From an uncultured Maribacter sp. (GTDB taxonomy: Bacteria; Bacteroidota; Bacteroidia; Flavobacteriales; Flavobacteriaceae), in NCBI RefSeq assembly GCF_947496775.1, contig NZ_CANMDU010000014.1, forward strand, positions 1-64,000: a stretch of 64,000 nucleotides of DNA. The letters run 5' to 3'. Of the stretch, positions 1 to 64,000 are shown piece after piece. The notes under the pieces are model-generated. The model made no database searches. It was not told the origin of the DNA and saw only the letters and a program-made list of their open reading frames with translations. A program made the position numbers and the translations under genes. The stretch's first letter is position 1, and every line of letters begins with the position of its first letter.

Positions 1-87
1 AAGTCTTGCGAGCTGCAAACCCCAAAACACAGAAAAGTAACTAAGTATGTTAGAAATTTCATGAAATGTTTTACAACAATTGGATAG
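1..87 (+). other. Left-edge sequence, possible 3' end of a truncated CDS
   Basis: Frame 1 is open from the window edge to a TAG at 85-87 (28 codons, basic and Cys-containing). Frame 3 is also open for 13 codons to a TAA at 42-44. Either could be the tail of a plus-strand gene that begins outside the window, and the stretch is too short to choose. A perfect 12-bp palindrome, ATTTCATGAAAT, and the larger palindrome at 82-107 follow. No family is recognised. Confidence 0.2.
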
Positions 88-107
88 ACTGACTAGTCAG
101 TTTATCC
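82..107. other. 26-bp near-perfect palindrome next to the integrase 3' end
   Basis: The sequence is a palindrome with one mismatched pair; its centre ACTGACTAGTCAGT is perfect. It lies 14 bp past the integrase stop codon and is followed on the plus strand by CTTTTTT. It may therefore be a terminator for a plus-strand gene off the left edge. A recombinase core or attachment site is also possible because of its position beside the recombinase gene. The sequence alone does not decide. Confidence 0.4.
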
Positions 108-121
108 CTTTTTTAGAACTA

Positions 122-1264
122 CTAATCTAAAGGATTTTTTATTGTTTTAAAAGTGTTAGTTGCAACATAAGTGTAAATTTCTGTTGTTTTGGTAGAACCA
201 TGCCCTAGAAGCACTTGTATTTGCCTTAGATCTGTTCCCGATTCCAGTAAGTGGGTTGCAAAACTATGACGTAATATATGTGGACTAACGTTTACCCTAA
301 TATTTGCTTTTTCCGCTGCTGTCTTAACTATCTTTAATACACTAGCACCACTGTATTTTTGACCATTTTTTCCCTCAAAAAGATAGGTGAGTGGCCGGTA
401 TTCCTTAAAATATAATCGTAAATCGGCTAAAGCAGTTTTCGATAAGATTGTTTGCCGGTCTTTATTGCCTTTAGAATCTTTTATAAAAATTAGCATTCGT
501 TTGCTATCTATATCTTCTAGCTTAAGATTTAACAATTCACTCCTCCGTAAACCTGAGCCATATAAAAGCTCCACAATACACCTGTGCTTAATGTTATTGG
601 TGTTTTCGATAATAGAAAGTATCTCCTCTCTAGAAATTACAGTTGGGAGTTTAGATTGCTTTCTCGGTCTTTCAATTTCATAAAAACGATTAGGCATATT
701 TAATACTATTTCATAATAAAATTTTATAGCATTAATAGCTTGGTTTACATAAGAATTAGAATGATTTTTCTGAATTAAGTGTTGTAGAAATTCTCTAATT
801 TCATTCTCCCCAATTTCATGTAGCCCTATATCTTTATGGAAATTAATAAAGGTTTCAAAAAAAGTAACATATGTTTTTGCAGTACTATGGGCGTACCTTT
901 TTAACTCTAATTTTAAAAGATACTCTTCGGGGCAAGTTCTGTATTCTGGTACAGTTTTTCTGTTTCTGAACCAAGTAACATCTACCTTTTCGTTGTCAAT
1001 GTTTATAGGTCTGTTTGCGAAAAATTTATTGTAATTAATCCAAGCATTGCCTTTAAAAGTTAAGAAGATAATACTTAAATTTTCTTTGGTATTGGCAATG
1101 TAAGCCATGTTATATTGAAGGCTCCACTTAGGATTAGGTAGCCCCTTTACTAAATTTTGAATTAGCCTATCTGGGAAAAATTTTATCCCTATCATCTTTG
1201 TATTATTAATCATAAGGTTATACAAAGTAATAGACCTAATATTTGACTTATATGAAGAATTCAT
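122..1264 (-). CDS. Tyrosine recombinase/integrase (XerD/IntI-like)
   Basis: Site-specific DNA recombinase of 380 aa. Residues 1-108 form the extra N-terminal region common in Bacteroidota integrases. Residues about 112-190 are the SAM-like core-binding domain, and about 205-375 the catalytic domain. The catalytic set looks complete: Arg240 in GSGLRRSE, a Lys in SKGNKDR, His329 and Arg332 in HILRH, His355 in LGHGS, and Tyr364 in EIYTYV. The ATG at 1264 is the only good start, and the gene diverges from a small zinc-finger gene 95 bp away. Such integrases sit at the ends of mobile or integron-like elements; no cargo is obvious to the right, so any partner end may lie left of the window. Confidence 0.9.
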   Translation of the reverse strand: MNSSYKSNIRSITLYNLMINNTKMIGIKFFPDRLIQNLVKGLPNPKWSLQYNMAYIANTKENLSIIFLTFKGNAWINYNKFFANRPINIDNEKVDVTWFRNRKTVPEYRTCPEEYLLKLELKRYAHSTAKTYVTFFETFINFHKDIGLHEIGENEIREFLQHLIQKNHSNSYVNQAINAIKFYYEIVLNMPNRFYEIERPRKQSKLPTVISREEILSIIENTNNIKHRCIVELLYGSGLRRSELLNLKLEDIDSKRMLIFIKDSKGNKDRQTILSKTALADLRLYFKEYRPLTYLFEGKNGQKYSGASVLKIVKTAAEKANIRVNVSPHILRHSFATHLLESGTDLRQIQVLLGHGSTKTTEIYTYVATNTFKTIKNPLD

Positions 1265-1359
1265 GAGAGCGAATTATGACAATTTTATTGCAATCTAGAG
1301 GATAGAAATAATTTAATCGTATATTATGTGTATAATATTCGAATAATGGTCATTTAAAT

Positions 1360-1758
1360 ATGAGAGAAAAAAGAAACTGTTTATATTGTTCTAAAGAACT
1401 ACAAGGGCGAGCCGATAAAAAGTATTGCGATTTGCATTGCAAAAGTGCACATCAATATAAAAAAGAAAAAGAACAACCAGTAAGGTTTTATAATAAAGTT
1501 GATAATCAATTAAAGAAAAATCGTAAAATTTTAAAAGAATATAATAAAGGGGGTAAGGTAACAGTTAGGGTAGAAGTATTAAATAACCTAGGATTTAACC
1601 CTAATTTTTTTACGCATTACTGGAAAAACCAAAAACAAGATGTTTATCTTTTTGTTTACGAGTATGGTTTTCTAAAAAGACCAGAAAACGGAAAAGAAAA
1701 ATATGTTCTTATTCTTTGGCAAAATTATATGGAAAAAAGGGTGTTTACTAATCATTAA
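1360..1758 (+). CDS. Small zinc-finger-like protein of unknown function
   Basis: The 132-aa protein opens with two cysteine pairs: Cys-x2-Cys at residues 7-10, then Cys-x3-Cys near residues 23-27. They are followed by a strongly basic KKEKE stretch. This is a treble-clef or zinc-ribbon-like pattern seen in small Bacteroidota proteins often found near integrases or phage genes. The remainder is basic with no recognisable domain. It is divergent from the integrase and stands alone: the next gene starts 225 bp downstream. DNA binding is a reasonable inference from the zinc ligands and charge, but no function is known to me. Confidence 0.7.
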   Translation: MREKRNCLYCSKELQGRADKKYCDLHCKSAHQYKKEKEQPVRFYNKVDNQLKKNRKILKEYNKGGKVTVRVEVLNNLGFNPNFFTHYWKNQKQDVYLFVYEYGFLKRPENGKEKYVLILWQNYMEKRVFTNH

Positions 1759-1982
1759 GACATTGTTTTTGATTGTTTTTTAGTAAAATCATCTGAAAAT
1801 CAGCAGTGTATATTTGGGAATAAACCGCGGTATTGCTTAATATTTGTTATTTTTATATAAAGAAAAACGAATGTTTCTTATATTCGCCCTCTAATTTTAT
1901 TTTTTAATTCGTAAAAACATCTTCGTGTTTGGATTAAGAAATATTGGGTAGTTCTACAGATAACGATTAAAACACTAGTGTT

Positions 1983-2342
1983 ATGGCTAAAAATGAACGA
2001 GGAGTTATTAAGTTAACAAAAGAAGGAGATGATTCGGGTTCAAAAATTGAAGCAATTAAGAATTTAATTTTTGGGGAGAATATAAAAGCGTACGAGTCAG
2101 AGTTCGAGATATTAAAACAAGATATCCTAGACAAGAAAAAGACTTTAGAAGATTTATTAGAAGAGGTTAAAGCAGATTTGTCTAAGACTATAGATACTAT
2201 TGCTACAGATGTTAATGTTAGAATTACAGAGCTCCAAGAGAATTTAGAAGCCAAGGTAGAGGATTTGGACGATCGTGCTGTGAAGAAAGAAATGTTAGGA
2301 GAATTATTCAAAGAGTTAGGAGATAAAATAGGGAAACAATAA
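1983..2342 (+). CDS. Coiled-coil protein, first gene of the small-GTPase operon
   Basis: Charged 119-aa protein without signal peptide or membrane segment. Residues about 35-115 are predicted by eye to be one long helix or coiled coil, rich in Glu, Lys and Leu. I do not recognise the family. It is 22 nt upstream of the 286-aa gene and in the same orientation, so it most likely belongs to the GTPase operon, perhaps as an adaptor. The motif FGENIKAYESEFEILKQDI resembles the start of the next protein (FTDDRAYAEKIAKRIEILEQ), suggesting the two share a related N-terminal helical segment. Confidence 0.75.
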   Translation: MAKNERGVIKLTKEGDDSGSKIEAIKNLIFGENIKAYESEFEILKQDILDKKKTLEDLLEEVKADLSKTIDTIATDVNVRITELQENLEAKVEDLDDRAVKKEMLGELFKELGDKIGKQ

Positions 2343-2364
2343 ACTGTTATTAATCTTCCCTGTA

Positions 2365-3225
2365 ATGAACCAGCCAGATAAATTAGAAATACTAAAAGAT
2401 ATTTTGTTTACGGACGATCGTGCGTATGCAGAAAAAATTGCAAAAAGGATTGAAATTCTGGAGCAAAATATTGAGGATAGTGAACGTTTATCTGCTCAAG
2501 TAAATCCTATTGTAAACAAAGAGCTTAAAGAATTTGTAGAAAATATTCCCCATACCTTAGGGCCGACTATAACAGAAACTTTAAAGGAAGAAATTAAAAA
2601 CCATAAAGATGAAGTGGTAGATGCGTTGTATCCTGTGTTAGGTAAAATGATTAAAAAATATGTAGCTCAAGAAATGAAAATGCTTTCGGAGTCTATAAAC
2701 AATCAACTATCTAAAAGGTTTTCCGCCAAAGGAATGTCCAGAAGGTTCAGGTCTTGGTTTGGTAACGTAAGTGAAGAAGAATTACTATTAAGCGAAATAT
2801 CTTCGGCCAAAATTGAGCAAGTTCTCTTAATAGAAAAAGATTCGGGAATATTAAAAGGCAGTTTTTCTAAAAGAAAAACGATAGATGAGGATATGATTTC
2901 TGGTATGCTTACCGCAATAAAGTCTTTTGTAGAAGATGCATTTAATCAAAAAAATCAGAATTTAGAATTAATAGAATATGAGCTGTATCAAATACACCTA
3001 CAAAGTTTTGTAACCCATTACATAGCAGTGGTAATATCTGGTAATTACGATTTAAAATCAAAAAATAAAGTACAAGATATTATATTTAATTTCTACAATA
3101 GTTTTATGGCAATGAACTTAGATTTGGTATTTGCATCTTCTAGTATAGAAATATCTGCAGAGCCAGTAACTAGAAAAAAAATAGAGAAAGAATTATCTAA
3201 AAGCTTTGGCAATGAGCAAATCTAA
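2365..3225 (+). CDS. Helical protein with roadblock/LC7-like domain
   Basis: Cytosolic-looking 286-aa protein. Residues 1-125 are helical. A basic linker at about 121-131 (GMSRRFRSWFG) leads to an alpha/beta region at about 148-260 with VLLIEKDSG and DEDMISGMLTAIKSF. The latter resembles roadblock/LC7-type domains, and the whole layout matches the N-terminal part of OmpA-family proteins of cyanobacteria and proteobacteria that carry GLxWRLEAL and VSGMLTAIQDFVRDSF. Here the usual C-terminal OmpA domain is absent. The gene overlaps the small GTPase gene by 14 nt. Roadblock proteins such as MglB regulate small GTPases, so a GAP or effector role is inferred. The domain call is from memory of the family. 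Confidence 0.75.
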   Translation: MNQPDKLEILKDILFTDDRAYAEKIAKRIEILEQNIEDSERLSAQVNPIVNKELKEFVENIPHTLGPTITETLKEEIKNHKDEVVDALYPVLGKMIKKYVAQEMKMLSESINNQLSKRFSAKGMSRRFRSWFGNVSEEELLLSEISSAKIEQVLLIEKDSGILKGSFSKRKTIDEDMISGMLTAIKSFVEDAFNQKNQNLELIEYELYQIHLQSFVTHYIAVVISGNYDLKSKNKVQDIIFNFYNSFMAMNLDLVFASSSIEISAEPVTRKKIEKELSKSFGNEQI

Positions 3226-3703
3226 AAAAATTGTTGTTCTTGGGCATTTTGGAGTAGGCAAAACTTCTTTAATTAGAAGGTTTGTAAGTAACAGTTTTTC
3301 GGATAAATACTTGGTATCTATAGGAGTTCATATTACAAAAAAAGTAGTGGAAATTTCGCCAACCGAAAGCCTATCCTTTGTAATTTGGGATTTAGAAGGT
3401 ACAGATGAAATAGATACCATAAGAGATGCATACCTTTTAGGAACCCATGGTGCTTTATTTGTTTTTGATGTATCTAGGCCATCTACATTTCAGAATTTAA
3501 AGGAAGACTTAAAAATAGTAACTGCTAAAATGCCCAAAGTTCCAGTATTAATTATTGGTAATAAGATAGATTTGGTGGTGGAAAAGGAACTCAAAGAGCT
3601 ATTAAAAGAGCATAATATTGACTATAATTTTTTAACAAGTGCTAAAACTGGAAGTACTGTAGATACAGCATTTTTAGAATTAGCCAAAGAATTAAATGTC
3701 TAG
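3212..3703 (+). CDS. Rab/Ras-like small GTPase
   Basis: Single-domain GTPase of 163 aa from the ATG at 3212; an in-frame TTG at 3206 is less likely. Motifs: P-loop GHFGVGKT (11-18), switch I SIGVH (36-40), G3 DLEG (60-63), G4 NKID (117-120) and G5 TSAK (142-145). It resembles eukaryotic Rab proteins more than translation GTPases. Oddities: Phe at the Ras Gly12 position, Ser36 at the switch I Thr position, and Thr64 where Ras has catalytic Gln61. There is no C-terminal Cys for lipidation. It overlaps the LC7-like gene upstream (14 nt) and the kinase gene downstream (8 nt), so the three are almost certainly translated together. Confidence 0.9.
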   Translation: MSKSKKIVVLGHFGVGKTSLIRRFVSNSFSDKYLVSIGVHITKKVVEISPTESLSFVIWDLEGTDEIDTIRDAYLLGTHGALFVFDVSRPSTFQNLKEDLKIVTAKMPKVPVLIIGNKIDLVVEKELKELLKEHNIDYNFLTSAKTGSTVDTAFLELAKELNV

Positions 3704-5231
3704 TTTTAAAAAGTACAGTCAGGAATTTATTACTAAAAATCTGCATTTTTATTTAGTAGACTTTAAAGGGCTAGTAGTAGATAGTAATGCCTCTTTTATG
3801 CCAAGGGTAGTTAATAAAAACATTACCAGTATTCATCCGTTTTTTGAGTGTTTTTCTTCTTTTGCAGATTCTTTAGAAAAAGAAATAGTTTTTAATTGTG
3901 TGCATTTAGAAACAAATGAAAAACTATTTATTACAGATGTGCAATTTGTTAGAAAAGAGAAAGAAGTTTTAGTTGTTATTCAAGATTTTACACAGCATTA
4001 TACCACATACCAAGAGGTGGCACAAGCACGGAATGAGTCTATAATTAACTCGGAACTTATTGTATTAAAGAATAAGGAACTTCAAGAAAGAGAAGAGTTT
4101 AAAAATAGTTTTATTCAAAACTTTAGTCATGAGCTTAGAAATCCGTTAACGAGTATAATATCATTAACTAAATTACTTGCAGAAACCGACTTAATAGGAC
4201 CGCAAAAAGAGATGATTAATTTTTTATTAGAGTCTAACTCTAATTTAAAATTAATGCTAGAAGATGTGCTTAGTATAAGTACAATAGCGTCTAACAAACT
4301 ACAATTACAAGAAAAAGCCTTTAACCTAAACAAGCTAATTAATTTGCTAGAGTTTACCTATACTGCAAAAGCAAAACAAATAGGAGTAGAGTTTTCTTTA
4401 AAAACAATTGGTAAAATACCCGAAATTGTAGAAGGAGACAGATTAAGACTTTTCCAAGTACTTACTAATCTTTTAGATAATGCCTTAAAATTTACCGAAG
4501 AAGGCAGTGTTTCTTTATTAGTATCGCTAAACCAAACAAGAGCTAATAAAGCAAATATTAGGTTTTTGGTAGAAGACACGGGTATAGGTATTCCCGAAAA
4601 GGACCAGGAAAGTATTTTCGAAAGTTTTAAGCAACTTAATAATTGCGGTAAAACAGATGGAACAGGTTTAGGGCTCGCTATAGTCTCTGGTTTGCTACAA
4701 AAGATGGGAAGTAAAATTAAAGTAGAATCTGTAGTAGGCAAAGGAACAAAGTTCTTTTTTGATATTACTTTTAAAATTCCTTTAAAAACCAAGAAAACGG
4801 TGGTTTCTAAAAATATAGATAAAGAGCTGTTAAGTGCTATTAAATCTAAAAATATAAAGAGATTTAAATTACTTATTGTAGAAGATGACGAACAGGTACA
4901 AACTGTACTTTTTAAAGTATTAATAAATACAGATTGTTTTTATATTGACCTCATTAACGATGGTTCTAAGGTTTTGCAAGAAGTAGTTAATAATTCGTAT
5001 GATCTTATATTAATGGATGTAAATCTTCCTAATGTGTTAGGAAATCATGTAGCAAGACTCATTAGAGATTTTCCTATGGATAGCATAAATAAAATACCAA
5101 TAATAGGATTAACAGCAAATGTATTTAATAATCAAGAAAAAGGATACATTAAAGATGGTATGAATGCGGTAGTAAGCAAGCCTTTTGACACAGAAAATCT
5201 ATTAGAAACTATTCTTAGACATTTAAAATAG
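3696..5231 (+). CDS. Hybrid sensor histidine kinase with receiver domain
   Basis: Soluble 511-aa kinase. Residues 1-100 are a small PAS-like sensor domain ending in VVIQDFTQ, and about 105-138 a coiled coil. HisKA follows with the phosphoacceptor His145 (FSHELRNP), then HATPase_c with DNALKF, DTGIGIP and GTGLGLAI. A C-terminal receiver starts at about 393 (LLIVEDDE) with phosphoacceptor Asp441 in LMDVNLP and the conserved Lys in SKPFD. No transmembrane helix is visible. The start codon lies inside the GTPase gene (8-nt overlap), which points to one functional unit in which the GTPase module may set kinase activity. No DNA-binding partner regulator is encoded nearby. Confidence 0.92.
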   Translation: MSSFKKYSQEFITKNLHFYLVDFKGLVVDSNASFMPRVVNKNITSIHPFFECFSSFADSLEKEIVFNCVHLETNEKLFITDVQFVRKEKEVLVVIQDFTQHYTTYQEVAQARNESIINSELIVLKNKELQEREEFKNSFIQNFSHELRNPLTSIISLTKLLAETDLIGPQKEMINFLLESNSNLKLMLEDVLSISTIASNKLQLQEKAFNLNKLINLLEFTYTAKAKQIGVEFSLKTIGKIPEIVEGDRLRLFQVLTNLLDNALKFTEEGSVSLLVSLNQTRANKANIRFLVEDTGIGIPEKDQESIFESFKQLNNCGKTDGTGLGLAIVSGLLQKMGSKIKVESVVGKGTKFFFDITFKIPLKTKKTVVSKNIDKELLSAIKSKNIKRFKLLIVEDDEQVQTVLFKVLINTDCFYIDLINDGSKVLQEVVNNSYDLILMDVNLPNVLGNHVARLIRDFPMDSINKIPIIGLTANVFNNQEKGYIKDGMNAVVSKPFDTENLLETILRHLK

Positions 5232-5246
5232 TATATTGTTAATTGT

Positions 5247-5310
5247 ATTTTGTAAGTTTTAACTTACAAAATATGCATTTGAACGATGTTTTTGGTATTT
5301 CAACGATGTT
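5247..5310. promoter_or_regulatory. Inverted repeat plus paired direct repeat downstream of the kinase gene
   Basis: A perfect inverted repeat (ATTTTGTAAGTT, 2-nt loop, AACTTACAAAAT; 5247-5272) starts 16 bp after the kinase stop. It has no T-run and its arms run the wrong way for an intrinsic terminator. Two copies of AACGATGTT follow at 5282-5290 and 5302-5310, exactly 20 bp apart, about two helical turns. Together they look like protein-binding sites upstream of the 50-codon ORF at 5448. The role is inferred. Confidence 0.35.
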
Positions 5311-5447
5311 CTGAAATGTGAGGGGAAAAACACTGTAATACAAATATCTACATCTTATTTTTGAATAACGAAAGAATAGAAGTGTTACGGTAAAAGCTAT
5401 ATTCTTTCTTAATTGCGGAATAAAAAAGATATCCGTCGGGAATAAAA

Positions 5448-5600
5448 ATGGCAGATGTACCTTATTTATCGGAAGTACTTTTTATTATAAGCGTGATTAT
5501 ATTTTTAATTGCTTTGTATTTGGTAATCCCAGTATTAGCGTATGATTATAAAAAGCAGTCAAAAGAAAAAAAAAATAGATATAAAAATAATATAAGATAA
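5448..5600 (+). CDS. Small single-pass membrane protein (50 aa)
   Basis: A 50-codon ORF starting with ATG at 5448 and ending with TAA at 5600. A hydrophobic segment spans about residues 9-31 (SEVLFIISVIIFLIALYLVI) and is followed by a Lys/Arg/Asn-rich tail, giving a typical N-out, C-in single-pass design. It lies alone between the kinase operon and the thioredoxin operon. The ORF is short but its composition is not random; no homolog is recognised. Confidence 0.45.
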   Translation: MADVPYLSEVLFIISVIIFLIALYLVIPVLAYDYKKQSKEKKNRYKNNIR

Positions 5601-5707
5601 GGCGATGCGAACACTAACCATTAATTTATCTAGAATTAACTAAGAAATCGGAATACATAAATTTAGGTATCGGGTAAAATATTTTGATATTTTTAGTTAA
5701 CATGGAA

Positions 5708-5732
5708 GGGTCTTTTTTAAAGACCCTTTTTT
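5708..5732 (+). terminator. Intrinsic terminator
   Basis: An 8-bp stem (GGGTCTTT / AAAGACCC) with a 3-nt loop is followed by TTTTTT. It lies 108 bp past the 50-aa ORF, so that ORF's transcript has a fairly long 3' end or there is a short non-coding transcript here. The rest of 5601-5978 shows no supported gene. Confidence 0.75.
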
Positions 5733-5978
5733 CTGTGTAGAAGCAAATCATCTTACCAAGTTCTATGGGGTATACAAGACATGTTTTTCCTCTTTTAGTG
5801 TAAAACATCTGTGTATTAATTGTACAGAAATAATAAACATAAGATAATTAAAAGCTAACTTACGTAAGTCTTCTTATTTTTGTTTGTAAGTGGCACAATT
5901 TTATAAATCTCTACTATAAACATACAGATTGTACTTTTATGGTGCAGTATTTGTAAACTATAATATAAAATATGGTTA

Positions 5979-6419
5979 ATGAAAAAGGTATTACATATAT
6001 TAGGTATGTTGTTTTTGTTTACGCTAACTGTTACTGCGCAAGATTGGCAAACAGATTTAACAATAGCTAAGCAATTAGCAAAAGAAAACAATAAGTTAAT
6101 TGTTTTAGTTTTTCAAGGATCAGATTGGTGCGCTCCATGTATTAAATTAGAAAAAGAAATTTGGAGTACTTCGGAATTTAAAAAGTATGCAGAAAATCAT
6201 TTTGTTATGTTACAAGCAGACTTTCCTCGAAAAAAGAAAAATATGCTTTCTAAAGAACAGATACTTAAGAATAAAGAATTAGCAGAAAAATATAATACCA
6301 GAGGATATTTTCCTTTTGTGGTTGTTTTGAATACAGAAGGAGAGGTACTGGGGCAAACGAGTTATAAAAAAACTACTCCAGCAAAATACATACATTTACT
6401 AGAATCTTTTAAAGACTAA
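5979..6419 (+). CDS. Periplasmic thioredoxin-family protein
   Basis: Secreted thioredoxin-fold protein of 146 aa. A signal peptide covers residues 1-20 (ends TVTAQ). The active-site motif is Cys51-Ala-Pro-Cys54 in GSDWCAPCIK, and FPFVVVLN carries the cis-Pro region. It is of the Thioredoxin_7 or DUF255-like type. It is the first gene of a tight operon: apbE begins 2 nt after its stop. A role in keeping cysteines of the downstream cysteine-tailed lipoprotein reduced, or in delivering electrons, is inferred from context. Confidence 0.88.
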   Translation: MKKVLHILGMLFLFTLTVTAQDWQTDLTIAKQLAKENNKLIVLVFQGSDWCAPCIKLEKEIWSTSEFKKYAENHFVMLQADFPRKKKNMLSKEQILKNKELAEKYNTRGYFPFVVVLNTEGEVLGQTSYKKTTPAKYIHLLESFKD

Positions 6420-6421
6420 TT

Positions 6422-7405
6422 TTGCCAAAAAAAATAGTAACATTTTGGACTTTCTTTTGTGTTCTCTTTGTAGCTGCACAAAAGCCATATAAGCAAAATT
6501 TAATGCTTATGGGGAGTTCTTTTGATATTACTGTGGTAGCTAAAGATTCTGTTGAAGGGGAAGGGTATATACAATTAGCTGCTAGCGAAATAGAAAGAAT
6601 AGAAAGACTTATATCTTCCTGGGATAAAAATTCGCAAACTTCTTTAATCAATAAAAATGCAGGAATACTTCCTGTTAAGGTAGATAAAGAACTTTTTCAA
6701 TTAATAGAACGCAGCCTAAAAATAAGTAAGCTTACAGACGGAGCTTTCGATATTTCTTACGCTTCCATGGATAAAATTTGGAAATTCGATGGTTCCATGA
6801 CCGAAATGCCATCTGTAAACAAAATTAAAGAATCTGTTTCTAAGGTTGGTTATAAGAACATCATATTAAATACAAAAGAAAGTAGCGTTTTTTTAACCCA
6901 AAAAGGAATGAAAATAGGTTTCGGCGCCATAGGAAAAGGCTATGCAGCAGATAAAGCTAAAGAACTTTTAATTAAAGAAGGTGCTCGTTCGGGTATTGTT
7001 AATGCATCCGGAGATATGAATACATGGGGAGACCAACCCAATGGAGAACCCTGGAAAGTAGCTATAACAAATCCGTTAGATAAGAAGAAAGCCTTTGCAT
7101 TATTACCTATAGCTAACAGTGCAGTAGTAACTTCTGGTAATTACGAGAAATTTGTAAAATTTAACGGGAAAAGATATTCTCATATCATAGACCCTAGAAC
7201 AGGATATCCGTCTAGCGGAATAATTAGTGTAACTGTTTTTGCCCCAAAATCTGAACTAGCAGATGCTTTGGCGACTTCTGTATTTGTAATGGGAAAAGAA
7301 GTAGGGCTTAACAGAATAAATCAATTACCTAATATAGAGTGTGTCATTGTAGATGAAAATGGTGATTTGAGCACTTCTGATAATATTAAAATAGATAAAT
7401 TATGA
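6422..7405 (+). CDS. apbE: FAD:protein FMN transferase (ApbE family)
   Basis: Transfers FMN from FAD onto Ser/Thr of exported target proteins in the periplasm; Mg-dependent. The start is a TTG at 6422. This choice is supported by the signal peptide it gives (residues 1-19, ends FVAAQ) and the 2-nt spacing from the thioredoxin stop; the first ATG at 6502 would remove the signal. Family motifs: GAIGKGYAADKA, NASGDMNTWG and HIIDPRTGYPSS. 327 aa, normal length. Its stop overlaps the ATG of the DUF4266 gene (ATGA). No canonical flavinylation target motif is obvious in the neighbours. Confidence 0.93.
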   Translation: MPKKIVTFWTFFCVLFVAAQKPYKQNLMLMGSSFDITVVAKDSVEGEGYIQLAASEIERIERLISSWDKNSQTSLINKNAGILPVKVDKELFQLIERSLKISKLTDGAFDISYASMDKIWKFDGSMTEMPSVNKIKESVSKVGYKNIILNTKESSVFLTQKGMKIGFGAIGKGYAADKAKELLIKEGARSGIVNASGDMNTWGDQPNGEPWKVAITNPLDKKKAFALLPIANSAVVTSGNYEKFVKFNGKRYSHIIDPRTGYPSSGIISVTVFAPKSELADALATSVFVMGKEVGLNRINQLPNIECVIVDENGDLSTSDNIKIDKL

Positions 7406-7614
7406 TAAAGCGTTGTCTCGTTGCTTTTGGTATTGCCATTTGTTTTAGTTCATGTGCAGTAGTTAAGGAATACGAAAAAGTAAATTTAAACGACCCAGAT
7501 ATGGCACTAACAGATAAAAAATCGGACCGTAACATATCTACCTTTCATTCTTACAGAGAAGCAGCGGTAGGGGCAAACGGAGGAAAAACAGGCGGTGGCT
7601 GTGGCTGTAATTAA
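7402..7614 (+). CDS. DUF4266 small lipoprotein with Cys-rich tail
   Basis: 70-aa exported lipoprotein. The signal sequence ends in a lipobox, CFSSC-A (acylated Cys near residue 20). The body carries LNDPDMAL and FHSYREAAVGANGG, and the extreme C-terminus is GGGCGCN, a glycine-cysteine tail characteristic of DUF4266. It is translationally coupled to apbE by a 4-nt overlap and followed 33 nt later by DUF3570. The tail could bind metal, be modified, or exchange disulfides with the thioredoxin at 5979; function unknown. The family assignment is strong; the function statement is inference. Confidence 0.88.
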   Translation: MIKRCLVAFGIAICFSSCAVVKEYEKVNLNDPDMALTDKKSDRNISTFHSYREAAVGANGGKTGGGCGCN

Positions 7615-7647
7615 CGGTAATATGATAAAGAACATAGCAGATAGAAG

Positions 7648-8976
7648 ATGAGAAACTTTAAATACATACTCTTAATCGCTTTCTTTTTAATGTTTGTTGT
7701 AGGGCAGTCTCAGACCAATAGTCAAGATTCTGTGAATACCTATAAAAAGAGAGTTTTAGAAAGTACGGAGATAGATTTTTTATCTAGTTACTATGCACAA
7801 GATGGGGATAATGCCGCAGTAACAGGCGGTATTGGTACCGAAGAGTTAACAGATGTAACAGGGACAGTTATAGTAGCTATCCCCTTAAATGATGACGATG
7901 TACTTACTATAGATGCTGGGATTTCTGCATATACATCTGCTTCCTCTAGTAATGTAAATCCTTTTGATGGTGAAAATGCTGCGGACCCTTTTGTGGCTAG
8001 TTCAGGAGCTTCAAGTGCAGATAATTGGGCAAATATGACCGCTAGTTATAGTCATAGCTCGGATAGTAGAAACGATATTGTTTCTGCTAAAATTTCAGTA
8101 TCTAACGAATACGATTATTTTTCCTTGGGGTTCGGCGGCTCTTATACCAAATTGTTTAATGAGAAAAATACAGAAGTAAGTATAAACGCAAACGCTTATT
8201 TAGATACATGGAAACTCATATATCCATCAGAACTTAGACCTTTTGTTCAAGGCAGAGGAGGCCTTTCTAATGCTCTATTTACTGGTAATACCATTTCAGG
8301 GAATGCCAATTACGGCCCTATGTTTACGGCGATAAACGATAAAAACAGAAACTCCTATTCCGTAGGTTTTGGTTTCTCGCAAATACTGTCAAAAAAACTA
8401 CAAGGTTCTTTACTACTAGATTTTGTGCAGCAAGACGGATTGCTGTCTACACCATTCCAAAGGGTATATTTCTCTGATATAGAGGATTCTTTTATTCAAA
8501 ATTTTCACTTGGCAGAAGCAATAGAGAAATTACCAGAGTCTAGATTTAAAATAGCAATAGGTGGTAGGCTTAATTATTATATCAATGAAATTTTTGTGTT
8601 GCGAACCTATTATCGTTACTATACAGACGATTGGGGTATACAATCACATACAGCTAATTTAGAACTACCAATTAAAATATCAGATAAATTTACAATATAC
8701 CCATCTTACAGGTTTTATAACCAAACCGCTGCCGATTATTTTGCATTCTATAATCAGCACGTATCTACTAATGAGTTTTATACTTCGGATTACGATTTGT
8801 CTAAATACATCGCAAATCAATATGGTTTAGGAGTAACCTATACCGATATTTTTACCAATTTTCATATATGGAAACTAGGTCTAAAAAGTATCAATTTAAA
8901 GTATAATAAATATGATAGGGATACAGGCTTAAATGCCAGTATAGTTTCTGCAGGTGTTAGCTTTGTAATGGATTAA
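7648..8976 (+). CDS. DUF3570 outer-membrane beta-barrel protein
   Basis: 442-aa secreted protein with a signal peptide ending GQSQ. An N-terminal segment YKKRVLESTEIDFLSSYYAQ is typical of DUF3570, and many alternating aromatic beta strands follow to a C-terminal GVSFVMD. It is probably a barrel in the outer membrane. It is the last gene of the thioredoxin/ApbE/DUF4266 operon, a grouping that recurs in Bacteroidota and proteobacteria. Its physiological role is not established. Confidence 0.88.
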   Translation: MRNFKYILLIAFFLMFVVGQSQTNSQDSVNTYKKRVLESTEIDFLSSYYAQDGDNAAVTGGIGTEELTDVTGTVIVAIPLNDDDVLTIDAGISAYTSASSSNVNPFDGENAADPFVASSGASSADNWANMTASYSHSSDSRNDIVSAKISVSNEYDYFSLGFGGSYTKLFNEKNTEVSINANAYLDTWKLIYPSELRPFVQGRGGLSNALFTGNTISGNANYGPMFTAINDKNRNSYSVGFGFSQILSKKLQGSLLLDFVQQDGLLSTPFQRVYFSDIEDSFIQNFHLAEAIEKLPESRFKIAIGGRLNYYINEIFVLRTYYRYYTDDWGIQSHTANLELPIKISDKFTIYPSYRFYNQTAADYFAFYNQHVSTNEFYTSDYDLSKYIANQYGLGVTYTDIFTNFHIWKLGLKSINLKYNKYDRDTGLNASIVSAGVSFVMD

Positions 8977-9110
8977 AAGAAAATTTTTCTAAGAAATGTT
9001 AAAAAATCAATTCTTAATTATAAAGGGGATTTTTTTTGATGCAAATTGTTTTGTTTTTACGCAGAACTATATTTTTCGTGAATTAACGAAATTACGTACG
9101 TTATTTTATT

Positions 9111-9139
9111 TTTAAAGAACTTCAAATCAGGTATATTTG
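9111..9139 (+). promoter_or_regulatory. Bacteroidota-type promoter of tkt
   Basis: A perfect TATATTTG -7 element (9132-9139) is preceded by TTTA 17 nt upstream, close to the TTTG -33 consensus. It is 48 nt before the transketolase ATG and the only good match in the 211-bp gap. Confidence 0.5.
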
Positions 9140-9187
9140 CGGCAAAATTAGTATACATCAACTACAAAATTTAATCTTAAAAAGGAA

Positions 9188-11218
9188 ATGAACAAGGAAT
9201 TAGATCAGTTATCGGCAGACAATATTAGGGCTTTGGCAGTAGCTATGGTAGAGAAGGCAAATTCTGGTCACCCAGGCGGACCAATGGGAGGCGGAGACTT
9301 TATGCATATTTTGTATTCAGAATTTTTAAATTTTGACCCAACAGATATGACTTGGCCTTTTAGAGATCGTTTTTTTATGGATGCAGGCCATTTATCTACT
9401 TTAATGTACGCACAATATTATTTATTGGGTAACTATAAAAAAGAAGATGTTGCTAATTTTAGACAATGGGGTTCTGTTACTCCAGGTCACCCAGAAGTAG
9501 ATGTTGAAAGAGGAATAGAAAATACATCTGGACCATTAGGACAAGGGCATGCTATGGGAGTAGGAGCTGCAATAGCAGCTAAATTTTTAGGTGCTCGTTT
9601 CGGAAATTGGATGGATCATAAAATTTATGGCTTTATTTCGGATGGTGGTGTACAAGAAGAAATTTCTCAAGGAGCAGGAAGAATAGCAGGGCATTTAGGG
9701 TTAAATAACTTTATTATGTTTTACGATGCCAATGATGTACAACTTTCTTCTATGACAGATGAAGTAACATCAGAAGATACTGCAATGAAGTATGAAGCAT
9801 GGGGATGGAAAGTAGTTACTATAGATGGTCATGACCATGAACAAATAAGAAAAGCATTGAAAGATGCTAATGCAGAAACAGAAAAACCAACCTTAATTAT
9901 AGGAAAAACTATAATGGGCAAAGGCTGTGTTACTGCAGACGGTAGTATGTTCGAAGGGCATTGCGAATTGCATGGTAAGCCAATAGGTGATACTGGGGCA
10001 GATTATACAAAGACTCTTTTAAACTTAAAAGCGGACCCAGAAAACCCTTTTGATATTTACAAAGAGGTGCAAGCCTATTACGATACTATAATAGCAAGTA
10101 AAACGGCAAAAGCGGCAGCTAAAAAAGAAGAGATTGCAGCTTGGAGAAAAGAAAATGAAGCATTATCTACAAAATTAGATACTTTCTTATCTGGTAAAAT
10201 GCCAGAATTAGATTTTGAATCTATAGTGCATAAAGATGGTCTTGCTACAAGAGCAGCTTCTTCCAATGTATTAGCGTATATGGCAGAAAATGTAGAAAAC
10301 ATGATTGTTTCTTCTGCAGATTTGTCTAACAGTGATAAAACAGACGGTTTCCTTAAAAAGTCATCCGTTTTGCAAAAAGGCGACTTCTCCGGAGGATTTT
10401 TGCAAGCAGGGGTAGCAGAATTAACCATGGCAACAATAGCAAATGGTATAGCATTACACGGAGGAATTATTCCTGTAGTAGCAACATTCTTTGTGTTTTC
10501 TGATTATATGAAACCAGCAATACGTTTAAGTTGTATTCAAGAATTACCAGTAAAGTTTGTATGGACGCATGATGCTTTTAGAGTAGGGGAAGACGGACCA
10601 ACACACCAGCCAATTGAGCAAGAAGCGCAAATTCGTTTGTTAGAAAAATTACAGAACCATAGTCACGAGCAAAGCTTTGTAGCTTTACGCCCTGCGGATT
10701 CTCAAGAAACGAGTGTAGCTTGGAAAATGGCAATGGAAAATACTAAAACGCCAACGGGTTTAATTCTTTCTAGACAAGGTATTAAAGATATTGCTGCGCA
10801 AGGAGATTCTAGATATAAAGAAGCTTTGGGAGCAGAAAAAGGTGGGTACTTAGTTAAAAAAACAGAGAATCCAGATGTAGTTTTAATCGCTAATGGTTCT
10901 GAAGTTGCTACTTTATTAGATGCCGCTGTTTTATTAGAAGAAAAAGAAGGCTTAAAAGTTAGTATAGCCTCTATCCCTTCCGAAGGTGTTTTTAGACAAC
11001 AAGATGAAGACTACCAAGAAAGTATAATCCCAGCAAATAAGCCAATTTTTGGTCTAACAGCGGGGCTTCCAGTAAATTTAGAAGGTTTAGCTGGTCCTAA
11101 TGGAAAAGTATTTGGATTAAGTCATTTTGGATATTCCGCTCCTGCTAAAGTTTTAGACGAAAAATTCGGATTTACGGGGGAGCAAGTATACCAGCAAGTA
11201 GTTAGTTTTTTAAATTAA
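9188..11218 (+). CDS. tkt: Transketolase
   Basis: Thiamine-diphosphate enzyme moving two-carbon ketol units in the non-oxidative pentose phosphate pathway; cytosolic. 676 aa, full length. N-terminal ThDP domain with NSGHPGGPMGG, GPLGQGHAMGVG and FISDGGVQEE followed by DANDVQLS. The pyrimidine domain has KTDGFLKK, GGFLQAGVAEL and HDAFRVGEDGPTHQP, and a C-terminal domain begins at about residue 555. ATG at 9188 follows AAAGGA. The transaldolase-like gene begins 19 nt downstream, forming a sugar-phosphate operon that ends at a strong terminator. Confidence 0.97.
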   Translation: MNKELDQLSADNIRALAVAMVEKANSGHPGGPMGGGDFMHILYSEFLNFDPTDMTWPFRDRFFMDAGHLSTLMYAQYYLLGNYKKEDVANFRQWGSVTPGHPEVDVERGIENTSGPLGQGHAMGVGAAIAAKFLGARFGNWMDHKIYGFISDGGVQEEISQGAGRIAGHLGLNNFIMFYDANDVQLSSMTDEVTSEDTAMKYEAWGWKVVTIDGHDHEQIRKALKDANAETEKPTLIIGKTIMGKGCVTADGSMFEGHCELHGKPIGDTGADYTKTLLNLKADPENPFDIYKEVQAYYDTIIASKTAKAAAKKEEIAAWRKENEALSTKLDTFLSGKMPELDFESIVHKDGLATRAASSNVLAYMAENVENMIVSSADLSNSDKTDGFLKKSSVLQKGDFSGGFLQAGVAELTMATIANGIALHGGIIPVVATFFVFSDYMKPAIRLSCIQELPVKFVWTHDAFRVGEDGPTHQPIEQEAQIRLLEKLQNHSHEQSFVALRPADSQETSVAWKMAMENTKTPTGLILSRQGIKDIAAQGDSRYKEALGAEKGGYLVKKTENPDVVLIANGSEVATLLDAAVLLEEKEGLKVSIASIPSEGVFRQQDEDYQESIIPANKPIFGLTAGLPVNLEGLAGPNGKVFGLSHFGYSAPAKVLDEKFGFTGEQVYQQVVSFLN

Positions 11219-11236
11219 TAAGTAAATAAAAGAAAT

Positions 11237-11890
11237 ATGAAGTTTTTTATAGATACAGCTAATTTAGCAGATATTAAAGAAGCACAAGATTTAGGCGTTT
11301 TAGATGGGGTTACTACCAACCCATCTTTAATGGCAAAAGAAGGAATTACTGGAGAAGAAAATATATTAGCGCACTACAAGAAAATATGTGAACTTGTAGA
11401 CGGTGATGTAAGTGCTGAGGTTATTTCTACAGATTTTGAAGGAATGGTAAAGGAAGGAGAGGCTTTAGCGGCTCTGAACCCGCAGATTGTAGTAAAATTA
11501 CCAATGATTGCAGATGGCGTAAAGGCTTGTAAGTATTTCTCTGATAAAGGAATAAGAACAAATGTTACCTTAGTTTTCTCGGCAGGACAAGCTTTATTAG
11601 CCGCAAAAGCAGGAGCTACTTATGTTTCTCCTTTTATAGGCCGTTTAGATGATATTTCTACGGATGGTTTAGGTCTTATAGCAGATATTCGTCTTATTTA
11701 TGATAACTATGGTTTCGATACCGAAATCTTAGCAGCATCTGTTCGCCATACAATGCATGTATTAGATTGTGCTAAAATTGGTTCTGATGTTATGACCGGA
11801 CCATTAAGTTCTATAAAAGGATTATTAAAGCACCCACTTACAGATAGCGGATTAGCTAAATTCTTAGAAGACTATAAAAAAGGAAACTAA
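11237..11890 (+). CDS. fsa: Small transaldolase / fructose-6-phosphate aldolase
   Basis: 217-aa TIM-barrel of the short transaldolase (MipB/TalC, FSA) subfamily. Motifs: [33 protein letters not shown] with the Schiff-base Lys, [26 protein letters not shown] and [10 protein letters not shown]. Substrate choice (transaldolase versus F6P aldolase) cannot be settled by eye. Co-transcription with transketolase 19 nt upstream favours a pentose-phosphate transaldolase role in vivo. Confidence 0.93.
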
Positions 11891-11911
11891 AATTTTATAG
11901 TAAAAAATAAT

Positions 11912-11948
11912 AAAAATCCATCATAGCTTATCTATGATGGATTTTTTT
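11912..11948 (+). terminator. Intrinsic terminator of the tkt operon
   Basis: An 11-bp stem ATCCATCATAG / CTATGATGGAT with a 5-nt loop and flanking A and T runs lies 21 nt past the transaldolase stop. Confidence 0.9.
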
Positions 11949-11995
11949 ATGGGTTTAATTTTTTAGGATTAAATTTGAAAAATAAACTACGTATA

Positions 11996-13138
11996 ATGAA
12001 GAACCAGTTATGGGCAGTGTTTTTATTTGGTACACTTGTAATAAGTTTTTGTGTGCAATGTAAAGATACCTCTGTAAAAAAAGAAAAAAAGAAAGAGGCA
12101 ACAGTTGAAAATAAAACTGTAACCGAAAAAATAATAAAGCTTAAGGATTCTTTAATTACGGATAAACCTGTCGGTGTAGAAGTTCCTGAAGGAATGGTGT
12201 GGATTAGTGGAGATGAGTTTTTTCAAGGAGCCGTTTCGCAAGATAAAATAGCCATGGAACATGAAAAACCAGCGTACAAAGTTGCTGTGAATGGGTTTTT
12301 TATATCTACAACCGAAGTTACCAACGACCAATTTGCAAAATTTGTAAAAGAAACACAATATGTAACGGTATCTGAGCGAACTATAGATTGGGAAGAAATG
12401 AAAAAACAGCTTCCTGAGGGCACACAAAAACCACACGATTCTATATTGCAACCAGGGTCTTTAACATTTAAAAAATCTGAAAAGGAGTTGCCCAATTTAT
12501 ATGATTTTTCGCAATGGTGGCGATGGACTATTGGTGCAAACTGGCGACATCCTAACGGACCAAAAAGCTCTATAAAAGGGAAAGGAGACTATCCTGTAGT
12601 GCAAATTGCTTATGAAGATGCTTTAGCTTATTGCGAATGGGAAGGAAGTCGTCTTCCAACAGAAGCAGAATGGGAACTTGCAGCTCGAGGAAAAAATAAA
12701 AACACCATATATTATTGGGGAGATGATGCATCTAATCTAAATACTAGAGCAAATACATGGGAAGGAAAATTTCCTTTGAATAATACTAAGTTAGATGGTT
12801 ACGAAAAGAGAGCTCCAGTTAAAAGTTATCCTCCTAATAGTAATGGATTGTATGATATGGCTGGGAACGTATGGGAATGGACATCAGACTGGTACAATAC
12901 CAACTATTACAAAGAGGTAAATAAAGATGCTGTTGTTTTTAACCCTACAGGAGCTAGTAAACCTTATACGCAGAATAACCCTTATGCTAAAGAAAAAATA
13001 ATGAAAGGCGGTTCTTTTTTATGTAGCGAATCCTATTGTGCTAGTTATAGAGTTTCTTCTAGAATGGGTTCTAGCTTAGATTCTTCCTTGGAGCATTTAG
13101 GTTTTAGAACGGTAAAGGATGTTGGTATGGTAAAGTAG
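11996..13138 (+). CDS. Formylglycine-generating enzyme (SUMF1/FGE family)
   Basis: Oxidises a Cys in sulfatases to C-alpha-formylglycine. The start is taken as ATG 11996 (380 aa) rather than an in-frame TTG at 11975, because it gives a clean export signal ending near FCVQC; a lipid anchor is possible. FGE motifs: EGMVWISGDEF, TEVTNDQFAKFV, SRLPTEAEWELAARG, NGLYDMAGNVWEWTSDWY and KGGSFLC. Both active-site cysteines of true FGEs are present, Cys343 and Cys348 in CSESYC, followed by YRVSSR, so this is likely a functional enzyme and not a paralogue of another role. No sulfatase lies in the window. Confidence 0.92.
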   Translation: MKNQLWAVFLFGTLVISFCVQCKDTSVKKEKKKEATVENKTVTEKIIKLKDSLITDKPVGVEVPEGMVWISGDEFFQGAVSQDKIAMEHEKPAYKVAVNGFFISTTEVTNDQFAKFVKETQYVTVSERTIDWEEMKKQLPEGTQKPHDSILQPGSLTFKKSEKELPNLYDFSQWWRWTIGANWRHPNGPKSSIKGKGDYPVVQIAYEDALAYCEWEGSRLPTEAEWELAARGKNKNTIYYWGDDASNLNTRANTWEGKFPLNNTKLDGYEKRAPVKSYPPNSNGLYDMAGNVWEWTSDWYNTNYYKEVNKDAVVFNPTGASKPYTQNNPYAKEKIMKGGSFLCSESYCASYRVSSRMGSSLDSSLEHLGFRTVKDVGMVK

Positions 13139-13217
13139 TTAAGTAAACTAAGACAAGATAAGCACGTGAAGAGGTTCTGGGAAACTATCTTTTATTTAGA
13201 GGCATGTCTCGGAACAT

Positions 13218-13235
13218 TTAAATCTCGATTATCGA
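13218..13235. repeat. 18-bp motif shared with 35693-35710
   Basis: TTAAATCTCGATTATCGA here recurs exactly, inverted, at 35693-35710 just upstream of a TonB receptor gene. The core TCGATTATCGA is nearly self-complementary, as in a dimeric regulator site. Confidence 0.4.
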
Positions 13236-13236
13236 A

Positions 13237-13264
13237 TAAAATAGGGCTCACCCTGTTATTTATT
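13237..13264 (+). terminator. Possible intrinsic terminator after the FGE gene
   Basis: The stem AGGG / CCCT with CTCA loop is extended by AT pairs (AATAA... / ...TTATT) and leads into a T-rich stretch, 100 bp past the FGE stop. The core is short, so the call is tentative. Confidence 0.45.
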
Positions 13265-13285
13265 TAACAACTTTTTAAAACTTTA

Positions 13286-13318
13286 ATTGTAAGGTTTTAG
13301 GTCAAAAACCTACTTTTG
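13286..13318 (+). promoter_or_regulatory. Bacteroidota-type promoter of trxB
   Basis: ATTG (13286-13289), a 21-nt spacer, then a perfect TACTTTTG -7 element (13311-13318), 28 nt before the trxB ATG. The spacer contains AGGTTTT...AAAACCT, a possible operator. Confidence 0.6.
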
Positions 13319-13345
13319 TATAACTCAAACTAAGAAAATAAAATC

Positions 13346-14311
13346 ATGTCAGAAAATATAGAGCGTATTAAAACATTAATTATAGGTTCGGGTCCTGCAG
13401 GTTATACCGCTGCAATCTATGCTTCTAGAGCAGATTTAAACCCTGTTTTGTATACAGGGATGGAGCCAGGAGGGCAATTAACTACGACTACGGAAGTAGA
13501 TAATTTCCCAGGATACCCAGAAGGTATTGATGGACCTACTATGATGATGCAATTACAACAGCAAGCAGAGCGTTTTGGTACAGAAGTTCGTATAGGAATG
13601 ATTACTGCTACTGAATTGAGTGATAAAGTTGGTGGAATACATAAAGTAACTGTTGATAATGATAAAGTTATCGAGGCAGAAACTATTATTATATCTACGG
13701 GAGCAACTGCAAAATATTTAGGAATACCTAGCGAACAAAAATTGCGTGGAGGGGGAGTATCTGCTTGTGCTGTTTGTGATGGTTTCTTTTATAAAAAACA
13801 AGATGTAGCTATTGTTGGTGCAGGGGATACTGCTGCAGAAGAAGCTTCTTACTTATCTAATATTTGTAATAAAGTTACGATGTTAGTTCGTAAGGATTAT
13901 ATGCGAGCTTCTAAAGCAATGCAACATCGAGTGGAAAGTATTCCAAATATTGAAATTAAATACAACACCGAAGTAGATGAGGTTTTAGGAGACCAAGTAG
14001 TAGAAGGTTTACGAATGGTGAATAATCAAACAGGAGAAAAACAGGACATAGCTATCACAGGTTTGTTTATTGCTATTGGTCATAAGCCTAATACAGATAT
14101 TTTTGCAGGGCAGTTAAATATGGATGAAACAGGATATTTAATTACCGAAGGAAAATCTACTAAAACTAATTTACCAGGAGTTTTTGCTTGTGGAGACGCA
14201 CAAGATAAAGATTATAGACAGGCTGTTACCGCAGCTGGTACAGGCTGTATGGCAGCATTAGATGCTGAACGCTATTTAGCAAGCATAGAAACACCAGAAG
14301 AGGTGGCATAA
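13346..14311 (+). CDS. trxB: Thioredoxin-disulfide reductase
   Basis: FAD/NADPH enzyme that reduces thioredoxin in the cytosol. 321 aa, usual length for the low-Mr type. FAD-binding GSGPAGYTAAIYASRA (14-29), redox pair Cys141-Ala-Val-Cys144 followed by DGFF, NADPH-binding GAGDTAAEEA, and C-terminal GVFACGDAQDKDYRQAV. It stands alone with its own promoter and terminator. Confidence 0.97.
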   Translation: MSENIERIKTLIIGSGPAGYTAAIYASRADLNPVLYTGMEPGGQLTTTTEVDNFPGYPEGIDGPTMMMQLQQQAERFGTEVRIGMITATELSDKVGGIHKVTVDNDKVIEAETIIISTGATAKYLGIPSEQKLRGGGVSACAVCDGFFYKKQDVAIVGAGDTAAEEASYLSNICNKVTMLVRKDYMRASKAMQHRVESIPNIEIKYNTEVDEVLGDQVVEGLRMVNNQTGEKQDIAITGLFIAIGHKPNTDIFAGQLNMDETGYLITEGKSTKTNLPGVFACGDAQDKDYRQAVTAAGTGCMAALDAERYLASIETPEEVA

Positions 14312-14330
14312 AAATTTAAACGTAGAACAA

Positions 14331-14361
14331 AAAAAATCCAGCTCTAAAGCTGGATTTTTTT
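14331..14361. terminator. Bidirectional intrinsic terminator
   Basis: A stem AAATCCAGCT / AGCTGGATTT with CTAA loop is flanked by an A-run on the left and T-run on the right. It separates convergent trxB and the lipocalin-like gene. Confidence 0.9.
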
Positions 14362-14371
14362 GTTTTTTTAC

Positions 14372-14818
14372 CTAATCTATACGTTTGTAATTTTCTGAAA
14401 ATGTTGGATGTCCATGTTCATCTAAAGTAATTTGGCTGTAATGGTCATCATATAAATGCAATTCAAACTCAAACGTTTGTAGGGTGTCTAAGACTTTCAT
14501 CATAGATTTAGAACCGTATTCTAAACGTTCAGCTAAACTAGTATTGGTGTTGGTATATGTGCCATAGCCATACCATTCCTTTGGGTCATCGGGCGAATAT
14601 CTTGTCCACATAACTTTGCCTTTACTATAAATTTTAACTTGTCTATACCCGTTAATGTTCGGAAGTGTGTCCGATACATTTATCCCATCGTAATGAAAAC
14701 GATTAACTAATTCCCAAGTTCCTTCCATGGAAGGAGAAGCGTGCGATTTTGATGATGTAAAATTGGTAGCAGAAACCAATATAAGCATCAAGAAAACCAA
14801 TCCTAATAATTTTTTCAT
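14372..14818 (-). CDS. Exported lipocalin-like protein, function unknown
   Basis: 148-aa secreted protein: signal peptide 1-24, then MEGTWELVNRF, a start typical of small lipocalin-like beta-barrels, followed by strands with Tyr/Trp (KVMWTRYSP, WYGYGTYT) and a C-terminal YKRID. Similar domains occur as stand-alone exported proteins in Bacteroidota. It is monocistronic, with no functional context from neighbours. Confidence 0.7.
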   Translation of the reverse strand: MKKLLGLVFLMLILVSATNFTSSKSHASPSMEGTWELVNRFHYDGINVSDTLPNINGYRQVKIYSKGKVMWTRYSPDDPKEWYGYGTYTNTNTSLAERLEYGSKSMMKVLDTLQTFEFELHLYDDHYSQITLDEHGHPTFSENYKRID

Positions 14819-14927
14819 GGTTATCTGTTTTTAAGTTATTAATCCTTAATAAGTTACATTATTTTTTTGAGATATTAGTACCATATATCAGATTTGTTTG
14901 TAAATAACAGTAATGGCAAAATGATAC

Positions 14928-15977
14928 TTAATCAAGGAGTATATGCAACGATTTTATTAAATAATCTAAATCAGCTTTGGTATGAGAAGCACTTAGAACA
15001 ATTCTACTCATTAAAGGAGAATTTTTATTGGGGTAATTAAAATTAGTAACTACAATCTTGTTTTTCTCTAAATTTTTAGACAAATTTTTATTCTCGAATG
15101 TAAAAGACGGGTGTCCTTTCATAAACGAAAAACAAGATAATTTCTCCGTTTTAGAAGTAAAGTATAAGAGGTTAGAATTTAGTTGTTCTCTTTTTTTACG
15201 ATACATATCTTCGGCATCTTTCAAAGTAGCAATACAGGCAGGGGAAGCCGGACTAGCGCCTCCAAAAAAAGAAGTGTTTTTAATTGAGTTTATAGTGGTT
15301 AATTTTCCAAAAATTACACCGGCTTGTATGCCAAACCCTTTACTTAAAGAACAACAGCTAACAACTTCTTTTGGTTTTAGTGCTTTTATTAAATTAAAAA
15401 CTCCGCCGCCATTTTTTCCGAGAATACCTATCCCATGAGAATCATCTACTACCAAAATGCATTCTTGCAGAGGAAGTTCTTTTAGGAAAGTAAAATGTGG
15501 ATAGTTCTTTCCTGAGAAATCTATAGAATCTAGAAAAATTACAGGAGCTTTATTAGGATTGGTGGCTAAATAGGCAGAAATACCTTGTTTTAGCGCTTTG
15601 TATGAAGCATAATTCGGGGCGTTATTTACTGCTAATGCAGAATGTGTATTTGGAGTATAAAACAAAGTGTAATTACTATTATTATAATACTGCGTAACAA
15701 GTTGCCCAGCTAAATAGCCAGAGGATAGTGTAATTGCATCTTCCGAACCAACTAAACCAGATAAATAGGTTTCTACTTCGTTATAAATAGAGTATTGAAT
15801 ATTAGATTTTCTAGATGCTCCATAATTAGTACCGTATTTTTTAATATTGGAAATTAGAATATCCTGAAAAGCTGAATCTGTCTGTAATCCTAAATAAGAG
15901 GTGCCGCCAAAATAAAGATGACTTTCTCCGTTAATACAGATTTCTCTACCAGGAAAGCTATCTACATAGTGTGTCAT
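14928..15977 (-). CDS. PLP-dependent aminotransferase-fold enzyme (AONS/BioF-like)
   Basis: 349-aa fold-type I PLP enzyme of the alpha-oxoamine synthase family. Motifs: GTSYLGLQ, TNYGASRKSN, VVDDSHGIGILGKNGGG and the PLP lysine in CSLSKGFG. It is somewhat shorter than BioF or Kbl. Its ATG shares a base with the stop of the dipeptide epimerase gene (TAATG), so the two are translationally coupled; this makes a role in murein-peptide or amino-acid metabolism more likely than biotin synthesis. The exact substrate is unknown. Confidence 0.85.
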   Translation of the reverse strand: MTHYVDSFPGREICINGESHLYFGGTSYLGLQTDSAFQDILISNIKKYGTNYGASRKSNIQYSIYNEVETYLSGLVGSEDAITLSSGYLAGQLVTQYYNNSNYTLFYTPNTHSALAVNNAPNYASYKALKQGISAYLATNPNKAPVIFLDSIDFSGKNYPHFTFLKELPLQECILVVDDSHGIGILGKNGGGVFNLIKALKPKEVVSCCSLSKGFGIQAGVIFGKLTTINSIKNTSFFGGASPASPACIATLKDAEDMYRKKREQLNSNLLYFTSKTEKLSCFSFMKGHPSFTFENKNLSKNLEKNKIVVTNFNYPNKNSPLMSRIVLSASHTKADLDYLIKSLHILLD

Positions 15978-16987
15978 TATAGTAGTGTTATACCGCTTCC
16001 ATAAAGCTCGGGGAATAGTACCGAACCGTTAGATTGTATCTCTACACCTTTAGCTATATCTTTTTTTAATAATAGAGCACCATCCATATCTACATAATCT
16101 AATTGTGGCAGTAGTTGCGCTATAGCAGAAATACCAACCGTAGATTCGGTCATACAGCCAACCATAACTTTAAGCCCTAATTCTTTTCCTTTTTTAATCA
16201 TTCGTAGGGCAGGGGTAAGTCCGCCACATTTGGTAAGTTTTATATTTATTCCCGAAAAATGTAAAGCACATTTCTCCACATCGGACTCTACAATGCAACT
16301 TTCATCTGCAATAACAGGAAGCACACTATGGTGCATTACTTTTTCCATACCCTCCCAATTATCTGCTTTAAGAGGTTGTTCTAAAAATTCTACACCCAGT
16401 TCTTTTAACAATGGGGCATTAAGGATAGTTTCTTCTGCAGTCCAAGCGCAATTAGCATCTATCCTAAAAATAGCATCTGTATGCCGGCGCAATTCTTTTA
16501 CAATGGCAACATCGTTATCTGTACCTAGTTTTATTTTGTAAATAGGCCAAGGCATTTCTTTCATTTTCGCTACCATTGCGTCTATGCTAGCAATACCAAT
16601 AGTGTAATTGGTAATAGGGTAGGTGTCTGTATTTGTATTCCAAATAGAATATAAAGGTTTTTTATTTCGTTTTCCGTATAAATCATGTGCAGCTAAATCT
16701 AAAGCACAAATAGCAAAATTACTTAGGTTTTTATCGACTAAAAATTGATGAAACACTTCTGGCGTAGTAAAGTTAAAAGATGCTATAGAAGCACTAATAT
16801 TATTAATTTCTTGCATCATACTCTCTACAGTTATTTTGTAGTACGGGTTAGATGTTGCTTCTCCGTAACCAGAAACGCCATTTAAAGATAATGTAACAAC
16901 TAAAGAATCTTGAAAATCATGAGATTCTCTCGAAATACTGAAAGTATGTTTTAACGGCAGCGTATATTTTCTTAGTTGTATTTGCAT
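15977..16987 (-). CDS. Dipeptide epimerase (L-Ala-D/L-Glu epimerase family)
   Basis: Enolase-superfamily enzyme of 336 aa that epimerises dipeptides from murein recycling. Catalytic Lys in YKIKLG, metal ligands in RIDANCAW, FLEQPL and IADES, second catalytic Lys in NIKLTKCGG, and the family signature VGCMTESTVGISA. It is first gene of a two-gene operon with the AONS-like gene. Substrate specificity within the family varies, so the Ala-Glu assignment is by family only. Confidence 0.9.
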   Translation of the reverse strand: MQIQLRKYTLPLKHTFSISRESHDFQDSLVVTLSLNGVSGYGEATSNPYYKITVESMMQEINNISASIASFNFTTPEVFHQFLVDKNLSNFAICALDLAAHDLYGKRNKKPLYSIWNTNTDTYPITNYTIGIASIDAMVAKMKEMPWPIYKIKLGTDNDVAIVKELRRHTDAIFRIDANCAWTAEETILNAPLLKELGVEFLEQPLKADNWEGMEKVMHHSVLPVIADESCIVESDVEKCALHFSGINIKLTKCGGLTPALRMIKKGKELGLKVMVGCMTESTVGISAIAQLLPQLDYVDMDGALLLKKDIAKGVEIQSNGSVLFPELYGSGITLL

Positions 16988-17021
16988 AGTACTAATTTAG
17001 AAATTATAGACATACCAAAAT

Positions 17022-17056
17022 AAAGAAAATCCACTGAATTTCAGTGGATTTTCTTT
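17022..17056 (-). terminator. Intrinsic terminator of the PadR/PspC/adhesin operon
   Basis: A perfect 16-bp stem, AAAGAAAATCCACTGA / TCAGTGGATTTTCTTT, with a 3-nt loop. It lies 38 bp past the stop of the adhesin gene and is also in the upstream region of the epimerase operon. Confidence 0.85.
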
Positions 17057-17093
17057 TGGTTAACAAAATATTTTTTCAGCTAATTCTATCTTG

Positions 17094-17825
17094 TTAAAAT
17101 TTATGTACACTACCAGATACAGATTTCTTTTTTTGAACATTTGCTTCTCCGGAATAAGAAATGTTTGCGCCACTACTGGCATCTGCATGTAAAGATTCTG
17201 ACACGTGAATTTTTATATTTGAACCACTGCTAGCCTCTGCAGAGCATACTAGAGTATTAAGGTTTTTGGCTCTAATGTTTGCACCACTACTACTATCTAC
17301 ATCAGCATTGTTTGCTTTACCGGATAAAGAAATATTGGCTCCACTACTGGCATCTACCTCTAATTCCTTGCAAGAGATTTGTGCACTTAATATAGAACCG
17401 CTACTAGCATCTATTTCTAAATCATTACTTTTAATAATGTTCTCTGCGGTTAAATGGGAGCCGCTAGAACTTTTAAGAGCGTTAATATTTGGTAAGGAAA
17501 CATAGACTTTTTTGGTGGAACGTCCTATATTCTCTATAGCGTGAATTCGTAATTTTCCATTGGCAATATCTGTACCAATAAGGTCTATTACATTTTCATC
17601 GGCCTTTACAGAAATGTGGTATTCCTCTGCTTGCGTAACATATACTTGTATGCCTTCGGATGCAGAAATAACGGTAAAGTCATCTGTTACTTTTCGGTCT
17701 TCTTCTACAACGACTTTGTTTCCTTTAACACCAGAGCCGAAGTCTCCGAAGTTAATATCGAAACCACAAGAAGAGAGGAGGAGTGTTAAAATAATTGCGA
17801 TTGTAATTTTTACTAAGGTTGTCAT
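17094..17825 (-). CDS. Head-GIN/DUF2807 autotransporter-adhesin-like lipoprotein
   Basis: 243-aa exported protein with lipobox LLSSC near residue 20. The body is a repetitive parallel beta-helix with the recurring element DASSGANI or DASSGSxI (at least five copies between residues about 110 and 230). It is the last gene of the PadR/PspC group, 96 bp downstream of the PspC gene; such pairing is common in flavobacteria. A cell-surface role is likely; the ligand is unknown. Confidence 0.88.
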   Translation of the reverse strand: MTTLVKITIAIILTLLLSSCGFDINFGDFGSGVKGNKVVVEEDRKVTDDFTVISASEGIQVYVTQAEEYHISVKADENVIDLIGTDIANGKLRIHAIENIGRSTKKVYVSLPNINALKSSSGSHLTAENIIKSNDLEIDASSGSILSAQISCKELEVDASSGANISLSGKANNADVDSSSGANIRAKNLNTLVCSAEASSGSNIKIHVSESLHADASSGANISYSGEANVQKKKSVSGSVHKF

Positions 17826-17921
17826 GATTATTGTTTTTTAGATTGATGTAAAATTGATTATTTCATTCTTTATTTTATATTATTTATAACTCAACTGTAA
17901 GATTAGTTTGCTGAACTGTAG

Positions 17922-19700
17922 TTAATTATCTTCATTTGCTTTAATATCTACCCCGTCTTCATTAATCTTCATTTTAAAAGATTCTCCATTATCCTTTATA
18001 TCGATATCAATGCCGTCTTCATTGATTATTATTTTATTGTTTTCACCGTTTTCATTAACTCTTATCTTTATGCCTTCTTCATTAATAATTACTTTATTAT
18101 TATTTTCTTCCATGCGTATTTTCTTTTCAGGGCAGTCTAAGCATTTAAGTTCTCCGTCTTTATCTATTTTCCAGCTATATTTTGCTAAATCGCACCCATT
18201 CATATCTTGGTCGTTATTGGTGCGTGTTGTCCAGCATCTGCCGTCCGTTTTGTTATACTTAAGCACAGTATTTTGTGGTAAATAAACAGTTGCTTTTACT
18301 TCTAAGTCATTAAATCTATTTTTTCCAATTAAAGTTAAAAAATCATCTAAAATTATAGAGTTTCCTTCTACACGATGCGAATAATGGATTAAATCGGCCG
18401 TTTCTCTGGCGGCGTTATAGGAGGAGCCATTGGCTTCTTTTCTGATTTCTAATCTAATAATAGAATCTTTAGACCTTTTAATATTAATGCGAACATCTTG
18501 AGATAATAAAACTTCTTCGCCATTTTCGTTGTAAGACATGGTTAAGTTATCCATTCGAATGTTGCCTCTGTTTTCTAGTAAATCTGAAGACACAGAACTT
18601 ATAAATATGGTGTCTTGCGGAGATTCAATAAATAACTCATGTTCCGTAGTTGTGCTGCCAGAATAAGCATGTGCTGCGGCTTCTTTTACTCCAACAATTA
18701 TTAGACTTATGATAGAGATAATCCAAAGTCCTAATAAAGAGAATTTGGCAATATTACCGATAGATTTAAGGTTTTTTACTAGTATTTTTAAACCTAGGTA
18801 TAGTAGAAAGAAAAATGGTATTCCTACGGCAAAAAATAGTAAAAGAGAAAGAAGCCAAACAGGTGCTTGTGTTGAATTGGTTATAAAATTATCAAAACCA
18901 GGTAAATGAACCCAATCTAATGTACCAACAGTAAGCAATCCTATAAAAAGACCAATTACTGTAGAGGCACCAACAATGATAAGTAGTATACCAATGAATT
19001 TTCCGAAGATTTTGAAAAAGAACATTATAATTTCTCCAATTGTATCAAAAAAGGTTTTACCACTGTTTTTTACTTGGTTTCCTACTTTGCCGTAGTCCAC
19101 ACTTTTTACTTTATCAGCTACCTCATCAAAACCCTCTTTTACTTTACGTTCTATATTGCTAATATTTACAGCTTCGCCCCGCATATCTAATTTTTGAGAG
19201 GTACTTACTGCTTCCGGAATAAGAATCCAAAGCAATCCATAGATAAGGATAAAAGAACCACCAGAACCAAAAGTTAAGAAAATGAACAATAAACGTACCC
19301 AAATTGGGTCAATCCCAGTATAGTGAGCTAAACCAGAAGATACCCCAGCAACATATTTAAGCTCCGTATCTCTATACAATTTTTTTACTCTTTTTGTTTC
19401 ATTTTTAGGTGTTAGCTCATCCTCAAAAATATCTTCATCTACCATATAATCTTCAGGTTGCCCCATAATGGTAATAACTTCATCTACTTCTTTAGAGGTA
19501 ATAACTTGTCTTTCGTTTTCTAATTTTTCATGAAAAAGTTCGGCAATACGAGCTTCAATATCAGCAAGAATTTCATCACTCCCAGCAGTATTTGCAAAAG
19601 AGCGTTTTATGGCTTCTAAATAGCGTCGCATTTTGTTATATGCTTCTTCATCAATATGAAAAAGTATATTTGCTAGATTAATATTTACGGTCTTGTTCAT
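17922..19700 (-). CDS. PspC-domain membrane protein with acidic C-terminal repeats
   Basis: 592-aa envelope-stress-type protein. An N-terminal helical region (1-105) is followed by the PspC domain at about 107-165 (KRVKKLYRDTELKYVAGVSSGLAHYTG, split here as KRVKKLYRD and AGVSSGLAHYTG, then IWVRLLFIFLTFGSG). Further membrane segments lie between about 230 and 345, and a soluble C-terminal region to the end. The last 60 residues hold three imperfect units of KIIINEDGIDI type, each followed by an ENGE-like turn. The start overlaps the PadR stop (TAATG). PspC proteins act in membrane-stress responses; the repeat tail is unusual. Confidence 0.88.
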   Translation of the reverse strand: MNKTVNINLANILFHIDEEAYNKMRRYLEAIKRSFANTAGSDEILADIEARIAELFHEKLENERQVITSKEVDEVITIMGQPEDYMVDEDIFEDELTPKNETKRVKKLYRDTELKYVAGVSSGLAHYTGIDPIWVRLLFIFLTFGSGGSFILIYGLLWILIPEAVSTSQKLDMRGEAVNISNIERKVKEGFDEVADKVKSVDYGKVGNQVKNSGKTFFDTIGEIIMFFFKIFGKFIGILLIIVGASTVIGLFIGLLTVGTLDWVHLPGFDNFITNSTQAPVWLLSLLLFFAVGIPFFFLLYLGLKILVKNLKSIGNIAKFSLLGLWIISIISLIIVGVKEAAAHAYSGSTTTEHELFIESPQDTIFISSVSSDLLENRGNIRMDNLTMSYNENGEEVLLSQDVRINIKRSKDSIIRLEIRKEANGSSYNAARETADLIHYSHRVEGNSIILDDFLTLIGKNRFNDLEVKATVYLPQNTVLKYNKTDGRCWTTRTNNDQDMNGCDLAKYSWKIDKDGELKCLDCPEKKIRMEENNNKVIINEEGIKIRVNENGENNKIIINEDGIDIDIKDNGESFKMKINEDGVDIKANEDN

Positions 19701-20038
19701 TATGCTTTATTTTTTGAGTTGGTAACCATGTTGGTGGCTGTTCTTAATTCGTCCCAAGTGCTGTCTAATTCTTTTAAAAATAATTTTCCAGTTTCAGTAA
19801 GGGTGTAATATTTTCTCGGCGGTCCAGAGGTAGACTCTTCCCAACGGTAGTTAAGTAAGCCTGCATTCTTTAACCTTGTTAGTAAAGGGTAAATGGTGCC
19901 CTCTACGACTAGCATCTTAGCGTCTTTTAGCGTTCCTAGAATTTCAGAGGCATATTTATCTTTACCGTTAAGTATAGATAAAATGCAATATTCTAGCACG
20001 CCTTTGCGCATTTGTGCTTTTGTATTTTCTACCTTCAT
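19700..20038 (-). CDS. PadR-family transcriptional regulator
   Basis: 112-aa winged-helix repressor. MRKGVLEYCILSIL, the wing with EGTIYPLLTRLKNAGLL, and SGPPRKYYTLTETGK are the PadR signature. It is translationally coupled to the PspC gene, so it probably controls its own operon. A 12-bp inverted repeat lies 42-97 bp upstream of the start and is a candidate operator. Confidence 0.93.
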   Translation of the reverse strand: MKVENTKAQMRKGVLEYCILSILNGKDKYASEILGTLKDAKMLVVEGTIYPLLTRLKNAGLLNYRWEESTSGPPRKYYTLTETGKLFLKELDSTWDELRTATNMVTNSKNKA

Positions 20039-20079
20039 AATGTCATGATCTATTAAATTAACTGTTCGTTTTACCTATG

Positions 20080-20135
20080 CCGTACTTAAAGTTTTTTTTA
20101 CGTCTGTGATGAAGAGACTACCGCTTTAAGTACGG
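20080..20135. promoter_or_regulatory. Long inverted repeat upstream of padR
   Basis: The arms CCGTACTTAAAG (20080-20091) and CTTTAAGTACGG (20124-20135) are perfect 12-bp complements with 32 nt between them. They lie 42 to 97 bp before the padR start. They could be paired half-sites for PadR autoregulation, or a stem-loop in the leader. No clear TAnnTTTG promoter was found here. Confidence 0.45.
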
Positions 20136-20144
20136 AAGAGGATA

Positions 20145-20186
<42 letters not shown>

Positions 20187-20213
20187 GAATAAACTCCTTT
20201 TTGATTGTTAAAA

Positions 20214-20696
20214 TTATTTTATAAATTGTATTGTAATAGGGTAGGTAAATGTTTCTCCCTCATTGGTCTTCATAGTTGCTATTATGGTATAAACTACATT
20301 GATTACGAAAAGGGCTCCATGAGCTAACCCTGTAATTCCCAAAGGAATCATCCATTTACTAAATGAAAAACTATCTAGGTCAAAATGCAAGTTTAGATTA
20401 TTGTAATTACTTAAATCGGATAAGCCAAAAAGATTAAAATCCATAATATTTGGAATTAAACCAATTATAAACGGAATACTAATAATACCTAAACCAATGG
20501 AATATAGTAACAAGCTTATTTGAAAATTAAGGGCTTGTTTACCATTATGATCTACAAAACTATATTCTTTTTTATTCGCTGTCCATAATACTAATGGAAG
20601 AATAAAATTTCCAAAGGGAAGAAAGAATTTAGAAAAGGTAGACGCATGTATAATTGCGGACAAATTTCTCTCATGTTTTGTTACTGTCTCTGTCAT
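20214..20696 (-). CDS. DUF4870 (Tic20-like) membrane protein
   Basis: 160-aa protein with about four membrane segments. The family signature is visible in HASTFSKFFLPFGNFILPLVLW, given here in parts as FLPFGNFILPL and VDHNGKQALNFQISL. Families of this kind are small integral membrane proteins of unknown activity. It lies upstream of padR in the same direction but is separated by 175 bp that include the ATTG tract, so it may be a separate unit. Confidence 0.85.
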   Translation of the reverse strand: MTETVTKHERNLSAIIHASTFSKFFLPFGNFILPLVLWTANKKEYSFVDHNGKQALNFQISLLLYSIGLGIISIPFIIGLIPNIMDFNLFGLSDLSNYNNLNLHFDLDSFSFSKWMIPLGITGLAHGALFVINVVYTIIATMKTNEGETFTYPITIQFIK

Positions 20697-20829
20697 GGCA
20701 TATTAGTTTCTTATACAAATATATGTCTAAAAGAAGGTACTATGCAAAACAAAGTACTGTATTTTAACATATAATTAACATTTTATAGTTTGTTATATAT
20801 CAAGTATCTTTAGAGGAAAAATATGATAT

Positions 20830-21285
20830 ATGCCTGTTTCAGCCCGTAAAATCAACACCTTTACTTTTTTTAAACTTCCCTCTGCATGGTGGAGTGGTGT
20901 ACGTTTACAATCTATTGATAAAAAGAGGGCAGTAGTTACTGTTACGCATAAATGGGTTAATCAGAATCCGTTTAAATCTATGTTTTGGGCAGTGCAAGGT
21001 ATGGCCGCAGAGTTATCAACCGGCGCTATGATGATAGACCAAATAAAGGATAGTGGTAAAAAAATATCTATGTTGGTAGCAAATAACAATGCCAATTTTT
21101 CTAAAAAAGCTACCGGCAAAATAACTTTTATTTGTGAAGATGGTGATAAAATTAAGGAAGCCATTGAAAAAACTATTGCTACAGGAGAAGGGCAAACTCT
21201 ATGGATGCAATCTATAGGAAGAAATGTGGATGGAGTAGTGGTATCTACTTTTAATTTTGAATGGACAGTTAGAGTAAAAAAATAG
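20830..21285 (+). CDS. DUF4442 hotdog-fold protein
   Basis: 151-aa protein with the hotdog thioesterase-like layout of DUF4442: FKLPSAWWSGVRLQ, then RAVVTVTHKWVNQNPFKSM, AVQGMAAELSTGAMM (the helix that normally packs in the barrel), and a C-terminal strand FNFEWTVRVKK. No signal peptide. Probably an acyl-CoA thioesterase-related protein; activity is unproven. It converges on the next gene with only 3 bp between stops. Confidence 0.82.
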   Translation: MPVSARKINTFTFFKLPSAWWSGVRLQSIDKKRAVVTVTHKWVNQNPFKSMFWAVQGMAAELSTGAMMIDQIKDSGKKISMLVANNNANFSKKATGKITFICEDGDKIKEAIEKTIATGEGQTLWMQSIGRNVDGVVVSTFNFEWTVRVKK

Positions 21286-21288
21286 AGT

Positions 21289-21705
21289 TTAGCGCTTAAA
21301 TTCTTTTATTAGACCGTCCGCAGCAACATTATCATCTAATTTTAAACTATCATTCGCAATAATAACTACACCTCTTTTATTATTTTCGATATAAAGCGTT
21401 TCTATTTGTCCGTCTTTCCGTATTTCATATGAATAAACGCCAGTATCTAGTCCGGCATAAATATCTTCTGGCCCTGTGGTTAATATATTATTTTCTACAC
21501 TTAATTTATGGTTCTTATTGTTAAAGGTCCATTTTACTAGTCCTCTGTTATAGTTAATATTTATTCCAGTAATACCACCAGATACATTTTTTAAATGCCA
21601 TACTCCAGAAATTGGCTCTAGTGTATTTTCGTCTTTATCCTTGCCGCAATTGGTAAAAAAAATTGTACTAGTTAAAATAAAGAAAATAAAAAATCGAATA
21701 TGCAT
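21289..21705 (-). CDS. Small exported lipoprotein, lipocalin-like, unknown function
   Basis: 138 aa with a signal peptide ending in FFTNC-G, a plausible lipobox (Cys near residue 20). ISGVWHLKNVSGG opens a beta-rich domain similar in layout to the lipocalin-like protein at 14372. No catalytic motif. It is monocistronic. Confidence 0.65.
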   Translation of the reverse strand: MHIRFFIFFILTSTIFFTNCGKDKDENTLEPISGVWHLKNVSGGITGININYNRGLVKWTFNNKNHKLSVENNILTTGPEDIYAGLDTGVYSYEIRKDGQIETLYIENNKRGVVIIANDSLKLDDNVAADGLIKEFKR

Positions 21706-21839
21706 CTGCGTATAGTTTTTTATTAGATAGCTAATGAAAAGAATAGTTGCGTTATCATTTTTCTAAAAAAATAAAATAAGATGTAACAAATGGGTATTGT
21801 TTGTATACATATAGATATCAATCATTAAAAATACATTAA

Positions 21840-22637
21840 ATGAATGCACACGAAATAGATTATAAGATTTTTGGAGAAGAAATGCAATATGTGGAAATAG
21901 AACTAGACCCACAAGAAGCAGTAGTGGCAGAAGCAGGTAGCTTTATGATGATGGATTCCGATATTAAAATGGATACCATTTTTGGAGATGGTTCTAACCA
22001 AGAAAAAGGAGTTTTGGGTAAGCTGTTTTCTGCAGGAAAAAGAATGCTAACAGGAGAAAGTTTATTTATGACGGCTTTTTTGAATATAGGGCAAGGTAAA
22101 AAACAAGTTAGTTTTGCCTCGCCGTATCCGGGTAAGATAGTACCTATAGATTTATCCGAAAAGCAAGGTAAATTTATTTGTCAGAAAGATGCATTTTTAT
22201 GTGCCGCGAAAGGAGTTTCTGTTGGTATTGAGTTTTCGAAAAAATTAGGACGAGGGCTTTTTGGTGGCGAGGGCTTTATTATGCAAAAGTTAGAAGGTGA
22301 CGGAATGGCATTTGTGCACGCTGGTGGTACTTTGGCAAGGAAAGAGTTAGCAGCTGGAGAAGTTTTAAAAGTAGATACAGGTTGTATTGTAGGTTTTAGT
22401 CAGACAGTAAATTATGATATAGAGTTTATTGGGGGTATTAAGAATACTGTTTTTGGAGGAGAAGGTTTATTCTTCGCTACTTTAAGAGGTCCTGGTACAG
22501 TTTATATACAATCCTTACCATTTAGTAGGCTTGCAGGTAGAGTTTTATCGGCGGTACCGAGAAACGGAGGTAGTAAAGGAGAAGGTAGTTTACTCGGTGG
22601 ATTAGGAGATTTATTAGATGGTGATAATAGGTTTTAG
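21840..22637 (+). CDS. TIGR00266/AIM24 family protein
   Basis: 265-aa beta-rich cytosolic protein. Signature parts: [62 protein letters not shown] and [11 protein letters not shown]. The family is widespread and homologous to mitochondrial AIM24; molecular function is unknown. It stands alone with a hairpin terminator 18 bp downstream. Confidence 0.92.
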
Positions 22638-22655
22638 AAAAACAATACATCTAAA

Positions 22656-22694
22656 AATAGCGCTGCATATTGTAATATGTGGCGTTATTTTTTT
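22656..22694 (+). terminator. Intrinsic terminator of the AIM24-like gene
   Basis: A 16-bp stem with three mismatches or wobbles (AATAGCGCTGCATATT / AATATGTGGCGTTATT), GT loop, then a T-run. The T-run overlaps the -33 element of the next promoter. Confidence 0.8.
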
Positions 22695-22723
22695 GAGGCT
22701 ATTCTATTAAATAGTGATATTTG
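22692..22723 (+). promoter_or_regulatory. Bacteroidota-type promoter of the Nudix gene
   Basis: TTTG (22692-22695), a 20-nt spacer, then GATATTTG (22716-22723; one mismatch to TAnnTTTG), 44 nt before the ATG at 22768. Confidence 0.6.
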
Positions 22724-22767
22724 CACTAGTTAAAAAATACCAGTTTTTAGTCTACTAAATAGATAAG

Positions 22768-23361
22768 ATGAAATACGGAAAACTAAAAAATATTACAAAG
22801 AAATTATTATCTGACAATTGGTATACTTTAAACAAATTTATATTCGATTACCAAAGAGAAGATGGTATTTGGGAAAAACAAGAGCGCGAGGTGTACGATT
22901 GTGGCGATGCAGCTGCTATTCTGTTATATAATAAAAACAAAAGAACCGTTATTTTAACCAAGCAATTTAGAATGCCTACTTTTCAAAACGAATCGGAATC
23001 TGGAGATGGTATGCTGGTAGAAGTCTGTGCAGGACTCTTAGACGGAGATACTCCAGAGGTTTGTATAAAAAAAGAGGCCCTAGAAGAAACTGGGTATAAA
23101 TTAGATACCGTTACTAAAGTGTTCGAGAGTTTTATGATTCCAGGTACGGTAATGCAAAAGGTACATTTTTTTATTGCACCCTATGAGGAAAATCAGAAAA
23201 TAGGAGAAGGAGGAGGAGCGGAATACGAAACCGAAAATATTGAAGTTTTAGAAATTCCTTTTGAACAAGCTTTTAATATGATTGGTAATGGGGAAATTAA
23301 AGATGGAAAATCTATAATGCTTTTACAACATGCCAAAATAGAAGAATTGTTAGGCGTTTAA
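22768..23361 (+). CDS. nudK: Nudix hydrolase, GDP-mannose pyrophosphatase type
   Basis: 197-aa Nudix enzyme expected to cleave GDP-mannose to GMP and mannose-1-phosphate. The substrate-type signature AGLLDGDTPEVC runs into the Nudix box (KKEALEETGY), with Lys in place of the usual Arg, and FESFMIPGTVMQKVHFF is typical of NudK. The stop overlaps the stop of the convergent carboxypeptidase gene by 3 nt. Confidence 0.88.
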   Translation: MKYGKLKNITKKLLSDNWYTLNKFIFDYQREDGIWEKQEREVYDCGDAAAILLYNKNKRTVILTKQFRMPTFQNESESGDGMLVEVCAGLLDGDTPEVCIKKEALEETGYKLDTVTKVFESFMIPGTVMQKVHFFIAPYEENQKIGEGGGAEYETENIEVLEIPFEQAFNMIGNGEIKDGKSIMLLQHAKIEELLGV

Positions 23362-24620
23362 TACGCACCTCTTATTTCTGTTAATATTTTATGCATCTGC
23401 TTTTTTACTTCTTTAGATGGTACTCTAAAGTGGTTATTCATAAAACTAAAAATCAAAATTTTTCCACTGCGTGTCTGTAAATAACCACTAAGACAGTAAT
23501 TATTACCTAAACTTCCAGATTTAGCATAAATATAAGGTGGTTTTTCTATTTTATTTTTATTGGAATCGGAATGTATTACTTTAGGGAATAAAGTAAATAA
23601 TCTTTTTGCCGGAACTTCTTCGTAAAGTTTAGAAAGTACACGAACTATAGATTTTGGAGTAAACAAATTGTATCTAGATAGGCCAGAAGCATCTACCCAC
23701 CTTGGTTGCTGCTTTAAATCATTAAGATAGGTATCTAAAATATAATTCTTTGTGCTTTTAAAGTTTAAAGAGTCTTTAAGAACTCCGGAGCTCATGATTA
23801 ACAATTGTTCAGCTAAAAAATTATCACTCACATGCATCATCCTTTTACAAACAGAATCTGTAGCAATGCCATAAAGCGTACTTTTAGGTCCGTCTGGTAA
23901 TTTAGAAGTTACATTAATTTTTTGATCTAATATATTTTCTAAAAGCTTCTTGGAAGTGGTAGCACTTGTAATAAAAGGAATTTCTATAGTGTCTTTTTGG
24001 ACCGTTTTATGATAAAAAATGTTATTATGTGGTTCTCTGCGAGAATTACTATTGGAGTAAAAAACACGATCTTTAAAATAAGAAGGATTTGTAATTAGAG
24101 AATTCTTACGATGTATAGACAATACATTACCATACATAGGAAAAGCATTTCTTTCAGGGGAAAAATATGCATCGTAATCTTCCCATGCCCAACCAGGACC
24201 ATATTTAGAGTCTTTATAATTAGAAAAGTTAAATACGATGTTTTTGTGCTTCTTTAAAAAATGTATCGAGGTCAGGTCCTTAAAATAGGGATGCAGTAAT
24301 GTTGGGTCACCAGTACCTTGGGCATACAAAGTATCATGTTGTACTATATAAGTAAGAGCTGGTATATTTTTAGGTAATACTTTTAGAGCGCTATATAGGG
24401 TGTAAATTTTAGTATTACTTGCAGGTGTAAAGTATTTAGAACCGTTGTAATTATAAAGAGTATCTTTAGTAACGGGATCTATTACCAATAATCCTGTAAA
24501 CTGATTATTATAAAAATTAGCATTACCTAAAGCCTTAGTAGTTAATATTTGGTTTGTTTTAGCTCCTTTGCAACTAAAAAATAGAATAATTAGGGAGATA
24601 TAGATAATATTTTTTTTCAT
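23358..24620 (-). CDS. dacB: D-alanyl-D-alanine carboxypeptidase (PBP4/DacB, peptidase S13)
   Basis: 420-aa periplasmic low-Mr penicillin-binding protein, probably a lipoprotein (ILFFSC, Cys near residue 17). Catalytic set: SxxK as Ser68-Asn-Thr-Lys71 in PASNTKIYTL, SxN as SDN in HVSDNFLAEQ, and KSGSLGN as the KTG-type triad. Acts on peptidoglycan stem peptides. Slightly shorter than E. coli DacB. Monocistronic. Confidence 0.9.
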   Translation of the reverse strand: MKKNIIYISLIILFFSCKGAKTNQILTTKALGNANFYNNQFTGLLVIDPVTKDTLYNYNGSKYFTPASNTKIYTLYSALKVLPKNIPALTYIVQHDTLYAQGTGDPTLLHPYFKDLTSIHFLKKHKNIVFNFSNYKDSKYGPGWAWEDYDAYFSPERNAFPMYGNVLSIHRKNSLITNPSYFKDRVFYSNSNSRREPHNNIFYHKTVQKDTIEIPFITSATTSKKLLENILDQKINVTSKLPDGPKSTLYGIATDSVCKRMMHVSDNFLAEQLLIMSSGVLKDSLNFKSTKNYILDTYLNDLKQQPRWVDASGLSRYNLFTPKSIVRVLSKLYEEVPAKRLFTLFPKVIHSDSNKNKIEKPPYIYAKSGSLGNNYCLSGYLQTRSGKILIFSFMNNHFRVPSKEVKKQMHKILTEIRGAY

Positions 24621-24773
24621 AAAAAAACAATTATCAGATTACTTGATTTGTAGGCTTTTACTTTCATTTGACAAGAAATTATCTAATATTTAACGTATTA
24701 CGAACAATAAACATATTGATTTTTTGGTTAACTTTACTGGAGAGACCAACATAATTTAAATATATATTACAAT

Positions 24774-24971
24774 ATGGCAAGAGCTATGCTTGAATATACT
24801 AAGACAGTCCTAAAGAAAGTAAGTTTTGATACCAAACTTTTTTGTAAAGAATTAGAAAAAAGTTTAAAAAGATTATTACCAAATGAAATAGAAGAGTTAA
24901 AACAATGGGTAGAACAGTTTATTAATGATAAACCAGAGCTACAATCCAGTGTACTTTTCTTAAACGCATAA
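24774..24971 (+). CDS. Conserved small protein, unknown function (65 aa)
   Basis: 65-aa helical protein beginning MARAMLEYTKTVLKKVSFDTKLF, given here in parts (MARAMLEYTKTVL, VSFDTKLFCKELEKS), with LPNEIEELKQWV in the second half. I recall similar conserved small proteins in flavobacteria, with no function known to me. It has its own strong terminator 7 bp downstream, which supports expression as a single-gene unit. Confidence 0.8.
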   Translation: MARAMLEYTKTVLKKVSFDTKLFCKELEKSLKRLLPNEIEELKQWVEQFINDKPELQSSVLFLNA

Positions 24972-24978
24972 AATAAAT

Positions 24979-25010
24979 AAAGGGCCGCTATATAGTGGCC
25001 CTTTTATTTT
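24979..25010 (+). terminator. Intrinsic terminator of the 65-aa gene
   Basis: A stem AAAGGGCC / GGCCCTTT surrounds the self-complementary CTATATAG, followed by TTTTATTTT. It may also help end oxyR transcription in the opposite direction. Confidence 0.9.
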
Positions 25011-25037
25011 ACTACTTGTAAAGCGTAACGTCTTTCT

Positions 25038-25976
25038 CTATTTTGTTATAGGGCTAATTATTTTAACATCTTGAAAAGCAATAGCGCCTCTTACTATTCC
25101 AGATATTACATCTATTAAGGCTTCAGTAATTTGTATTTTTAATTCACTTTTGTGATAAATTAAGCTGACTTCCCTAGCAGGGGAAGGATTGCTAAAATAT
25201 TTTAAGTGCGCCTTTTTTCTCTCATCTAATTCTAAAGTGTTTAGGTAAGGTAAAAGTGTCATTCCTAAGCCCTCATTTGCTAGATTTACCAGTGTTTCAA
25301 AGCTTCCGCTTTGTAATTGAAAATGCTCTTCGGTATAACTCTTACTTGCCTTACATAAATTTATTACACCATCTCTAAAACAATGACCATCTTGTAATAG
25401 TAATATATCGGATATATTTAAGTCTTCTGCTTTTAAAACTTCAAAATCTTTTAACCTATGATTGGTGGGGACATAGCCAACAAAAGGTTCGTAATACAAA
25501 GGCCTTTCTTTAATAAATTCTACCTCCAAAGGTGTTGCAGCAATAGCGGCATCTATATGTCCGTCTTGAATATTACGTATAAGGCTCTCTGTACTTTGCT
25601 CTTTTATAATAAGATTAACTTTAGGGTATTTACTTATAAAAGCTTTTAAAAACATGGGTAAAAGGGTAGGCATAATGGTCGGGATTATTCCTAAGGTAAA
25701 ATCGCCGCCAATAAACCCTTTTTCTTGGTCCACAATGTCTTTTATTCTTTCGGCTTCATTAACTATATTTTTAGCTTGTTCTACTATCTTTTTTCCAACT
25801 TCAGTAATAGTAATAGGCTTTTTACTACGATCAAAAATAAGTACATCTAACTCATCTTCTAGTTTTTGTACTTGCATACTTAAAGTGGGTTGCGTAACAA
25901 AGCTTTTTTGAGCAGCAAGAGTAAAATTTTGATATTCCGCAACAGCTAAAACATACTGTAATTGTGTAATGGTCAT
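25038..25976 (-). CDS. oxyR: OxyR-type LysR regulator (hydrogen peroxide sensor)
   Basis: 312-aa LysR-family activator. The N-terminal helix-turn-helix includes FTLAAQKSFVTQPTLSMQVQ. The peroxide-sensing pair is intact: Cys199 and Cys208 in GHCFRDGVINLC, the same spacing and numbering as in E. coli OxyR. It normally activates catalase, peroxiredoxin and dps genes. Here the divergent neighbour is a broken dps-like remnant and a repeat element (26092-26376). Confidence 0.95.
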   Translation of the reverse strand: MTITQLQYVLAVAEYQNFTLAAQKSFVTQPTLSMQVQKLEDELDVLIFDRSKKPITITEVGKKIVEQAKNIVNEAERIKDIVDQEKGFIGGDFTLGIIPTIMPTLLPMFLKAFISKYPKVNLIIKEQSTESLIRNIQDGHIDAAIAATPLEVEFIKERPLYYEPFVGYVPTNHRLKDFEVLKAEDLNISDILLLQDGHCFRDGVINLCKASKSYTEEHFQLQSGSFETLVNLANEGLGMTLLPYLNTLELDERKKAHLKYFSNPSPAREVSLIYHKSELKIQITEALIDVISGIVRGAIAFQDVKIISPITK

Positions 25977-26091
25977 TCGTCATAATTTTAAGCCATAAAG
26001 GTATTAAAACTATCAATAAAACTTATTGTTAAATGGTTTTTTATGTAATGTGTTTATACTATTAAAAAATATAATTCGTAAAAATTTTGGA

Positions 26092-26250
26092 CTCCAATAG
26101 ATAAATACGTAAAAGTAAATGCCTTCAACATATTGCAATGGTGTCTTTTTAAAAGATTACCACTGCAAGTTCTAGCGGAGTAGAGAACTATTCGTTAGTT
26201 CTACATTGACATTTTAAACTGTAATATGAGTAACCATCTACAGATATCTA
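26092..26250 (+). repeat. Dispersed repeat element, copy A (degenerate)
   Basis: Homologous to copies at 32170 and 39006. It shares 28 identical bases with copy B (26176-26203 against 32257-32284) and parallel similarity over about 150 bp, but lacks roughly 30 bp of the right half and has worn ends (…CATCTACAGATATCTA on the right). Same orientation as B. It ends exactly where the dps-like remnant begins. Confidence 0.85.
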
Positions 26251-26376
26251 ATACCTATTTTAGATCAAGCGAATGGTGCTAATGATGTAGGTGTTCGTGG
26301 TATATTGAGTGGTTTTATTTCGGAACAAGAAAAAACCTTTTGAAGGATGAAAGCCTGGTTGACAGAAGAGGTTTAA
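26251..26376 (+). pseudogene. C-terminal remnant of a Dps-like ferritin gene
   Basis: Read in frame from 26251, the sequence gives DQANGANDVGVRGILSGF, then ISEQEKTF, a TGA, and RMKAWLTEEV before TAA. This matches the end of Dps proteins (pattern DVGTxxxLxGxxxExEKxxWMLRAxL), with the TGA standing where the conserved Trp codon TGG is expected. The first three quarters of the gene is missing and is replaced by repeat copy A. The position beside oxyR fits, since dps is a usual OxyR target. Assignment is by remembered family pattern over about 40 residues. Confidence 0.55.
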
Positions 26377-26544
26377 GAGTATTTTTCAATAAAAAAAAAC
26401 CTTACTAAACGGCAAAGTATTTTTGATTTAGGAATAGTGATTCACATTTCGGTAGTAAAAATTGTCAATTCGGTAATCCCTTTTAGTAGGGCTACTATGT
26501 TGTTCGCATTTTTGAAGTGTCAAAATCAAAAAAAACGAACAGCC

Positions 26545-28707
26545 ATGTTAAAACTAGTATTTACATTCATTTTATTTTTTTCTACTTCTCTTACGTTTTG
26601 TCAAACTTTAATTTCGGGAAAAGTAACTAATAGTAAAGGTAGCCCAATAGCCGGTGCCAATGTATATTTAGAAGGAACATACGACGGAGCTTCTACAGAA
26701 GCAAATGGTACATTTTCCTTTGAAACTGCAGAAAAAGGTTCGCAAACGCTTATTATTTCTATGCTTTCATATGATACGTATTATGAAATGGGAGAGGTCT
26801 CTTATTTAAACAATCTTAGTATAGAATTAAGAGAAGCTATTAATGAACTTACTGGAGTTACATTAACGGTAGGAACATTTAAAGCCGGTGACAACTCTAA
26901 AGTAGCAGCGTTAAAACCGTTAGATATAGTTACAACTGCTGGTGCGGCAGGAGATTTTGTTGCAGCATTACAAACATTACCAGGAACAAGCACAGTTAGT
27001 GAGGACGGACGGTTATTTGTTCGTGGTGGAGCAGCAGGAGAAACGCAAGTTTTTGTAGATGGCATGCGCGTTTTTCAGCCTTTTAATGCAACTGCCAATA
27101 ATATACCTACTAGAGGTAGGTTTTCTCCTTTTTTGTTTAAAGGAATAACATTTAGTACTGGCGGGTATTCTGCGGAGTACGGACAAGCATTATCTAGTGT
27201 ATTATTGTTAAACACAGAAGATATGCCAAAACAAGAAAAAACGGATATTTCTATAATGTCTGTTGGGGGAGGATTAGGGCATACTGAGATATGGGGAAAC
27301 CAATCTTTAAGTATAAATACATCTTATATAAATTTAGCTCCTTACCAAAGTTTAGTGCCTAATAACCAAGGAGCGCGTTGGAAAAAACCGTATGAGTCTA
27401 TATCCGGGGAGGCAGTTTTTAGAAGCAAAGGGGAAAAGAGTATGTTTAAATTTTATACTGGTTTTAACCATAGTGCTTTAGGTATAGAACAAGAGGATAT
27501 TAATTACGACGATTATCTTCCTTTTAATTTAAAAAACAACAATTTGTATGTGAATGCTTCTTACAAACATTTTTTAGAGAATGAATGGACATTTACTACA
27601 GGAGCAAGTTTATCTTCCGATAGAAACAAAATAGGTGTTTTAAATGATGATATAAAAACTGAAGAGACAGCATCCCATTTAAAGTTTAAGGTAAAAAAGA
27701 ATTTTAGTAGCAGATTTCAACTGAATTTTGGGGCAGAACATTTTATAACTAATTATGATGATATTTTAATGATGGAAGATGGTCTTAGTTTTAAAAGTGA
27801 GCTAAAAGAAAATTTATCTGGAATATTTTCTGAAGCAGATATTTTCTTTAGTAATCGTTTGGCTATGAAAGTAGGAGCAAGGGGTGAATATTCTCAAGTT
27901 ATGAATGATTTTACAATATCGCCAAGAGCCTCATTAGCTTATAAGAGTAGCGATAAAGGCCAGTTTTCTCTTGCTTATGGAGATTTTTACCAGAATCCGA
28001 ATACCAATTTTTTAAAATTTGATAATGGATTAAAATCAGAAAAAACGGCGCATTATATTTTAAATTATCAATATATAAATGATGGAAAAACCTTTAGGGC
28101 AGAAGCATATTACAAAGACTATAAAAATTTAGTGAAGTATAATACGGAGGAAGCCTTATTTAATAGTAATTATACTAATTTAGGTAGCGGATACGCATCT
28201 GGAGTAGATGTTTTTTGGAGAGACAATAAGAGTATTAAAAATTTAGATTACTGGATATCTTATTCTTACCTAAATTCAGAGCGAGATTATTTAAATTTTG
28301 AAAAGAAAGCTACGCCTAATTTTGCTCCAAACCATAATTTTTCTCTTGTAACTAAATATTGGATAAACGATTGGCGCTCTCAAGTGGGGGCTTCCTATTC
28401 CTATGGTTCGGGAAGGCCATATGATAACCCTAACTCTTCTGAATTTTTAGGAGAAAAAACAAAAAGTTATAATAATCTAAGTGTCAATTGGGCTTATTTA
28501 ATTTCTCCTCAGAAAATATTATATCTATCTGTGAATAATGTTTTAGGTTTTAACAATGTAAATGGGTATCAATATGCTAACACTCCAGATGTAAATGGAA
28601 CCTTTAATAGACGTTCTATACGACCAACGGCAGATACGTTCTTTTTTGTAGGTTTCTTTTGGACTATTAGTACAGATAAGAAAAGCAATCAATTAGATAA
28701 TTTATAA
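26545..28707 (+). CDS. TonB-dependent receptor with carboxypeptidase-like domain
   Basis: 720-aa outer-membrane receptor. ATG 26545 is preferred over an in-frame ATG at 26437 because it gives a clean signal peptide (ends LTFCQ). Order: CarboxypepD_reg-like domain at about 21-105 (ISGKVTNSKGSPIAGANVYLEG), plug domain (TLPGTSTVSEDGRLFVRGG), and a beta-barrel to the C-terminus. No SusD or DUF4249 partner is adjacent. The substrate is unknown. The 5' region holds TATTTTTG at 26418-26425, a possible -7 element without a good -33. Confidence 0.92.
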   Translation: MLKLVFTFILFFSTSLTFCQTLISGKVTNSKGSPIAGANVYLEGTYDGASTEANGTFSFETAEKGSQTLIISMLSYDTYYEMGEVSYLNNLSIELREAINELTGVTLTVGTFKAGDNSKVAALKPLDIVTTAGAAGDFVAALQTLPGTSTVSEDGRLFVRGGAAGETQVFVDGMRVFQPFNATANNIPTRGRFSPFLFKGITFSTGGYSAEYGQALSSVLLLNTEDMPKQEKTDISIMSVGGGLGHTEIWGNQSLSINTSYINLAPYQSLVPNNQGARWKKPYESISGEAVFRSKGEKSMFKFYTGFNHSALGIEQEDINYDDYLPFNLKNNNLYVNASYKHFLENEWTFTTGASLSSDRNKIGVLNDDIKTEETASHLKFKVKKNFSSRFQLNFGAEHFITNYDDILMMEDGLSFKSELKENLSGIFSEADIFFSNRLAMKVGARGEYSQVMNDFTISPRASLAYKSSDKGQFSLAYGDFYQNPNTNFLKFDNGLKSEKTAHYILNYQYINDGKTFRAEAYYKDYKNLVKYNTEEALFNSNYTNLGSGYASGVDVFWRDNKSIKNLDYWISYSYLNSERDYLNFEKKATPNFAPNHNFSLVTKYWINDWRSQVGASYSYGSGRPYDNPNSSEFLGEKTKSYNNLSVNWAYLISPQKILYLSVNNVLGFNNVNGYQYANTPDVNGTFNRRSIRPTADTFFFVGFFWTISTDKKSNQLDNL

Positions 28708-28710
28708 AGC

Positions 28711-28745
28711 AAAAATGGAGTAGCAAATACGTTACTCCATTTTTG
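28711..28745. terminator. Bidirectional intrinsic terminator
   Basis: A perfect 12-bp stem AAAAATGGAGTA / TACTCCATTTTT with a 10-nt loop lies between the convergent TonB receptor and channel genes. Confidence 0.92.
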
Positions 28746-28756
28746 TAATAATTGTA

Positions 28757-30868
28757 TTAATAAAACTTAGATAAGGTTATTATTAAAATACAAAGGAAAA
28801 AGAAAGGGAAATAAGAAGCCTTAAAAATCTGATTCTCGTTAAAATCAAAAACAGGAGCTTTACTTTTTGCATATGTAATAAGATTCCAAGTAGATAAAAT
28901 TATCATTAGATAGGTAGTAAAATAAAAGTATTCCATATAGATTAAATCTGCCGTAATGATTTCTTTTCTTAAATCTATATGCGAAAAGATTAATACAAAG
29001 AAAAAAGCGGCCATACCTTCTATAATTCCTTGGCGTTCTTCAGTTTTAGAACAAGCTACAAGTAATATATACATCATTATTAAAACTACAAAAATTGGAA
29101 TTAAATAGGTTACAAATGTGTTTAGTAGAATACGTCTTAAGTCTATGTTATAATGTAAAATAGGAACTTCTTCGAACAGAGTTTTGGTACCATAACCAAA
29201 ATCGGTATCATAAGATTCTACCGAGTAGTTAAAGTAGCTTTTCATGATTTTATTACCAGACACCTTAACATTGGGGTTAAGTCCTACTTTTTTTGTTGGG
29301 TTGGTAAACTCATAACTTGCCAAATCTGGCGTAAAAATAAGATTGTCCTCATTACTAATGGGAACAATATCCATACTGATATGTCTTTTATCAAACGGAA
29401 AATTTTCATAATTTAAATATTGTTGTAGCGTAACCCTAAAATCCCAGCTAATTAGAAGGTAATCTGGTTTACCTGCAATACCTTTTATTTTTTTTCGCGT
29501 GGTTTCTTCAATATAAGAAGCTTCAGCAAAGGGTGAGGTTTGTGGAAAGCGAAACCCTTCTTCTATCTTATCAACAAGGTCCAAAGGGTATTTTTGCCAT
29601 ATTCTACCTCCAACATTTAAATTGTAGCTATTCTCAAAAGCCATACGTTGTATAAAAATACCGGTAGGAATAGAGGTGCTTTCAGGGAGTTTTAATTCCG
29701 AACGTCTTGTTTGTTGTTGATTTACAAAACTCCCAAGGCTCGATATATCGGATATTGGAGGGCTTTCGGCATCGGTCATTCTGCGGCTTCCAGTATGCTC
29801 TAAATACCCAACTAAAACTATATTAAAAATAAGTAAAACGGTGGCCAAAAAGCTCAATTGCCATATTTCTTGGCGATCCAAATAATCTTTGTTAAAGTAA
29901 ATAGCAATAACAATTAATAAAAAAGCAGAAAGTAAAAGTGTTAATTTTATATAACGATGATTAAGCTCTGCTTTACTACCTAATAATTCATTTTTGGAGA
30001 AGGCAAGGCCAATGCCCCAATTATTAGAGGGAATTTTGTCGTAAAAGAATAGCTCTGTATCCTTACTATTACTGGTTTTAAATTCTACTTGCCCGGATTT
30101 CCCTTTTAACAGAGCATCATAAGCGGATTTTAAAATAGGATTTTCCTCGGTTTGACTAATAGTTTTTAGGTTTGTAGTGCCTATGTAATCGTTAACAGGG
30201 TGAGATAAATAAGTTCCTTCTCTAGAAGTAATTAAACCGTATCCCGTTTTTCCTAAACTTAGAGACAGAATTAAACTTTTAAAACCACTTGTTACAAAAC
30301 TCATGGTTATAGTTCCACGTACTTGTCCTTTTTTAGGGCCAGAAGAGTAGTGGAAGGGAATGCCATAATCTATATACCAATCTTTAGCTGCCTTTGCATA
30401 ATATGGCTCTACCCATTTTGCTCCATTGTCCCGGACGCCAGTATACCAAGCTGTGCCTTTTATAGAGGAATCTGTATAATCATAACTATCTTCTACATAG
30501 ACATAATCCTCGGTTCCTTTGTTGTAATAAGGACAATAAAGTTCTCGTTCGGCAGAAAAGGCATATGGTTCATAACAAGCTGTAATTCCTTGAAGAGCAG
30601 AAATTTTCATAGAAGATTCCTTTATTATTTGCTCTATTTGTTCTTGCGTATATTCGTTTGCTCCGAAATTATCAGCTAATTTATTGCCTTCATCTACAAT
30701 ACTCGAGAGTATAGCGTCTACCTGTGTTTTAAGGTTGATCATGGTAGTTTCTCCCTTTTCTTGTACAATTTTATTTTGTTCTTTCTTAAAGGAATAAAGT
30801 TCATACACATTGTAAGCTAATGTTACAAATAGAATAATTGCAATTATATAAAGTGCTTTCTTAACCAT
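28757..30868 (-). CDS. Cache-domain protein fused to a pentameric ligand-gated ion-channel-like module
   Basis: 703 aa. TM1 at 4-22; a periplasmic dCache sensor at about 35-295 (WVEPYYAKAAKDWYIDYGIPF in part, and GKTGYGLITSREGTYLSHP); TM2 at about 307-325; TM3 at about 335-356. A second extracytoplasmic region at 357-580 contains NFPFDKR, equivalent to the (F/Y)PFD core of the Cys/Pro-loop of pentameric ligand-gated channels. Four helices then follow in M1-M4 pattern: LRRILLNTFVTYLIPIFVVL, EGMAAFFFVLIFSH, YMEYFYFTTYLMIIL, and a C-terminal YFPFFFLCILII. The channel call rests on motif and topology. The porin gene ends 2 nt upstream, so both are one operon. Confidence 0.75.
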   Translation of the reverse strand: MVKKALYIIAIILFVTLAYNVYELYSFKKEQNKIVQEKGETTMINLKTQVDAILSSIVDEGNKLADNFGANEYTQEQIEQIIKESSMKISALQGITACYEPYAFSAERELYCPYYNKGTEDYVYVEDSYDYTDSSIKGTAWYTGVRDNGAKWVEPYYAKAAKDWYIDYGIPFHYSSGPKKGQVRGTITMSFVTSGFKSLILSLSLGKTGYGLITSREGTYLSHPVNDYIGTTNLKTISQTEENPILKSAYDALLKGKSGQVEFKTSNSKDTELFFYDKIPSNNWGIGLAFSKNELLGSKAELNHRYIKLTLLLSAFLLIVIAIYFNKDYLDRQEIWQLSFLATVLLIFNIVLVGYLEHTGSRRMTDAESPPISDISSLGSFVNQQQTRRSELKLPESTSIPTGIFIQRMAFENSYNLNVGGRIWQKYPLDLVDKIEEGFRFPQTSPFAEASYIEETTRKKIKGIAGKPDYLLISWDFRVTLQQYLNYENFPFDKRHISMDIVPISNEDNLIFTPDLASYEFTNPTKKVGLNPNVKVSGNKIMKSYFNYSVESYDTDFGYGTKTLFEEVPILHYNIDLRRILLNTFVTYLIPIFVVLIMMYILLVACSKTEERQGIIEGMAAFFFVLIFSHIDLRKEIITADLIYMEYFYFTTYLMIILSTWNLITYAKSKAPVFDFNENQIFKASYFPFFFLCILIITLSKFY

Positions 30869-30870
30869 TA

Positions 30871-32052
30871 TTAAAAGTATAAACCAAAATTAATATTAAA
30901 CCTATGGTGCCACTGCCCTGTACCATCTCCAGTGGTTAAAGCATCCGCGTAGTTAGGGGATAACCATGGCTGATTGCGCCCGCTAGCATAATCTACATAA
31001 ATATACAATGGCTTTATAGATATTAAAGCCCCTAAAACATTCATTTGCGTATCTTCCCAATTGTTTAAGGCTTTATCCATGTACGTATAGTCATTATACA
31101 ATTGTATAGATTGTAAAAGTCCTTTGTTTATGGGGATTTTGTAAGCTAGCCCTACAGAATACATACTAGCTTTTGCAGCGGTATTATATGGAAAATTATA
31201 GGCCGCTTGTTCTAGAAAATCTCTGCTTTCCCCTATAGCATTTTTTGGTTTGTTGTTGTAGGTTATAAATTGAGTCTGAAAATTCCATCGCTTACAATCC
31301 ATTTGATAATGTAGCCCTAAAGCAGAATGGCTACCTGTATCTTGAGTGTCTATATTCCAAATACCGCCATATTGTAAAGAGGTGCCTATTAAATGTTTTA
31401 CTTTTATTCCTAGTTTATAATTAAAACGTACATTAAACTGGTTTACTTCTTTGTTTTTTCCAGAAAAATCATAAGAATAGCGATTGGGTGAAATCGCATT
31501 GTTGTCTCCTAAGGTCAAAGCTTCTGCATTTTTATAAAAACCAATATCTAGTTTAATTCTATCATCTTCGTAATCATAACTAACGCCCATATCATGGTCA
31601 TCTTCAAAGCCTAAATAAAAAGGAAGAGCAAAAAACCAACTGTTAGAATTAAATTGTTGTGGTCCAAAGTAGGCCGGTATTAACCCTAGTTTTAAATGAC
31701 TTTTCTTATTTAGGTTATATTGGAACCAACCGTATTTTAAAAAGCTTCCTCCAAAGGCAGAAGAGTAAAAGCGTTGATCCATATGTAATTCCATAGGACC
31801 ATACGTAACATCGGCATTGATACGAAAAACCTCGAAACCAAAATCGCCACCTCTTTTTTGTTGGTTGGGTTTCCAGCTAGAGTTGTTATAATTGTAGCGT
31901 AGAGCACCACCTAGTTTAACTTTTAACTTGGGTGTTGGGATTGTATCGTTTTGAGAATAAGATATACCTGAGAATCCTATACAAAGAAAAAGTAGTGCTA
32001 TAATTTTTAAGTGGGTAGTTGCTTTTGAATTCCTGATAATAAAGTGTTTCAT
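30871..32052 (-). CDS. Phosphate-selective-porin-like outer-membrane protein
   Basis: 393-aa secreted beta-barrel. The start is ATG 32052, giving a signal peptide that ends SGISYSQ; an in-frame TTG at 32085 is less likely. KLGGALRYNYNNSSW, RINADVTYGPMELHMDQRFYS and KLGLIPAYFGP resemble OprO/OprP-type porins. It is first gene of an operon with the Cache-channel gene 2 nt downstream. This suggests a pathway from outer-membrane entry of a solute to inner-membrane sensing. Confidence 0.8.
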   Translation of the reverse strand: MKHFIIRNSKATTHLKIIALLFLCIGFSGISYSQNDTIPTPKLKVKLGGALRYNYNNSSWKPNQQKRGGDFGFEVFRINADVTYGPMELHMDQRFYSSAFGGSFLKYGWFQYNLNKKSHLKLGLIPAYFGPQQFNSNSWFFALPFYLGFEDDHDMGVSYDYEDDRIKLDIGFYKNAEALTLGDNNAISPNRYSYDFSGKNKEVNQFNVRFNYKLGIKVKHLIGTSLQYGGIWNIDTQDTGSHSALGLHYQMDCKRWNFQTQFITYNNKPKNAIGESRDFLEQAAYNFPYNTAAKASMYSVGLAYKIPINKGLLQSIQLYNDYTYMDKALNNWEDTQMNVLGALISIKPLYIYVDYASGRNQPWLSPNYADALTTGDGTGQWHHRFNINFGLYF

Positions 32053-32169
32053 GAAACAAAAGCCGAATTGTTTGTTTTTTTTCAAGGGATTAATGGTGCT
32101 AATGGTTGGTTATTTATGGCGGAAAGATACCAAAAATCTAAAATTTAAAGTAACTCATAAAAAGTATTG

Positions 32170-32363
32170 TAGAGGTAGGTAGATACATGCGCAAAATTAA
32201 ATACCTCCAGCGGATTGAATTTATGCCTTTTAAAAGGTTACCATCCGCAGGTCTATCGGAGTAGAGAACTATTCGTTAGTTCTAAAATAGATTTAGACTG
32301 CGCTCCCCTGGCAATTAGCGCAGAATTTGAGCCGTAATCTAGGTAACGATCTACGGACCTCTA
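32170..32363 (+). repeat. Dispersed repeat element, copy B (194 bp)
   Basis: Bounded by TAGAGGTAGGTAGAT at the left and ATCTACGGACCTCTA at the right, imperfect terminal inverted repeats. Inner hairpin AGAACTA-TTCGT-TAGTTCT near the centre. Full-length homology to copy C in reverse orientation, with no homology past the ends. It lies upstream of the porin/channel operon and 33 bp from the terminator of the DUF4249 operon. Confidence 0.9.
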
Positions 32364-32393
32364 TAGTATTATTTAAGTAGGGTGTATTAAAAC

Positions 32394-32425
32394 AAAAAGG
32401 GAGTAGCAAAAGCGCCACTCCCTTT
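32394..32425 (-). terminator. Intrinsic terminator of the TonB/DUF4249 operon
   Basis: A 9-bp stem AAAGGGAGT / ACTCCCTTT; on the minus strand it is followed by TTTTTGTT. It lies 21 bp past the DUF4249 stop. Confidence 0.85.
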
Positions 32426-32445
32426 CCACCAAAAAACGAAATCAA

Positions 32446-33282
32446 TCATTCAAAAGTATATTTCGTTTTTACCACTTGGGTAAGTCTAAAAAAACCATGA
32501 GCGTAATTCTCTGAATTTGTTTGATTAATACAATTTCCTTTAAGAGCAACTGGTGTAGCACTAAACAAGCCAACACCTTCGGACTGTTCTATAAGTGTTC
32601 GTATATAGTTGAAATAAGCTTTAGAAATTCCGTACATTTCTACTTCTACTTGGTCACCTACTGTAAATTCTCCTTGTTCATCATCTTCATCTTTTTCGTA
32701 CCACCAACCAACTTCATTTCCGTTAATGAACTCGTCATCAGCATCTTCTAATTCAAATAGCAAATCACCACTCTCTTTGTACTTAAAAAGATAATAGTTT
32801 TCTTCATCTTCTGGATCGTTAAAAAATACATTAACTTCTAAGATTTCGTCGTCAAAACCTTTATCTGTAGATTGTTCTACACGAGTAATATCGGTAACTG
32901 GTTTTAGACTTTCAGTAGCAGTATAGGTTTCATTATTGTAAACAATTTCTAAATCGTAAGTGTTGTTCACAATAGGGTTAAAAGAATCGGTAGAATAGTT
33001 ACCGTTATTTTCGTTGGTAAAAATAAACTCTTCTAATGTATTTGTATTGGTAACTTTTACTGTAGCATTGGTAACCGGGTTATCTTGGTTCTCCGCAAAA
33101 TATGCAGATGAGGTCGATAGTTTTATAGTTTGGTTATTACCAGAGGTTCCTTTCTCCCAATCTAATGATGCTTCAATAGTTAGTCTTTCTGGTGCTGTTT
33201 GTACTTCTAAATCAATTACATCTTCACAAGAGAAAAATATAGATATAGCGAATAGGGTTATGAGTTTTATATAAGATTTCAT
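32446..33282 (-). CDS. DUF4249 lipoprotein, partner of a TonB receptor
   Basis: 278 aa from ATG 33282, which yields a lipoprotein signal (ISIFFSC-ED, Cys near residue 19). The upstream in-frame ATG at 33327 would add 15 residues with no signal character. DUF4249 features: CEDVIDLEVQTAPERLTIEA in part, TNATVKVTN, and a C-terminal NYAHGFFRLTQV. Acidic patches such as DDEDDEQGE are notable. It starts 4 bp after the receptor's stop, so the two form an outer-membrane uptake pair comparable to SusC/SusD. Ligand unknown. Confidence 0.9.
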   Translation of the reverse strand: MKSYIKLITLFAISIFFSCEDVIDLEVQTAPERLTIEASLDWEKGTSGNNQTIKLSTSSAYFAENQDNPVTNATVKVTNTNTLEEFIFTNENNGNYSTDSFNPIVNNTYDLEIVYNNETYTATESLKPVTDITRVEQSTDKGFDDEILEVNVFFNDPEDEENYYLFKYKESGDLLFELEDADDEFINGNEVGWWYEKDEDDEQGEFTVGDQVEVEMYGISKAYFNYIRTLIEQSEGVGLFSATPVALKGNCINQTNSENYAHGFFRLTQVVKTKYTFE

Positions 33283-33286
33283 TTTT

Positions 33287-35653
33287 TTAAAATTTAAAGT
33301 TATAGGTTGCAGAGGGTACCATTCCAAAAATTGCTGTTCTAGTAGCTTCGTTTACTCCAGTGGTTGTATTTTGTCCAAAGGATACAGAAGCTGCGTTTTT
33401 CTTGTTATAAACATTATAGATACCAAATACCCATTCTCCTTTCCATCTTCTGTTTGGTTTTTTGTTAGGTGTATAGGTAGCAGAAATATCTAAACGATGA
33501 TAAAGTGGTAACCTGTCAGAGTTTCTATTAGAATAGCGGGCAATAGAAAGGCCTTCATATTGGTATTGTCCATTAGGGTAGGTAACTGGCCTACCGGATT
33601 GTAAAGCAAAGTTAGAGCTAAAGGTCCATTTGTCGGATGCTTTGTAGGATCCTGTTATAGATAAGTCATGCAAACGATCATAAGGTGTTTTATACCATTC
33701 GCCATTACTAATTCCGGGTCCACCTGCATTCGTATCTTTTGTTCTTTGCTCAGATTTTGAAAGTGTATAGGCTATCCATCCAGTGAATTTTCCAGTATTC
33801 TTTCGAAAAAGGACTTCTAATCCGTAGGCCCTAGATTCTCCGTTTAATATTTCTGTCTCAATGGTGTTTGTACCTATTAAATCGGAACCATCTATATAAT
33901 CAATACGATTGTCTGTTGTTTTATAATAGGTTTCTAACTCAAGAGAATAAGCTTCGTCCTTAAAGTTTCTAAAATACCCCAGTGCAAATTGATCAGATAC
34001 TTGAGGTTTTACGAATTTACCGCTAGGAGTCCATACATCTAAAGGAGTTACAGAAGAGGTATTAGATAATAAGTGTATGTACTGCGCAACTCTAGAATAG
34101 CCAAGTTTTACAGAGGAGTTTTCATTTAACTCGTACGCCATGGAAGCTCTAGGTTCTAAATTTCCGTAATTGGCTATAGAATTCCCTTTCTCATAATTAG
34201 TTTCACCAATAGCTTCTCCACGTTCATATATTCCTAGTACAGAATTATAAGCAACAGGTTGGTTGTTTGCGTAGTTTGTTAAAGGTTGTCCTCCTAAACG
34301 ATTAAAGTAACTATAGCGTAAACCATATTGAGCGGTTAGTTTGTCTGTTAATTTGTGCTCAGTGTTAATGTAAACACCTGCTTCTAAGGCTTTCTTTTTG
34401 TCTAACTGCATTGCATTCACCGAAGAATCGTCCGATGTGGGTTCTATGGCACCGGGGTTAAAATCGTAACGAATAACACTCGCTCCAAAGTCTAATTTAT
34501 ATTTATCGCTGAGATAGTATTTTAAATCGTACTTAGCATTGTAGTTATCGATAGAGGAAATCCAATTAAAATCTTCTATTTTAATACCTATGTCATAATC
34601 ATAACGGCTATAAATTAAGGATAGGTTAGAGAATAAGCGTTCGTTAAAAATATGATTCCATCTTAAGTTTCCAGAGGCATTGCCGTAAGTGGTTTCAAAA
34701 CTACTACCTAGTTTAAATGTATCTCTTCCAAAATATCCCGACAGAAAAAGTTTGTTATTCTCATTAAAGTTATAGTGTGTTTTTAAGTTTAAATCATAAA
34801 AACCAACTCTATTTTTATTATTGTTAGCAGCTAAAAATAAATTTACGTAAGAAGATCTACCTGCAACAAGAAAAGAGCCTTTTTTGTTAAACATAGGTCC
34901 TTCTAATGCCAATCTGCTAGAAATAAGACCAATACCGCCAGATGCGCCAAATCTTTTACTATTACCGTCTTTTTGTCTTACATCTAAAACAGAAGAAACT
35001 CTACCTCCAAATTTGGCGGGAATTCCTCCTTTATGTAGTTTAATGTCCTTAATGGCATCTGCGTTAAATACCGAAAAGAACCCTAACATGTGCGATGTAT
35101 TGTAAATAATGGCTTCATCTAATAGTACCAAATTTTGATCTGCAGCTCCACCACGAACGTTAAAGCCACCAGAACCTTCACCATTATTAGTAACACCAGG
35201 AAGCATCTGCAAAGATTTAATAATATCAACCTCTCCTAAAACTACAGGCATACGTTTTACAGTTTTAATATTAAGCTTGTTAACACTCATTTCTGGTTTT
35301 CTGATATTTACGTGCTCTTTTTCATCCGCTGTTAATACCACTTCTTCTAATTGCGTAGCGTACTCTTTAATTTCAAAATTTATTTTTTGATTTTGGTTTA
35401 GTATAATTTCTTTCTGAATATCTAAATATCCAACATAAGAAATAATTAAAGTGTATGTTCCCTTTGGAGCGGTAATAGAATAAAAACCATATTCATTAGT
35501 AATAGCACCGATAGTTGTACCTTTTAAAAATACCGATGCCCCAAAAAGTGTCTCTCCATTACTAGCATCTGTAATAGATCCGTTGACTGTAAAATTTTCC
35601 TGCGCACTAAGTAGCGTAGTGAAAAATAAAAATAGTAATCCTAATTTCTTCAT
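33287..35653 (-). CDS. TonB-dependent receptor paired with DUF4249
   Basis: 788-aa outer-membrane transporter. Signal peptide ending LLSAQ; carboxypeptidase-like domain at about 22-105 (VNGSITDASNGETLFGASV); plug at about 115-230 with FNVRGGAADQNLVLLDEAI and KGGIPAKFGGRVSSVLDV; then the barrel, ending TYNFKF. First gene of a two-gene operon. Upstream is a palindromic site (35693-35710), a possible regulator-binding sequence. Confidence 0.93.
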   Translation of the reverse strand: MKKLGLLFLFFTTLLSAQENFTVNGSITDASNGETLFGASVFLKGTTIGAITNEYGFYSITAPKGTYTLIISYVGYLDIQKEIILNQNQKINFEIKEYATQLEEVVLTADEKEHVNIRKPEMSVNKLNIKTVKRMPVVLGEVDIIKSLQMLPGVTNNGEGSGGFNVRGGAADQNLVLLDEAIIYNTSHMLGFFSVFNADAIKDIKLHKGGIPAKFGGRVSSVLDVRQKDGNSKRFGASGGIGLISSRLALEGPMFNKKGSFLVAGRSSYVNLFLAANNNKNRVGFYDLNLKTHYNFNENNKLFLSGYFGRDTFKLGSSFETTYGNASGNLRWNHIFNERLFSNLSLIYSRYDYDIGIKIEDFNWISSIDNYNAKYDLKYYLSDKYKLDFGASVIRYDFNPGAIEPTSDDSSVNAMQLDKKKALEAGVYINTEHKLTDKLTAQYGLRYSYFNRLGGQPLTNYANNQPVAYNSVLGIYERGEAIGETNYEKGNSIANYGNLEPRASMAYELNENSSVKLGYSRVAQYIHLLSNTSSVTPLDVWTPSGKFVKPQVSDQFALGYFRNFKDEAYSLELETYYKTTDNRIDYIDGSDLIGTNTIETEILNGESRAYGLEVLFRKNTGKFTGWIAYTLSKSEQRTKDTNAGGPGISNGEWYKTPYDRLHDLSITGSYKASDKWTFSSNFALQSGRPVTYPNGQYQYEGLSIARYSNRNSDRLPLYHRLDISATYTPNKKPNRRWKGEWVFGIYNVYNKKNAASVSFGQNTTTGVNEATRTAIFGMVPSATYNFKF

Positions 35654-35692
35654 TTTTTGATTGTTGTTTTTAACTATTGTTTTTTGATTTCC

Positions 35693-35710
35693 TCGATAAT
35701 CGAGATTTAA
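35693..35710. repeat. 18-bp motif shared with 13218-13235, upstream of a TonB receptor
   Basis: This sequence is the exact reverse complement of TTAAATCTCGATTATCGA at 13218-13235. With one more base it forms the palindrome CTCGATAATCGAG. It lies 40 bp before the receptor start, where an operator could sit. The rest of the 35654-35946 gap has no supported gene. Confidence 0.4.
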
Positions 35711-35891
35711 TTAACCTAGAACTTGCTTCGATATTTTAAAGTTTTCTTTAGCACACCTTTTGGCTTGTTCTAAGTTTATTTACTTTAACTATAGACAATC
35801 TAAAAAATGGAAGGTTGCATGTGTACATTAGTTTTTTTGTAATTAACTAGAGTTTAACATTTAAAAAGAAATGTTGAAAAAAAGAGGCTAA

Positions 35892-35928
35892 TAAAAAAAG
35901 CCCATTCTGTATAGCAGAATGGGCTTTT
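35892..35928 (-). terminator. Intrinsic terminator of the RNA helicase gene
   Basis: A 14-bp stem AAAAGCCCATTCTG / CAGAATGGGCTTTT with a 5-nt loop and a minus-strand T-run, 19 bp past the helicase stop. Confidence 0.92.
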
Positions 35929-35946
35929 GGGATAGTTTATAAAAAA

Positions 35947-37239
35947 TTACTCTTTTTTCTCTGGTCTAGATTTTTTAGAGTTTCTATTATTTTTTCCTCG
36001 GTAATTGGAGGAGTTTTTGTTTCTATTATTTTTATTTCTAGGTCTATTATGTTTTTGCGGTCTTTGCTGTGGTTTATTTTCAGGAGTTGCTTGTTCCTTT
36101 GAGTCATCTATAAACTGATGCTCCGGCATCCTTGGAACTTCCTGTTTAATTAATTTTTCAATATCTCTTAGGTAAGGGCGCTCTTCTCTGTCACAAAAAG
36201 AAAGGGCAATACCACTAGCACTAGCACGTCCTGTTCTTCCTATACGGTGTACGTAGGTTTCTGGTATATTAGGCAAGTCGTAATTAATAACTAAAGAGAG
36301 TTCTTCAACGTCTATACCGCGAGCAGCAATATCCGTTGCAACTAAAACATTTAGTTTTCCATCTTTAAATGCACCAAGTGCTTTTTGCCTAGCTGTTTGT
36401 GATTTATTACCATGTATAGCAGCAGAATTAATATCTGCTTGAGCTAGTTTTTTTACAATTTTGTTAGCACCATGTTTGGTTCTAGAAAATACTAGAACAG
36501 AGGCTTTAGGATTTTCTCTAAGCAAATGCACTAATAGTTTTACTTTATTAGGCTTGCTAACAAAGTAAATACCTTGTTCTACTTTTTCTGCAGTCGCTTG
36601 TTTTGGTTTTATGGTAACTCGTTCAAAATCTCCTAACAACCTTTTAGACAATTCCACAATATCTTTTGGCATGGTGGCTGAAAAGAATAAAGATTGCCTC
36701 TTAGGAGGTAATTTGGCAATTATCTTTTTTATGTCATGTATAAAACCCATATCAAGCATTTGGTCAGCTTCATCTAAAACTACATACTCAATATCTTTAA
36801 GAGAGATAATACCTTGGCTCATTAAATCTAGTAGCCTACCTGGAGTCGCAATAATAGCATCAACACCTGGTCGTAAAGCATTAACCTGTCTTTGTTGTTT
36901 TACACCTCCAAAAATAACTGTGTTCCTTATGTTTGTATACTTACTGTACGCAGTAAAGTTTTCTCCTATTTGAATTGCAAGTTCTCTTGTCGGTGTTACT
37001 ATAAGAGCTTTTACACGTTTTTTTCCTTTTGTTTGTTCTTGGTTGGTTTGTAGATGATGAATAATAGGAATACTAAAAGCAGCTGTTTTACCTGTTCCTG
37101 TTTGTGCAACACCTAATAGGTCTTTTTTATTTAAAAGAATAGGAATTGCTTGTTCTTGTATAGGTGTAGGATTGGTATACCCTTGTTCATCAATAGCTTT
37201 TAATATAGGTAAAGCTATACCTAAATCTTTGAATGTCAT
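35947..37239 (-). CDS. rhlE: DEAD-box RNA helicase (RhlE-like)
   Basis: 430-aa ATP-dependent RNA helicase. Q motif GYTNPTPIQEQAIP, motif I AQTGTGKT, Ia PTRELA, TPGR, II DEAD, III SAT, then VATDIAARGID and HRIGRTGRA in the second RecA domain. The C-terminal 60 residues are a low-complexity basic tail rich in Asn, Arg and Lys, typical for RNA contact. Roles in cold adaptation or ribosome assembly are usual. Monocistronic. Confidence 0.95.
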   Translation of the reverse strand: MTFKDLGIALPILKAIDEQGYTNPTPIQEQAIPILLNKKDLLGVAQTGTGKTAAFSIPIIHHLQTNQEQTKGKKRVKALIVTPTRELAIQIGENFTAYSKYTNIRNTVIFGGVKQQRQVNALRPGVDAIIATPGRLLDLMSQGIISLKDIEYVVLDEADQMLDMGFIHDIKKIIAKLPPKRQSLFFSATMPKDIVELSKRLLGDFERVTIKPKQATAEKVEQGIYFVSKPNKVKLLVHLLRENPKASVLVFSRTKHGANKIVKKLAQADINSAAIHGNKSQTARQKALGAFKDGKLNVLVATDIAARGIDVEELSLVINYDLPNIPETYVHRIGRTGRASASGIALSFCDREERPYLRDIEKLIKQEVPRMPEHQFIDDSKEQATPENKPQQRPQKHNRPRNKNNRNKNSSNYRGKNNRNSKKSRPEKKE

Positions 37240-37294
37240 GTGTTTTTAATATAAGCGGCGAAGATACAGTTAATGTTTGGATAAAATGATTATG

Positions 37295-38848
37295 TTACAA
37301 CCCAACAATTGCTGCTTCGGCACAACGTTCTCCATCCATAGCAGCAGAAACGATTCCCCCAGCGTAACCACCACCTTCACCGCATGGGAATAATCCTTCT
37401 ATTTCTGGGTGTTCTAGTTTTTTATTTCTAGGAATATTCACTGGCGATGAGGTTCTAGATTCTACACCAACAATATTAGCTTCATTAGTATAATAACCTC
37501 TCATTTTTTCTCCAAAAGCTTTAAACCCTCCTCGCAGCCTACTTCCGATGGCTTTTGGTAAAAGAGAATGTAGGGGAGATGATTTTAACCCTGGTTGGTA
37601 AGAAGTAGGATTTAAATCTGTTGATAAATTACCTTCTACAAAATCAGTAAGTCTTTGTGATGGTGCAACTTGGCTACGGCCACCTGCAGTAAAAGCTAAA
37701 CGCTCTAAACTTTTTTGGTATTCCAAACCTTTAAGAACTCCATATTTTTCGAACTTATACAAATCTTCCTTGGCATTAATCTCCACAACAATTCCGGAAT
37801 TAGCGTAGGTGTTATTTCTTTTAGAGGGAGACATGCCGTTTACAACAACTTCTCCGGGAGCCGTAGCAGCAGGAACAATAAATCCTCCAGGGCACATACA
37901 AAAAGAGTATACGCCTCTGTTTTTTACTTGTTGTACCAAACTATACGATGCCGCAGGTAAAAGTTCGTTTCTTTCCCCTTTACAATGGTATTGAATAGAA
38001 TCAATAATATGTTGAGGGTGCTCTACTCGAACTCCCATAGCAAAGGACTTAGCTTGTAAGCTTATTTTTTTGCCATGCAATAAATAGTATATGTCGCGAG
38101 CAGAATGACCTGTTGCTAAAATAACTCTACTAGCTTGCATTTCATTACCATTTTGTAATTGAATAGCAGTTATTTTATTGTTTGTAATCGTAAAATCTGT
38201 TACACGGGTATTAAAATGAATTTCGCCACCGTGTTCTATTATTTTTTCTCTTATATTTTGAACAATTTTAGGAAGTTTATTAGTTCCAATATGTGGATGA
38301 GCGTCTACTAGTATTTGCTCTGTAGCACCATGATATACTAAACTTTCGAAAATTCTTCTTACATCCCCTCTTTTAAGGCTACGGGTATATAATTTACCAT
38401 CGGAATAAGTCCCTGCTCCACCTTCGCCAAAACAATAGTTACTGTCTTCATTAACAAAATGGTCTTGGTTAATAGCTTTTAAATCGCGTCTGCGTTCTTG
38501 CACTTTATCACCTCGTTCTAAAACTATTGGTTTGTATCCTAGTTCTAAGCAACGTAAAGCAGCCCACATTCCAGCAGGACCAAATCCGATAATATGTATT
38601 TCTTTGGCTTTAGAAACGTCTTTGTAATGGAACGTATGATCTGATTTTTTAGATGGTTTTTCGTGAATATAGATTTCTAACTTATAGTTAAAATAAATAG
38701 AAGGTTTACGAGCATCAATAGATTTGCGCAAAACTTTTATGGTGATGTCTTTTTCGTCTTGCCCTAGATGTTTTGCAACCTTTTTTAAAAGCATTCCAGG
38801 TAGCCCTTCTTCTTTAAGAGATAATCTATATTGTATATTCCTTATCAT
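37295..38848 (-). CDS. FAD-dependent dehydrogenase (COG2509 family)
   Basis: 517-aa flavoprotein. An N-terminal 90-residue region precedes the FAD-binding IIGFGPAGMWAALRCLELG and VLERG; CFGEGGAGTYSDGKLYTR and a C-terminal LFPCGEGGGYAGGIVSAAMDG are family landmarks. The physiological substrate is unknown. The first 39 codons are duplicated at 40458-40577. Repeat copy C lies 158 bp upstream. Confidence 0.9.
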   Translation of the reverse strand: MIRNIQYRLSLKEEGLPGMLLKKVAKHLGQDEKDITIKVLRKSIDARKPSIYFNYKLEIYIHEKPSKKSDHTFHYKDVSKAKEIHIIGFGPAGMWAALRCLELGYKPIVLERGDKVQERRRDLKAINQDHFVNEDSNYCFGEGGAGTYSDGKLYTRSLKRGDVRRIFESLVYHGATEQILVDAHPHIGTNKLPKIVQNIREKIIEHGGEIHFNTRVTDFTITNNKITAIQLQNGNEMQASRVILATGHSARDIYYLLHGKKISLQAKSFAMGVRVEHPQHIIDSIQYHCKGERNELLPAASYSLVQQVKNRGVYSFCMCPGGFIVPAATAPGEVVVNGMSPSKRNNTYANSGIVVEINAKEDLYKFEKYGVLKGLEYQKSLERLAFTAGGRSQVAPSQRLTDFVEGNLSTDLNPTSYQPGLKSSPLHSLLPKAIGSRLRGGFKAFGEKMRGYYTNEANIVGVESRTSSPVNIPRNKKLEHPEIEGLFPCGEGGGYAGGIVSAAMDGERCAEAAIVGL

Positions 38849-39005
38849 GCTGCAAAATTACTTTAATTAAGATTTAGAATCGTATTAATCAACTAAATAT
38901 GTTACCAATAATGTAAGAGCTATTTATTTCTGTATATAATTCTGTAGAAAGTAAATATATAAAAGATAGAGAGTGAAGAGTTAGTTACATACTAGGATGC
39001 CATTG

Positions 39006-39201
39006 TAGAGGTCAGTAGATAGTTATCTAGATTACATCTCATATTTTATACAAATGTCAGGGGGAGAGGAGTCTAAGTCTATATAGAGCTAATGAATAGT
39101 TATCGACTGCGCTCGAACTGACAATGGTAATCTTTTTTTAAAAGACATGACTTCAATCCATAAAAGGTATTTAATGTTGCGTATGTATCTACCGACCTCT
39201 A
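39006..39201 (-). repeat. Dispersed repeat element, copy C (196 bp)
   Basis: Bounded by TAGAGGTCAGTAGATA and its near-perfect inverse TATCTACCGACCTCTA. Reverse orientation relative to A and B, and homologous to B along its length. It contains TCGACTGCGCTCGAACTGACA (shown in two parts: TCGACTGCGC, TCGAACTGACA), which recalls the dispersed palindromic CCCTGAGC...GTCGAAGGG-type repeats of many bacteria. It lies 30 bp from the terminator at 39231 and upstream of the FAD dehydrogenase gene. The rest of 38849-39312 shows no gene. Confidence 0.9.
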
Positions 39202-39230
39202 TAAGATTGTGCTGCTCGTTTATTTTAGAA

Positions 39231-39257
39231 AAAAAACCTGGAGATATCCAGGTTTTT
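39231..39257 (-). terminator. Intrinsic terminator of the 255-aa exported protein gene
   Basis: An 11-bp stem AAAAACCTGGA / TCCAGGTTTTT with GATA loop, and an A-run on the left that reads as a T-run on the minus strand. Confidence 0.9.
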
Positions 39258-39312
39258 CTAATGATTATTTAAAATAAGGTTATTACGAAATACTATATAA
39301 TAGATTCATAAT

Positions 39313-40080
39313 TTATTCTGGTATATAGTCCAAGTCTGGTCGCATGGCTCCAGATTCTCTTTCTATTTTTGACACCTTTTTATGAAGCTCTCCTAATAAT
39401 TTACCAAATTCTTCACCTAGAATTTTTCGATTTTCTTTACTTAACCTTTCGTAATCTTCGGCACTTTTAGCGGCTACGGCTACCAAAAAAAAGCTTCCCA
39501 TAGTACCAAATCCGCTTTTGTAAACCCTATAATGCATGGTGGCATTTTTACTTTCAAAAACGGCTTTAATAGCTGCGGCTTTCTCAAACACCTCATCATA
39601 ATTTTCAGGGGTATAATGATAGTAGGTAAATTTTCTATAGGGCATGCCTTCTGGAGTCTGAGTAATCCCTTCTGGCATATACGAAAGTTCTTTATCTAAA
39701 CGAATAATGTAATCTCCATGTTTATCATAACATTTATCCATATCAGAAAATAGTTCACTCAAAGCTTCTTTTCCCATTTTTTTACTTAATACGTCAAATG
39801 CTGCATAGTTTATATCTGCCATGGAGTCTATTGGTGTGACATATAAATATTTATATTCCTCAGTGACAGTCGTAATCCAGTCTAGTCCTTGTATATTGTG
39901 TTCTTTACATTTAGCTACTAGATTTTTGGTTGTTTTTTCATACTCCGTTACCATAGATGGTTTAACTTGATCTTCATGAATCCAATATGCTTGCGATTTA
40001 TTATTGTCTTGAGCTAGGATAAGCCTCGGTAGTAATAGCTGTACAGATAGCATTAAAAAAAGAATTTTCATTGTTCTCAT
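39313..40080 (-). CDS. Exported protein of unknown function
   Basis: 255-aa secreted protein with a signal peptide ending LILAQ; a second Met three codons in could equally be the start. The body is helical and strand mixed (YWIHEDQVKPSMVTEYEK, YVTPIDSMADINYAAFDVL, FTYYHYTPENYDEVFE), with two similar halves suggestive of a duplicated ferredoxin-like domain. No catalytic motif. Not recognised beyond being similar to exported flavobacterial proteins. Confidence 0.7.
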   Translation of the reverse strand: MRTMKILFLMLSVQLLLPRLILAQDNNKSQAYWIHEDQVKPSMVTEYEKTTKNLVAKCKEHNIQGLDWITTVTEEYKYLYVTPIDSMADINYAAFDVLSKKMGKEALSELFSDMDKCYDKHGDYIIRLDKELSYMPEGITQTPEGMPYRKFTYYHYTPENYDEVFEKAAAIKAVFESKNATMHYRVYKSGFGTMGSFFLVAVAAKSAEDYERLSKENRKILGEEFGKLLGELHKKVSKIERESGAMRPDLDYIPE

Positions 40081-40457
40081 AATAATATATTTAGTTGGTT
40101 AATAATCGAATAAATACAAAAGAGGTACTAGAGTATGAAAAATTTAGAGCTTAATTCTGAGCACACTTGGTTACGTGTGAATTTAAAAAGATAAGGCGAT
40201 AAATATGCCCTTTCTTTATAAGGGAAACATCTTTAAATGTAAGTATAAAAATTTAAAAATCAGAACTTTATGTGTTGTTTTTTGATGTAGTGTTATTTTA
40301 AATCAATATTTATTTAAAACAATTCCCGATTCTTCATCTATTTCTTGAAGGAAAATATAGAGAATCCAATTCTTTTGTTTTTAGCAGATATTGGAGACGT
40401 AAATGTTACGAGCTTACATCAAAATTAACCACGAATTTCATTTCTATGCTTCGTAAG
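40081..40457. other. Intergenic region with no supported gene
   Basis: AT-rich sequence between the 255-aa exported protein gene and the duplicated fragment. A 25-codon minus-strand open stretch (40303-40380) has a protein-like composition but no start and is not called. No repeat copy, tRNA or clear promoter was seen. Confidence 0.6.
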
Positions 40458-40577
40458 CTAAACTTTTATAGTGATGTCTTTTTCGTCTTGCCCTAGATGT
40501 TTTGCAACCTTTTTTAAAAGCATTCCGGGTTGGCCTTCTTCTTTAAGAGATAGTCTATATTGTATATTCCTTACCAT
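40458..40577 (-). pseudogene. Duplicated 5' fragment of the COG2509 FAD-dehydrogenase gene
   Basis: A 39-codon open frame from ATG 40577 to TAG 40458 repeats codons 1-39 of the gene at 37295-38848, with only Ile2Val and Leu16Gln changes and about 95 percent base identity. It stops directly after DITIKV, where the parent continues. It is in the same orientation as the parent, 1.7 kb away. The near-identity at silent sites points to a recent duplication; the fragment lacks the FAD-binding domain and cannot be a working enzyme. Confidence 0.85.
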
Positions 40578-40605
40578 AGCGCAAAGCTAAACTACTTTGG
40601 GCTAT

Positions 40606-40645
40606 AAAAAAATGCATCTAACTATATAAGTAAGATGCATTTTTT
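40606..40645 (-). terminator. Intrinsic terminator of the metE-VOC operon
   Basis: A perfect 13-bp stem AAAAAATGCATCT / AGATGCATTTTTT with a 13-nt loop, 34 bp past the VOC gene stop. Confidence 0.9.
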
Positions 40646-40678
40646 AATAATGGAGTATTATGAATCTTTTTAAATTGG

Positions 40679-41098
40679 TTAATTTTTCAATTGAAAATCA
40701 GAGAAATGAAGAATAAATCCATTAATATCTATTATAACAAATTCATTTGCCCCATTGTATGGAGTAACTCCTAAAGGTCTTATTACTTTAGTTTTGTCTT
40801 TAATGTTCTCATACCATTCCGCAATGTTTTCTACTTGAAACCATAGTGTTAATGCTCCTCCTTGTGTTTGGAAATTTAATTCTGGAAATTCTTTAAACAA
40901 TGATGTTTTATTTTGAAACATTAATCGGATATCATCTTTTTCTACCCATCCCCATTCAGATTCTCCTGTTTCAGGAAATTTTTGAAGAACTTTAAAACCA
41001 ATGTTTTTATAGTAATCAAGTGTTTTATCCACATTTATAGTAGCCAAATTTGCATGTATAGATGTTATTTTTTCTTTTTTTGAAATATTAGATTTCAT
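40679..41098 (-). CDS. VOC-family (glyoxalase/bleomycin-resistance fold) protein
   Basis: 139 aa from ATG 41098; the in-frame codon at 41113 is TTG and would overlap metE. ITSIHANLATINVDKTLDYY and a C-terminal FVIIDINGFILHFSDF show the paired beta-alpha-beta-beta-beta units of the vicinal-oxygen-chelate fold. It lies 7 bp after metE and shares its terminator, so it is co-transcribed. Substrate unknown. Confidence 0.82.
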   Translation of the reverse strand: MKSNISKKEKITSIHANLATINVDKTLDYYKNIGFKVLQKFPETGESEWGWVEKDDIRLMFQNKTSLFKEFPELNFQTQGGALTLWFQVENIAEWYENIKDKTKVIRPLGVTPYNGANEFVIIDINGFILHFSDFQLKN

Positions 41099-41105
41099 AA
41101 TTATT

Positions 41106-43430
41106 TTAGGCAAATGTTATTAATTGTTTTCGGCATTCTTTTGCAGTAGCTACCATTTCTACTAATGCTTTTTTTGTTTCTTCCCAATGTCTTGTTTTTA
41201 AACCGCAATCTGGATTTATCCAAAGCTGTTCTGCGGGAATATATTGAGTAGCTTTTTGCATTAAAGAAACCATTTCTTCTCTTTCTGGTACTCTAGGGGA
41301 GTGAATATCATACACACCAGGACCAATTTCATTAGGATATTTAAAAGCGGCAAAAACGTCTAAAAGTTCCATTTGTGATCTAGAACATTCAATGGTAATT
41401 ACATCGGCATCCATATCTGCAATATCGGTTATAATATCATTAAATTCAGAATAACACATATGAGTATGTATTTGGGTTTCGTCTTTTACGCCACTAGCAG
41501 AAATTCTAAAGGCTTTTATAGCCCAGTTTAAATACGTTTTCCAATCTTCTTTTCGTAATGGTAACCCCTCTCTTATAGCAGGTTCATCAATCTGTATAAT
41601 TTGTAAGCCAGCTTTTTCTAAGTCTACCACTTCATCACGAATCGCTAATGCAATTTGTGTAGCCGTTTTGGAACGAGCTTGGTCATTACGAACAAAAGAC
41701 CATTGTAATATGGTTACGGGGCCTGTAAGCATCCCTTTTACCGGTTTTTTGGTTAAAGATTGTGCATAAGAAGACCATTTTACCGTCATTGGGTTTTCTC
41801 TAGAAACATCACCATAAATTATAGGAGGTTTAACACAACGGCTGCCATAACTTTGTACCCAGCCAAATTGTGTGAAAGCAAAACCATTTAGTTGTTCTCC
41901 AAAATATTCAACCATATCATTGCGTTCAAACTCGCCATGCACAAGAACATCTAAACCTGCTTCTTCTTGGAATTGTATGGTTTCTTTGGTTTCTTTTTCT
42001 AATAAAGTTTCGTATTCAGATAAGCTGATATTGCTCTTCTTATAATTAGACCTCCAACTACGAACTTCTTCGGTTTGTGGAAAAGAACCAATGGTAGTTG
42101 TAGGGAATAAAGGTAAGTTTAATGCGGTTTTCTGAAGTTTTTGACGAACAGAAAAAGGATTTTCTCTTTGCGAGTCTTTTTCTGTAAGTGCTTTTACACG
42201 CTCTTTTACAATAGGATTATGAATAGAAATTGCAGTTTTTTTGTTTTTATGTGCTTTCCTGTTTTCTTGAAGCTTTACTAAGTTAATTTCTAAATTTTCT
42301 TCATTAGCTAATTGTTTTAAAGTAACGACCTCTTCTACCTTTTGTTTTGCGAAGGCGAGCCATTGTTTTATTTCTGCACTTAAATTGTTTGGATTGTTTT
42401 CTAGGTCTAAATCACAAGGAGAATGAAGTAATGAGCAAGATGGTGCAATTAAAACACGTTCGGAACCAATTACATTTACTGCTTTTTGAATAAGCTTTAA
42501 AGATTCTTCAAAATTGTTTTTCCAAATATTTCTCCCATCTACAATACCTAGGGATAAATGTGTATGTGCTTGTAGGTTTTTGGAACTTAAAATATCATCT
42601 AACTGTAATTTGCATCGTACTAAATCTAATTGTAGAGTGTGTACAGGAAGAGATAATGCTATATCTATGTTCTTGCCATAACAATCAAAGTAATTTGCAA
42701 GAATTATTTTTAAATCAGGGAATTTTTTAGCATACCTTTGGTAGGTAATTTGTATGGCGAGTAGCTCTTTTTGTGATAATTCGGTAGCCAAGAAAGGCTC
42801 ATCAAACTGAATATATTCTACTTCTAAATCTATCAATTCTTGAATAATGATGTCGTAAATAGGGAGTAATTCTTTTAATAAGTCTATTTTTTCAAAACCT
42901 TTTTCTTTTTCTTTTCCGCAAAGCAGAAAAGATACTGGACTAAGAATAACAGGTTTTGTTTTTATGCCTAAGGATAAAGCTTCTTTGTATTCCTCTACTA
43001 TTTTAGAATCGGAAAGAGAAAAGTTTTGATTTTTAGTAAACTCCGGTACTAGGTAATGATAATTAGTATCGAACCACTTGGTCATTTCCGAAGCCGTAAT
43101 ATCTATTCCATCTTTTTGAATGCCCCTAGCCATAGCAAAATATAAATCGTGCTTCGTAAAGGCTGGGTTTTCGATAATAGCTGTATAACGAGAAGGTACA
43201 CATCCTAACGTAGTAGTTAAATCTAGTACCTGGTCATAAAGCGAAAAATCGTTAGAGGGAATTATATCTATGCCTTGCTCTTTCTGTAAAAGCCAATTTT
43301 CTTTGCGAATATTTTTTGCAGTTTCTAGAAGAGTTTCTAATGAAACTTTACCAGACCAGTATTGTTCTAAAGATTTTTTAAGATCTCTTTTACTGCCTAT
43401 TCTAGGGTAGCCTAAGTTTGTAGTTTTCAT
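41106..43430 (-). CDS. metE: Cobalamin-independent methionine synthase
   Basis: 5-methyltetrahydropteroyltriglutamate-homocysteine methyltransferase, 774 aa, full length. The N-terminal half starts TTNLGYPRIGSKRDLKK. The C-terminal catalytic half has FPTTTIGSFPQTEEVR, IHTHMCYSEFND and WINPDCGLKTR, which supply the His, Cys, Glu and Cys zinc ligands. It is divergent from an Lrp-type regulator 158 bp away; candidate operator repeats lie between them. No SAM or cobalamin riboswitch was seen upstream. Confidence 0.96.
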   Translation of the reverse strand: MKTTNLGYPRIGSKRDLKKSLEQYWSGKVSLETLLETAKNIRKENWLLQKEQGIDIIPSNDFSLYDQVLDLTTTLGCVPSRYTAIIENPAFTKHDLYFAMARGIQKDGIDITASEMTKWFDTNYHYLVPEFTKNQNFSLSDSKIVEEYKEALSLGIKTKPVILSPVSFLLCGKEKEKGFEKIDLLKELLPIYDIIIQELIDLEVEYIQFDEPFLATELSQKELLAIQITYQRYAKKFPDLKIILANYFDCYGKNIDIALSLPVHTLQLDLVRCKLQLDDILSSKNLQAHTHLSLGIVDGRNIWKNNFEESLKLIQKAVNVIGSERVLIAPSCSLLHSPCDLDLENNPNNLSAEIKQWLAFAKQKVEEVVTLKQLANEENLEINLVKLQENRKAHKNKKTAISIHNPIVKERVKALTEKDSQRENPFSVRQKLQKTALNLPLFPTTTIGSFPQTEEVRSWRSNYKKSNISLSEYETLLEKETKETIQFQEEAGLDVLVHGEFERNDMVEYFGEQLNGFAFTQFGWVQSYGSRCVKPPIIYGDVSRENPMTVKWSSYAQSLTKKPVKGMLTGPVTILQWSFVRNDQARSKTATQIALAIRDEVVDLEKAGLQIIQIDEPAIREGLPLRKEDWKTYLNWAIKAFRISASGVKDETQIHTHMCYSEFNDIITDIADMDADVITIECSRSQMELLDVFAAFKYPNEIGPGVYDIHSPRVPEREEMVSLMQKATQYIPAEQLWINPDCGLKTRHWEETKKALVEMVATAKECRKQLITFA

Positions 43431-43470
43431 AATTTAGTATGGATGTTTTTTCTGTACAAAATTATGTGTA

Positions 43471-43517
43471 AAGATTATTTATCTACCATTATATTTTAAA
43501 ATAAGATTATTTAGCTA
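43471..43517. promoter_or_regulatory. Direct repeat in the metE-lrp intergenic region
   Basis: AAGATTATTTATCTA (43471-43485) and AAGATTATTTAGCTA (43503-43517) differ at one base and are 32 bp apart, about three helical turns, on one face of the DNA. They are candidate binding sites for the adjacent Lrp/AsnC regulator controlling both genes. Confidence 0.5.
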
Positions 43518-43588
43518 ATTATAGTTATTTTTGAAGATATAATAACGTTGTGATGTTAAAATTACATACTTTAAAAGATAAATTATCT

Positions 43589-44059
43589 ATGGAAAATTTA
43601 GATGTAACGGACTTGCAATTGTTAAATTACCTTCAAAAAAACTCTAATGTTACAACAAAAGAATTAGCAGCTTTGGTAAACTTATCGCCAACTCCGGTTT
43701 ATGAACGGGTTCGTAAATTAGAAAAAGAAGGTTTTATAAAGCAATACATAGCGGTTTTAGATGCGGATAAATTGGGAGGAGAATTAATTGTTTTTTGCAA
43801 TATTACCCTAAAGCAGCATACCAAAGAAATTGGAAATCAATTTGTTAAAGATATTAGATCCATACAAGAAGTAACAGAATGTTATAATATTTCTGGGGAT
43901 TATGATTTTAAATTAAAAGTAATGGTAAAAGACATGAAGCATTACCAAGATTTTGTAATAAATACCCTTGGGGCAGTTCCTAATATAGGAAGTGCTCATA
44001 GTACTTTTGTAATAGGTACTATTAAGCAAAGCTATAGTGTTCCTATTACATCTTTGTAG
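43589..44059 (+). CDS. Lrp/AsnC-family transcriptional regulator
   Basis: 156 aa from ATG 43589, matching the usual MENLDxTDLQLL start; the frame is open to a GTG at 43550 and ATG 43553. The N-terminal helix-turn-helix includes VTTKELAALVNLSPTPVYERV, shown in parts (TTKELAALVNLS, PTPVYERVRKLEKEG). The C-terminal RAM ligand-binding domain has GDYDFKLKVMVKDMKHYQDF. Divergent from metE; it probably senses an amino acid, perhaps methionine. That ligand is inferred from position only. Confidence 0.9.
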   Translation: MENLDVTDLQLLNYLQKNSNVTTKELAALVNLSPTPVYERVRKLEKEGFIKQYIAVLDADKLGGELIVFCNITLKQHTKEIGNQFVKDIRSIQEVTECYNISGDYDFKLKVMVKDMKHYQDFVINTLGAVPNIGSAHSTFVIGTIKQSYSVPITSL

Positions 44060-44070
44060 TAGTGAAAGTA

Positions 44071-45030
44071 TTATTTTGTTTTAAAAAAATCCCAAACTTT
44101 TTCGGCCATTTCTATGTCACCATTTTGTTCTTTTACGATTAATTTATAAATAGTTCCATACCTTTCTTCTAAACTTGGTTCTGTATGCCCACCACCAGTA
44201 ATTTTATAGAAAACTACTTCAGTGTTATTGGTACCATTGGTATAAGAATACTTTGTAACGGTACTATTGTCTGTAGTGTTTGTGTTAGGTAAGTTAGTAA
44301 TTATTGGAGTTGTTTGGGTATTGTTTCGGTTCACCCAATATGCAACGGTTTCTTCCGTGGAAAAAACAAGGCCCCGGTCGCCATTAACTTGTCCGCCATT
44401 ATAAGGTACTAAAGGGTCTTCTGTACCATTCATAATAAGCGCGGATATGGGAGTGGTAGAATCTGTGCAGGTACTGTTTACAGGTTTTGAAGCCACAATT
44501 GCAGCAAATGCTTTTAATTTATTTGGTATTTCTTGGGCTAGCCTATAACTCATATGCCCGCCATTAGAAATACCGTTTATAAATACTTTTTCTGGATTAG
44601 CATTGTAGCTAGAAATTGTGGTGTCTATTAAATTACTGATGAAGGCCACATCATCCGTAGTAGGGTTCCCATCTGCTTCTTCTCTGCAGTCGTTCCAGCC
44701 TTGATGTCCGCTAGCACCTATTTTTCCATTGGGTACTAAGAGAATAATATTTTCTTGTTCCGCAATATTTAGCCAAACACTAAAAGGAGCCTTGGTGTTC
44801 TCTAAGCCTAAAATTTGGTCAGAACTACCACTGTGTCCATGTAATAGCACAACAATTGGAGCGTTTTCAGGGGTTGTAGGAACATAAATATGGTATTCTC
44901 TACTTTCTCCAGAGATATTTATTTTTTGGTTTTGTAGTAAGCCTTTTTCTGTTTCTTGGTTGGTGTTATCTTCTCTTTTTATGCAGCCGAATAGTAGTAT
45001 TAGTGCAATGAATATAGATGTAGTTTTCAT
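44071..45030 (-). CDS. Exported alpha/beta-hydrolase (PHB depolymerase / feruloyl esterase-like)
   Basis: 319-aa lipoprotein from ATG 45030 (signal ILLFGC-IK); the in-frame TTG further upstream is rejected. Motifs: VVLLHGHSGS (oxyanion region), VPNGKIG, nucleophile elbow GISNGG, MNGTEDPLVPYNGG (acid), and GGGHTEPS (His). It fits the LpqC-type poly(3-hydroxybutyrate) depolymerase or CE1 esterase group. Substrate unknown; exposure on the cell surface or in the periplasm is likely. Confidence 0.87.
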   Translation of the reverse strand: MKTTSIFIALILLFGCIKREDNTNQETEKGLLQNQKINISGESREYHIYVPTTPENAPIVVLLHGHSGSSDQILGLENTKAPFSVWLNIAEQENIILLVPNGKIGASGHQGWNDCREEADGNPTTDDVAFISNLIDTTISSYNANPEKVFINGISNGGHMSYRLAQEIPNKLKAFAAIVASKPVNSTCTDSTTPISALIMNGTEDPLVPYNGGQVNGDRGLVFSTEETVAYWVNRNNTQTTPIITNLPNTNTTDNSTVTKYSYTNGTNNTEVVFYKITGGGHTEPSLEERYGTIYKLIVKEQNGDIEMAEKVWDFFKTK

Positions 45031-45242
45031 AGGGCTCAGATTAGGTCTTATACTTTTGTTCAAACGGAATATACCTTCTTTTATTTTTTAAGCTCTACAA
45101 TTAGCTTGCCAAGTTTTCTAAAGTTACGCTACTTTTAAAAGAAACTACAGTTGAGGTTAGTAAAACAACAATTCAGTCTTTCTTTTTTCTATAAAGTGTA
45201 TTTATGCTACACCTTTGGAGTATAAATCAAAAAATAGAAATC

Positions 45243-45866
45243 ATGAAAAAAATTATTACCATTGCATTATTTTTAGTAGCTACAATTACAACAGCACAAG
45301 ACCAATATACAAAGGGAATGCAAAAAGCGTTTCAGTTATGGGGTGAAGGAAAAATAATGGAAGCTTCTAATCTTTTTGAGCGAATTTCAACGGCAGAAAT
45401 GGATAATTGGTTGCCAGCTTATTATGCAGCACAGGTAAACACAGTGGCGTCTTTTGGAGAAAAAGACAAAGAGAAATTAGTAAAGCAATTAGAGAAAGCA
45501 CAAGAGTTTGTAGATATTGCAAAGGCAATATCTCCCAATAATCCAGAAATATTGGTACAGCAAGCAATGATACATACGGCTTATGTAGCTTTTGATGGTG
45601 CTACGTATGGTATGACTCTTTCACCAGAGGTGGTTGCTTTGTATCAGAAAGCTTTAGCTATAGATGCTAATAATCCAAGAGTTGTTTTCTCTAAAGCGGA
45701 ATGGGACATGGGATCTGCGAAATATTTTGGACAAGATACTACGCCGTATTGTAAAGAAGTAGAGCGTTCCATAGAACTTTTTACTAACTTTAAACCAGAG
45801 TCAGAATTCCACCCAAATTGGGGAAAGGATAGAGCAGAAATGACATTGAAGAACTGCGGAAAATAA
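45243..45866 (+). CDS. Exported TPR-like protein
   Basis: 207 aa from ATG 45243, which gives a signal peptide ending ITTAQ. TPR-like helical pairs: MQKAFQLWGEGKIMEASNLFERI, shown in part as MQKAFQLWGEGKIMEASNLF, and YQKALAIDANNPRVVFSKA. Such proteins usually scaffold other proteins. The LytS-like kinase begins 10 nt downstream, so this is probably the first gene of that operon. Confidence 0.82.
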   Translation: MKKIITIALFLVATITTAQDQYTKGMQKAFQLWGEGKIMEASNLFERISTAEMDNWLPAYYAAQVNTVASFGEKDKEKLVKQLEKAQEFVDIAKAISPNNPEILVQQAMIHTAYVAFDGATYGMTLSPEVVALYQKALAIDANNPRVVFSKAEWDMGSAKYFGQDTTPYCKEVERSIELFTNFKPESEFHPNWGKDRAEMTLKNCGK

Positions 45867-45876
45867 AAACAGTTAA

Positions 45877-47211
45877 ATGAGACCATTTTTAAAACATTTA
45901 GGCAGGTCCCTTTTTATAGGGACCTGTATATATATCATTGTTCTTGGTATTTATTATGTATTGGGAGATTTAGGAAATGAGTTTTCTCTAGAAACGGCCT
46001 GGACTCAATATTGGCATAATATGATTTATGCCCTGATATTATATTTTATTAATGCCTATTGGATACAGTATCTTTTAGATAATTATAAAAGTAGTTTGTT
46101 TACTATAAAAAGATTTTTGATAGCAATTTCGGGAAACATTTTACTCTCCTTAGTTGCTATTTTTATATCGGAACTAATATTATCTGTAGGGATATACAAT
46201 GTGCCATTTTCTGATTTTTTGCATGATCAAAATTTTAAAGGTTATAAGTATTCCATGCTTATTGCGATTGTTATTTCCTTAGTATTTTATGCGATATGGT
46301 ATTATAAATACAGGCAGGAAAATAAGGTTAAAGAGCAAAAAATAATTGCAGGAACAGCTTCTGCAAAGTTTGATGCTTTAAAAAATCAACTAGATCCACA
46401 TTTTTTATTTAATAGTTTAAACGTCTTAACAAGTTTAATAGAAGAAGACCCATACCAGGCTCAGAAATTTACCACTTCCTTATCTAAAGTCTATAGATAT
46501 GTTCTAGAACAGAAGAACAAAGATTTAGTGTCTGTAGATGAAGAATTAAATTTTGCTAAAACCTACATTAAATTATTAAAAATGAGGTTTGAGGATAGTA
46601 TAATTTTAGATATACCAGATAGTTGTTCTGATCCCGAAGCTAAAATTGTGCCTTTGTCTTTACAATTACTGCTAGAAAATGCAGTAAAGCACAATGTAGT
46701 TACTGCAGATAAGCCATTGTCTATAAGAGTTTTTGAAGAAGAAGGAAACCTTTGCGTATCCAACAATATTCAAGAAAAAAGAGTGGTTAAAAAAAGTAGT
46801 GGAGTTGGGCTAGTTAATATTCAAGAGCGCTATGGTATTTTAACAGACAGAAGAGTTGTAATAGATAAAGCCGCTTCGGTTTTCAGTGTACAATTACCTA
46901 TGCTTACTAAAAAGGTAACGGTAATGGAAGAGCAAGAGTCGTATATAGAAGATAAAAGATATCAAAAAGCAAAAGAGCGGGTAGAGGCAATAAAAGGTTT
47001 TTATGGTAACTTAATAGCGTATTGTATTATTATACCAATGCTTGCAATTTTAAATTATAATACAACCAGTTTCCCATGGATAATTTTTCCAACTTTAGGA
47101 TGGGGGTTTGGTGTTGTTGTTCATGGTATGGAGGCATTTGGTTACAATCCACTTTGGGGGAAAAATTGGGAAGAACGAAAGTTAAGAGAGTATATGGAGG
47201 ATAAGGAATAA
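45877..47211 (+). CDS. LytS-like sensor histidine kinase with C-terminal 2TM domain
   Basis: 444-aa membrane kinase. Four N-terminal helices (about 10-145) precede the HisK_5 domain with phosphoacceptor His175 in QLDPHFLFNSLN, an atypical HATPase domain (LLLENAVKHN, SGVGLVNIQERY), and, at 356-440, a fused 2TM domain (KERVEAIKGFYGNLIAYC ... WEERKLREYM). The 2TM part is the same family as the five genes immediately downstream. The cognate regulator is the LytTR gene at 48943. Confidence 0.92.
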   Translation: MRPFLKHLGRSLFIGTCIYIIVLGIYYVLGDLGNEFSLETAWTQYWHNMIYALILYFINAYWIQYLLDNYKSSLFTIKRFLIAISGNILLSLVAIFISELILSVGIYNVPFSDFLHDQNFKGYKYSMLIAIVISLVFYAIWYYKYRQENKVKEQKIIAGTASAKFDALKNQLDPHFLFNSLNVLTSLIEEDPYQAQKFTTSLSKVYRYVLEQKNKDLVSVDEELNFAKTYIKLLKMRFEDSIILDIPDSCSDPEAKIVPLSLQLLLENAVKHNVVTADKPLSIRVFEEEGNLCVSNNIQEKRVVKKSSGVGLVNIQERYGILTDRRVVIDKAASVFSVQLPMLTKKVTVMEEQESYIEDKRYQKAKERVEAIKGFYGNLIAYCIIIPMLAILNYNTTSFPWIIFPTLGWGFGVVVHGMEAFGYNPLWGKNWEERKLREYMEDKE

Positions 47212-47315
47212 CCTTTTTTACAATTCATCCATAAAAGATAACAATTCGGAAATTCATATTTAGAAATAGAAAGGTTTTATAGGAAATTTGAAGTAAATAA
47301 TAATAAAACAAAATT

Positions 47316-47594
47316 ATGGATACTTTAAGTAAAGAAACTAGATATTTAAGAGCAAAAGAGAAAGTACAAGCGGAGAAAGGTTTTTATTCTAACCTAACTG
47401 CATACTGCATAATAATACCCATGTTAGCAATATTTAACTACACAACAACAGGTTTTGTTTGGGTAATTTTTCCGGCAATGGGATGGGGTTTAGGAGTCGT
47501 TTTACACGGAATGCAAGTGTTTGGTTATAACCCTTTTTTAGGTAAAAATTGGGAAGAGAAAAGATTAAAAGAATATATGAGTAAAGAAGGGTAG
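47316..47594 (+). CDS. 2TM domain protein 1
   Basis: 92-aa membrane protein: KEKVQAEKGFYSNLTAYC, a first helix IIPMLAIFNY, a second AMGWGLGVVLHGM, and a C-terminal WEEKRLKEYMS. It is the closest match to the kinase's own C-terminal 2TM domain, sharing SNLTAYCIIIPMLAIFNY-like sequence, and so probably a duplicate of it. First of five tandem copies. Confidence 0.9.
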   Translation: MDTLSKETRYLRAKEKVQAEKGFYSNLTAYCIIIPMLAIFNYTTTGFVWVIFPAMGWGLGVVLHGMQVFGYNPFLGKNWEEKRLKEYMSKEG

Positions 47595-47650
47595 TTCATT
47601 AATATTTAATATTTAAAAACAATTACTCTAATATAAAAAAAACCAACCTT

Positions 47651-47953
47651 ATGAATGATTTAGATAAAGAAAATAGATATTTAAAAGCAAAAGAGAGAGT
47701 TGCAGCGGAGAAGAAATTTTACACTAGTCTAATGTCTTATTTTGTTTTTATACTTTTCCTTGCAGGAATTAATTATTATACAGACAAATTGAATTACCCC
47801 TGGTTTTTATGGGCTGCTTTTGGTTGGGGTATTGGGCTGGTTTTTCAGGCTATTAAAGTTTTTGGTTATGGCACTTTTTTCAGCACTAGTTGGGAAGAGC
47901 GCAAGATCAAAGAATACATGAATGAAGATAAAAAAAATGACTTATGGAAATAA
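47651..47953 (+). CDS. 2TM domain protein 2
   Basis: 100 aa with the same plan: KERVAAEKKFYTSLMSYFVF, FGWGIGLVFQAIKVFGYG and WEERKIKEYMNE. It ends inside the next gene (10-nt overlap), so translation is coupled. Confidence 0.9.
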   Translation: MNDLDKENRYLKAKERVAAEKKFYTSLMSYFVFILFLAGINYYTDKLNYPWFLWAAFGWGIGLVFQAIKVFGYGTFFSTSWEERKIKEYMNEDKKNDLWK

Positions 47954-48282
47954 AAGAGGGAAGTCAAAGAGAAAAGCTACGTAAAGCTAAAAAACGAGTA
48001 GCCGATTTAAAAGGATATTACGGGCATTTAGCGGCTTATATAGCGGTGAATACCTTTATCTCTGTAGCAAAGATTATTGGCAATATAAATAACGGAGAAA
48101 CCTTTAGTGAAGCATTTTTTGATTTTAACACATTTGCTGTTTGGGTTTTCTGGGGAATAGGTTTGTTTTTTCATACTATTAAAATATTTTCTTTAAATCC
48201 TTTATTTGGAAGAGATTGGGAAGAAAAACAGATTCAGAAATTTATGGAAGAAGATAGACGGGAATCTGAAAAATTTAGATAA
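47944..48282 (+). CDS. 2TM domain protein 3
   Basis: 112 aa: KKRVADLKGYYGHLAAYIAV, WVFWGIGLFFHTIKIFSLN, WEEKQIQKFM. It has a longer loop between the two helices than copies 1 and 2. It overlaps copy 2 by 10 nt and copy 4 by 1 nt (TAATG). Confidence 0.9.
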   Translation: MEIKEGSQREKLRKAKKRVADLKGYYGHLAAYIAVNTFISVAKIIGNINNGETFSEAFFDFNTFAVWVFWGIGLFFHTIKIFSLNPLFGRDWEEKQIQKFMEEDRRESEKFR

Positions 48283-48590
48283 TGGATAATCAAAAATTAC
48301 AATTAGCAAAAAAGAAAGTAAAAGCTGTTAAGCATTGGTATATTCTTATTGTATTTGCAATATTAGGAACCATTTGTTTGTCCTTGTTTAGAGTTTATTT
48401 GGTGCATATAGGAACACCAGAAAAATGGAGCTGGTTAGTAATGATTGGGCCAGTTATTTGGGCATTTATTATACTTTTTAAAGGATTAATTATTTTTAAT
48501 AAACTCCCAGGGTTCTTTAAAAATTGGGAAGAACGTCAGATTAGAAAATTCATGAAAGAGGGGCAAGCATCCATAAAAAAGTATAAGTAA
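48282..48590 (+). CDS. 2TM domain protein 4
   Basis: 102 aa: KKKVKAVKHWYILIVFAIL, VIWAFIILFKGLIIF and WEERQIRKFMKEG. It has diverged most in the first helix. Start and stop codons overlap copies 3 and 5 by one base each. Confidence 0.88.
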   Translation: MDNQKLQLAKKKVKAVKHWYILIVFAILGTICLSLFRVYLVHIGTPEKWSWLVMIGPVIWAFIILFKGLIIFNKLPGFFKNWEERQIRKFMKEGQASIKKYK

Positions 48591-48937
48591 TGGAAAAGAA
48601 AAATGCAAATGCGAAAAAATATGAGAAAGCCATGCATAGGGTTAAAACCGAACGAAAGTTTTACCTTGCTATAGTACGTTTATTAATTTTTTCCATTGTT
48701 TTATTTTTCTTGAATGATAGTATTTTACAAATGTTTATTGATAGAGGTTTAGATAATGAGCATATTTTGTATTGGGTAAATTGGAGTTTATGGTGTACAC
48801 CAGTTATCATTGCTATTATTTTATTAATAAAGGGGTTGTGGTTATTTGTTTTTAAAAATAAGCCTCTAAGAAAGTGGGAAGAACGCAGAATTAAAAAGAT
48901 AATGAAAGAAGAAGATTCTTTTGAAAAATATAATTAG
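48590..48937 (+). CDS. 2TM domain protein 5
   Basis: 115 aa: MHRVKTERKFYLAIVRLLIF, WCTPVIIAIILLIKGLW and WEERRIKKIMKEE. It lacks the Gly-Trp-Gly motif of copies 1-3 but keeps the C-terminal WEER signature. Followed 5 nt later by the response regulator. Confidence 0.87.
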   Translation: MEKKNANAKKYEKAMHRVKTERKFYLAIVRLLIFSIVLFFLNDSILQMFIDRGLDNEHILYWVNWSLWCTPVIIAIILLIKGLWLFVFKNKPLRKWEERRIKKIMKEEDSFEKYN

Positions 48938-48942
48938 AACTT

Positions 48943-49698
48943 ATGAATGTAATTATTATAGAAGATGAAAAACCTGCAGCAAGAAGATTGTCTAGATTGC
49001 TGAGTGAGTTAAATGTTGCTGTATCGGTTATGTTACATTCCGTAGAAGAATCTATTGAATGGTTTCAAGGTAACGAACATCCCGATTTAATTTTTTTAGA
49101 TATTCAGTTATCCGATGGGTTGTCTTTTGAAATTTTTGAAGTTATAGATATTAAGAGCGCCATAATTTTTACAACCGCTTATGACGAATATGCATTGCAA
49201 GCGTTTAAGTTAAATAGCATTGACTATTTGTTAAAACCAATTGATGATGAAGAGTTAGAAGTAGCTGTAAAAAAATATAAAAGTCTAAAACCAAAACCAG
49301 AGAAATTAGCATTAGATTTTGAGGATATAAAAAAGCTTTTAGTTAACCCATTGGAAAGAGAGTACAAAAAGAGATTTACCGCTAGGGTAGGGCAACATTT
49401 AAAAATTATAAATGCAGATGAGGTAGAGTGTTTTTATAGTGAAAATAAAGGTACCTATGCTGCAACTTCAGATGGTAGAAATTACCTCTTGGATATGACT
49501 TTAGAAAATTTGGAAAATGAGCTTGAGCCAAAATCTTTTTTTAGAGTAAGTAGAAAATTTTACGTAAGCATAAATCATATAAAAGATATAGTTTCTTATA
49601 CAAATTCAAGGCTTCAAATCAAGGTAAATAGGTATAATGAGCAAGAAATTATAGTGAGTAGAGAAAAAGTAAAAGACTTTAAGCTTTGGTTGGAGTAG
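48943..49698 (+). CDS. LytTR response regulator
   Basis: 251 aa. Receiver with IIEDEKPAARRL, phosphoacceptor Asp53 in IFLDIQLSDG, TTAYDEYA and YLLKPID. C-terminal LytTR DNA-binding domain from about 145 (FTARVGQHLKIINADEVECF in part, and FRVSRKFYVSINHI). Encoded with the LytS-like kinase at 45877 and probably phosphorylated by it. LytTR proteins bind paired direct repeats about two turns apart; no site was assigned here. Confidence 0.94.
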   Translation: MNVIIIEDEKPAARRLSRLLSELNVAVSVMLHSVEESIEWFQGNEHPDLIFLDIQLSDGLSFEIFEVIDIKSAIIFTTAYDEYALQAFKLNSIDYLLKPIDDEELEVAVKKYKSLKPKPEKLALDFEDIKKLLVNPLEREYKKRFTARVGQHLKIINADEVECFYSENKGTYAATSDGRNYLLDMTLENLENELEPKSFFRVSRKFYVSINHIKDIVSYTNSRLQIKVNRYNEQEIIVSREKVKDFKLWLE

Positions 49699-49954
49699 GT
49701 TTTGTTAATATTCTGGTTATGTGAATTTTAAGTATCGCTATAGATTTTTCTTATACTAGCTATTTTGGCACTTTTTCTTTCCTTTTAAGGGGTTTTATAG
49801 GAATTTAAATGTACAATTAATTACAATATAAAGCAACACGATATTTTTATTATTTTTTATAGGTAAAGTGCAAAGTTTAATACTTGAATTGAAGGTTTTA
49901 AATAAGGTGAAAAATTATTTTTTTTGAGTTATTTAATACTGGATTTAAAGGGGG

Positions 49955-51139
49955 TTATTCTACACGATTTTCGTCAAAAGAAGAAGGTAGTAATTTAGGA
50001 ATAAGTCGGATGAAAATAGGCAATAAAACGGCTCCTCCAGGAAGTATAAATATGGCTAAAGAAGGTACGCTTTTGCAAATATCTATGAGCTGATTTTGTA
50101 CTTTTTTCTTCTCTTCTGAGCTCAAATCTTTGACTGTAGATTTGGATAATAAGGCAACTAATTCTTTACTTTCTGAAAGTTCTTTTTGGAGTCTTTTGCT
50201 ATTTCTGATGATTAATTTATTTACAATTTTAGACATGCTATCGTAAAATTGGATGGCTAAATTATTGTCTTTTAAGAAAGGAATTATCTCTGAATTTTTA
50301 TCAAAAAAAGAACTTATCTCCTCTATGGATCTAGAAATTTGTTTGGTGCTAAAACCTAAATCTTTACCAATTCCGAAGATAAAGTCGGACTCTTTATAGT
50401 CTAAAGATTTATCTTCCCAAACCGTTAAGCATGCCATTTCTAAGTAATATCTATTTTCCCATTCTTCAGAATTGGCAAGAATTCTTTCTCTGTATGAACC
50501 ATCAAAATTTTGGGATTCTACGTCAATAAAAGTCAAAGAGCTTTCAAATAATTGGGCCAATTTTTTATCCGATTTGTTTTTTTCTTTGGAATTTAGGGCA
50601 TGGTAAATTATGTTTATAGCAATATATTCTATGTTTTGTGCATACTCTCTAATATTGTTTTTTTGATGTAGATATTGCTTAAATGTTAAAACATCAATAT
50701 ATAAAAAGGAGTTAGTAATAATGCTATTAAATGTTTTACTAAGAACATTATCCTCTAAATAAACTCTAGATTCTATGATTTTTTCAAGTTTACTAGAGCC
50801 TTTTTTTGTGGTCAACAGCTTTTCTAAAAAAGAAACATGGTTAATCTCTAGTGAAGTGTAAAATTGATTAACGACGGTAATGAACTCTTGAACAGTGGCC
50901 TTTTCTGTTTCCAACACATAGGTGTAATATAAGGCATTGAGAAGATTAATTTTGGCAGATTCATCCTCTGTTAATTTATGTTCGGACTCTATTTTTCTTG
51001 GTATTCGAATGTTTATGCCGTAAACAAAACCTGTTTTTTTAAGTTCACCATATAAGTCTCTAAAAGTAGAGAATGGCATAGCATCATCTTTTATAAGATG
51101 AAAGTACTTTCCAATCCAGCCAAGAGACGATGGGTTCAT
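49955..51139 (-). CDS. LETM1-related protein
   Basis: 394 aa, mostly helical. The C-terminus matches the LETM1 signature: SLAIFILPGGAVLLPIF then IRLIPKLLPSSF, like LETM1's LIPGGELLLP and LPSTF. In eukaryotes LETM1 is a mitochondrial cation/proton-related and ribosome-binding protein. Bacteroidota homologs are annotated as LETM1-related biofilm-associated proteins, a name recalled from databases and not tested here. Only the C-terminal hydrophobic stretch could be a membrane segment. Monocistronic. Confidence 0.82.
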   Translation of the reverse strand: MNPSSLGWIGKYFHLIKDDAMPFSTFRDLYGELKKTGFVYGINIRIPRKIESEHKLTEDESAKINLLNALYYTYVLETEKATVQEFITVVNQFYTSLEINHVSFLEKLLTTKKGSSKLEKIIESRVYLEDNVLSKTFNSIITNSFLYIDVLTFKQYLHQKNNIREYAQNIEYIAINIIYHALNSKEKNKSDKKLAQLFESSLTFIDVESQNFDGSYRERILANSEEWENRYYLEMACLTVWEDKSLDYKESDFIFGIGKDLGFSTKQISRSIEEISSFFDKNSEIIPFLKDNNLAIQFYDSMSKIVNKLIIRNSKRLQKELSESKELVALLSKSTVKDLSSEEKKKVQNQLIDICKSVPSLAIFILPGGAVLLPIFIRLIPKLLPSSFDENRVE

Positions 51140-51296
51140 AGGGTTATTTAATATTAAGTTGCCAAATTAAAAATAAAATATAAGATTTTTCTTATGTTGG
51201 CCCTTCTTTTCGAGCTATTACAGTAAAAAACTATTTTATATAAATATATTAACAGTTTTATTGCGATTATAACATATGAAGATATTTGTGAAGGTC

Positions 51297-53543
51297 CTAT
51301 TCTTTAATCCATTTGCGAATTAATACCGGAAGTAATAGCAAATCTAAGATTAAAGCGGTTAATAAAGTAGCACTTAATAAGAGTCCAATTGTTATACTTG
51401 GTAGGTGAATTGAGAATACCAATACCATAAAACCAAAAAAGAGAAGGAGGGTAGTTATTATAAGTGCTCTACCTGTTTCTTTAAATGTTTTTTCAATAGC
51501 TTCTTCTTTAGATAGTCCTTTAAATCGGCATAGTTTATAACGACCCAGAAAATGAATAGTATCATCTACGGCTATACCAAATACAATAGCAAAGACTATA
51601 GAAATTGTGGCTTCTAATGGTATTTCTAAGAAACCTAAGAGCGCACCCGCAAATAGAAGAGGTAGTATGTTAGGTACTAGAGAAATAATAAGTAGTTTAA
51701 TGTCTTTAAAAAGAATAACCATGATAATCCCAACAAGAATTAAGCCTATACCTAAACCCTGTAGTAAACTGTTTCTTATGTAAACAGAATTTTTATCTAA
51801 TAACATTCCTTTGCCAGTAAGTCTAAAACGTACTAAAGAACTATCCGTTTTTGTGGTTATAAAATGATTTAAGTCTTCATATACCTTTATTAAGCTATCC
51901 GTACCAATATCTAATACTTTGGCAGAGATACGGCCTTTAGAATTGTCTACATTCACAAATTTCTGTAATTGTTTGCGGGCTACTTTTTTAATGTCTCTAT
52001 TATATAAGTTATATGTTTTTTCTTCTTTTGGGAGAGTAAAAAACTCTTTTTTATTAAGATGATGTGCTTTATTTATTCCTTTAAATAAGAGGTTTACGGA
52101 GGTAACTTCACGAATGTCTTTAAAGGTCTTAAGTTTATTCTCCATTTTATCTATTTCTTGGAGTATTTTAAAATCGGTTATTTTGTTTTCTCCTTGTGCT
52201 AGGATTGCTACTTCTAAAGGCCTAAAGCCAGAATATTTAGTTTGGAAAAAAGAAAAATCATCTGCTAAAACACTATTTTTTGGGAAACTAGCTTGAAACT
52301 CGTAATTGGTATTTATTTTAGAAACACCCCAGTAGCATATAGCTGTAAATATTGCAGCACTATATAAAATTCGTTTAGGGTTTTTCTTTGTAAAGACATT
52401 TATTTTGAGCAAATAAATGTTCCAACTTTTAATAGAATTCTTTGTAGAAAGTAAGTGTTTTTTTGGTATTATAAGCAATAGCGCACTAGTAAAAAATATA
52501 ACCACTATATAAGCGACCATTACACCAATTGCTGAATTTAAGCCAAAATCTTTAATTGGTTGTAATTTAGAAGTAATGAGAGATAAAAATCCAATAGCCG
52601 TAGTTACAGAGGTGAGTAAAGTGGTGAGTCCTACTTCTTTTAATGTCTCGGTAATTGCTGTAGTTTTGTCTGTTTTTAGATGTAATTTTTCTAAATAGCT
52701 ATCCATTATATGAATAACATCTGCAGAACCAACAATTAAAAGTAAAATTGGATAAAAAGAGGATAAGGTATTAAGTTCTTTTCCCAAGATAGATAGTAGG
52801 CCTAAGAATAACAAAAGTGCCATTACAATAGATGAAAAAGCCAAAGCAACAACTGCTATTTTACGATAAATGATAAATAATACAAGAAGAACTAATACGG
52901 CGGAAAGTGCACTAGTAACTAGTAATTCTCTTTTTTGCATTGCAACAAAAGACTCGTAAAAATATGCTCTTCCTAGTAAATGGTATTCTTTTAGCTGATG
53001 TTTTTTTAAAGAGCTACGAACTTCTTCTAAAAAGAGTAAACAACTGTCATAATCTAAATTATCTTCTGTTTCTATAGCGACAACTAAAGAAGTACCTTTA
53101 GCGTCAATATAGGTGTTTGTAAATAAACTATCTTCTTGTATTTTTTTCCAATCCTTATGGTATTTCAAGGAATCATTAAGGTGTACTACCGGTATTTTGG
53201 TGTATCCAAATGAGGTTTTTAAAGGATAGAATAGAGTTGTTAAAGACGAGCTGTTTTTAGTGTATTTAAATTTCTCAGCATCTAAAGAGAAAGCATTAAA
53301 CCTAGTTAAAAAGTCTTTTTTAAATACGGTTTCTTTATTTTCTACGGCAATAAGTAAAAAATTGTCATCCGTACCAAATTCTTTAGAAAATTCTTCGTAA
53401 AAAATTAAATCGGGGTCGCCAATAGGAAAGAATTGGTCAAAATCAAAGGTAAATTTAAGAAACCCAAGCAAAAAAGTGGAGATAGCTGCTAAAACAACAA
53501 ACAGAAATACAATATGTTTTTTTAGAGCAATAACTTTTTGCAT
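51297..53543 (-). CDS. RND/MMPL-type exporter
   Basis: 748-aa inner-membrane protein with about 12 membrane segments in two repeats, each following a periplasmic loop. GSADVIHIMDSYLEKL and GIAVDDTIHFLGRYKL are the equivalent helix-4 signatures of the MMPL/patched (COG1033) class, with the proton-relay Asp residues. No membrane-fusion or outer-membrane partner is adjacent, as is usual for this class, which often moves lipids. Substrate unknown. Confidence 0.9.
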   Translation of the reverse strand: MQKVIALKKHIVFLFVVLAAISTFLLGFLKFTFDFDQFFPIGDPDLIFYEEFSKEFGTDDNFLLIAVENKETVFKKDFLTRFNAFSLDAEKFKYTKNSSSLTTLFYPLKTSFGYTKIPVVHLNDSLKYHKDWKKIQEDSLFTNTYIDAKGTSLVVAIETEDNLDYDSCLLFLEEVRSSLKKHQLKEYHLLGRAYFYESFVAMQKRELLVTSALSAVLVLLVLFIIYRKIAVVALAFSSIVMALLLFLGLLSILGKELNTLSSFYPILLLIVGSADVIHIMDSYLEKLHLKTDKTTAITETLKEVGLTTLLTSVTTAIGFLSLITSKLQPIKDFGLNSAIGVMVAYIVVIFFTSALLLIIPKKHLLSTKNSIKSWNIYLLKINVFTKKNPKRILYSAAIFTAICYWGVSKINTNYEFQASFPKNSVLADDFSFFQTKYSGFRPLEVAILAQGENKITDFKILQEIDKMENKLKTFKDIREVTSVNLLFKGINKAHHLNKKEFFTLPKEEKTYNLYNRDIKKVARKQLQKFVNVDNSKGRISAKVLDIGTDSLIKVYEDLNHFITTKTDSSLVRFRLTGKGMLLDKNSVYIRNSLLQGLGIGLILVGIIMVILFKDIKLLIISLVPNILPLLFAGALLGFLEIPLEATISIVFAIVFGIAVDDTIHFLGRYKLCRFKGLSKEEAIEKTFKETGRALIITTLLLFFGFMVLVFSIHLPSITIGLLLSATLLTALILDLLLLPVLIRKWIKE

Positions 53544-53572
53544 AATCTTAGTATAACAAAGGGTCTGGTAAG

Positions 53573-53600
53573 CAAAAGGCTGCTCATTAGCAGCCTTTTG
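53573..53600 (-). terminator. Intrinsic terminator of the YceI-like gene
   Basis: A perfect 12-bp stem CAAAAGGCTGCT / AGCAGCCTTTTG with CATT loop, between the YceI-like gene stop (53622) and the RND gene start (53543). Confidence 0.85.
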
Positions 53601-53621
53601 TTAATACGAGTATATTTTAGA

Positions 53622-54260
53622 TTACTTTTTTTCTAAAAGAACTTCTGCTTTTACAGCTACTTCACTCCAGGTTTTGCTTACGCCATCTGCACCAGTATGT
53701 AGTACTTCGCAGGCCTTATTTAAGGAGGCAACAGCGTCCAAAGCGTTCCATTCTTTTAAATCCATAACACCGTTAAACGTATAAGAGTTATCGGATGTAG
53801 ATTCAAAAGTTAACGGGATATTAGCTGTTTCTCCATTTAAGGTTATATCTATAGAGCAGGTATTGTTTGCTTCGGTTTTAAAAACTCCAGAGATAAGCTC
53901 CGTATCTTTCATAACACCAAAAAAGAATTCTAATAGTTTAGGATCTCTTGTTCCGGTAGCATCATTGGTAAATAAGCTGCTTACAGGAATACTAAAAGTA
54001 GTTCCGTTAAGTGCTTCCATAGCAGTAGATCCAGTAGTGCTTTTTGTAATGTTAATTTTGGTAAAAGTACCGCCTACAGGCTTTTTTTCGGTGGTTTTGT
54101 ATGCGACAAAACTTACTTTGGTAGAATCTTTTACAATACTATATTGTTCTGTTTTTACAGTAGAATTAGTGTCTGTTTGTTCTTTTTCTTTTTTAGTGTC
54201 TTTGCAGCTATATCCTGCAAATACTATTAAACTTAGAGCAATAAAGGCTATTTTTTTCAT
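53622..54260 (-). CDS. YceI-like lipoprotein
   Basis: 212 aa; signal peptide with lipobox FAGYSC-KD (Cys near residue 19). After a charged linker, the lipocalin-like YceI fold appears: VSFVAYKTTEKKPVGGTFTK, RDPKLLEFFF, NIPLTFES and FNGVMDLKEWNA. YceI proteins bind isoprenoids or similar lipids in the periplasm; the ligand here is not known. Separated by a terminator from the exporter, so not clearly co-expressed. Confidence 0.85.
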   Translation of the reverse strand: MKKIAFIALSLIVFAGYSCKDTKKEKEQTDTNSTVKTEQYSIVKDSTKVSFVAYKTTEKKPVGGTFTKINITKSTTGSTAMEALNGTTFSIPVSSLFTNDATGTRDPKLLEFFFGVMKDTELISGVFKTEANNTCSIDITLNGETANIPLTFESTSDNSYTFNGVMDLKEWNALDAVASLNKACEVLHTGADGVSKTWSEVAVKAEVLLEKK

Positions 54261-54338
54261 GGAGTGTAATTTTGAGGTTAAAAATACATATTATTTGTAC
54301 AGCTAACAACACTCCTTTTTGTTAATCTCTACGCAGAA

Positions 54339-55022
54339 CTAAATAGATGATTTTTTTCTCCAATTGATATTAAATAATAATACTAACCGCAAACGATGGT
54401 AACTAATTTTGGGGAAACTTTGAAAAAGATACCCGCATTCTATCTTAAAATTAGGGGTTATTTTATAACCAAGGGAACATTGTATACGGTTTTGATTAAA
54501 AACATTTCCTTTTAAGTTCATTAGAAATTCATCATGAAAACTAGCGTATAAGGCCTTTATAATCGGGTGTGTAAACCGCAGCCTGTACCTAAATCGATTA
54601 TCATATTTTTTGTCACCGCCAGCTTTTGTCCAGCGGTTTTCCAATCTAAATCGGTTTCCTATTTTTAACTTTCTAAAATTATGATTTACGTTAAGTTCTT
54701 CGTAAATAACGTTTTGTTCTGAATTGTAATTTGACCCGACGAAAGTAAAGGGTTCCATATCTACAAAAGCAAAACCAATGGTTGTTTTTAATTTAGATGA
54801 GGGTTGGTAGGTAATTCCTGTTCTAAAGTAAAAATCATGATAACAATTATATAATTTATACGTCCCATAATATGCTTCCGTTGGGATGCTCCATTTATCG
54901 GCAATCCTATGTGATCCAGAAACAATACTCCAGCTTCCGAGATAATCTTCTTTTTTTTCTTGTGCTATACTTTGTAACAAAGAAAGTAAAAGTAAGACAG
55001 AGGTAATTCTCGTAAAACACAT
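54339..55022 (-). CDS. DUF2490 outer-membrane beta-barrel protein
   Basis: 227 aa with a signal peptide ending QSIAQ. LGSWSIVSGSHRIADKWSIP and YYGTYKLYNCYHDFYFRTG, with the later LRLRFTHPI and HRLRLVLLFNINW, fit DUF2490, a barrel of unknown role with about ten strands. Monocistronic between YceI-like and BNR-repeat genes. Confidence 0.86.
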   Translation of the reverse strand: MCFTRITSVLLLLSLLQSIAQEKKEDYLGSWSIVSGSHRIADKWSIPTEAYYGTYKLYNCYHDFYFRTGITYQPSSKLKTTIGFAFVDMEPFTFVGSNYNSEQNVIYEELNVNHNFRKLKIGNRFRLENRWTKAGGDKKYDNRFRYRLRFTHPIIKALYASFHDEFLMNLKGNVFNQNRIQCSLGYKITPNFKIECGYLFQSFPKISYHRLRLVLLFNINWRKKSSI

Positions 55023-55099
55023 TTAGGCCCTATTTTAAAGTAAAAATAGAGCCTAAAGAATAGTTAATACCTGATAAATATCAATTTTTAAACACGTAT

Positions 55100-58000
55100 T
55101 TAGTTTAGAGAAAATGTTTTAATTTCTTTAAAACGTGAAAAATCGGTTTTCTCAATACTTTCTTTGTAGGGTAGCCATTTTTCTTTGAAAAAAGTGTTTG
55201 TCTTTTTCAATGCTTCGGATAGATCTTCTTCCGCAAACCGAATTAGCTTTTTTTCTGTTTCTGTAACTCCTGTTTGTCTGGAAGCGGTATAATATCTAGC
55301 GTAATCTATGCGTTGCATAACGTTTGTTTCGGGATTTCTGGTAATACCTTGTCTTTTATCTTCTTTACCAATATAAAGAGCAATTGTAGAATTTATTTCT
55401 TTTACAATGTCTTTAGAAGCTTTTATTTGTGCTTCGTATTTATCTTTGTCCAAAGCTTTTAATTCTTTCTGAAATTTCTCGGCAATATCTTTGTTCTCTA
55501 CTAACTGTTTAACAGCATTAGTTGCAGTTTGTGTATACGTTTGTATTTTTTTGGACAAGGAATATACTTCATCAATAGAAGTAGCAGAAACTTTAATTCT
55601 TGGGTCCGCTTTTATTTCTATTTGTGTTTCAGCTACTTCATTACCATATTCTATTTTAACATTATAGATGCCGGGTTTTACCCTAGCGCCTTCTTTTTCG
55701 GTTTTCTTTTTTGCTATTTTTCTCGAAGGTCTATCGGCACCTTTTTCATTCATACCCCAATAAATTCTATGAAAACCAGCTTTTTCTGGAGTCTTGTATT
55801 TTAAAGTCCTTATAAGCTCCGTGCCATTGTAAAAAGTAAAACGAATAGAGTCTTTTTTCTGTACACCATCTAATTTTTTCTTTTTCGTATTTACGGAGTC
55901 TTTATCCTTAGTAAGGCTTTCTTCTTTTTTGTCGGTTTTAGGTGTCTTTTTCTTTTTACCTTCTTTAAGAAAATAAGTAATCATTGCACCTTCTTTTTTG
56001 TTTTCGGCATTATAAAGGGCATCGCCACCAAATCTACTACCGGTAGGTTGTTGGTATGCTGCTTGGTAACCTATCGGAGGAGTAAATATTGCAATGTCGT
56101 TTTGCAGAATAGAAGAGTTTTCGGCAATTGCTCGTAATGGGCGAATATCATCTAATACCCATGCAGCACGACCAAAAGTGCCAATAACTAAATCGTGCTC
56201 TCTAGGATGTATTACTAAATCTTTAGTAGATACAGTAGGGAACCCTTCTGTCCATTTTTGCCATTTTTCGCCTGCATTAAAAGAAATGTATAATCCATCA
56301 TCTGTCCCTAAAAATAGCAAGTTGGGATTTTCTATATCTTCCACAATAGAAAGCGTGTAGCTTTCTACATCATTATTGTCTACAATACGCTCCCATGTTT
56401 TTCCGTAATTTTTAGTTCTATAGGCATATGGAGTGTAATTAAATCTACGGTAGTCGTTTGCAATTAATAAGGCTTCTCCTTTATTTTTGTTAGAGGCTTT
56501 TATTTGAGGAACCCAACTTCCCTTAGGTAGACCTTTTATATTTTGAGTAACTTCGGTCCAAGAAGCTCCTCCGTTTTGAGTGTAATGCACGCGCCCATCA
56601 TCTGAAGCAGTCCATAGCATATTGTTTTCTATAGTAGAAGGTTCTATGACCAATAAAGTGCAATGGTTTTCTGCTCCAGTAGCATCCATAGTTAAACCAC
56701 CACTTTCACTTTGTTTTTGTTTTTCTGGGTCATTAGTAGTTAAGTCACCAGAAATTACTTTCCAAGTAAGACCTTTATCTGTGCTTTTATGAACAAACTG
56801 ACTTCCAAAATATACGGTACTATTATCAAAGGGGTCTTGTCCAATAGCTGCATTCCAGTTAAAACGTAATTTAGTTTTTGCATCTGGAGGGGTAGGTCTA
56901 ACAATATAGTTGTTTCCTGTTTTCCAATCATATCTAGAAACATATCCTTGCTGACTCATGGCGTAACCGAATTGAGAATTGTCCTTATCCGGAACAACAT
57001 CAAAACCATCACCAAAAGCAATTTCTTGCCAATAACTATTACGTATTCCTTGTGCTTTCCAAACATAAGCAGGTCCTCTCCAAGAACCATTATCCTGCAT
57101 TCCGCCGTATACATTATATGGGTATTCGTTATCTATATTAATATGATAGAATTGAGCCACAGGTAAATTCCCTATAAAGCGCCACGTTTTTCCACCGTCT
57201 TTGGTTATGTTTAGGCCTCCATCATTACCATCCATCATAAATTGACCATTTGTAGGGTGAATCCACCAGGCATGATGATCAGGGTGTACCCCATTAACTA
57301 CGCCGTATGCTGGCATAAGTTGCGTAAAGTTTTTACCACCATCTTCAGAGACATTTATATAGGTAAAAACAGAATAGATTCTATTTTCATTCTGTGGGTC
57401 GACATAGATTTCGGAATAATAAAATGGCCGGTTGCCAATATCTGTTTTGTCATTAATTTTTTTCCATTTAACACCTCCATCTATAGATTTGTATAAGGCA
57501 TTTTTTTTAGCTTCAATAAGCGCATAAATAACATCTGTTTTTCCGGGAGCTATAGCAATACCTATGCGTCCTAAGTTGCCTTCTGGTAGTCCATCTTCTT
57601 CCGATAATTTTTTCCAGTTTTCTCCGCCATCGTTTGTAATATAAAGCCCGCTACCTTTTCCGCCAGATTTGAAAAACCAAGGGTCTCTTTTGTGTTCCCA
57701 CATAGCAGCAATTAGTTTATTAGGATTATTGGGGTCCATAACCAAATCTGCAGCTCCCGTTTTGTTGTTTACAAATAGGATTCTTTTCCAAGATTTACCA
57801 CCATCCGTGGTTTTATAAACACCTCTCTCTGCGTGCTCACCCCAAGGAGAACCAATGGCGCCAACATAAACCGTATTCGGATTCATTGGGTCAATTTTTA
57901 TTCTATGAATATGGCGTGTTTTTTCTAATCCCATAGATTTCCATGTTTTACCACCATCTAAGGATTTATATATTCCAAAACCACCATTTAAGCTATTTCT

Positions 58001-58327
58001 AGGATTTCCTTCACCTGTACCAGCCCATACAATAGAAGGGTTAGATTGTTGAATAGCAATAGCGCCTATAGAACCTGTAAGTTCTTTTTCAAAGATAGGA
58101 GTCCATTTAATGCCTCCAGAGGTAGATTTCCATAAACCACCAGAGGCTGTTCCGACATACATAATATCCGGATTGTCGAGTACAACATCAATACTAGTAA
58201 CACGCCCGCTCATACCGCCAGGGCCTATATTTCTTGGTTTTAAGTCTTGTACTAGATCCATTTTAAACTCTTGAGAAAAAAGAGTAAAGGAGGCAAAAAG
58301 CATAGAAAAGAATAATAATTTTTTCAT
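55100..58327 (-). CDS. Sortilin/BNR-repeat (YVTN-like) exported protein
   Basis: 1075-aa secreted protein. Signal peptide ending TLFSQ; then a large beta-propeller region built from repeated SxDGGKTW-type (Asp-box) motifs, for example SLDGGKTWKSM, TTDGGKSWKRI, TNDGGENWKKL and SEDGGKNFTQL, up to about residue 760. The remainder is a lysine-rich linker and a FlgD-like or Ig-type segment (AGFHRIYWGMNEKG), followed by a helical tail. Related to VPS10/sortilin and to secreted glycosidase-like proteins; enzymatic activity is not evident. The reading frame is intact. Confidence 0.87.
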   Translation of the reverse strand: MKKLLFFSMLFASFTLFSQEFKMDLVQDLKPRNIGPGGMSGRVTSIDVVLDNPDIMYVGTASGGLWKSTSGGIKWTPIFEKELTGSIGAIAIQQSNPSIVWAGTGEGNPRNSLNGGFGIYKSLDGGKTWKSMGLEKTRHIHRIKIDPMNPNTVYVGAIGSPWGEHAERGVYKTTDGGKSWKRILFVNNKTGAADLVMDPNNPNKLIAAMWEHKRDPWFFKSGGKGSGLYITNDGGENWKKLSEEDGLPEGNLGRIGIAIAPGKTDVIYALIEAKKNALYKSIDGGVKWKKINDKTDIGNRPFYYSEIYVDPQNENRIYSVFTYINVSEDGGKNFTQLMPAYGVVNGVHPDHHAWWIHPTNGQFMMDGNDGGLNITKDGGKTWRFIGNLPVAQFYHINIDNEYPYNVYGGMQDNGSWRGPAYVWKAQGIRNSYWQEIAFGDGFDVVPDKDNSQFGYAMSQQGYVSRYDWKTGNNYIVRPTPPDAKTKLRFNWNAAIGQDPFDNSTVYFGSQFVHKSTDKGLTWKVISGDLTTNDPEKQKQSESGGLTMDATGAENHCTLLVIEPSTIENNMLWTASDDGRVHYTQNGGASWTEVTQNIKGLPKGSWVPQIKASNKNKGEALLIANDYRRFNYTPYAYRTKNYGKTWERIVDNNDVESYTLSIVEDIENPNLLFLGTDDGLYISFNAGEKWQKWTEGFPTVSTKDLVIHPREHDLVIGTFGRAAWVLDDIRPLRAIAENSSILQNDIAIFTPPIGYQAAYQQPTGSRFGGDALYNAENKKEGAMITYFLKEGKKKKTPKTDKKEESLTKDKDSVNTKKKKLDGVQKKDSIRFTFYNGTELIRTLKYKTPEKAGFHRIYWGMNEKGADRPSRKIAKKKTEKEGARVKPGIYNVKIEYGNEVAETQIEIKADPRIKVSATSIDEVYSLSKKIQTYTQTATNAVKQLVENKDIAEKFQKELKALDKDKYEAQIKASKDIVKEINSTIALYIGKEDKRQGITRNPETNVMQRIDYARYYTASRQTGVTETEKKLIRFAEEDLSEALKKTNTFFKEKWLPYKESIEKTDFSRFKEIKTFSLN

Positions 58328-58536
58328 TTATTTTTTATATTAATTAGTCGGTTAAATATACCAAAAAACGAAATAAAAAATTGAGGAAGCGAAAGGTAAT
58401 TTTAAGTGTTAACAAAAAGAATGTATAGAATAAAATACAAGTAAGAAACTACTGGGTGCCACTGTATAACTGTTTTTTATTTTGAGAAAAATTTTAAAGC
58501 AATTGCATATGGATTATCTATTAAGTTTTGGAAGTA

Positions 58537-59112
58537 TTACCAGTTGCCTCTAGTTTTTATGTTCTGAGAGCATAGGTTAATAATTTCTGCAATTCTCTTT
58601 TGTCTGGTTGCTTCTCTTTTAGCCTGGTTTAACCAGTATAAATAACTTTTTCTATAACTGCGACTAAAATTAGAATAATTAGTAAAAGCTTCTTTATTTT
58701 GATTAAATGCAATGCGCAAATCTTTGGGGATTATACCATTTTCCACATTATCTAATACAGTCCAAGAGCCATCTTTTTTGGCTTGCTTTATTTTTGCTAA
58801 CCCGCTTTCATGCATTAAATCATTTTTAATGAGCTTTTTTATATATGTTTTGTTAAGCTTACTCCATACACTTTTCTTTTTTCTAGGACAAAAATACTGT
58901 TGTCTTTTTCCGTCTCCAAGACTCTTTACTGTACTATCTATCCAACCATAGCATAATGCAACTTTTACCGCTTCTTCCCATCGCATGCTTTCCATAGAGT
59001 GGTCTACTTTGTAAAATATTAAATAAATACCTTCCTCGTTAGTATGATTTTTGTGTAGCCATTGTCGCCATTCTTCATCATTTTTAAAGTAAAGTTGAAT
59101 TTTAGTGGTCAT
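58537..59112 (-). CDS. YdeI/OmpD-associated family protein
   Basis: 191 aa cytosolic protein. WRQWLHKNHTNEEGIYLIFYK, WEEAVKVALCYGWIDS, FCPRKKKSVWSKLNK and a C-terminal helical NQAKREATRQKRI are the typical blocks of the YdeI/OmpD (bacteriocin-protection) family. The molecular role is not known. Monocistronic with an AT-rich 145-bp upstream gap. Confidence 0.9.
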   Translation of the reverse strand: MTTKIQLYFKNDEEWRQWLHKNHTNEEGIYLIFYKVDHSMESMRWEEAVKVALCYGWIDSTVKSLGDGKRQQYFCPRKKKSVWSKLNKTYIKKLIKNDLMHESGLAKIKQAKKDGSWTVLDNVENGIIPKDLRIAFNQNKEAFTNYSNFSRSYRKSYLYWLNQAKREATRQKRIAEIINLCSQNIKTRGNW

Positions 59113-59258
59113 GTAGAGGGAATCTTATGTGTATTATTTATGTAAGAGTAATAATGTTAAAAATTTATATTATTTATATAATATTAAGTAAAATAATGTA
59201 AATAATAGAAATATATTAGCAAAATAAATGGCTATTAAATATTTAGAGCAACTATTAG

Positions 59259-61448
59259 TTAAAATAGTAATAGCCCTCTGTTGCGTAACTGTTGAATTGC
59301 TTTGGAGGACCAAAAAAGTTCAAAATTATCATAATCCGCCTCAAAGCTTGTTTTTAAATTAGCAAAAGAAAGAGGTTTGTTTTTTGATATTTTAAGTTTT
59401 GAAAATTGATTAGCAAGCCACTCTCCATGCTCTTTTTCTAAAGAGATAGAATAGGATTCTCTATGCTCATGAAATTGTAATACCACCAATTCTCTAGTAA
59501 CACCTCTTTTAGTTTTAGTGCTATAGCTAAGATTGGGAATAGTGCCTAGCCAATATACTTTTTGCTGAGGTTTTGGAACCTTGGGCAATTCATTCTCCAA
59601 AGAATTATAGATATAATCCGTATGTATGGTAGTTTTCGGGATTTTAAAATCGAACCAATCTTGTAGTGGTAATTCAAAATTTACGCCATGCATAAAATTG
59701 AATAATGATTTCTTTAATCCGTAACTAAATTGAGAATGGTCAATACCCGTATGATCGGTAAATTCTATATCGTTATTTGCAAAGGTAATATCATTATAAT
59801 GTGGTGTAATAGCATAATCTTTTGGATTTATACCCACTGGGCTGTGCGCAGTTAAGGCAAATTGATGCCAAAAACCAGATTGTAAAATCCCAATTTTAAA
59901 CATTTGTCTTACCATTTCTAAACTATCTACAGTTTCTTGGATGGTTTGGGTTGGGTAGCCGTACATTAAATAAGAATGTACCATAATATTGGCTTGGGTA
60001 AAATTACGCGTTACTCTTGCAACTTGTTCAACGGTTACTCCTTTATCTATAAGCCTTAATAGTCGGTCCGACGCAACCTCTAATCCGCCGGATACCGCAA
60101 TGCAACCAGATGCTTGTAATAATAAACAAAGATCTTTGGTGAAGTTTTTTTCAAAACGAATGTTGGTCCACCAAGTGACGGTTAATTTTCTTTTTAGTAT
60201 TTCAATAGCCAAACTTTTCATTAGGGCGGGTGGTGCCGCTTCATCAACAAAATGAAATCCTGTTTCTCCTGTTTGGGCAATAATTTCTTCCATCCGGTCT
60301 ACCAGTATATTGGCAGTTATTGGCTCGTAAAGCTTAATATAGTCTAAAGAAATATCGCAAAATGTACACTTACCCCAGTAACAACCATGCGCCATGGTCA
60401 GCTTATTCCATCTCCCATCACTCCATAGGCTATGCATAGGATTGGCAATTTCAATAACAGAAAGGTATTGGTCTAGTAATAAATCTGAATAATCAGGAGT
60501 TCCTAATTCATTTTGCTTATAATCGGTCTGGTTACAGTTTTTATATACAATTTTTCCGTTCTCTAATAACAAAGTACGTTTATACTCTTTTTTAGAATTA
60601 TCTGTTGTGATACTATTTTTTAAGAGTAATTCTATAGGTAGCTCACCATCATCTAAGGTTATAAAATCAAAAAAAGAAAATACTCTTGTGTCTGTAACCT
60701 GTCGTAGTTCAGTATTTGGGAAGCCACCGCCCATAGCAGTTTTAATACTAGGAAAGTGCGTTTTTATATATTGAGCACAACGAAATGAACTATATAAATT
60801 TCCAGGAAAAGGAACGGAAAAGCATACCATTTTTGGTTTAATCTTTTCTAAAGTATCATCTAAAAGGTCTAAGGTAATAGCATCTATAAAGGTTATTTCT
60901 TGCTGTAGTTCATCATATAACTCGTTAAAATCATTCGCACTCCTACCAAGACTTTCCGCATACCTACTAAATCCAAAATTACCATCAATACATTCGATTA
61001 TAAAATCGGATAAATCTTCTAAAAGAAGTGTGCATAAGTGTTTGGCTTTGTCTTGTAACCCCATACTTCCAAAGGCCCAATCTAAATCATCGAGTTGATC
61101 AAATCGAGAAGCTCTAGGAAGAAAATTATCAGTACAAATAAGCCTTGCAAAGGTTTGATTTTTACCTTGTAAAAAAAGAATTATATCTGCTATATATTTT
61201 AAGTAAGAATCTCTAAGGGTGTATATGCGTTGCGCATTAGCAGAAATGATGGTGTCATTTTCTAAAGCCGTATTAAAAACCAGTTGTAATTTTTCTTTAG
61301 TAAAAAGTTGTAAAATAACCTCCATGCCTAAATCCATTTGGTAGGCAGTTTTGTTTTTAGTATTTAAAAAACCTTTTAAATAGGCAGTTGCAGGATAGGG
61401 CGTATTTAATTGTGTAAATGGGGGAGTAATAAGTAAAATATCTTTCAA
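59259..61448 (-). CDS. B12-binding-domain radical SAM protein
   Basis: 729 aa. The start codon is TTG at 61448. It is needed because the B12-binding domain begins at once (MKDILLITPPFTQLNTPYPA) and the next Met is at residue 38. Radical SAM cluster site HGCYWGKCTFCD is a CX4CX2C arrangement, not the more common CX3CX2C, which appears normal for this subfamily. SAM-binding GGLEVASDRLL and a C-terminal domain of unknown function follow. It contains the N-terminal cobalamin-like Rossmann fold without an obvious DxHxxG motif. Substrate unknown. Confidence 0.88.
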   Translation of the reverse strand: MKDILLITPPFTQLNTPYPATAYLKGFLNTKNKTAYQMDLGMEVILQLFTKEKLQLVFNTALENDTIISANAQRIYTLRDSYLKYIADIILFLQGKNQTFARLICTDNFLPRASRFDQLDDLDWAFGSMGLQDKAKHLCTLLLEDLSDFIIECIDGNFGFSRYAESLGRSANDFNELYDELQQEITFIDAITLDLLDDTLEKIKPKMVCFSVPFPGNLYSSFRCAQYIKTHFPSIKTAMGGGFPNTELRQVTDTRVFSFFDFITLDDGELPIELLLKNSITTDNSKKEYKRTLLLENGKIVYKNCNQTDYKQNELGTPDYSDLLLDQYLSVIEIANPMHSLWSDGRWNKLTMAHGCYWGKCTFCDISLDYIKLYEPITANILVDRMEEIIAQTGETGFHFVDEAAPPALMKSLAIEILKRKLTVTWWTNIRFEKNFTKDLCLLLQASGCIAVSGGLEVASDRLLRLIDKGVTVEQVARVTRNFTQANIMVHSYLMYGYPTQTIQETVDSLEMVRQMFKIGILQSGFWHQFALTAHSPVGINPKDYAITPHYNDITFANNDIEFTDHTGIDHSQFSYGLKKSLFNFMHGVNFELPLQDWFDFKIPKTTIHTDYIYNSLENELPKVPKPQQKVYWLGTIPNLSYSTKTKRGVTRELVVLQFHEHRESYSISLEKEHGEWLANQFSKLKISKNKPLSFANLKTSFEADYDNFELFWSSKAIQQLRNRGLLLF

Positions 61449-61510
61449 ATGCCTATGTTGTTTTTAAACGAGATAAGCGGTAAAGATACTAGAAATTAAA
61501 AAGTAAATAA

Positions 61511-61530
61511 AAAGGGCTTAAAAGCCCTTT
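61511..61530 (-). terminator. Intrinsic terminator of the DUF1080 gene
   Basis: An 8- to 9-bp stem AAAGGGCTT / AAGCCCTTT with a short loop; on the minus strand it runs into TTTTTATTTAC. Confidence 0.8.
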
Positions 61531-61593
61531 AAGAAATAAAAAATAATTCTATAATTCTAGATTTGAATGCTCTGAGATACTTATAGATATTGT

Positions 61594-62463
61594 TCACTTT
61601 AGTTGTTTTGCGAATTTCTTAGGGAGTTTACTAATACTTTTAATTTTTATATTTTTATAAAACACTTCGGCAGCCTCGGATTGAAATTGGATTTTTCCTT
61701 TGGTTAAAGGTGAGGCAACATCCTCTTTGTTATATTCCATAGAATTTTCTAATGCCATAACTACAGTGCCATTTACAATGTGGTAGGCTTTATTTCCTAT
61801 ACAAATGAGCTCTAATCGACTCCAATCGCCATGCGGGTTTTCAAAATTTTTCATTCTTCTACATCGACCGGAAGCACCTGTTTTAAAAGTTTTTAGTTCT
61901 CCTTTTGGGTCATAGAACCAGAATTCTTTTCCATTTTCAGAACGTTTAGTAGCTCTAATTTGCATGCTAACACCGGCTAAAGGAAAGAAATCACCACAAT
62001 CAGTTTCTTGTACCTGCATTTCAGGAGCTTTCATCCAAACATTCCAAAATTGGCCATGAGGCTCTTGAGCATGATATAAAACACCACTATCTCTTTTATC
62101 TTTTAATCGAGGTTCCCATTGTTTGGTTCCCCATTTTACATCGAAAATTAAATGGTAATTTTTGTACTCTTTTTTAGTGCTAAGCCCTCCGTATATTTCG
62201 CCAGTAACTTTAAGGATATTTTCATCGCTTACCGAAAATATTTGTAATGGATCTTTATTTAATCCAACAGGAGTTCCATGCTTGCCATCTCCTTTTTCAT
62301 ACCCCTCTAAATTAACTGTAGTATGGGGTACACCTATAAAAATATCCCATTTACTTAAGTCTTTATCTAAAAGGTCTTCCCAACCTTTTTTGTTTTTTTG
62401 AGCGGTCAGGGAAAAACAAGAAGCCGTAATAACTAAGAATAGAAAAGTGATTTTCGATTTCAT
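61594..62463 (-). CDS. DUF1080 (3-keto-disaccharide hydrolase-like) exported protein
   Basis: 289 aa from ATG 62463, giving a signal peptide ending FSLTAQ; an in-frame start at 62523 would add 20 residues without signal character. The jelly-roll domain includes KGWEDLLDKDLSKWDIFIG, YKNYHLIFDVKWG, DSGVLYHAQEPHGQFWNVWM and GKIQFQSEAAEVFYKNIKIK. The family is a lectin-like or glycoside-processing fold found in many exported proteins. Monocistronic. Confidence 0.88.
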   Translation of the reverse strand: MKSKITFLFLVITASCFSLTAQKNKKGWEDLLDKDLSKWDIFIGVPHTTVNLEGYEKGDGKHGTPVGLNKDPLQIFSVSDENILKVTGEIYGGLSTKKEYKNYHLIFDVKWGTKQWEPRLKDKRDSGVLYHAQEPHGQFWNVWMKAPEMQVQETDCGDFFPLAGVSMQIRATKRSENGKEFWFYDPKGELKTFKTGASGRCRRMKNFENPHGDWSRLELICIGNKAYHIVNGTVVMALENSMEYNKEDVASPLTKGKIQFQSEAAEVFYKNIKIKSISKLPKKFAKQLK

Positions 62464-62799
62464 ACATTTTATTTTAACAGTATATAGATGTGTAGTGTTA
62501 AAAATAAACTTAAAAATCCTCAACTTTTACGATTAATTACGCAAACTACGAAATAACGTAGGTGATAAAGACATTTATTATTCTTTCCTGTACTTTTAAT
62601 TAAAAAAATGTTATTATTTTTTGATAAATCAGGTGGAAAAAAGAAAGAAAATCTTTTAAATTTTAGGTATCTTTAATTAGTATTTATGGTTCTTTTTATT
62701 GCGTAAAGAGAGGATTGTTTTTTTAACGTACTTATTTTAAAAAAAAAAGAACTATTAGAGTTTAAAACCTATAAAATATGCTTTGGCGCATACAGTAGA
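62464..62799. other. Intergenic region without a supported gene
   Basis: Divergent gap between the DUF1080 gene and meaB. It is very AT-rich with long A- and T-runs. A small hairpin CTACG-AAATAA-CGTAG lies at 62546-62561, and TATCTTTA occurs near 62670 as a weak -7-like match. Nothing else was recognised. Confidence 0.5.
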
Positions 62800-63804
62800 A
62801 TGAAAAATTATAAAGCGAAAAGTAGATTAACAGTAGAACAATATATTAATGGAATTTTAGAAGGAAACCGTGTTATTTTATCCAGAGCCATAACGGTGAT
62901 AGAAAGTAATTTAGAGAGTGATAAAATTCTTGCAAAAGAGATTATACAAGGTGTTTTGCCAAATTCTGGAAATTCCATAAGAATTGGTATAACGGGGGTT
63001 CCTGGTGTAGGTAAAAGTACTTTTATAGAGGTATTTGGAAAATATTTGGTGGAAAAAGGGCATAAGGTGGCTATTTTGTCTATAGATCCTAGTAGTCAGC
63101 GCTCCAGAGGTAGTATTCTTGGTGATAAAACAAGAATGGAAGAATTAGCAACTTTAGAAGAAGCCTATATACGTCCTTCTGCTTCAGGAGACACTTTAGG
63201 AGGTGTAGCTAATAAAACAGGAGAAACACTTTTTTTATGTGAAGCAGCTGGTTACGATGTTATTTTAATTGAAACTGTAGGAGTTGGTCAATCAGAAACT
63301 GCCGTGCATGGTATGACAGATTTCTTTTTACTACTTATGCTAGCAGGTGCAGGAGATGAGTTGCAAGGAATTAAGAAAGGAATCATGGAAATGGCAGATA
63401 TGGTCGTTATTAATAAGGCAGATGGAGATAATGTAAGAATGAGTGAGTTGGCTAAAAGGCAATACCAAAATGCATTGCATATTTTTCCTTTGTCAGATTC
63501 TGGATGGAGTCCTAAAGTAAGTACCGCTTCTGCTATTAAAAATATAGGAATTGATTCGGTTTGGGAAACTATCTTAGAGTTTAAGAAATTGGTAGATGAG
63601 AATGGTTATTTTCTAAAAAACAGGAACCAACAGCAAATACAGTGGATGTATAATAATATAAATGAGGAGTTAAAGCATTTATTCTATGGGTCCGATACCA
63701 TTGCCGAGCAATTAAAAGAATTAGAAGAAGCAATTGTTTCTTCTACAATTTCCCCAGTAAAAGCTGCGCAGAATATTATAGAGAAATATAAAGAGACCTT
63801 CTGA
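62800..63804 (+). CDS. meaB: MeaB, methylmalonyl-CoA-mutase-associated GTPase
   Basis: 334-aa G3E-family P-loop GTPase that protects and loads B12 onto acyl-CoA mutases. P-loop GVPGVGKS (66-73), LSIDPSSQRSRGSILGDKTR in part (GSILGDKTRM), SASGDTLGGVANKT, ETVGVGQSE and NKADGDN. The C-terminal dimerisation arm is present. The start at 62800 is supported by length and by agreement with the usual family N-terminus (LTVEQYINGILEGNR). No mutase subunit lies within the window, so it may act on a distant gene. Confidence 0.95.
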   Translation: MKNYKAKSRLTVEQYINGILEGNRVILSRAITVIESNLESDKILAKEIIQGVLPNSGNSIRIGITGVPGVGKSTFIEVFGKYLVEKGHKVAILSIDPSSQRSRGSILGDKTRMEELATLEEAYIRPSASGDTLGGVANKTGETLFLCEAAGYDVILIETVGVGQSETAVHGMTDFFLLLMLAGAGDELQGIKKGIMEMADMVVINKADGDNVRMSELAKRQYQNALHIFPLSDSGWSPKVSTASAIKNIGIDSVWETILEFKKLVDENGYFLKNRNQQQIQWMYNNINEELKHLFYGSDTIAEQLKELEEAIVSSTISPVKAAQNIIEKYKETF

Positions 63805-63863
63805 AGGAGGTAAAAAGAATAAATACTAGCGGCTAGAGCTTTAGCCCGAACCGCTGTATGCAT

Positions 63864-64000
63864 TTAATCTACATGTGTAAATATCTTATTTACAATTGTC
63901 CAATGATTATTAATTTTTGCCAGTGACACATAATCATAATAGTTATAGCCAAGCATAGGAACATGTAACTTTGCCATTGCCATTTTCCCAAGGATATCAA
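63864..64000 (-). CDS. NTF2/lumazine-binding-like protein, C-terminal part (truncated by window edge)
   Basis: The last 44 codons of a minus-strand gene whose start is beyond 64000. The tail reads YNYYDYVSLAKINNHWTIVNKIFTHVD, shown as YYDYVSLAKINNHW and TIVNKIFTHVD. The pattern DYVSLAKINxxWTIVNKIF is typical of the C-terminal strands of nuclear transport factor 2-like (putative lumazine-binding) proteins in Bacteroidota. Convergent with meaB across 60 bp that include a possible weak hairpin. Confidence 0.7.
   Translation of the reverse strand, partial: DILGKMAMAKLHVPMLGYNYYDYVSLAKINNHWTIVNKIFTHVD

What the first reader, a model, noticed from the sequence alone, without database searches (positions are those of the whole stretch)
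1983..5231. Operon joining a Rab-like small GTPase, an LC7/roadblock-like protein, a coiled-coil protein and a hybrid histidine kinase
Four genes are packed with 22, -14 and -8 nt spacing. The GTPase has all five G motifs. The 286-aa protein matches the N-terminal part of OmpA-family proteins from other phyla that I recall near small GTPases, but here without its OmpA domain, so the module appears fully cytosolic. The kinase has its own receiver and no DNA-binding output. Small GTPase plus roadblock regulators set cell polarity in Myxococcus (MglA/MglB); coupling one to a two-component kinase would be a new signalling design. The roadblock call and the coupling are inference.
Basis: partly seen in the sequence, partly recalled or inferred. 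Interest (0 to 1): 0.78.

Follow-up and report, generated by a model that had tools for sequence, protein, structure and literature searches.

The report
Rab-like GTPase operon with longin partner
A flavobacterium carries a four-gene unit in which a Rab-like molecular switch sits beside a partner predicted to have the longin fold of eukaryotic Rab regulators and beside a sensor kinase; the gene unit was described in outline in 2014, but the likely identity of the partner domain appears to be new and can be tested.

Summary
The four genes are real, in the stated order and spacing, and form a conserved unit: in the window plus 18 close loci only these four ORF clusters recur in 18 or 19 of 19, and of 395 genomes drawn over the phylum exactly the same 14 carry the 286-aa protein (B) and the GTPase (C). 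The unit is not a new design: it fits the 'Group 1 Rup' system described from sequence in 2014 (PMC4316618, sections 17-18).
Added here: (1) the unknown domain of B is predicted to be a longin domain; all 50 rows shown of the structural comparison are longin/roadblock-type proteins, led by parts of Rab exchange factors, though the whole model is low-confidence. (2) Of 55 B proteins, 26 short ones lack a membrane helix and 29 long ones have one. (3) Four short-B loci carry a separate anchored, peptidoglycan-binding-type gene. (4) A glutamine just after a PAS domain (D Q110) is invariant in 35 of 35 output proteins, whether kinase, sigma-54 activator or cyclase. The mechanism (B sets C, C-GTP drives D) is inferred; nothing here is biochemistry.

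The parts
1983..2342 (+). gene A, 119 aa, small, no membrane helix, probably coiled-coil; family signature like KIxxIKxLIFGxNIxxYxxEF
   Evidence: found within 6 kb of B in 51 of 55 loci
2365..3225 (+). gene B, 286 aa, helical N-terminal half plus longin-type domain, no membrane helix, no OmpA domain
2809..3216 (+). longin-type domain of B, residues 149-284 (strand-strand-helix-three strands-two helices)
   Evidence: AlphaFold2 model and structural comparison; weak sequence matches to Fuz/Intu longin and TRAPP Bet5
3212..3703 (+). gene C, 163 aa, Ras/Rab-like small GTPase (Group 1 Rup type)
3389..3403 (+). G3 motif of C (DLEGT): Thr64 in place of the catalytic Gln
   Evidence: 0 of 48 readable C proteins have Gln there
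3696..5231 (+). gene D, 511 aa, PAS - HisKA - HATPase - receiver hybrid kinase, no membrane helix
3738..3989 (+). PAS domain of D, residues 15-98
4023..4025 (+). codon of the invariant Gln110 of D, in the helix that follows the PAS domain
   Evidence: 35 of 35 D proteins; helix 99-134
4101..4289 (+). HisKA domain of D (phospho-acceptor His145)
4434..4766 (+). HATPase_c domain of D
4872..5213 (+). receiver domain of D

Best explanation
The operon is a soluble variant of the Group 1 Rup signalling system. C is a Rab-like GTP switch that probably hydrolyses GTP poorly alone because it lacks the G3 glutamine. B, with A as its likely coiled-coil partner, is the regulator that sets the nucleotide state of C through its longin-type domain, most likely as an exchange factor as in Mon1-Ccz1, TRAPP and Fuzzy-Inturned. 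In other lineages B is tied to the envelope through a membrane helix and OmpA domain, or is accompanied by a separate anchored peptidoglycan-binding-type protein; in the window and its 18 close loci neither is found in the operon, so the input is probably cytosolic or comes from another gene. Shown: the genes, their conserved linkage and co-occurrence, the missing G3 Gln, the invariant Q110, the domain layout. Predicted: the longin and PAS folds. Inferred: every interaction, the GEF role, the trans-acting Gln and the direction of signalling.
Against: The B model has mean pLDDT 59 and pTM 0.42; only part of the C-terminal domain reaches 70-84. The longin sequence matches are not significant: best Fuz_longin_1 19.5 bits against a cut-off of 26.1; unrelated families do as well (Staphylokinase E 0.00083 in one member; serine racemase E 0.56 just behind Bet5). 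A fold does not tell GEF from GAP from scaffold. The profile match of B to bacterial roadblock proteins is weak: P 3.5e-4 against one of three clusters, while the unrelated GTPase profile gave P 7e-4 over 15 columns. Q110 could be structural. The N-terminal regions of the three output classes are not detectably homologous. In three genomes B and C are on different contigs, and in five loci a B paralogue stands beside an A-like gene with no GTPase in the stretch read.
Confidence: 0.6

Rival explanations
1. B is the GTPase-activating protein of C (MglB-like role), not an exchange factor; D is a plain effector and Q110 is a structural residue at the PAS-helix joint.
Against: The top structural matches are longin parts of Rab GEFs, and longin-type matches cover the C-terminal helices that roadblock-type matches do not. 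The invariant Gln found is in D; no column of the B alignment A6 is listed as an invariant Gln.
Confidence: 0.25
2. The kinase is upstream: D senses a signal with its PAS domain and, by phosphorylation, sets B or A and thereby C; C is the output, as proposed for the conservons.
For: Published conservon models put the kinase upstream of the GTPase state (passages; section 18 of the 2014 paper).
Against: The fourth gene is exchanged between lineages for sigma-54 activators and cyclases, which are outputs, while Q110 stays; D carries its own receiver.
Confidence: 0.12
3. The genes only share a transcript and do not act together.
For: No interaction has been shown here, and the 2014 paper states that no Rup interaction had been characterised.
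Against: The gene set recurs over distant classes and phyla; B and C are in exactly the same 14 of 395 genomes; only these four clusters are conserved in 18 or 19 of 19 close loci.
Confidence: 0.03

Closest known systems
Group 1 Rup systems (Wuichet and Sogaard-Andersen 2014, PMC4316618)
   Same: Four genes: coiled-coil protein, unknown domain often with membrane helix and OmpA, GTPase without G3 Gln, output protein with an invariant N-terminal Gln (sections 17-18).
   Different: Here B has no membrane helix or OmpA and the output is a soluble hybrid kinase. The paper calls the B domain unknown and does not name a fold for the N-terminal region of the output in the text I read; here they are predicted to be longin and PAS. 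Sigma-54 activator and cyclase outputs and a separate peptidoglycan-binding-type gene are seen in related loci.
Actinobacterial conservons (CvnA-D)
   Same: Operon of histidine kinase, roadblock-type protein, unknown protein and Ras-like GTPase.
   Different: Conservon kinases have membrane helices and HAMP and the GTPase is of MglA type; here the kinase is a soluble PAS hybrid, B is longin-like and not a Pfam Roadblock match.
MglA/MglB of Myxococcus xanthus
   Same: Small GTPase with a regulator of the same core fold.
   Different: C matches the Ras/Rab side best; B has no Roadblock match; the G3 Gln is missing in C; no evidence of a polarity role.
Longin parts of eukaryotic Rab GEFs (Mon1-Ccz1, Fuzzy-Inturned, TRAPP Bet5-Trs23)
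   Same: Predicted longin fold paired with a Rab-like GTPase.
   Different: Bacterial, one longin-type gene in the operon, output is two-component signalling; exchange activity untested.

Membership tests
Group 1 Rup system | Ras-superfamily small GTPase with eukaryote-like G1-G5 motifs | tested here: met
   Pfam Ras 3.2e-32; motifs GHFGVGKT, SIGV, DLEGT, NKID, TSAK
Group 1 Rup system | G3 catalytic Gln absent | tested here: met
   Thr64; 0 of 48 readable C proteins have Gln
Group 1 Rup system | neighbouring gene for a coiled-coil cytoplasmic protein | tested here: inconclusive
   A is conserved (51 of 55) and has no membrane helix; its coiled-coil nature rests on sequence look and weak Pfam matches, no coiled-coil program was run
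Group 1 Rup system | neighbouring gene with a conserved domain, often followed by membrane helix and OmpA | tested here: met
   domain shared with OmpA-type members; helix and OmpA absent in the window, which the paper's 'often' allows
Group 1 Rup system | output gene (kinase or c-di-GMP enzyme) with an invariant Gln in its N-terminal region | tested here: met
   kinase domains; Q110 in 35 of 35. That it is the same Gln as in the paper's logo was not checked, the figure is not held
Group 1 Rup system | place in the published Rup tree | not tested
   no tree with the published sequences was built
longin domain | fold: strand-strand-helix-three strands-helix-helix | tested here: met
   predicted model and structural matches; model confidence is low overall
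longin domain | sequence match over a curated cut-off | tested here: not met
   best match seen: Fuz_longin_1 E 0.0012, 19.5 bits against cut-off 26.1, in L067; the window's own B has none
longin domain | binding to a small GTPase | not testable with these tools
   only gene linkage is shown
Roadblock/LC7 (PF03259), MglB | sequence match to PF03259 | tested here: not met
   no PF03259 match in the window's genome at E 0.01 (the control rang in 3 of 14 genomes); absent from the full list of 25 families for 49 B domains at E 1
Roadblock/LC7 (PF03259), MglB | core fold | tested here: met
Actinobacterial conservon | membrane-bound HAMP histidine kinase next to a Roadblock protein | tested here: not met
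   D has no membrane helix and no HAMP match; B has no Roadblock match

The most novel reading that the evidence does not exclude
Bacteria have their own Rab-type switch with a longin exchange factor: B is a bacterial longin GEF for a Rab-like GTPase, and the PAS-helix glutamine of the output protein acts as the missing catalytic residue, so that one GTPase module plugs into kinase, sigma-54 or cyclase outputs. The pairing of Rab-like GTPases with longin regulators would then be older than, or have arisen apart from, eukaryotic membrane traffic.
Probability: 0.3. Interest if true: 0.82.

Novelty: new variant of a known kind. Interest (0 to 1): 0.56.

Why it matters
Group 1 Rup systems were a sequence-only prediction in 2014, and I found no experimental follow-up in the library searched (most subscription journals are not held). 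A predicted longin fold for the unknown domain and a PAS fold for the output's N-terminal region give the system a concrete biochemical model with small soluble proteins. It also bears on the origin of eukaryotic Rab regulation: a 2012 analysis derives eukaryotic longin domains from prokaryotic MglB-like domains (passages), and the 2014 paper proposes that eukaryotic Ras-superfamily GTPases come from ancestral Rup GTPases (abstract passage). A longin-type protein in an operon with a Rup GTPase connects the two proposals.

Tried and rejected
Roadblock as the exact family of B: no PF03259 match in the complete lists nor in the genome; one search shows only 25 of 51 families and cannot be used for absence. 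A homology of A and B through the shared motif (LExIRxILFG-like): hhalign P 6e-4 but probability 28% over 34 columns, left open. Direct homology of the D N-terminal regions of the three output classes by hhalign: local-alignment probabilities 0.3-5.5%, P 0.007 at best, not established; Q110 is what lines up. A structure of A or of a B-C complex was not run: two jobs only, single chains only. Disjointness from Roadblock genomes: no handle is shared between the 14 B/C genomes and the 14 of 198 Roadblock genomes, but not all B/C genomes are shown to be in that draw, so nothing is built on it. The roadblock set for hhalign was taken from ORFs at 20 loci and its two small clusters may hold wrong-frame ORFs.

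Rows left out: the 55 loci leave out second copies of the same genome place and the five B paralogues without GTPase (L029-L033, read again as L039 and L040); several of the 55 lie on short contigs (for example L112, L115, L119, L121). The membrane-helix line (hydropathy 1.85) was set by me. The 35 D proteins (34 loci; L083 gives two) leave out close copies among L004-L021, L056, L084, L085, truncated contigs and loci without C beside B; the script wrote Met as first residue, so Met1 says nothing. The kinase control is rough: 16 hits, two not read, one is D itself, and the linker was found by a simple pattern.
Full report
What is there. The window begins at base 1 of contig C14 of a 3.96 Mb, 69-contig genome. 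C is a Ras/Rab-like GTPase (Pfam Ras 3.2e-32; nearest solved chains Ypt7 and Rab1). A Roc-family search of the whole genome gave 3 matches, with C the only one over the curated cut-off. D is a HisKA-HATPase-receiver protein without a DNA-binding domain. A and B match no Pfam family over its cut-off.

It is a conserved unit. A scan of genome contigs with B gave 19 loci: 18 close ones (61-69% identity; titles Maribacter, Cellulophaga, Croceitalea, Flavobacteriaceae and less precisely placed Bacteroidetes MAGs) and one Cyclobacteriaceae MAG at 44%. tblastn finds A, B, C and D in all 18 of the former, in the same order; C of L020 comes in two pieces and the D frame is broken in L006, L007 and L016. 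Clustering the ORFs of 90 aa or more in the window and these 18 loci, only four clusters occur in 18 or 19 of 19 loci, and these are A, B, C and D; the next is in 8. B is there by construction, the other three are not. Farther out, the profile of B hits 14 of 395 genomes drawn over the phylum and the profile of C at E 1e-15 hits exactly the same 14, from 11 genera. In 11 of the 14, B and C are side by side; in three of one genus (G207, G225, G312) they are on different contigs, and there C stands beside a gene with a sub-cut-off cyclase match and a kinase gene. In 55 distinct B loci A is within 6 kb in 51 and C in 49. Outside the phylum, plasmids of Mesorhizobium, Rhizobium (two records) and Nostoc match B; three of these four were read and show A, OmpA-type or long B, C and an output gene. 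Against the pattern: in the order search (10 of 196 genomes) five loci of one genus carry a B paralogue beside a long gene that is A-like by eye, with no GTPase or kinase of these families in the stretch read (3.7 kb for the five, 15 kb for two of them). One of these genomes, G067, carries the full unit as well.

It is a known kind. Wuichet and Sogaard-Andersen 2014 (PMC4316618; I read passages and sections 17 and 18) describe Group 1 Rup GTPases, which lack the G3 glutamine, in neighbourhoods of a coiled-coil protein, a protein with an unknown domain often followed by a membrane helix and OmpA, and an output protein (typically a c-di-GMP enzyme or a histidine kinase) with an invariant glutamine in its N-terminal region. 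The window fits these points, save that the coiled-coil nature of A was not tested by a program and B has no helix or OmpA. The same paper and a 2026 paper on conservons (passages) show that GTPase-kinase operons were known.

The GTPase. In 48 of 48 readable C proteins from the 55 loci the residue in the place of Ras Gln61 is Thr (20), Glu (20), Ser (3), Asp (3), Pro (1) or Gly (1), never Gln; one C was not readable there and six loci have no C nearby. In the window it is Thr64 (WDLEGTDE).

Where the membrane part went. The 29 long B proteins among the 55 (388-1021 aa as read, some cut by contig ends) have a strong hydrophobic stretch; the 26 short ones (268-289 aa) do not. In alignment A6 11 of 23 members match OmpA (which does not name them) and 11 of 23, the long ones, have the helix; OmpA was seen by name in L055, L058, L109 and L111. 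In four short-B loci (L022, L036, L037, L067) the gene just upstream of A encodes a protein with an N-terminal hydrophobic stretch and a Pfam peptidoglycan-binding domain (scanned in two of the four, E 3e-5 and 2e-11; the four align at 25-30% identity to the first). It was not found in the window's genome (no positive control) or in the 18 close loci. So an envelope-facing part exists as a fused domain, as a separate gene, or not at all in the operon, as here.

How it most likely works. B (with A) sets the nucleotide state of C by its longin domain, GEF more likely than GAP by nearest folds; C-GTP binds the PAS-helix unit of D; Q110 may complete hydrolysis; D autophosphorylates and passes the phosphate to its receiver and perhaps to the genome's stand-alone Hpt protein. 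Each arrow in this chain is inferred from linkage, missing and invariant residues and fold.

Noticed in passing
L039:7175-9173 and L040:7138-9142 (also L030-L032): A paralogous pair in one genus: long gene that is A-like by eye next to a B-like gene, with no GTPase or kinase of these families in the stretch read; in L039 the next gene has a bacterial SH3 match below its cut-off.
   Followed up: partly
L022:4948-5589, L036:6277-6924, L037:8522-9175, L067:8062-8778: Anchored peptidoglycan-binding-type gene directly upstream of A in four loci whose B lacks OmpA.
   Followed up: partly
L055:3902-5656, L057:3395-5179: The output gene is a PAS plus sigma-54 activator; the 2014 paper names c-di-GMP enzymes and kinases as the typical outputs.
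   Followed up: partly
5448-5600: Unlisted 50-aa ORF with one hydrophobic stretch between D and a terminator-like repeat seen by eye near 5706-5734; whether it shares the transcript is not known.
   Followed up: no
L020:6833-7473: The GTPase gene is split by about 100 extra bases in this Cellulophaga MAG; true change or assembly error not known.
   Followed up: no
45877-47211 and 48943-49698: By sequence look, a membrane histidine kinase of LytS type and a LytTR response regulator, unrelated to the finding.
   Followed up: no
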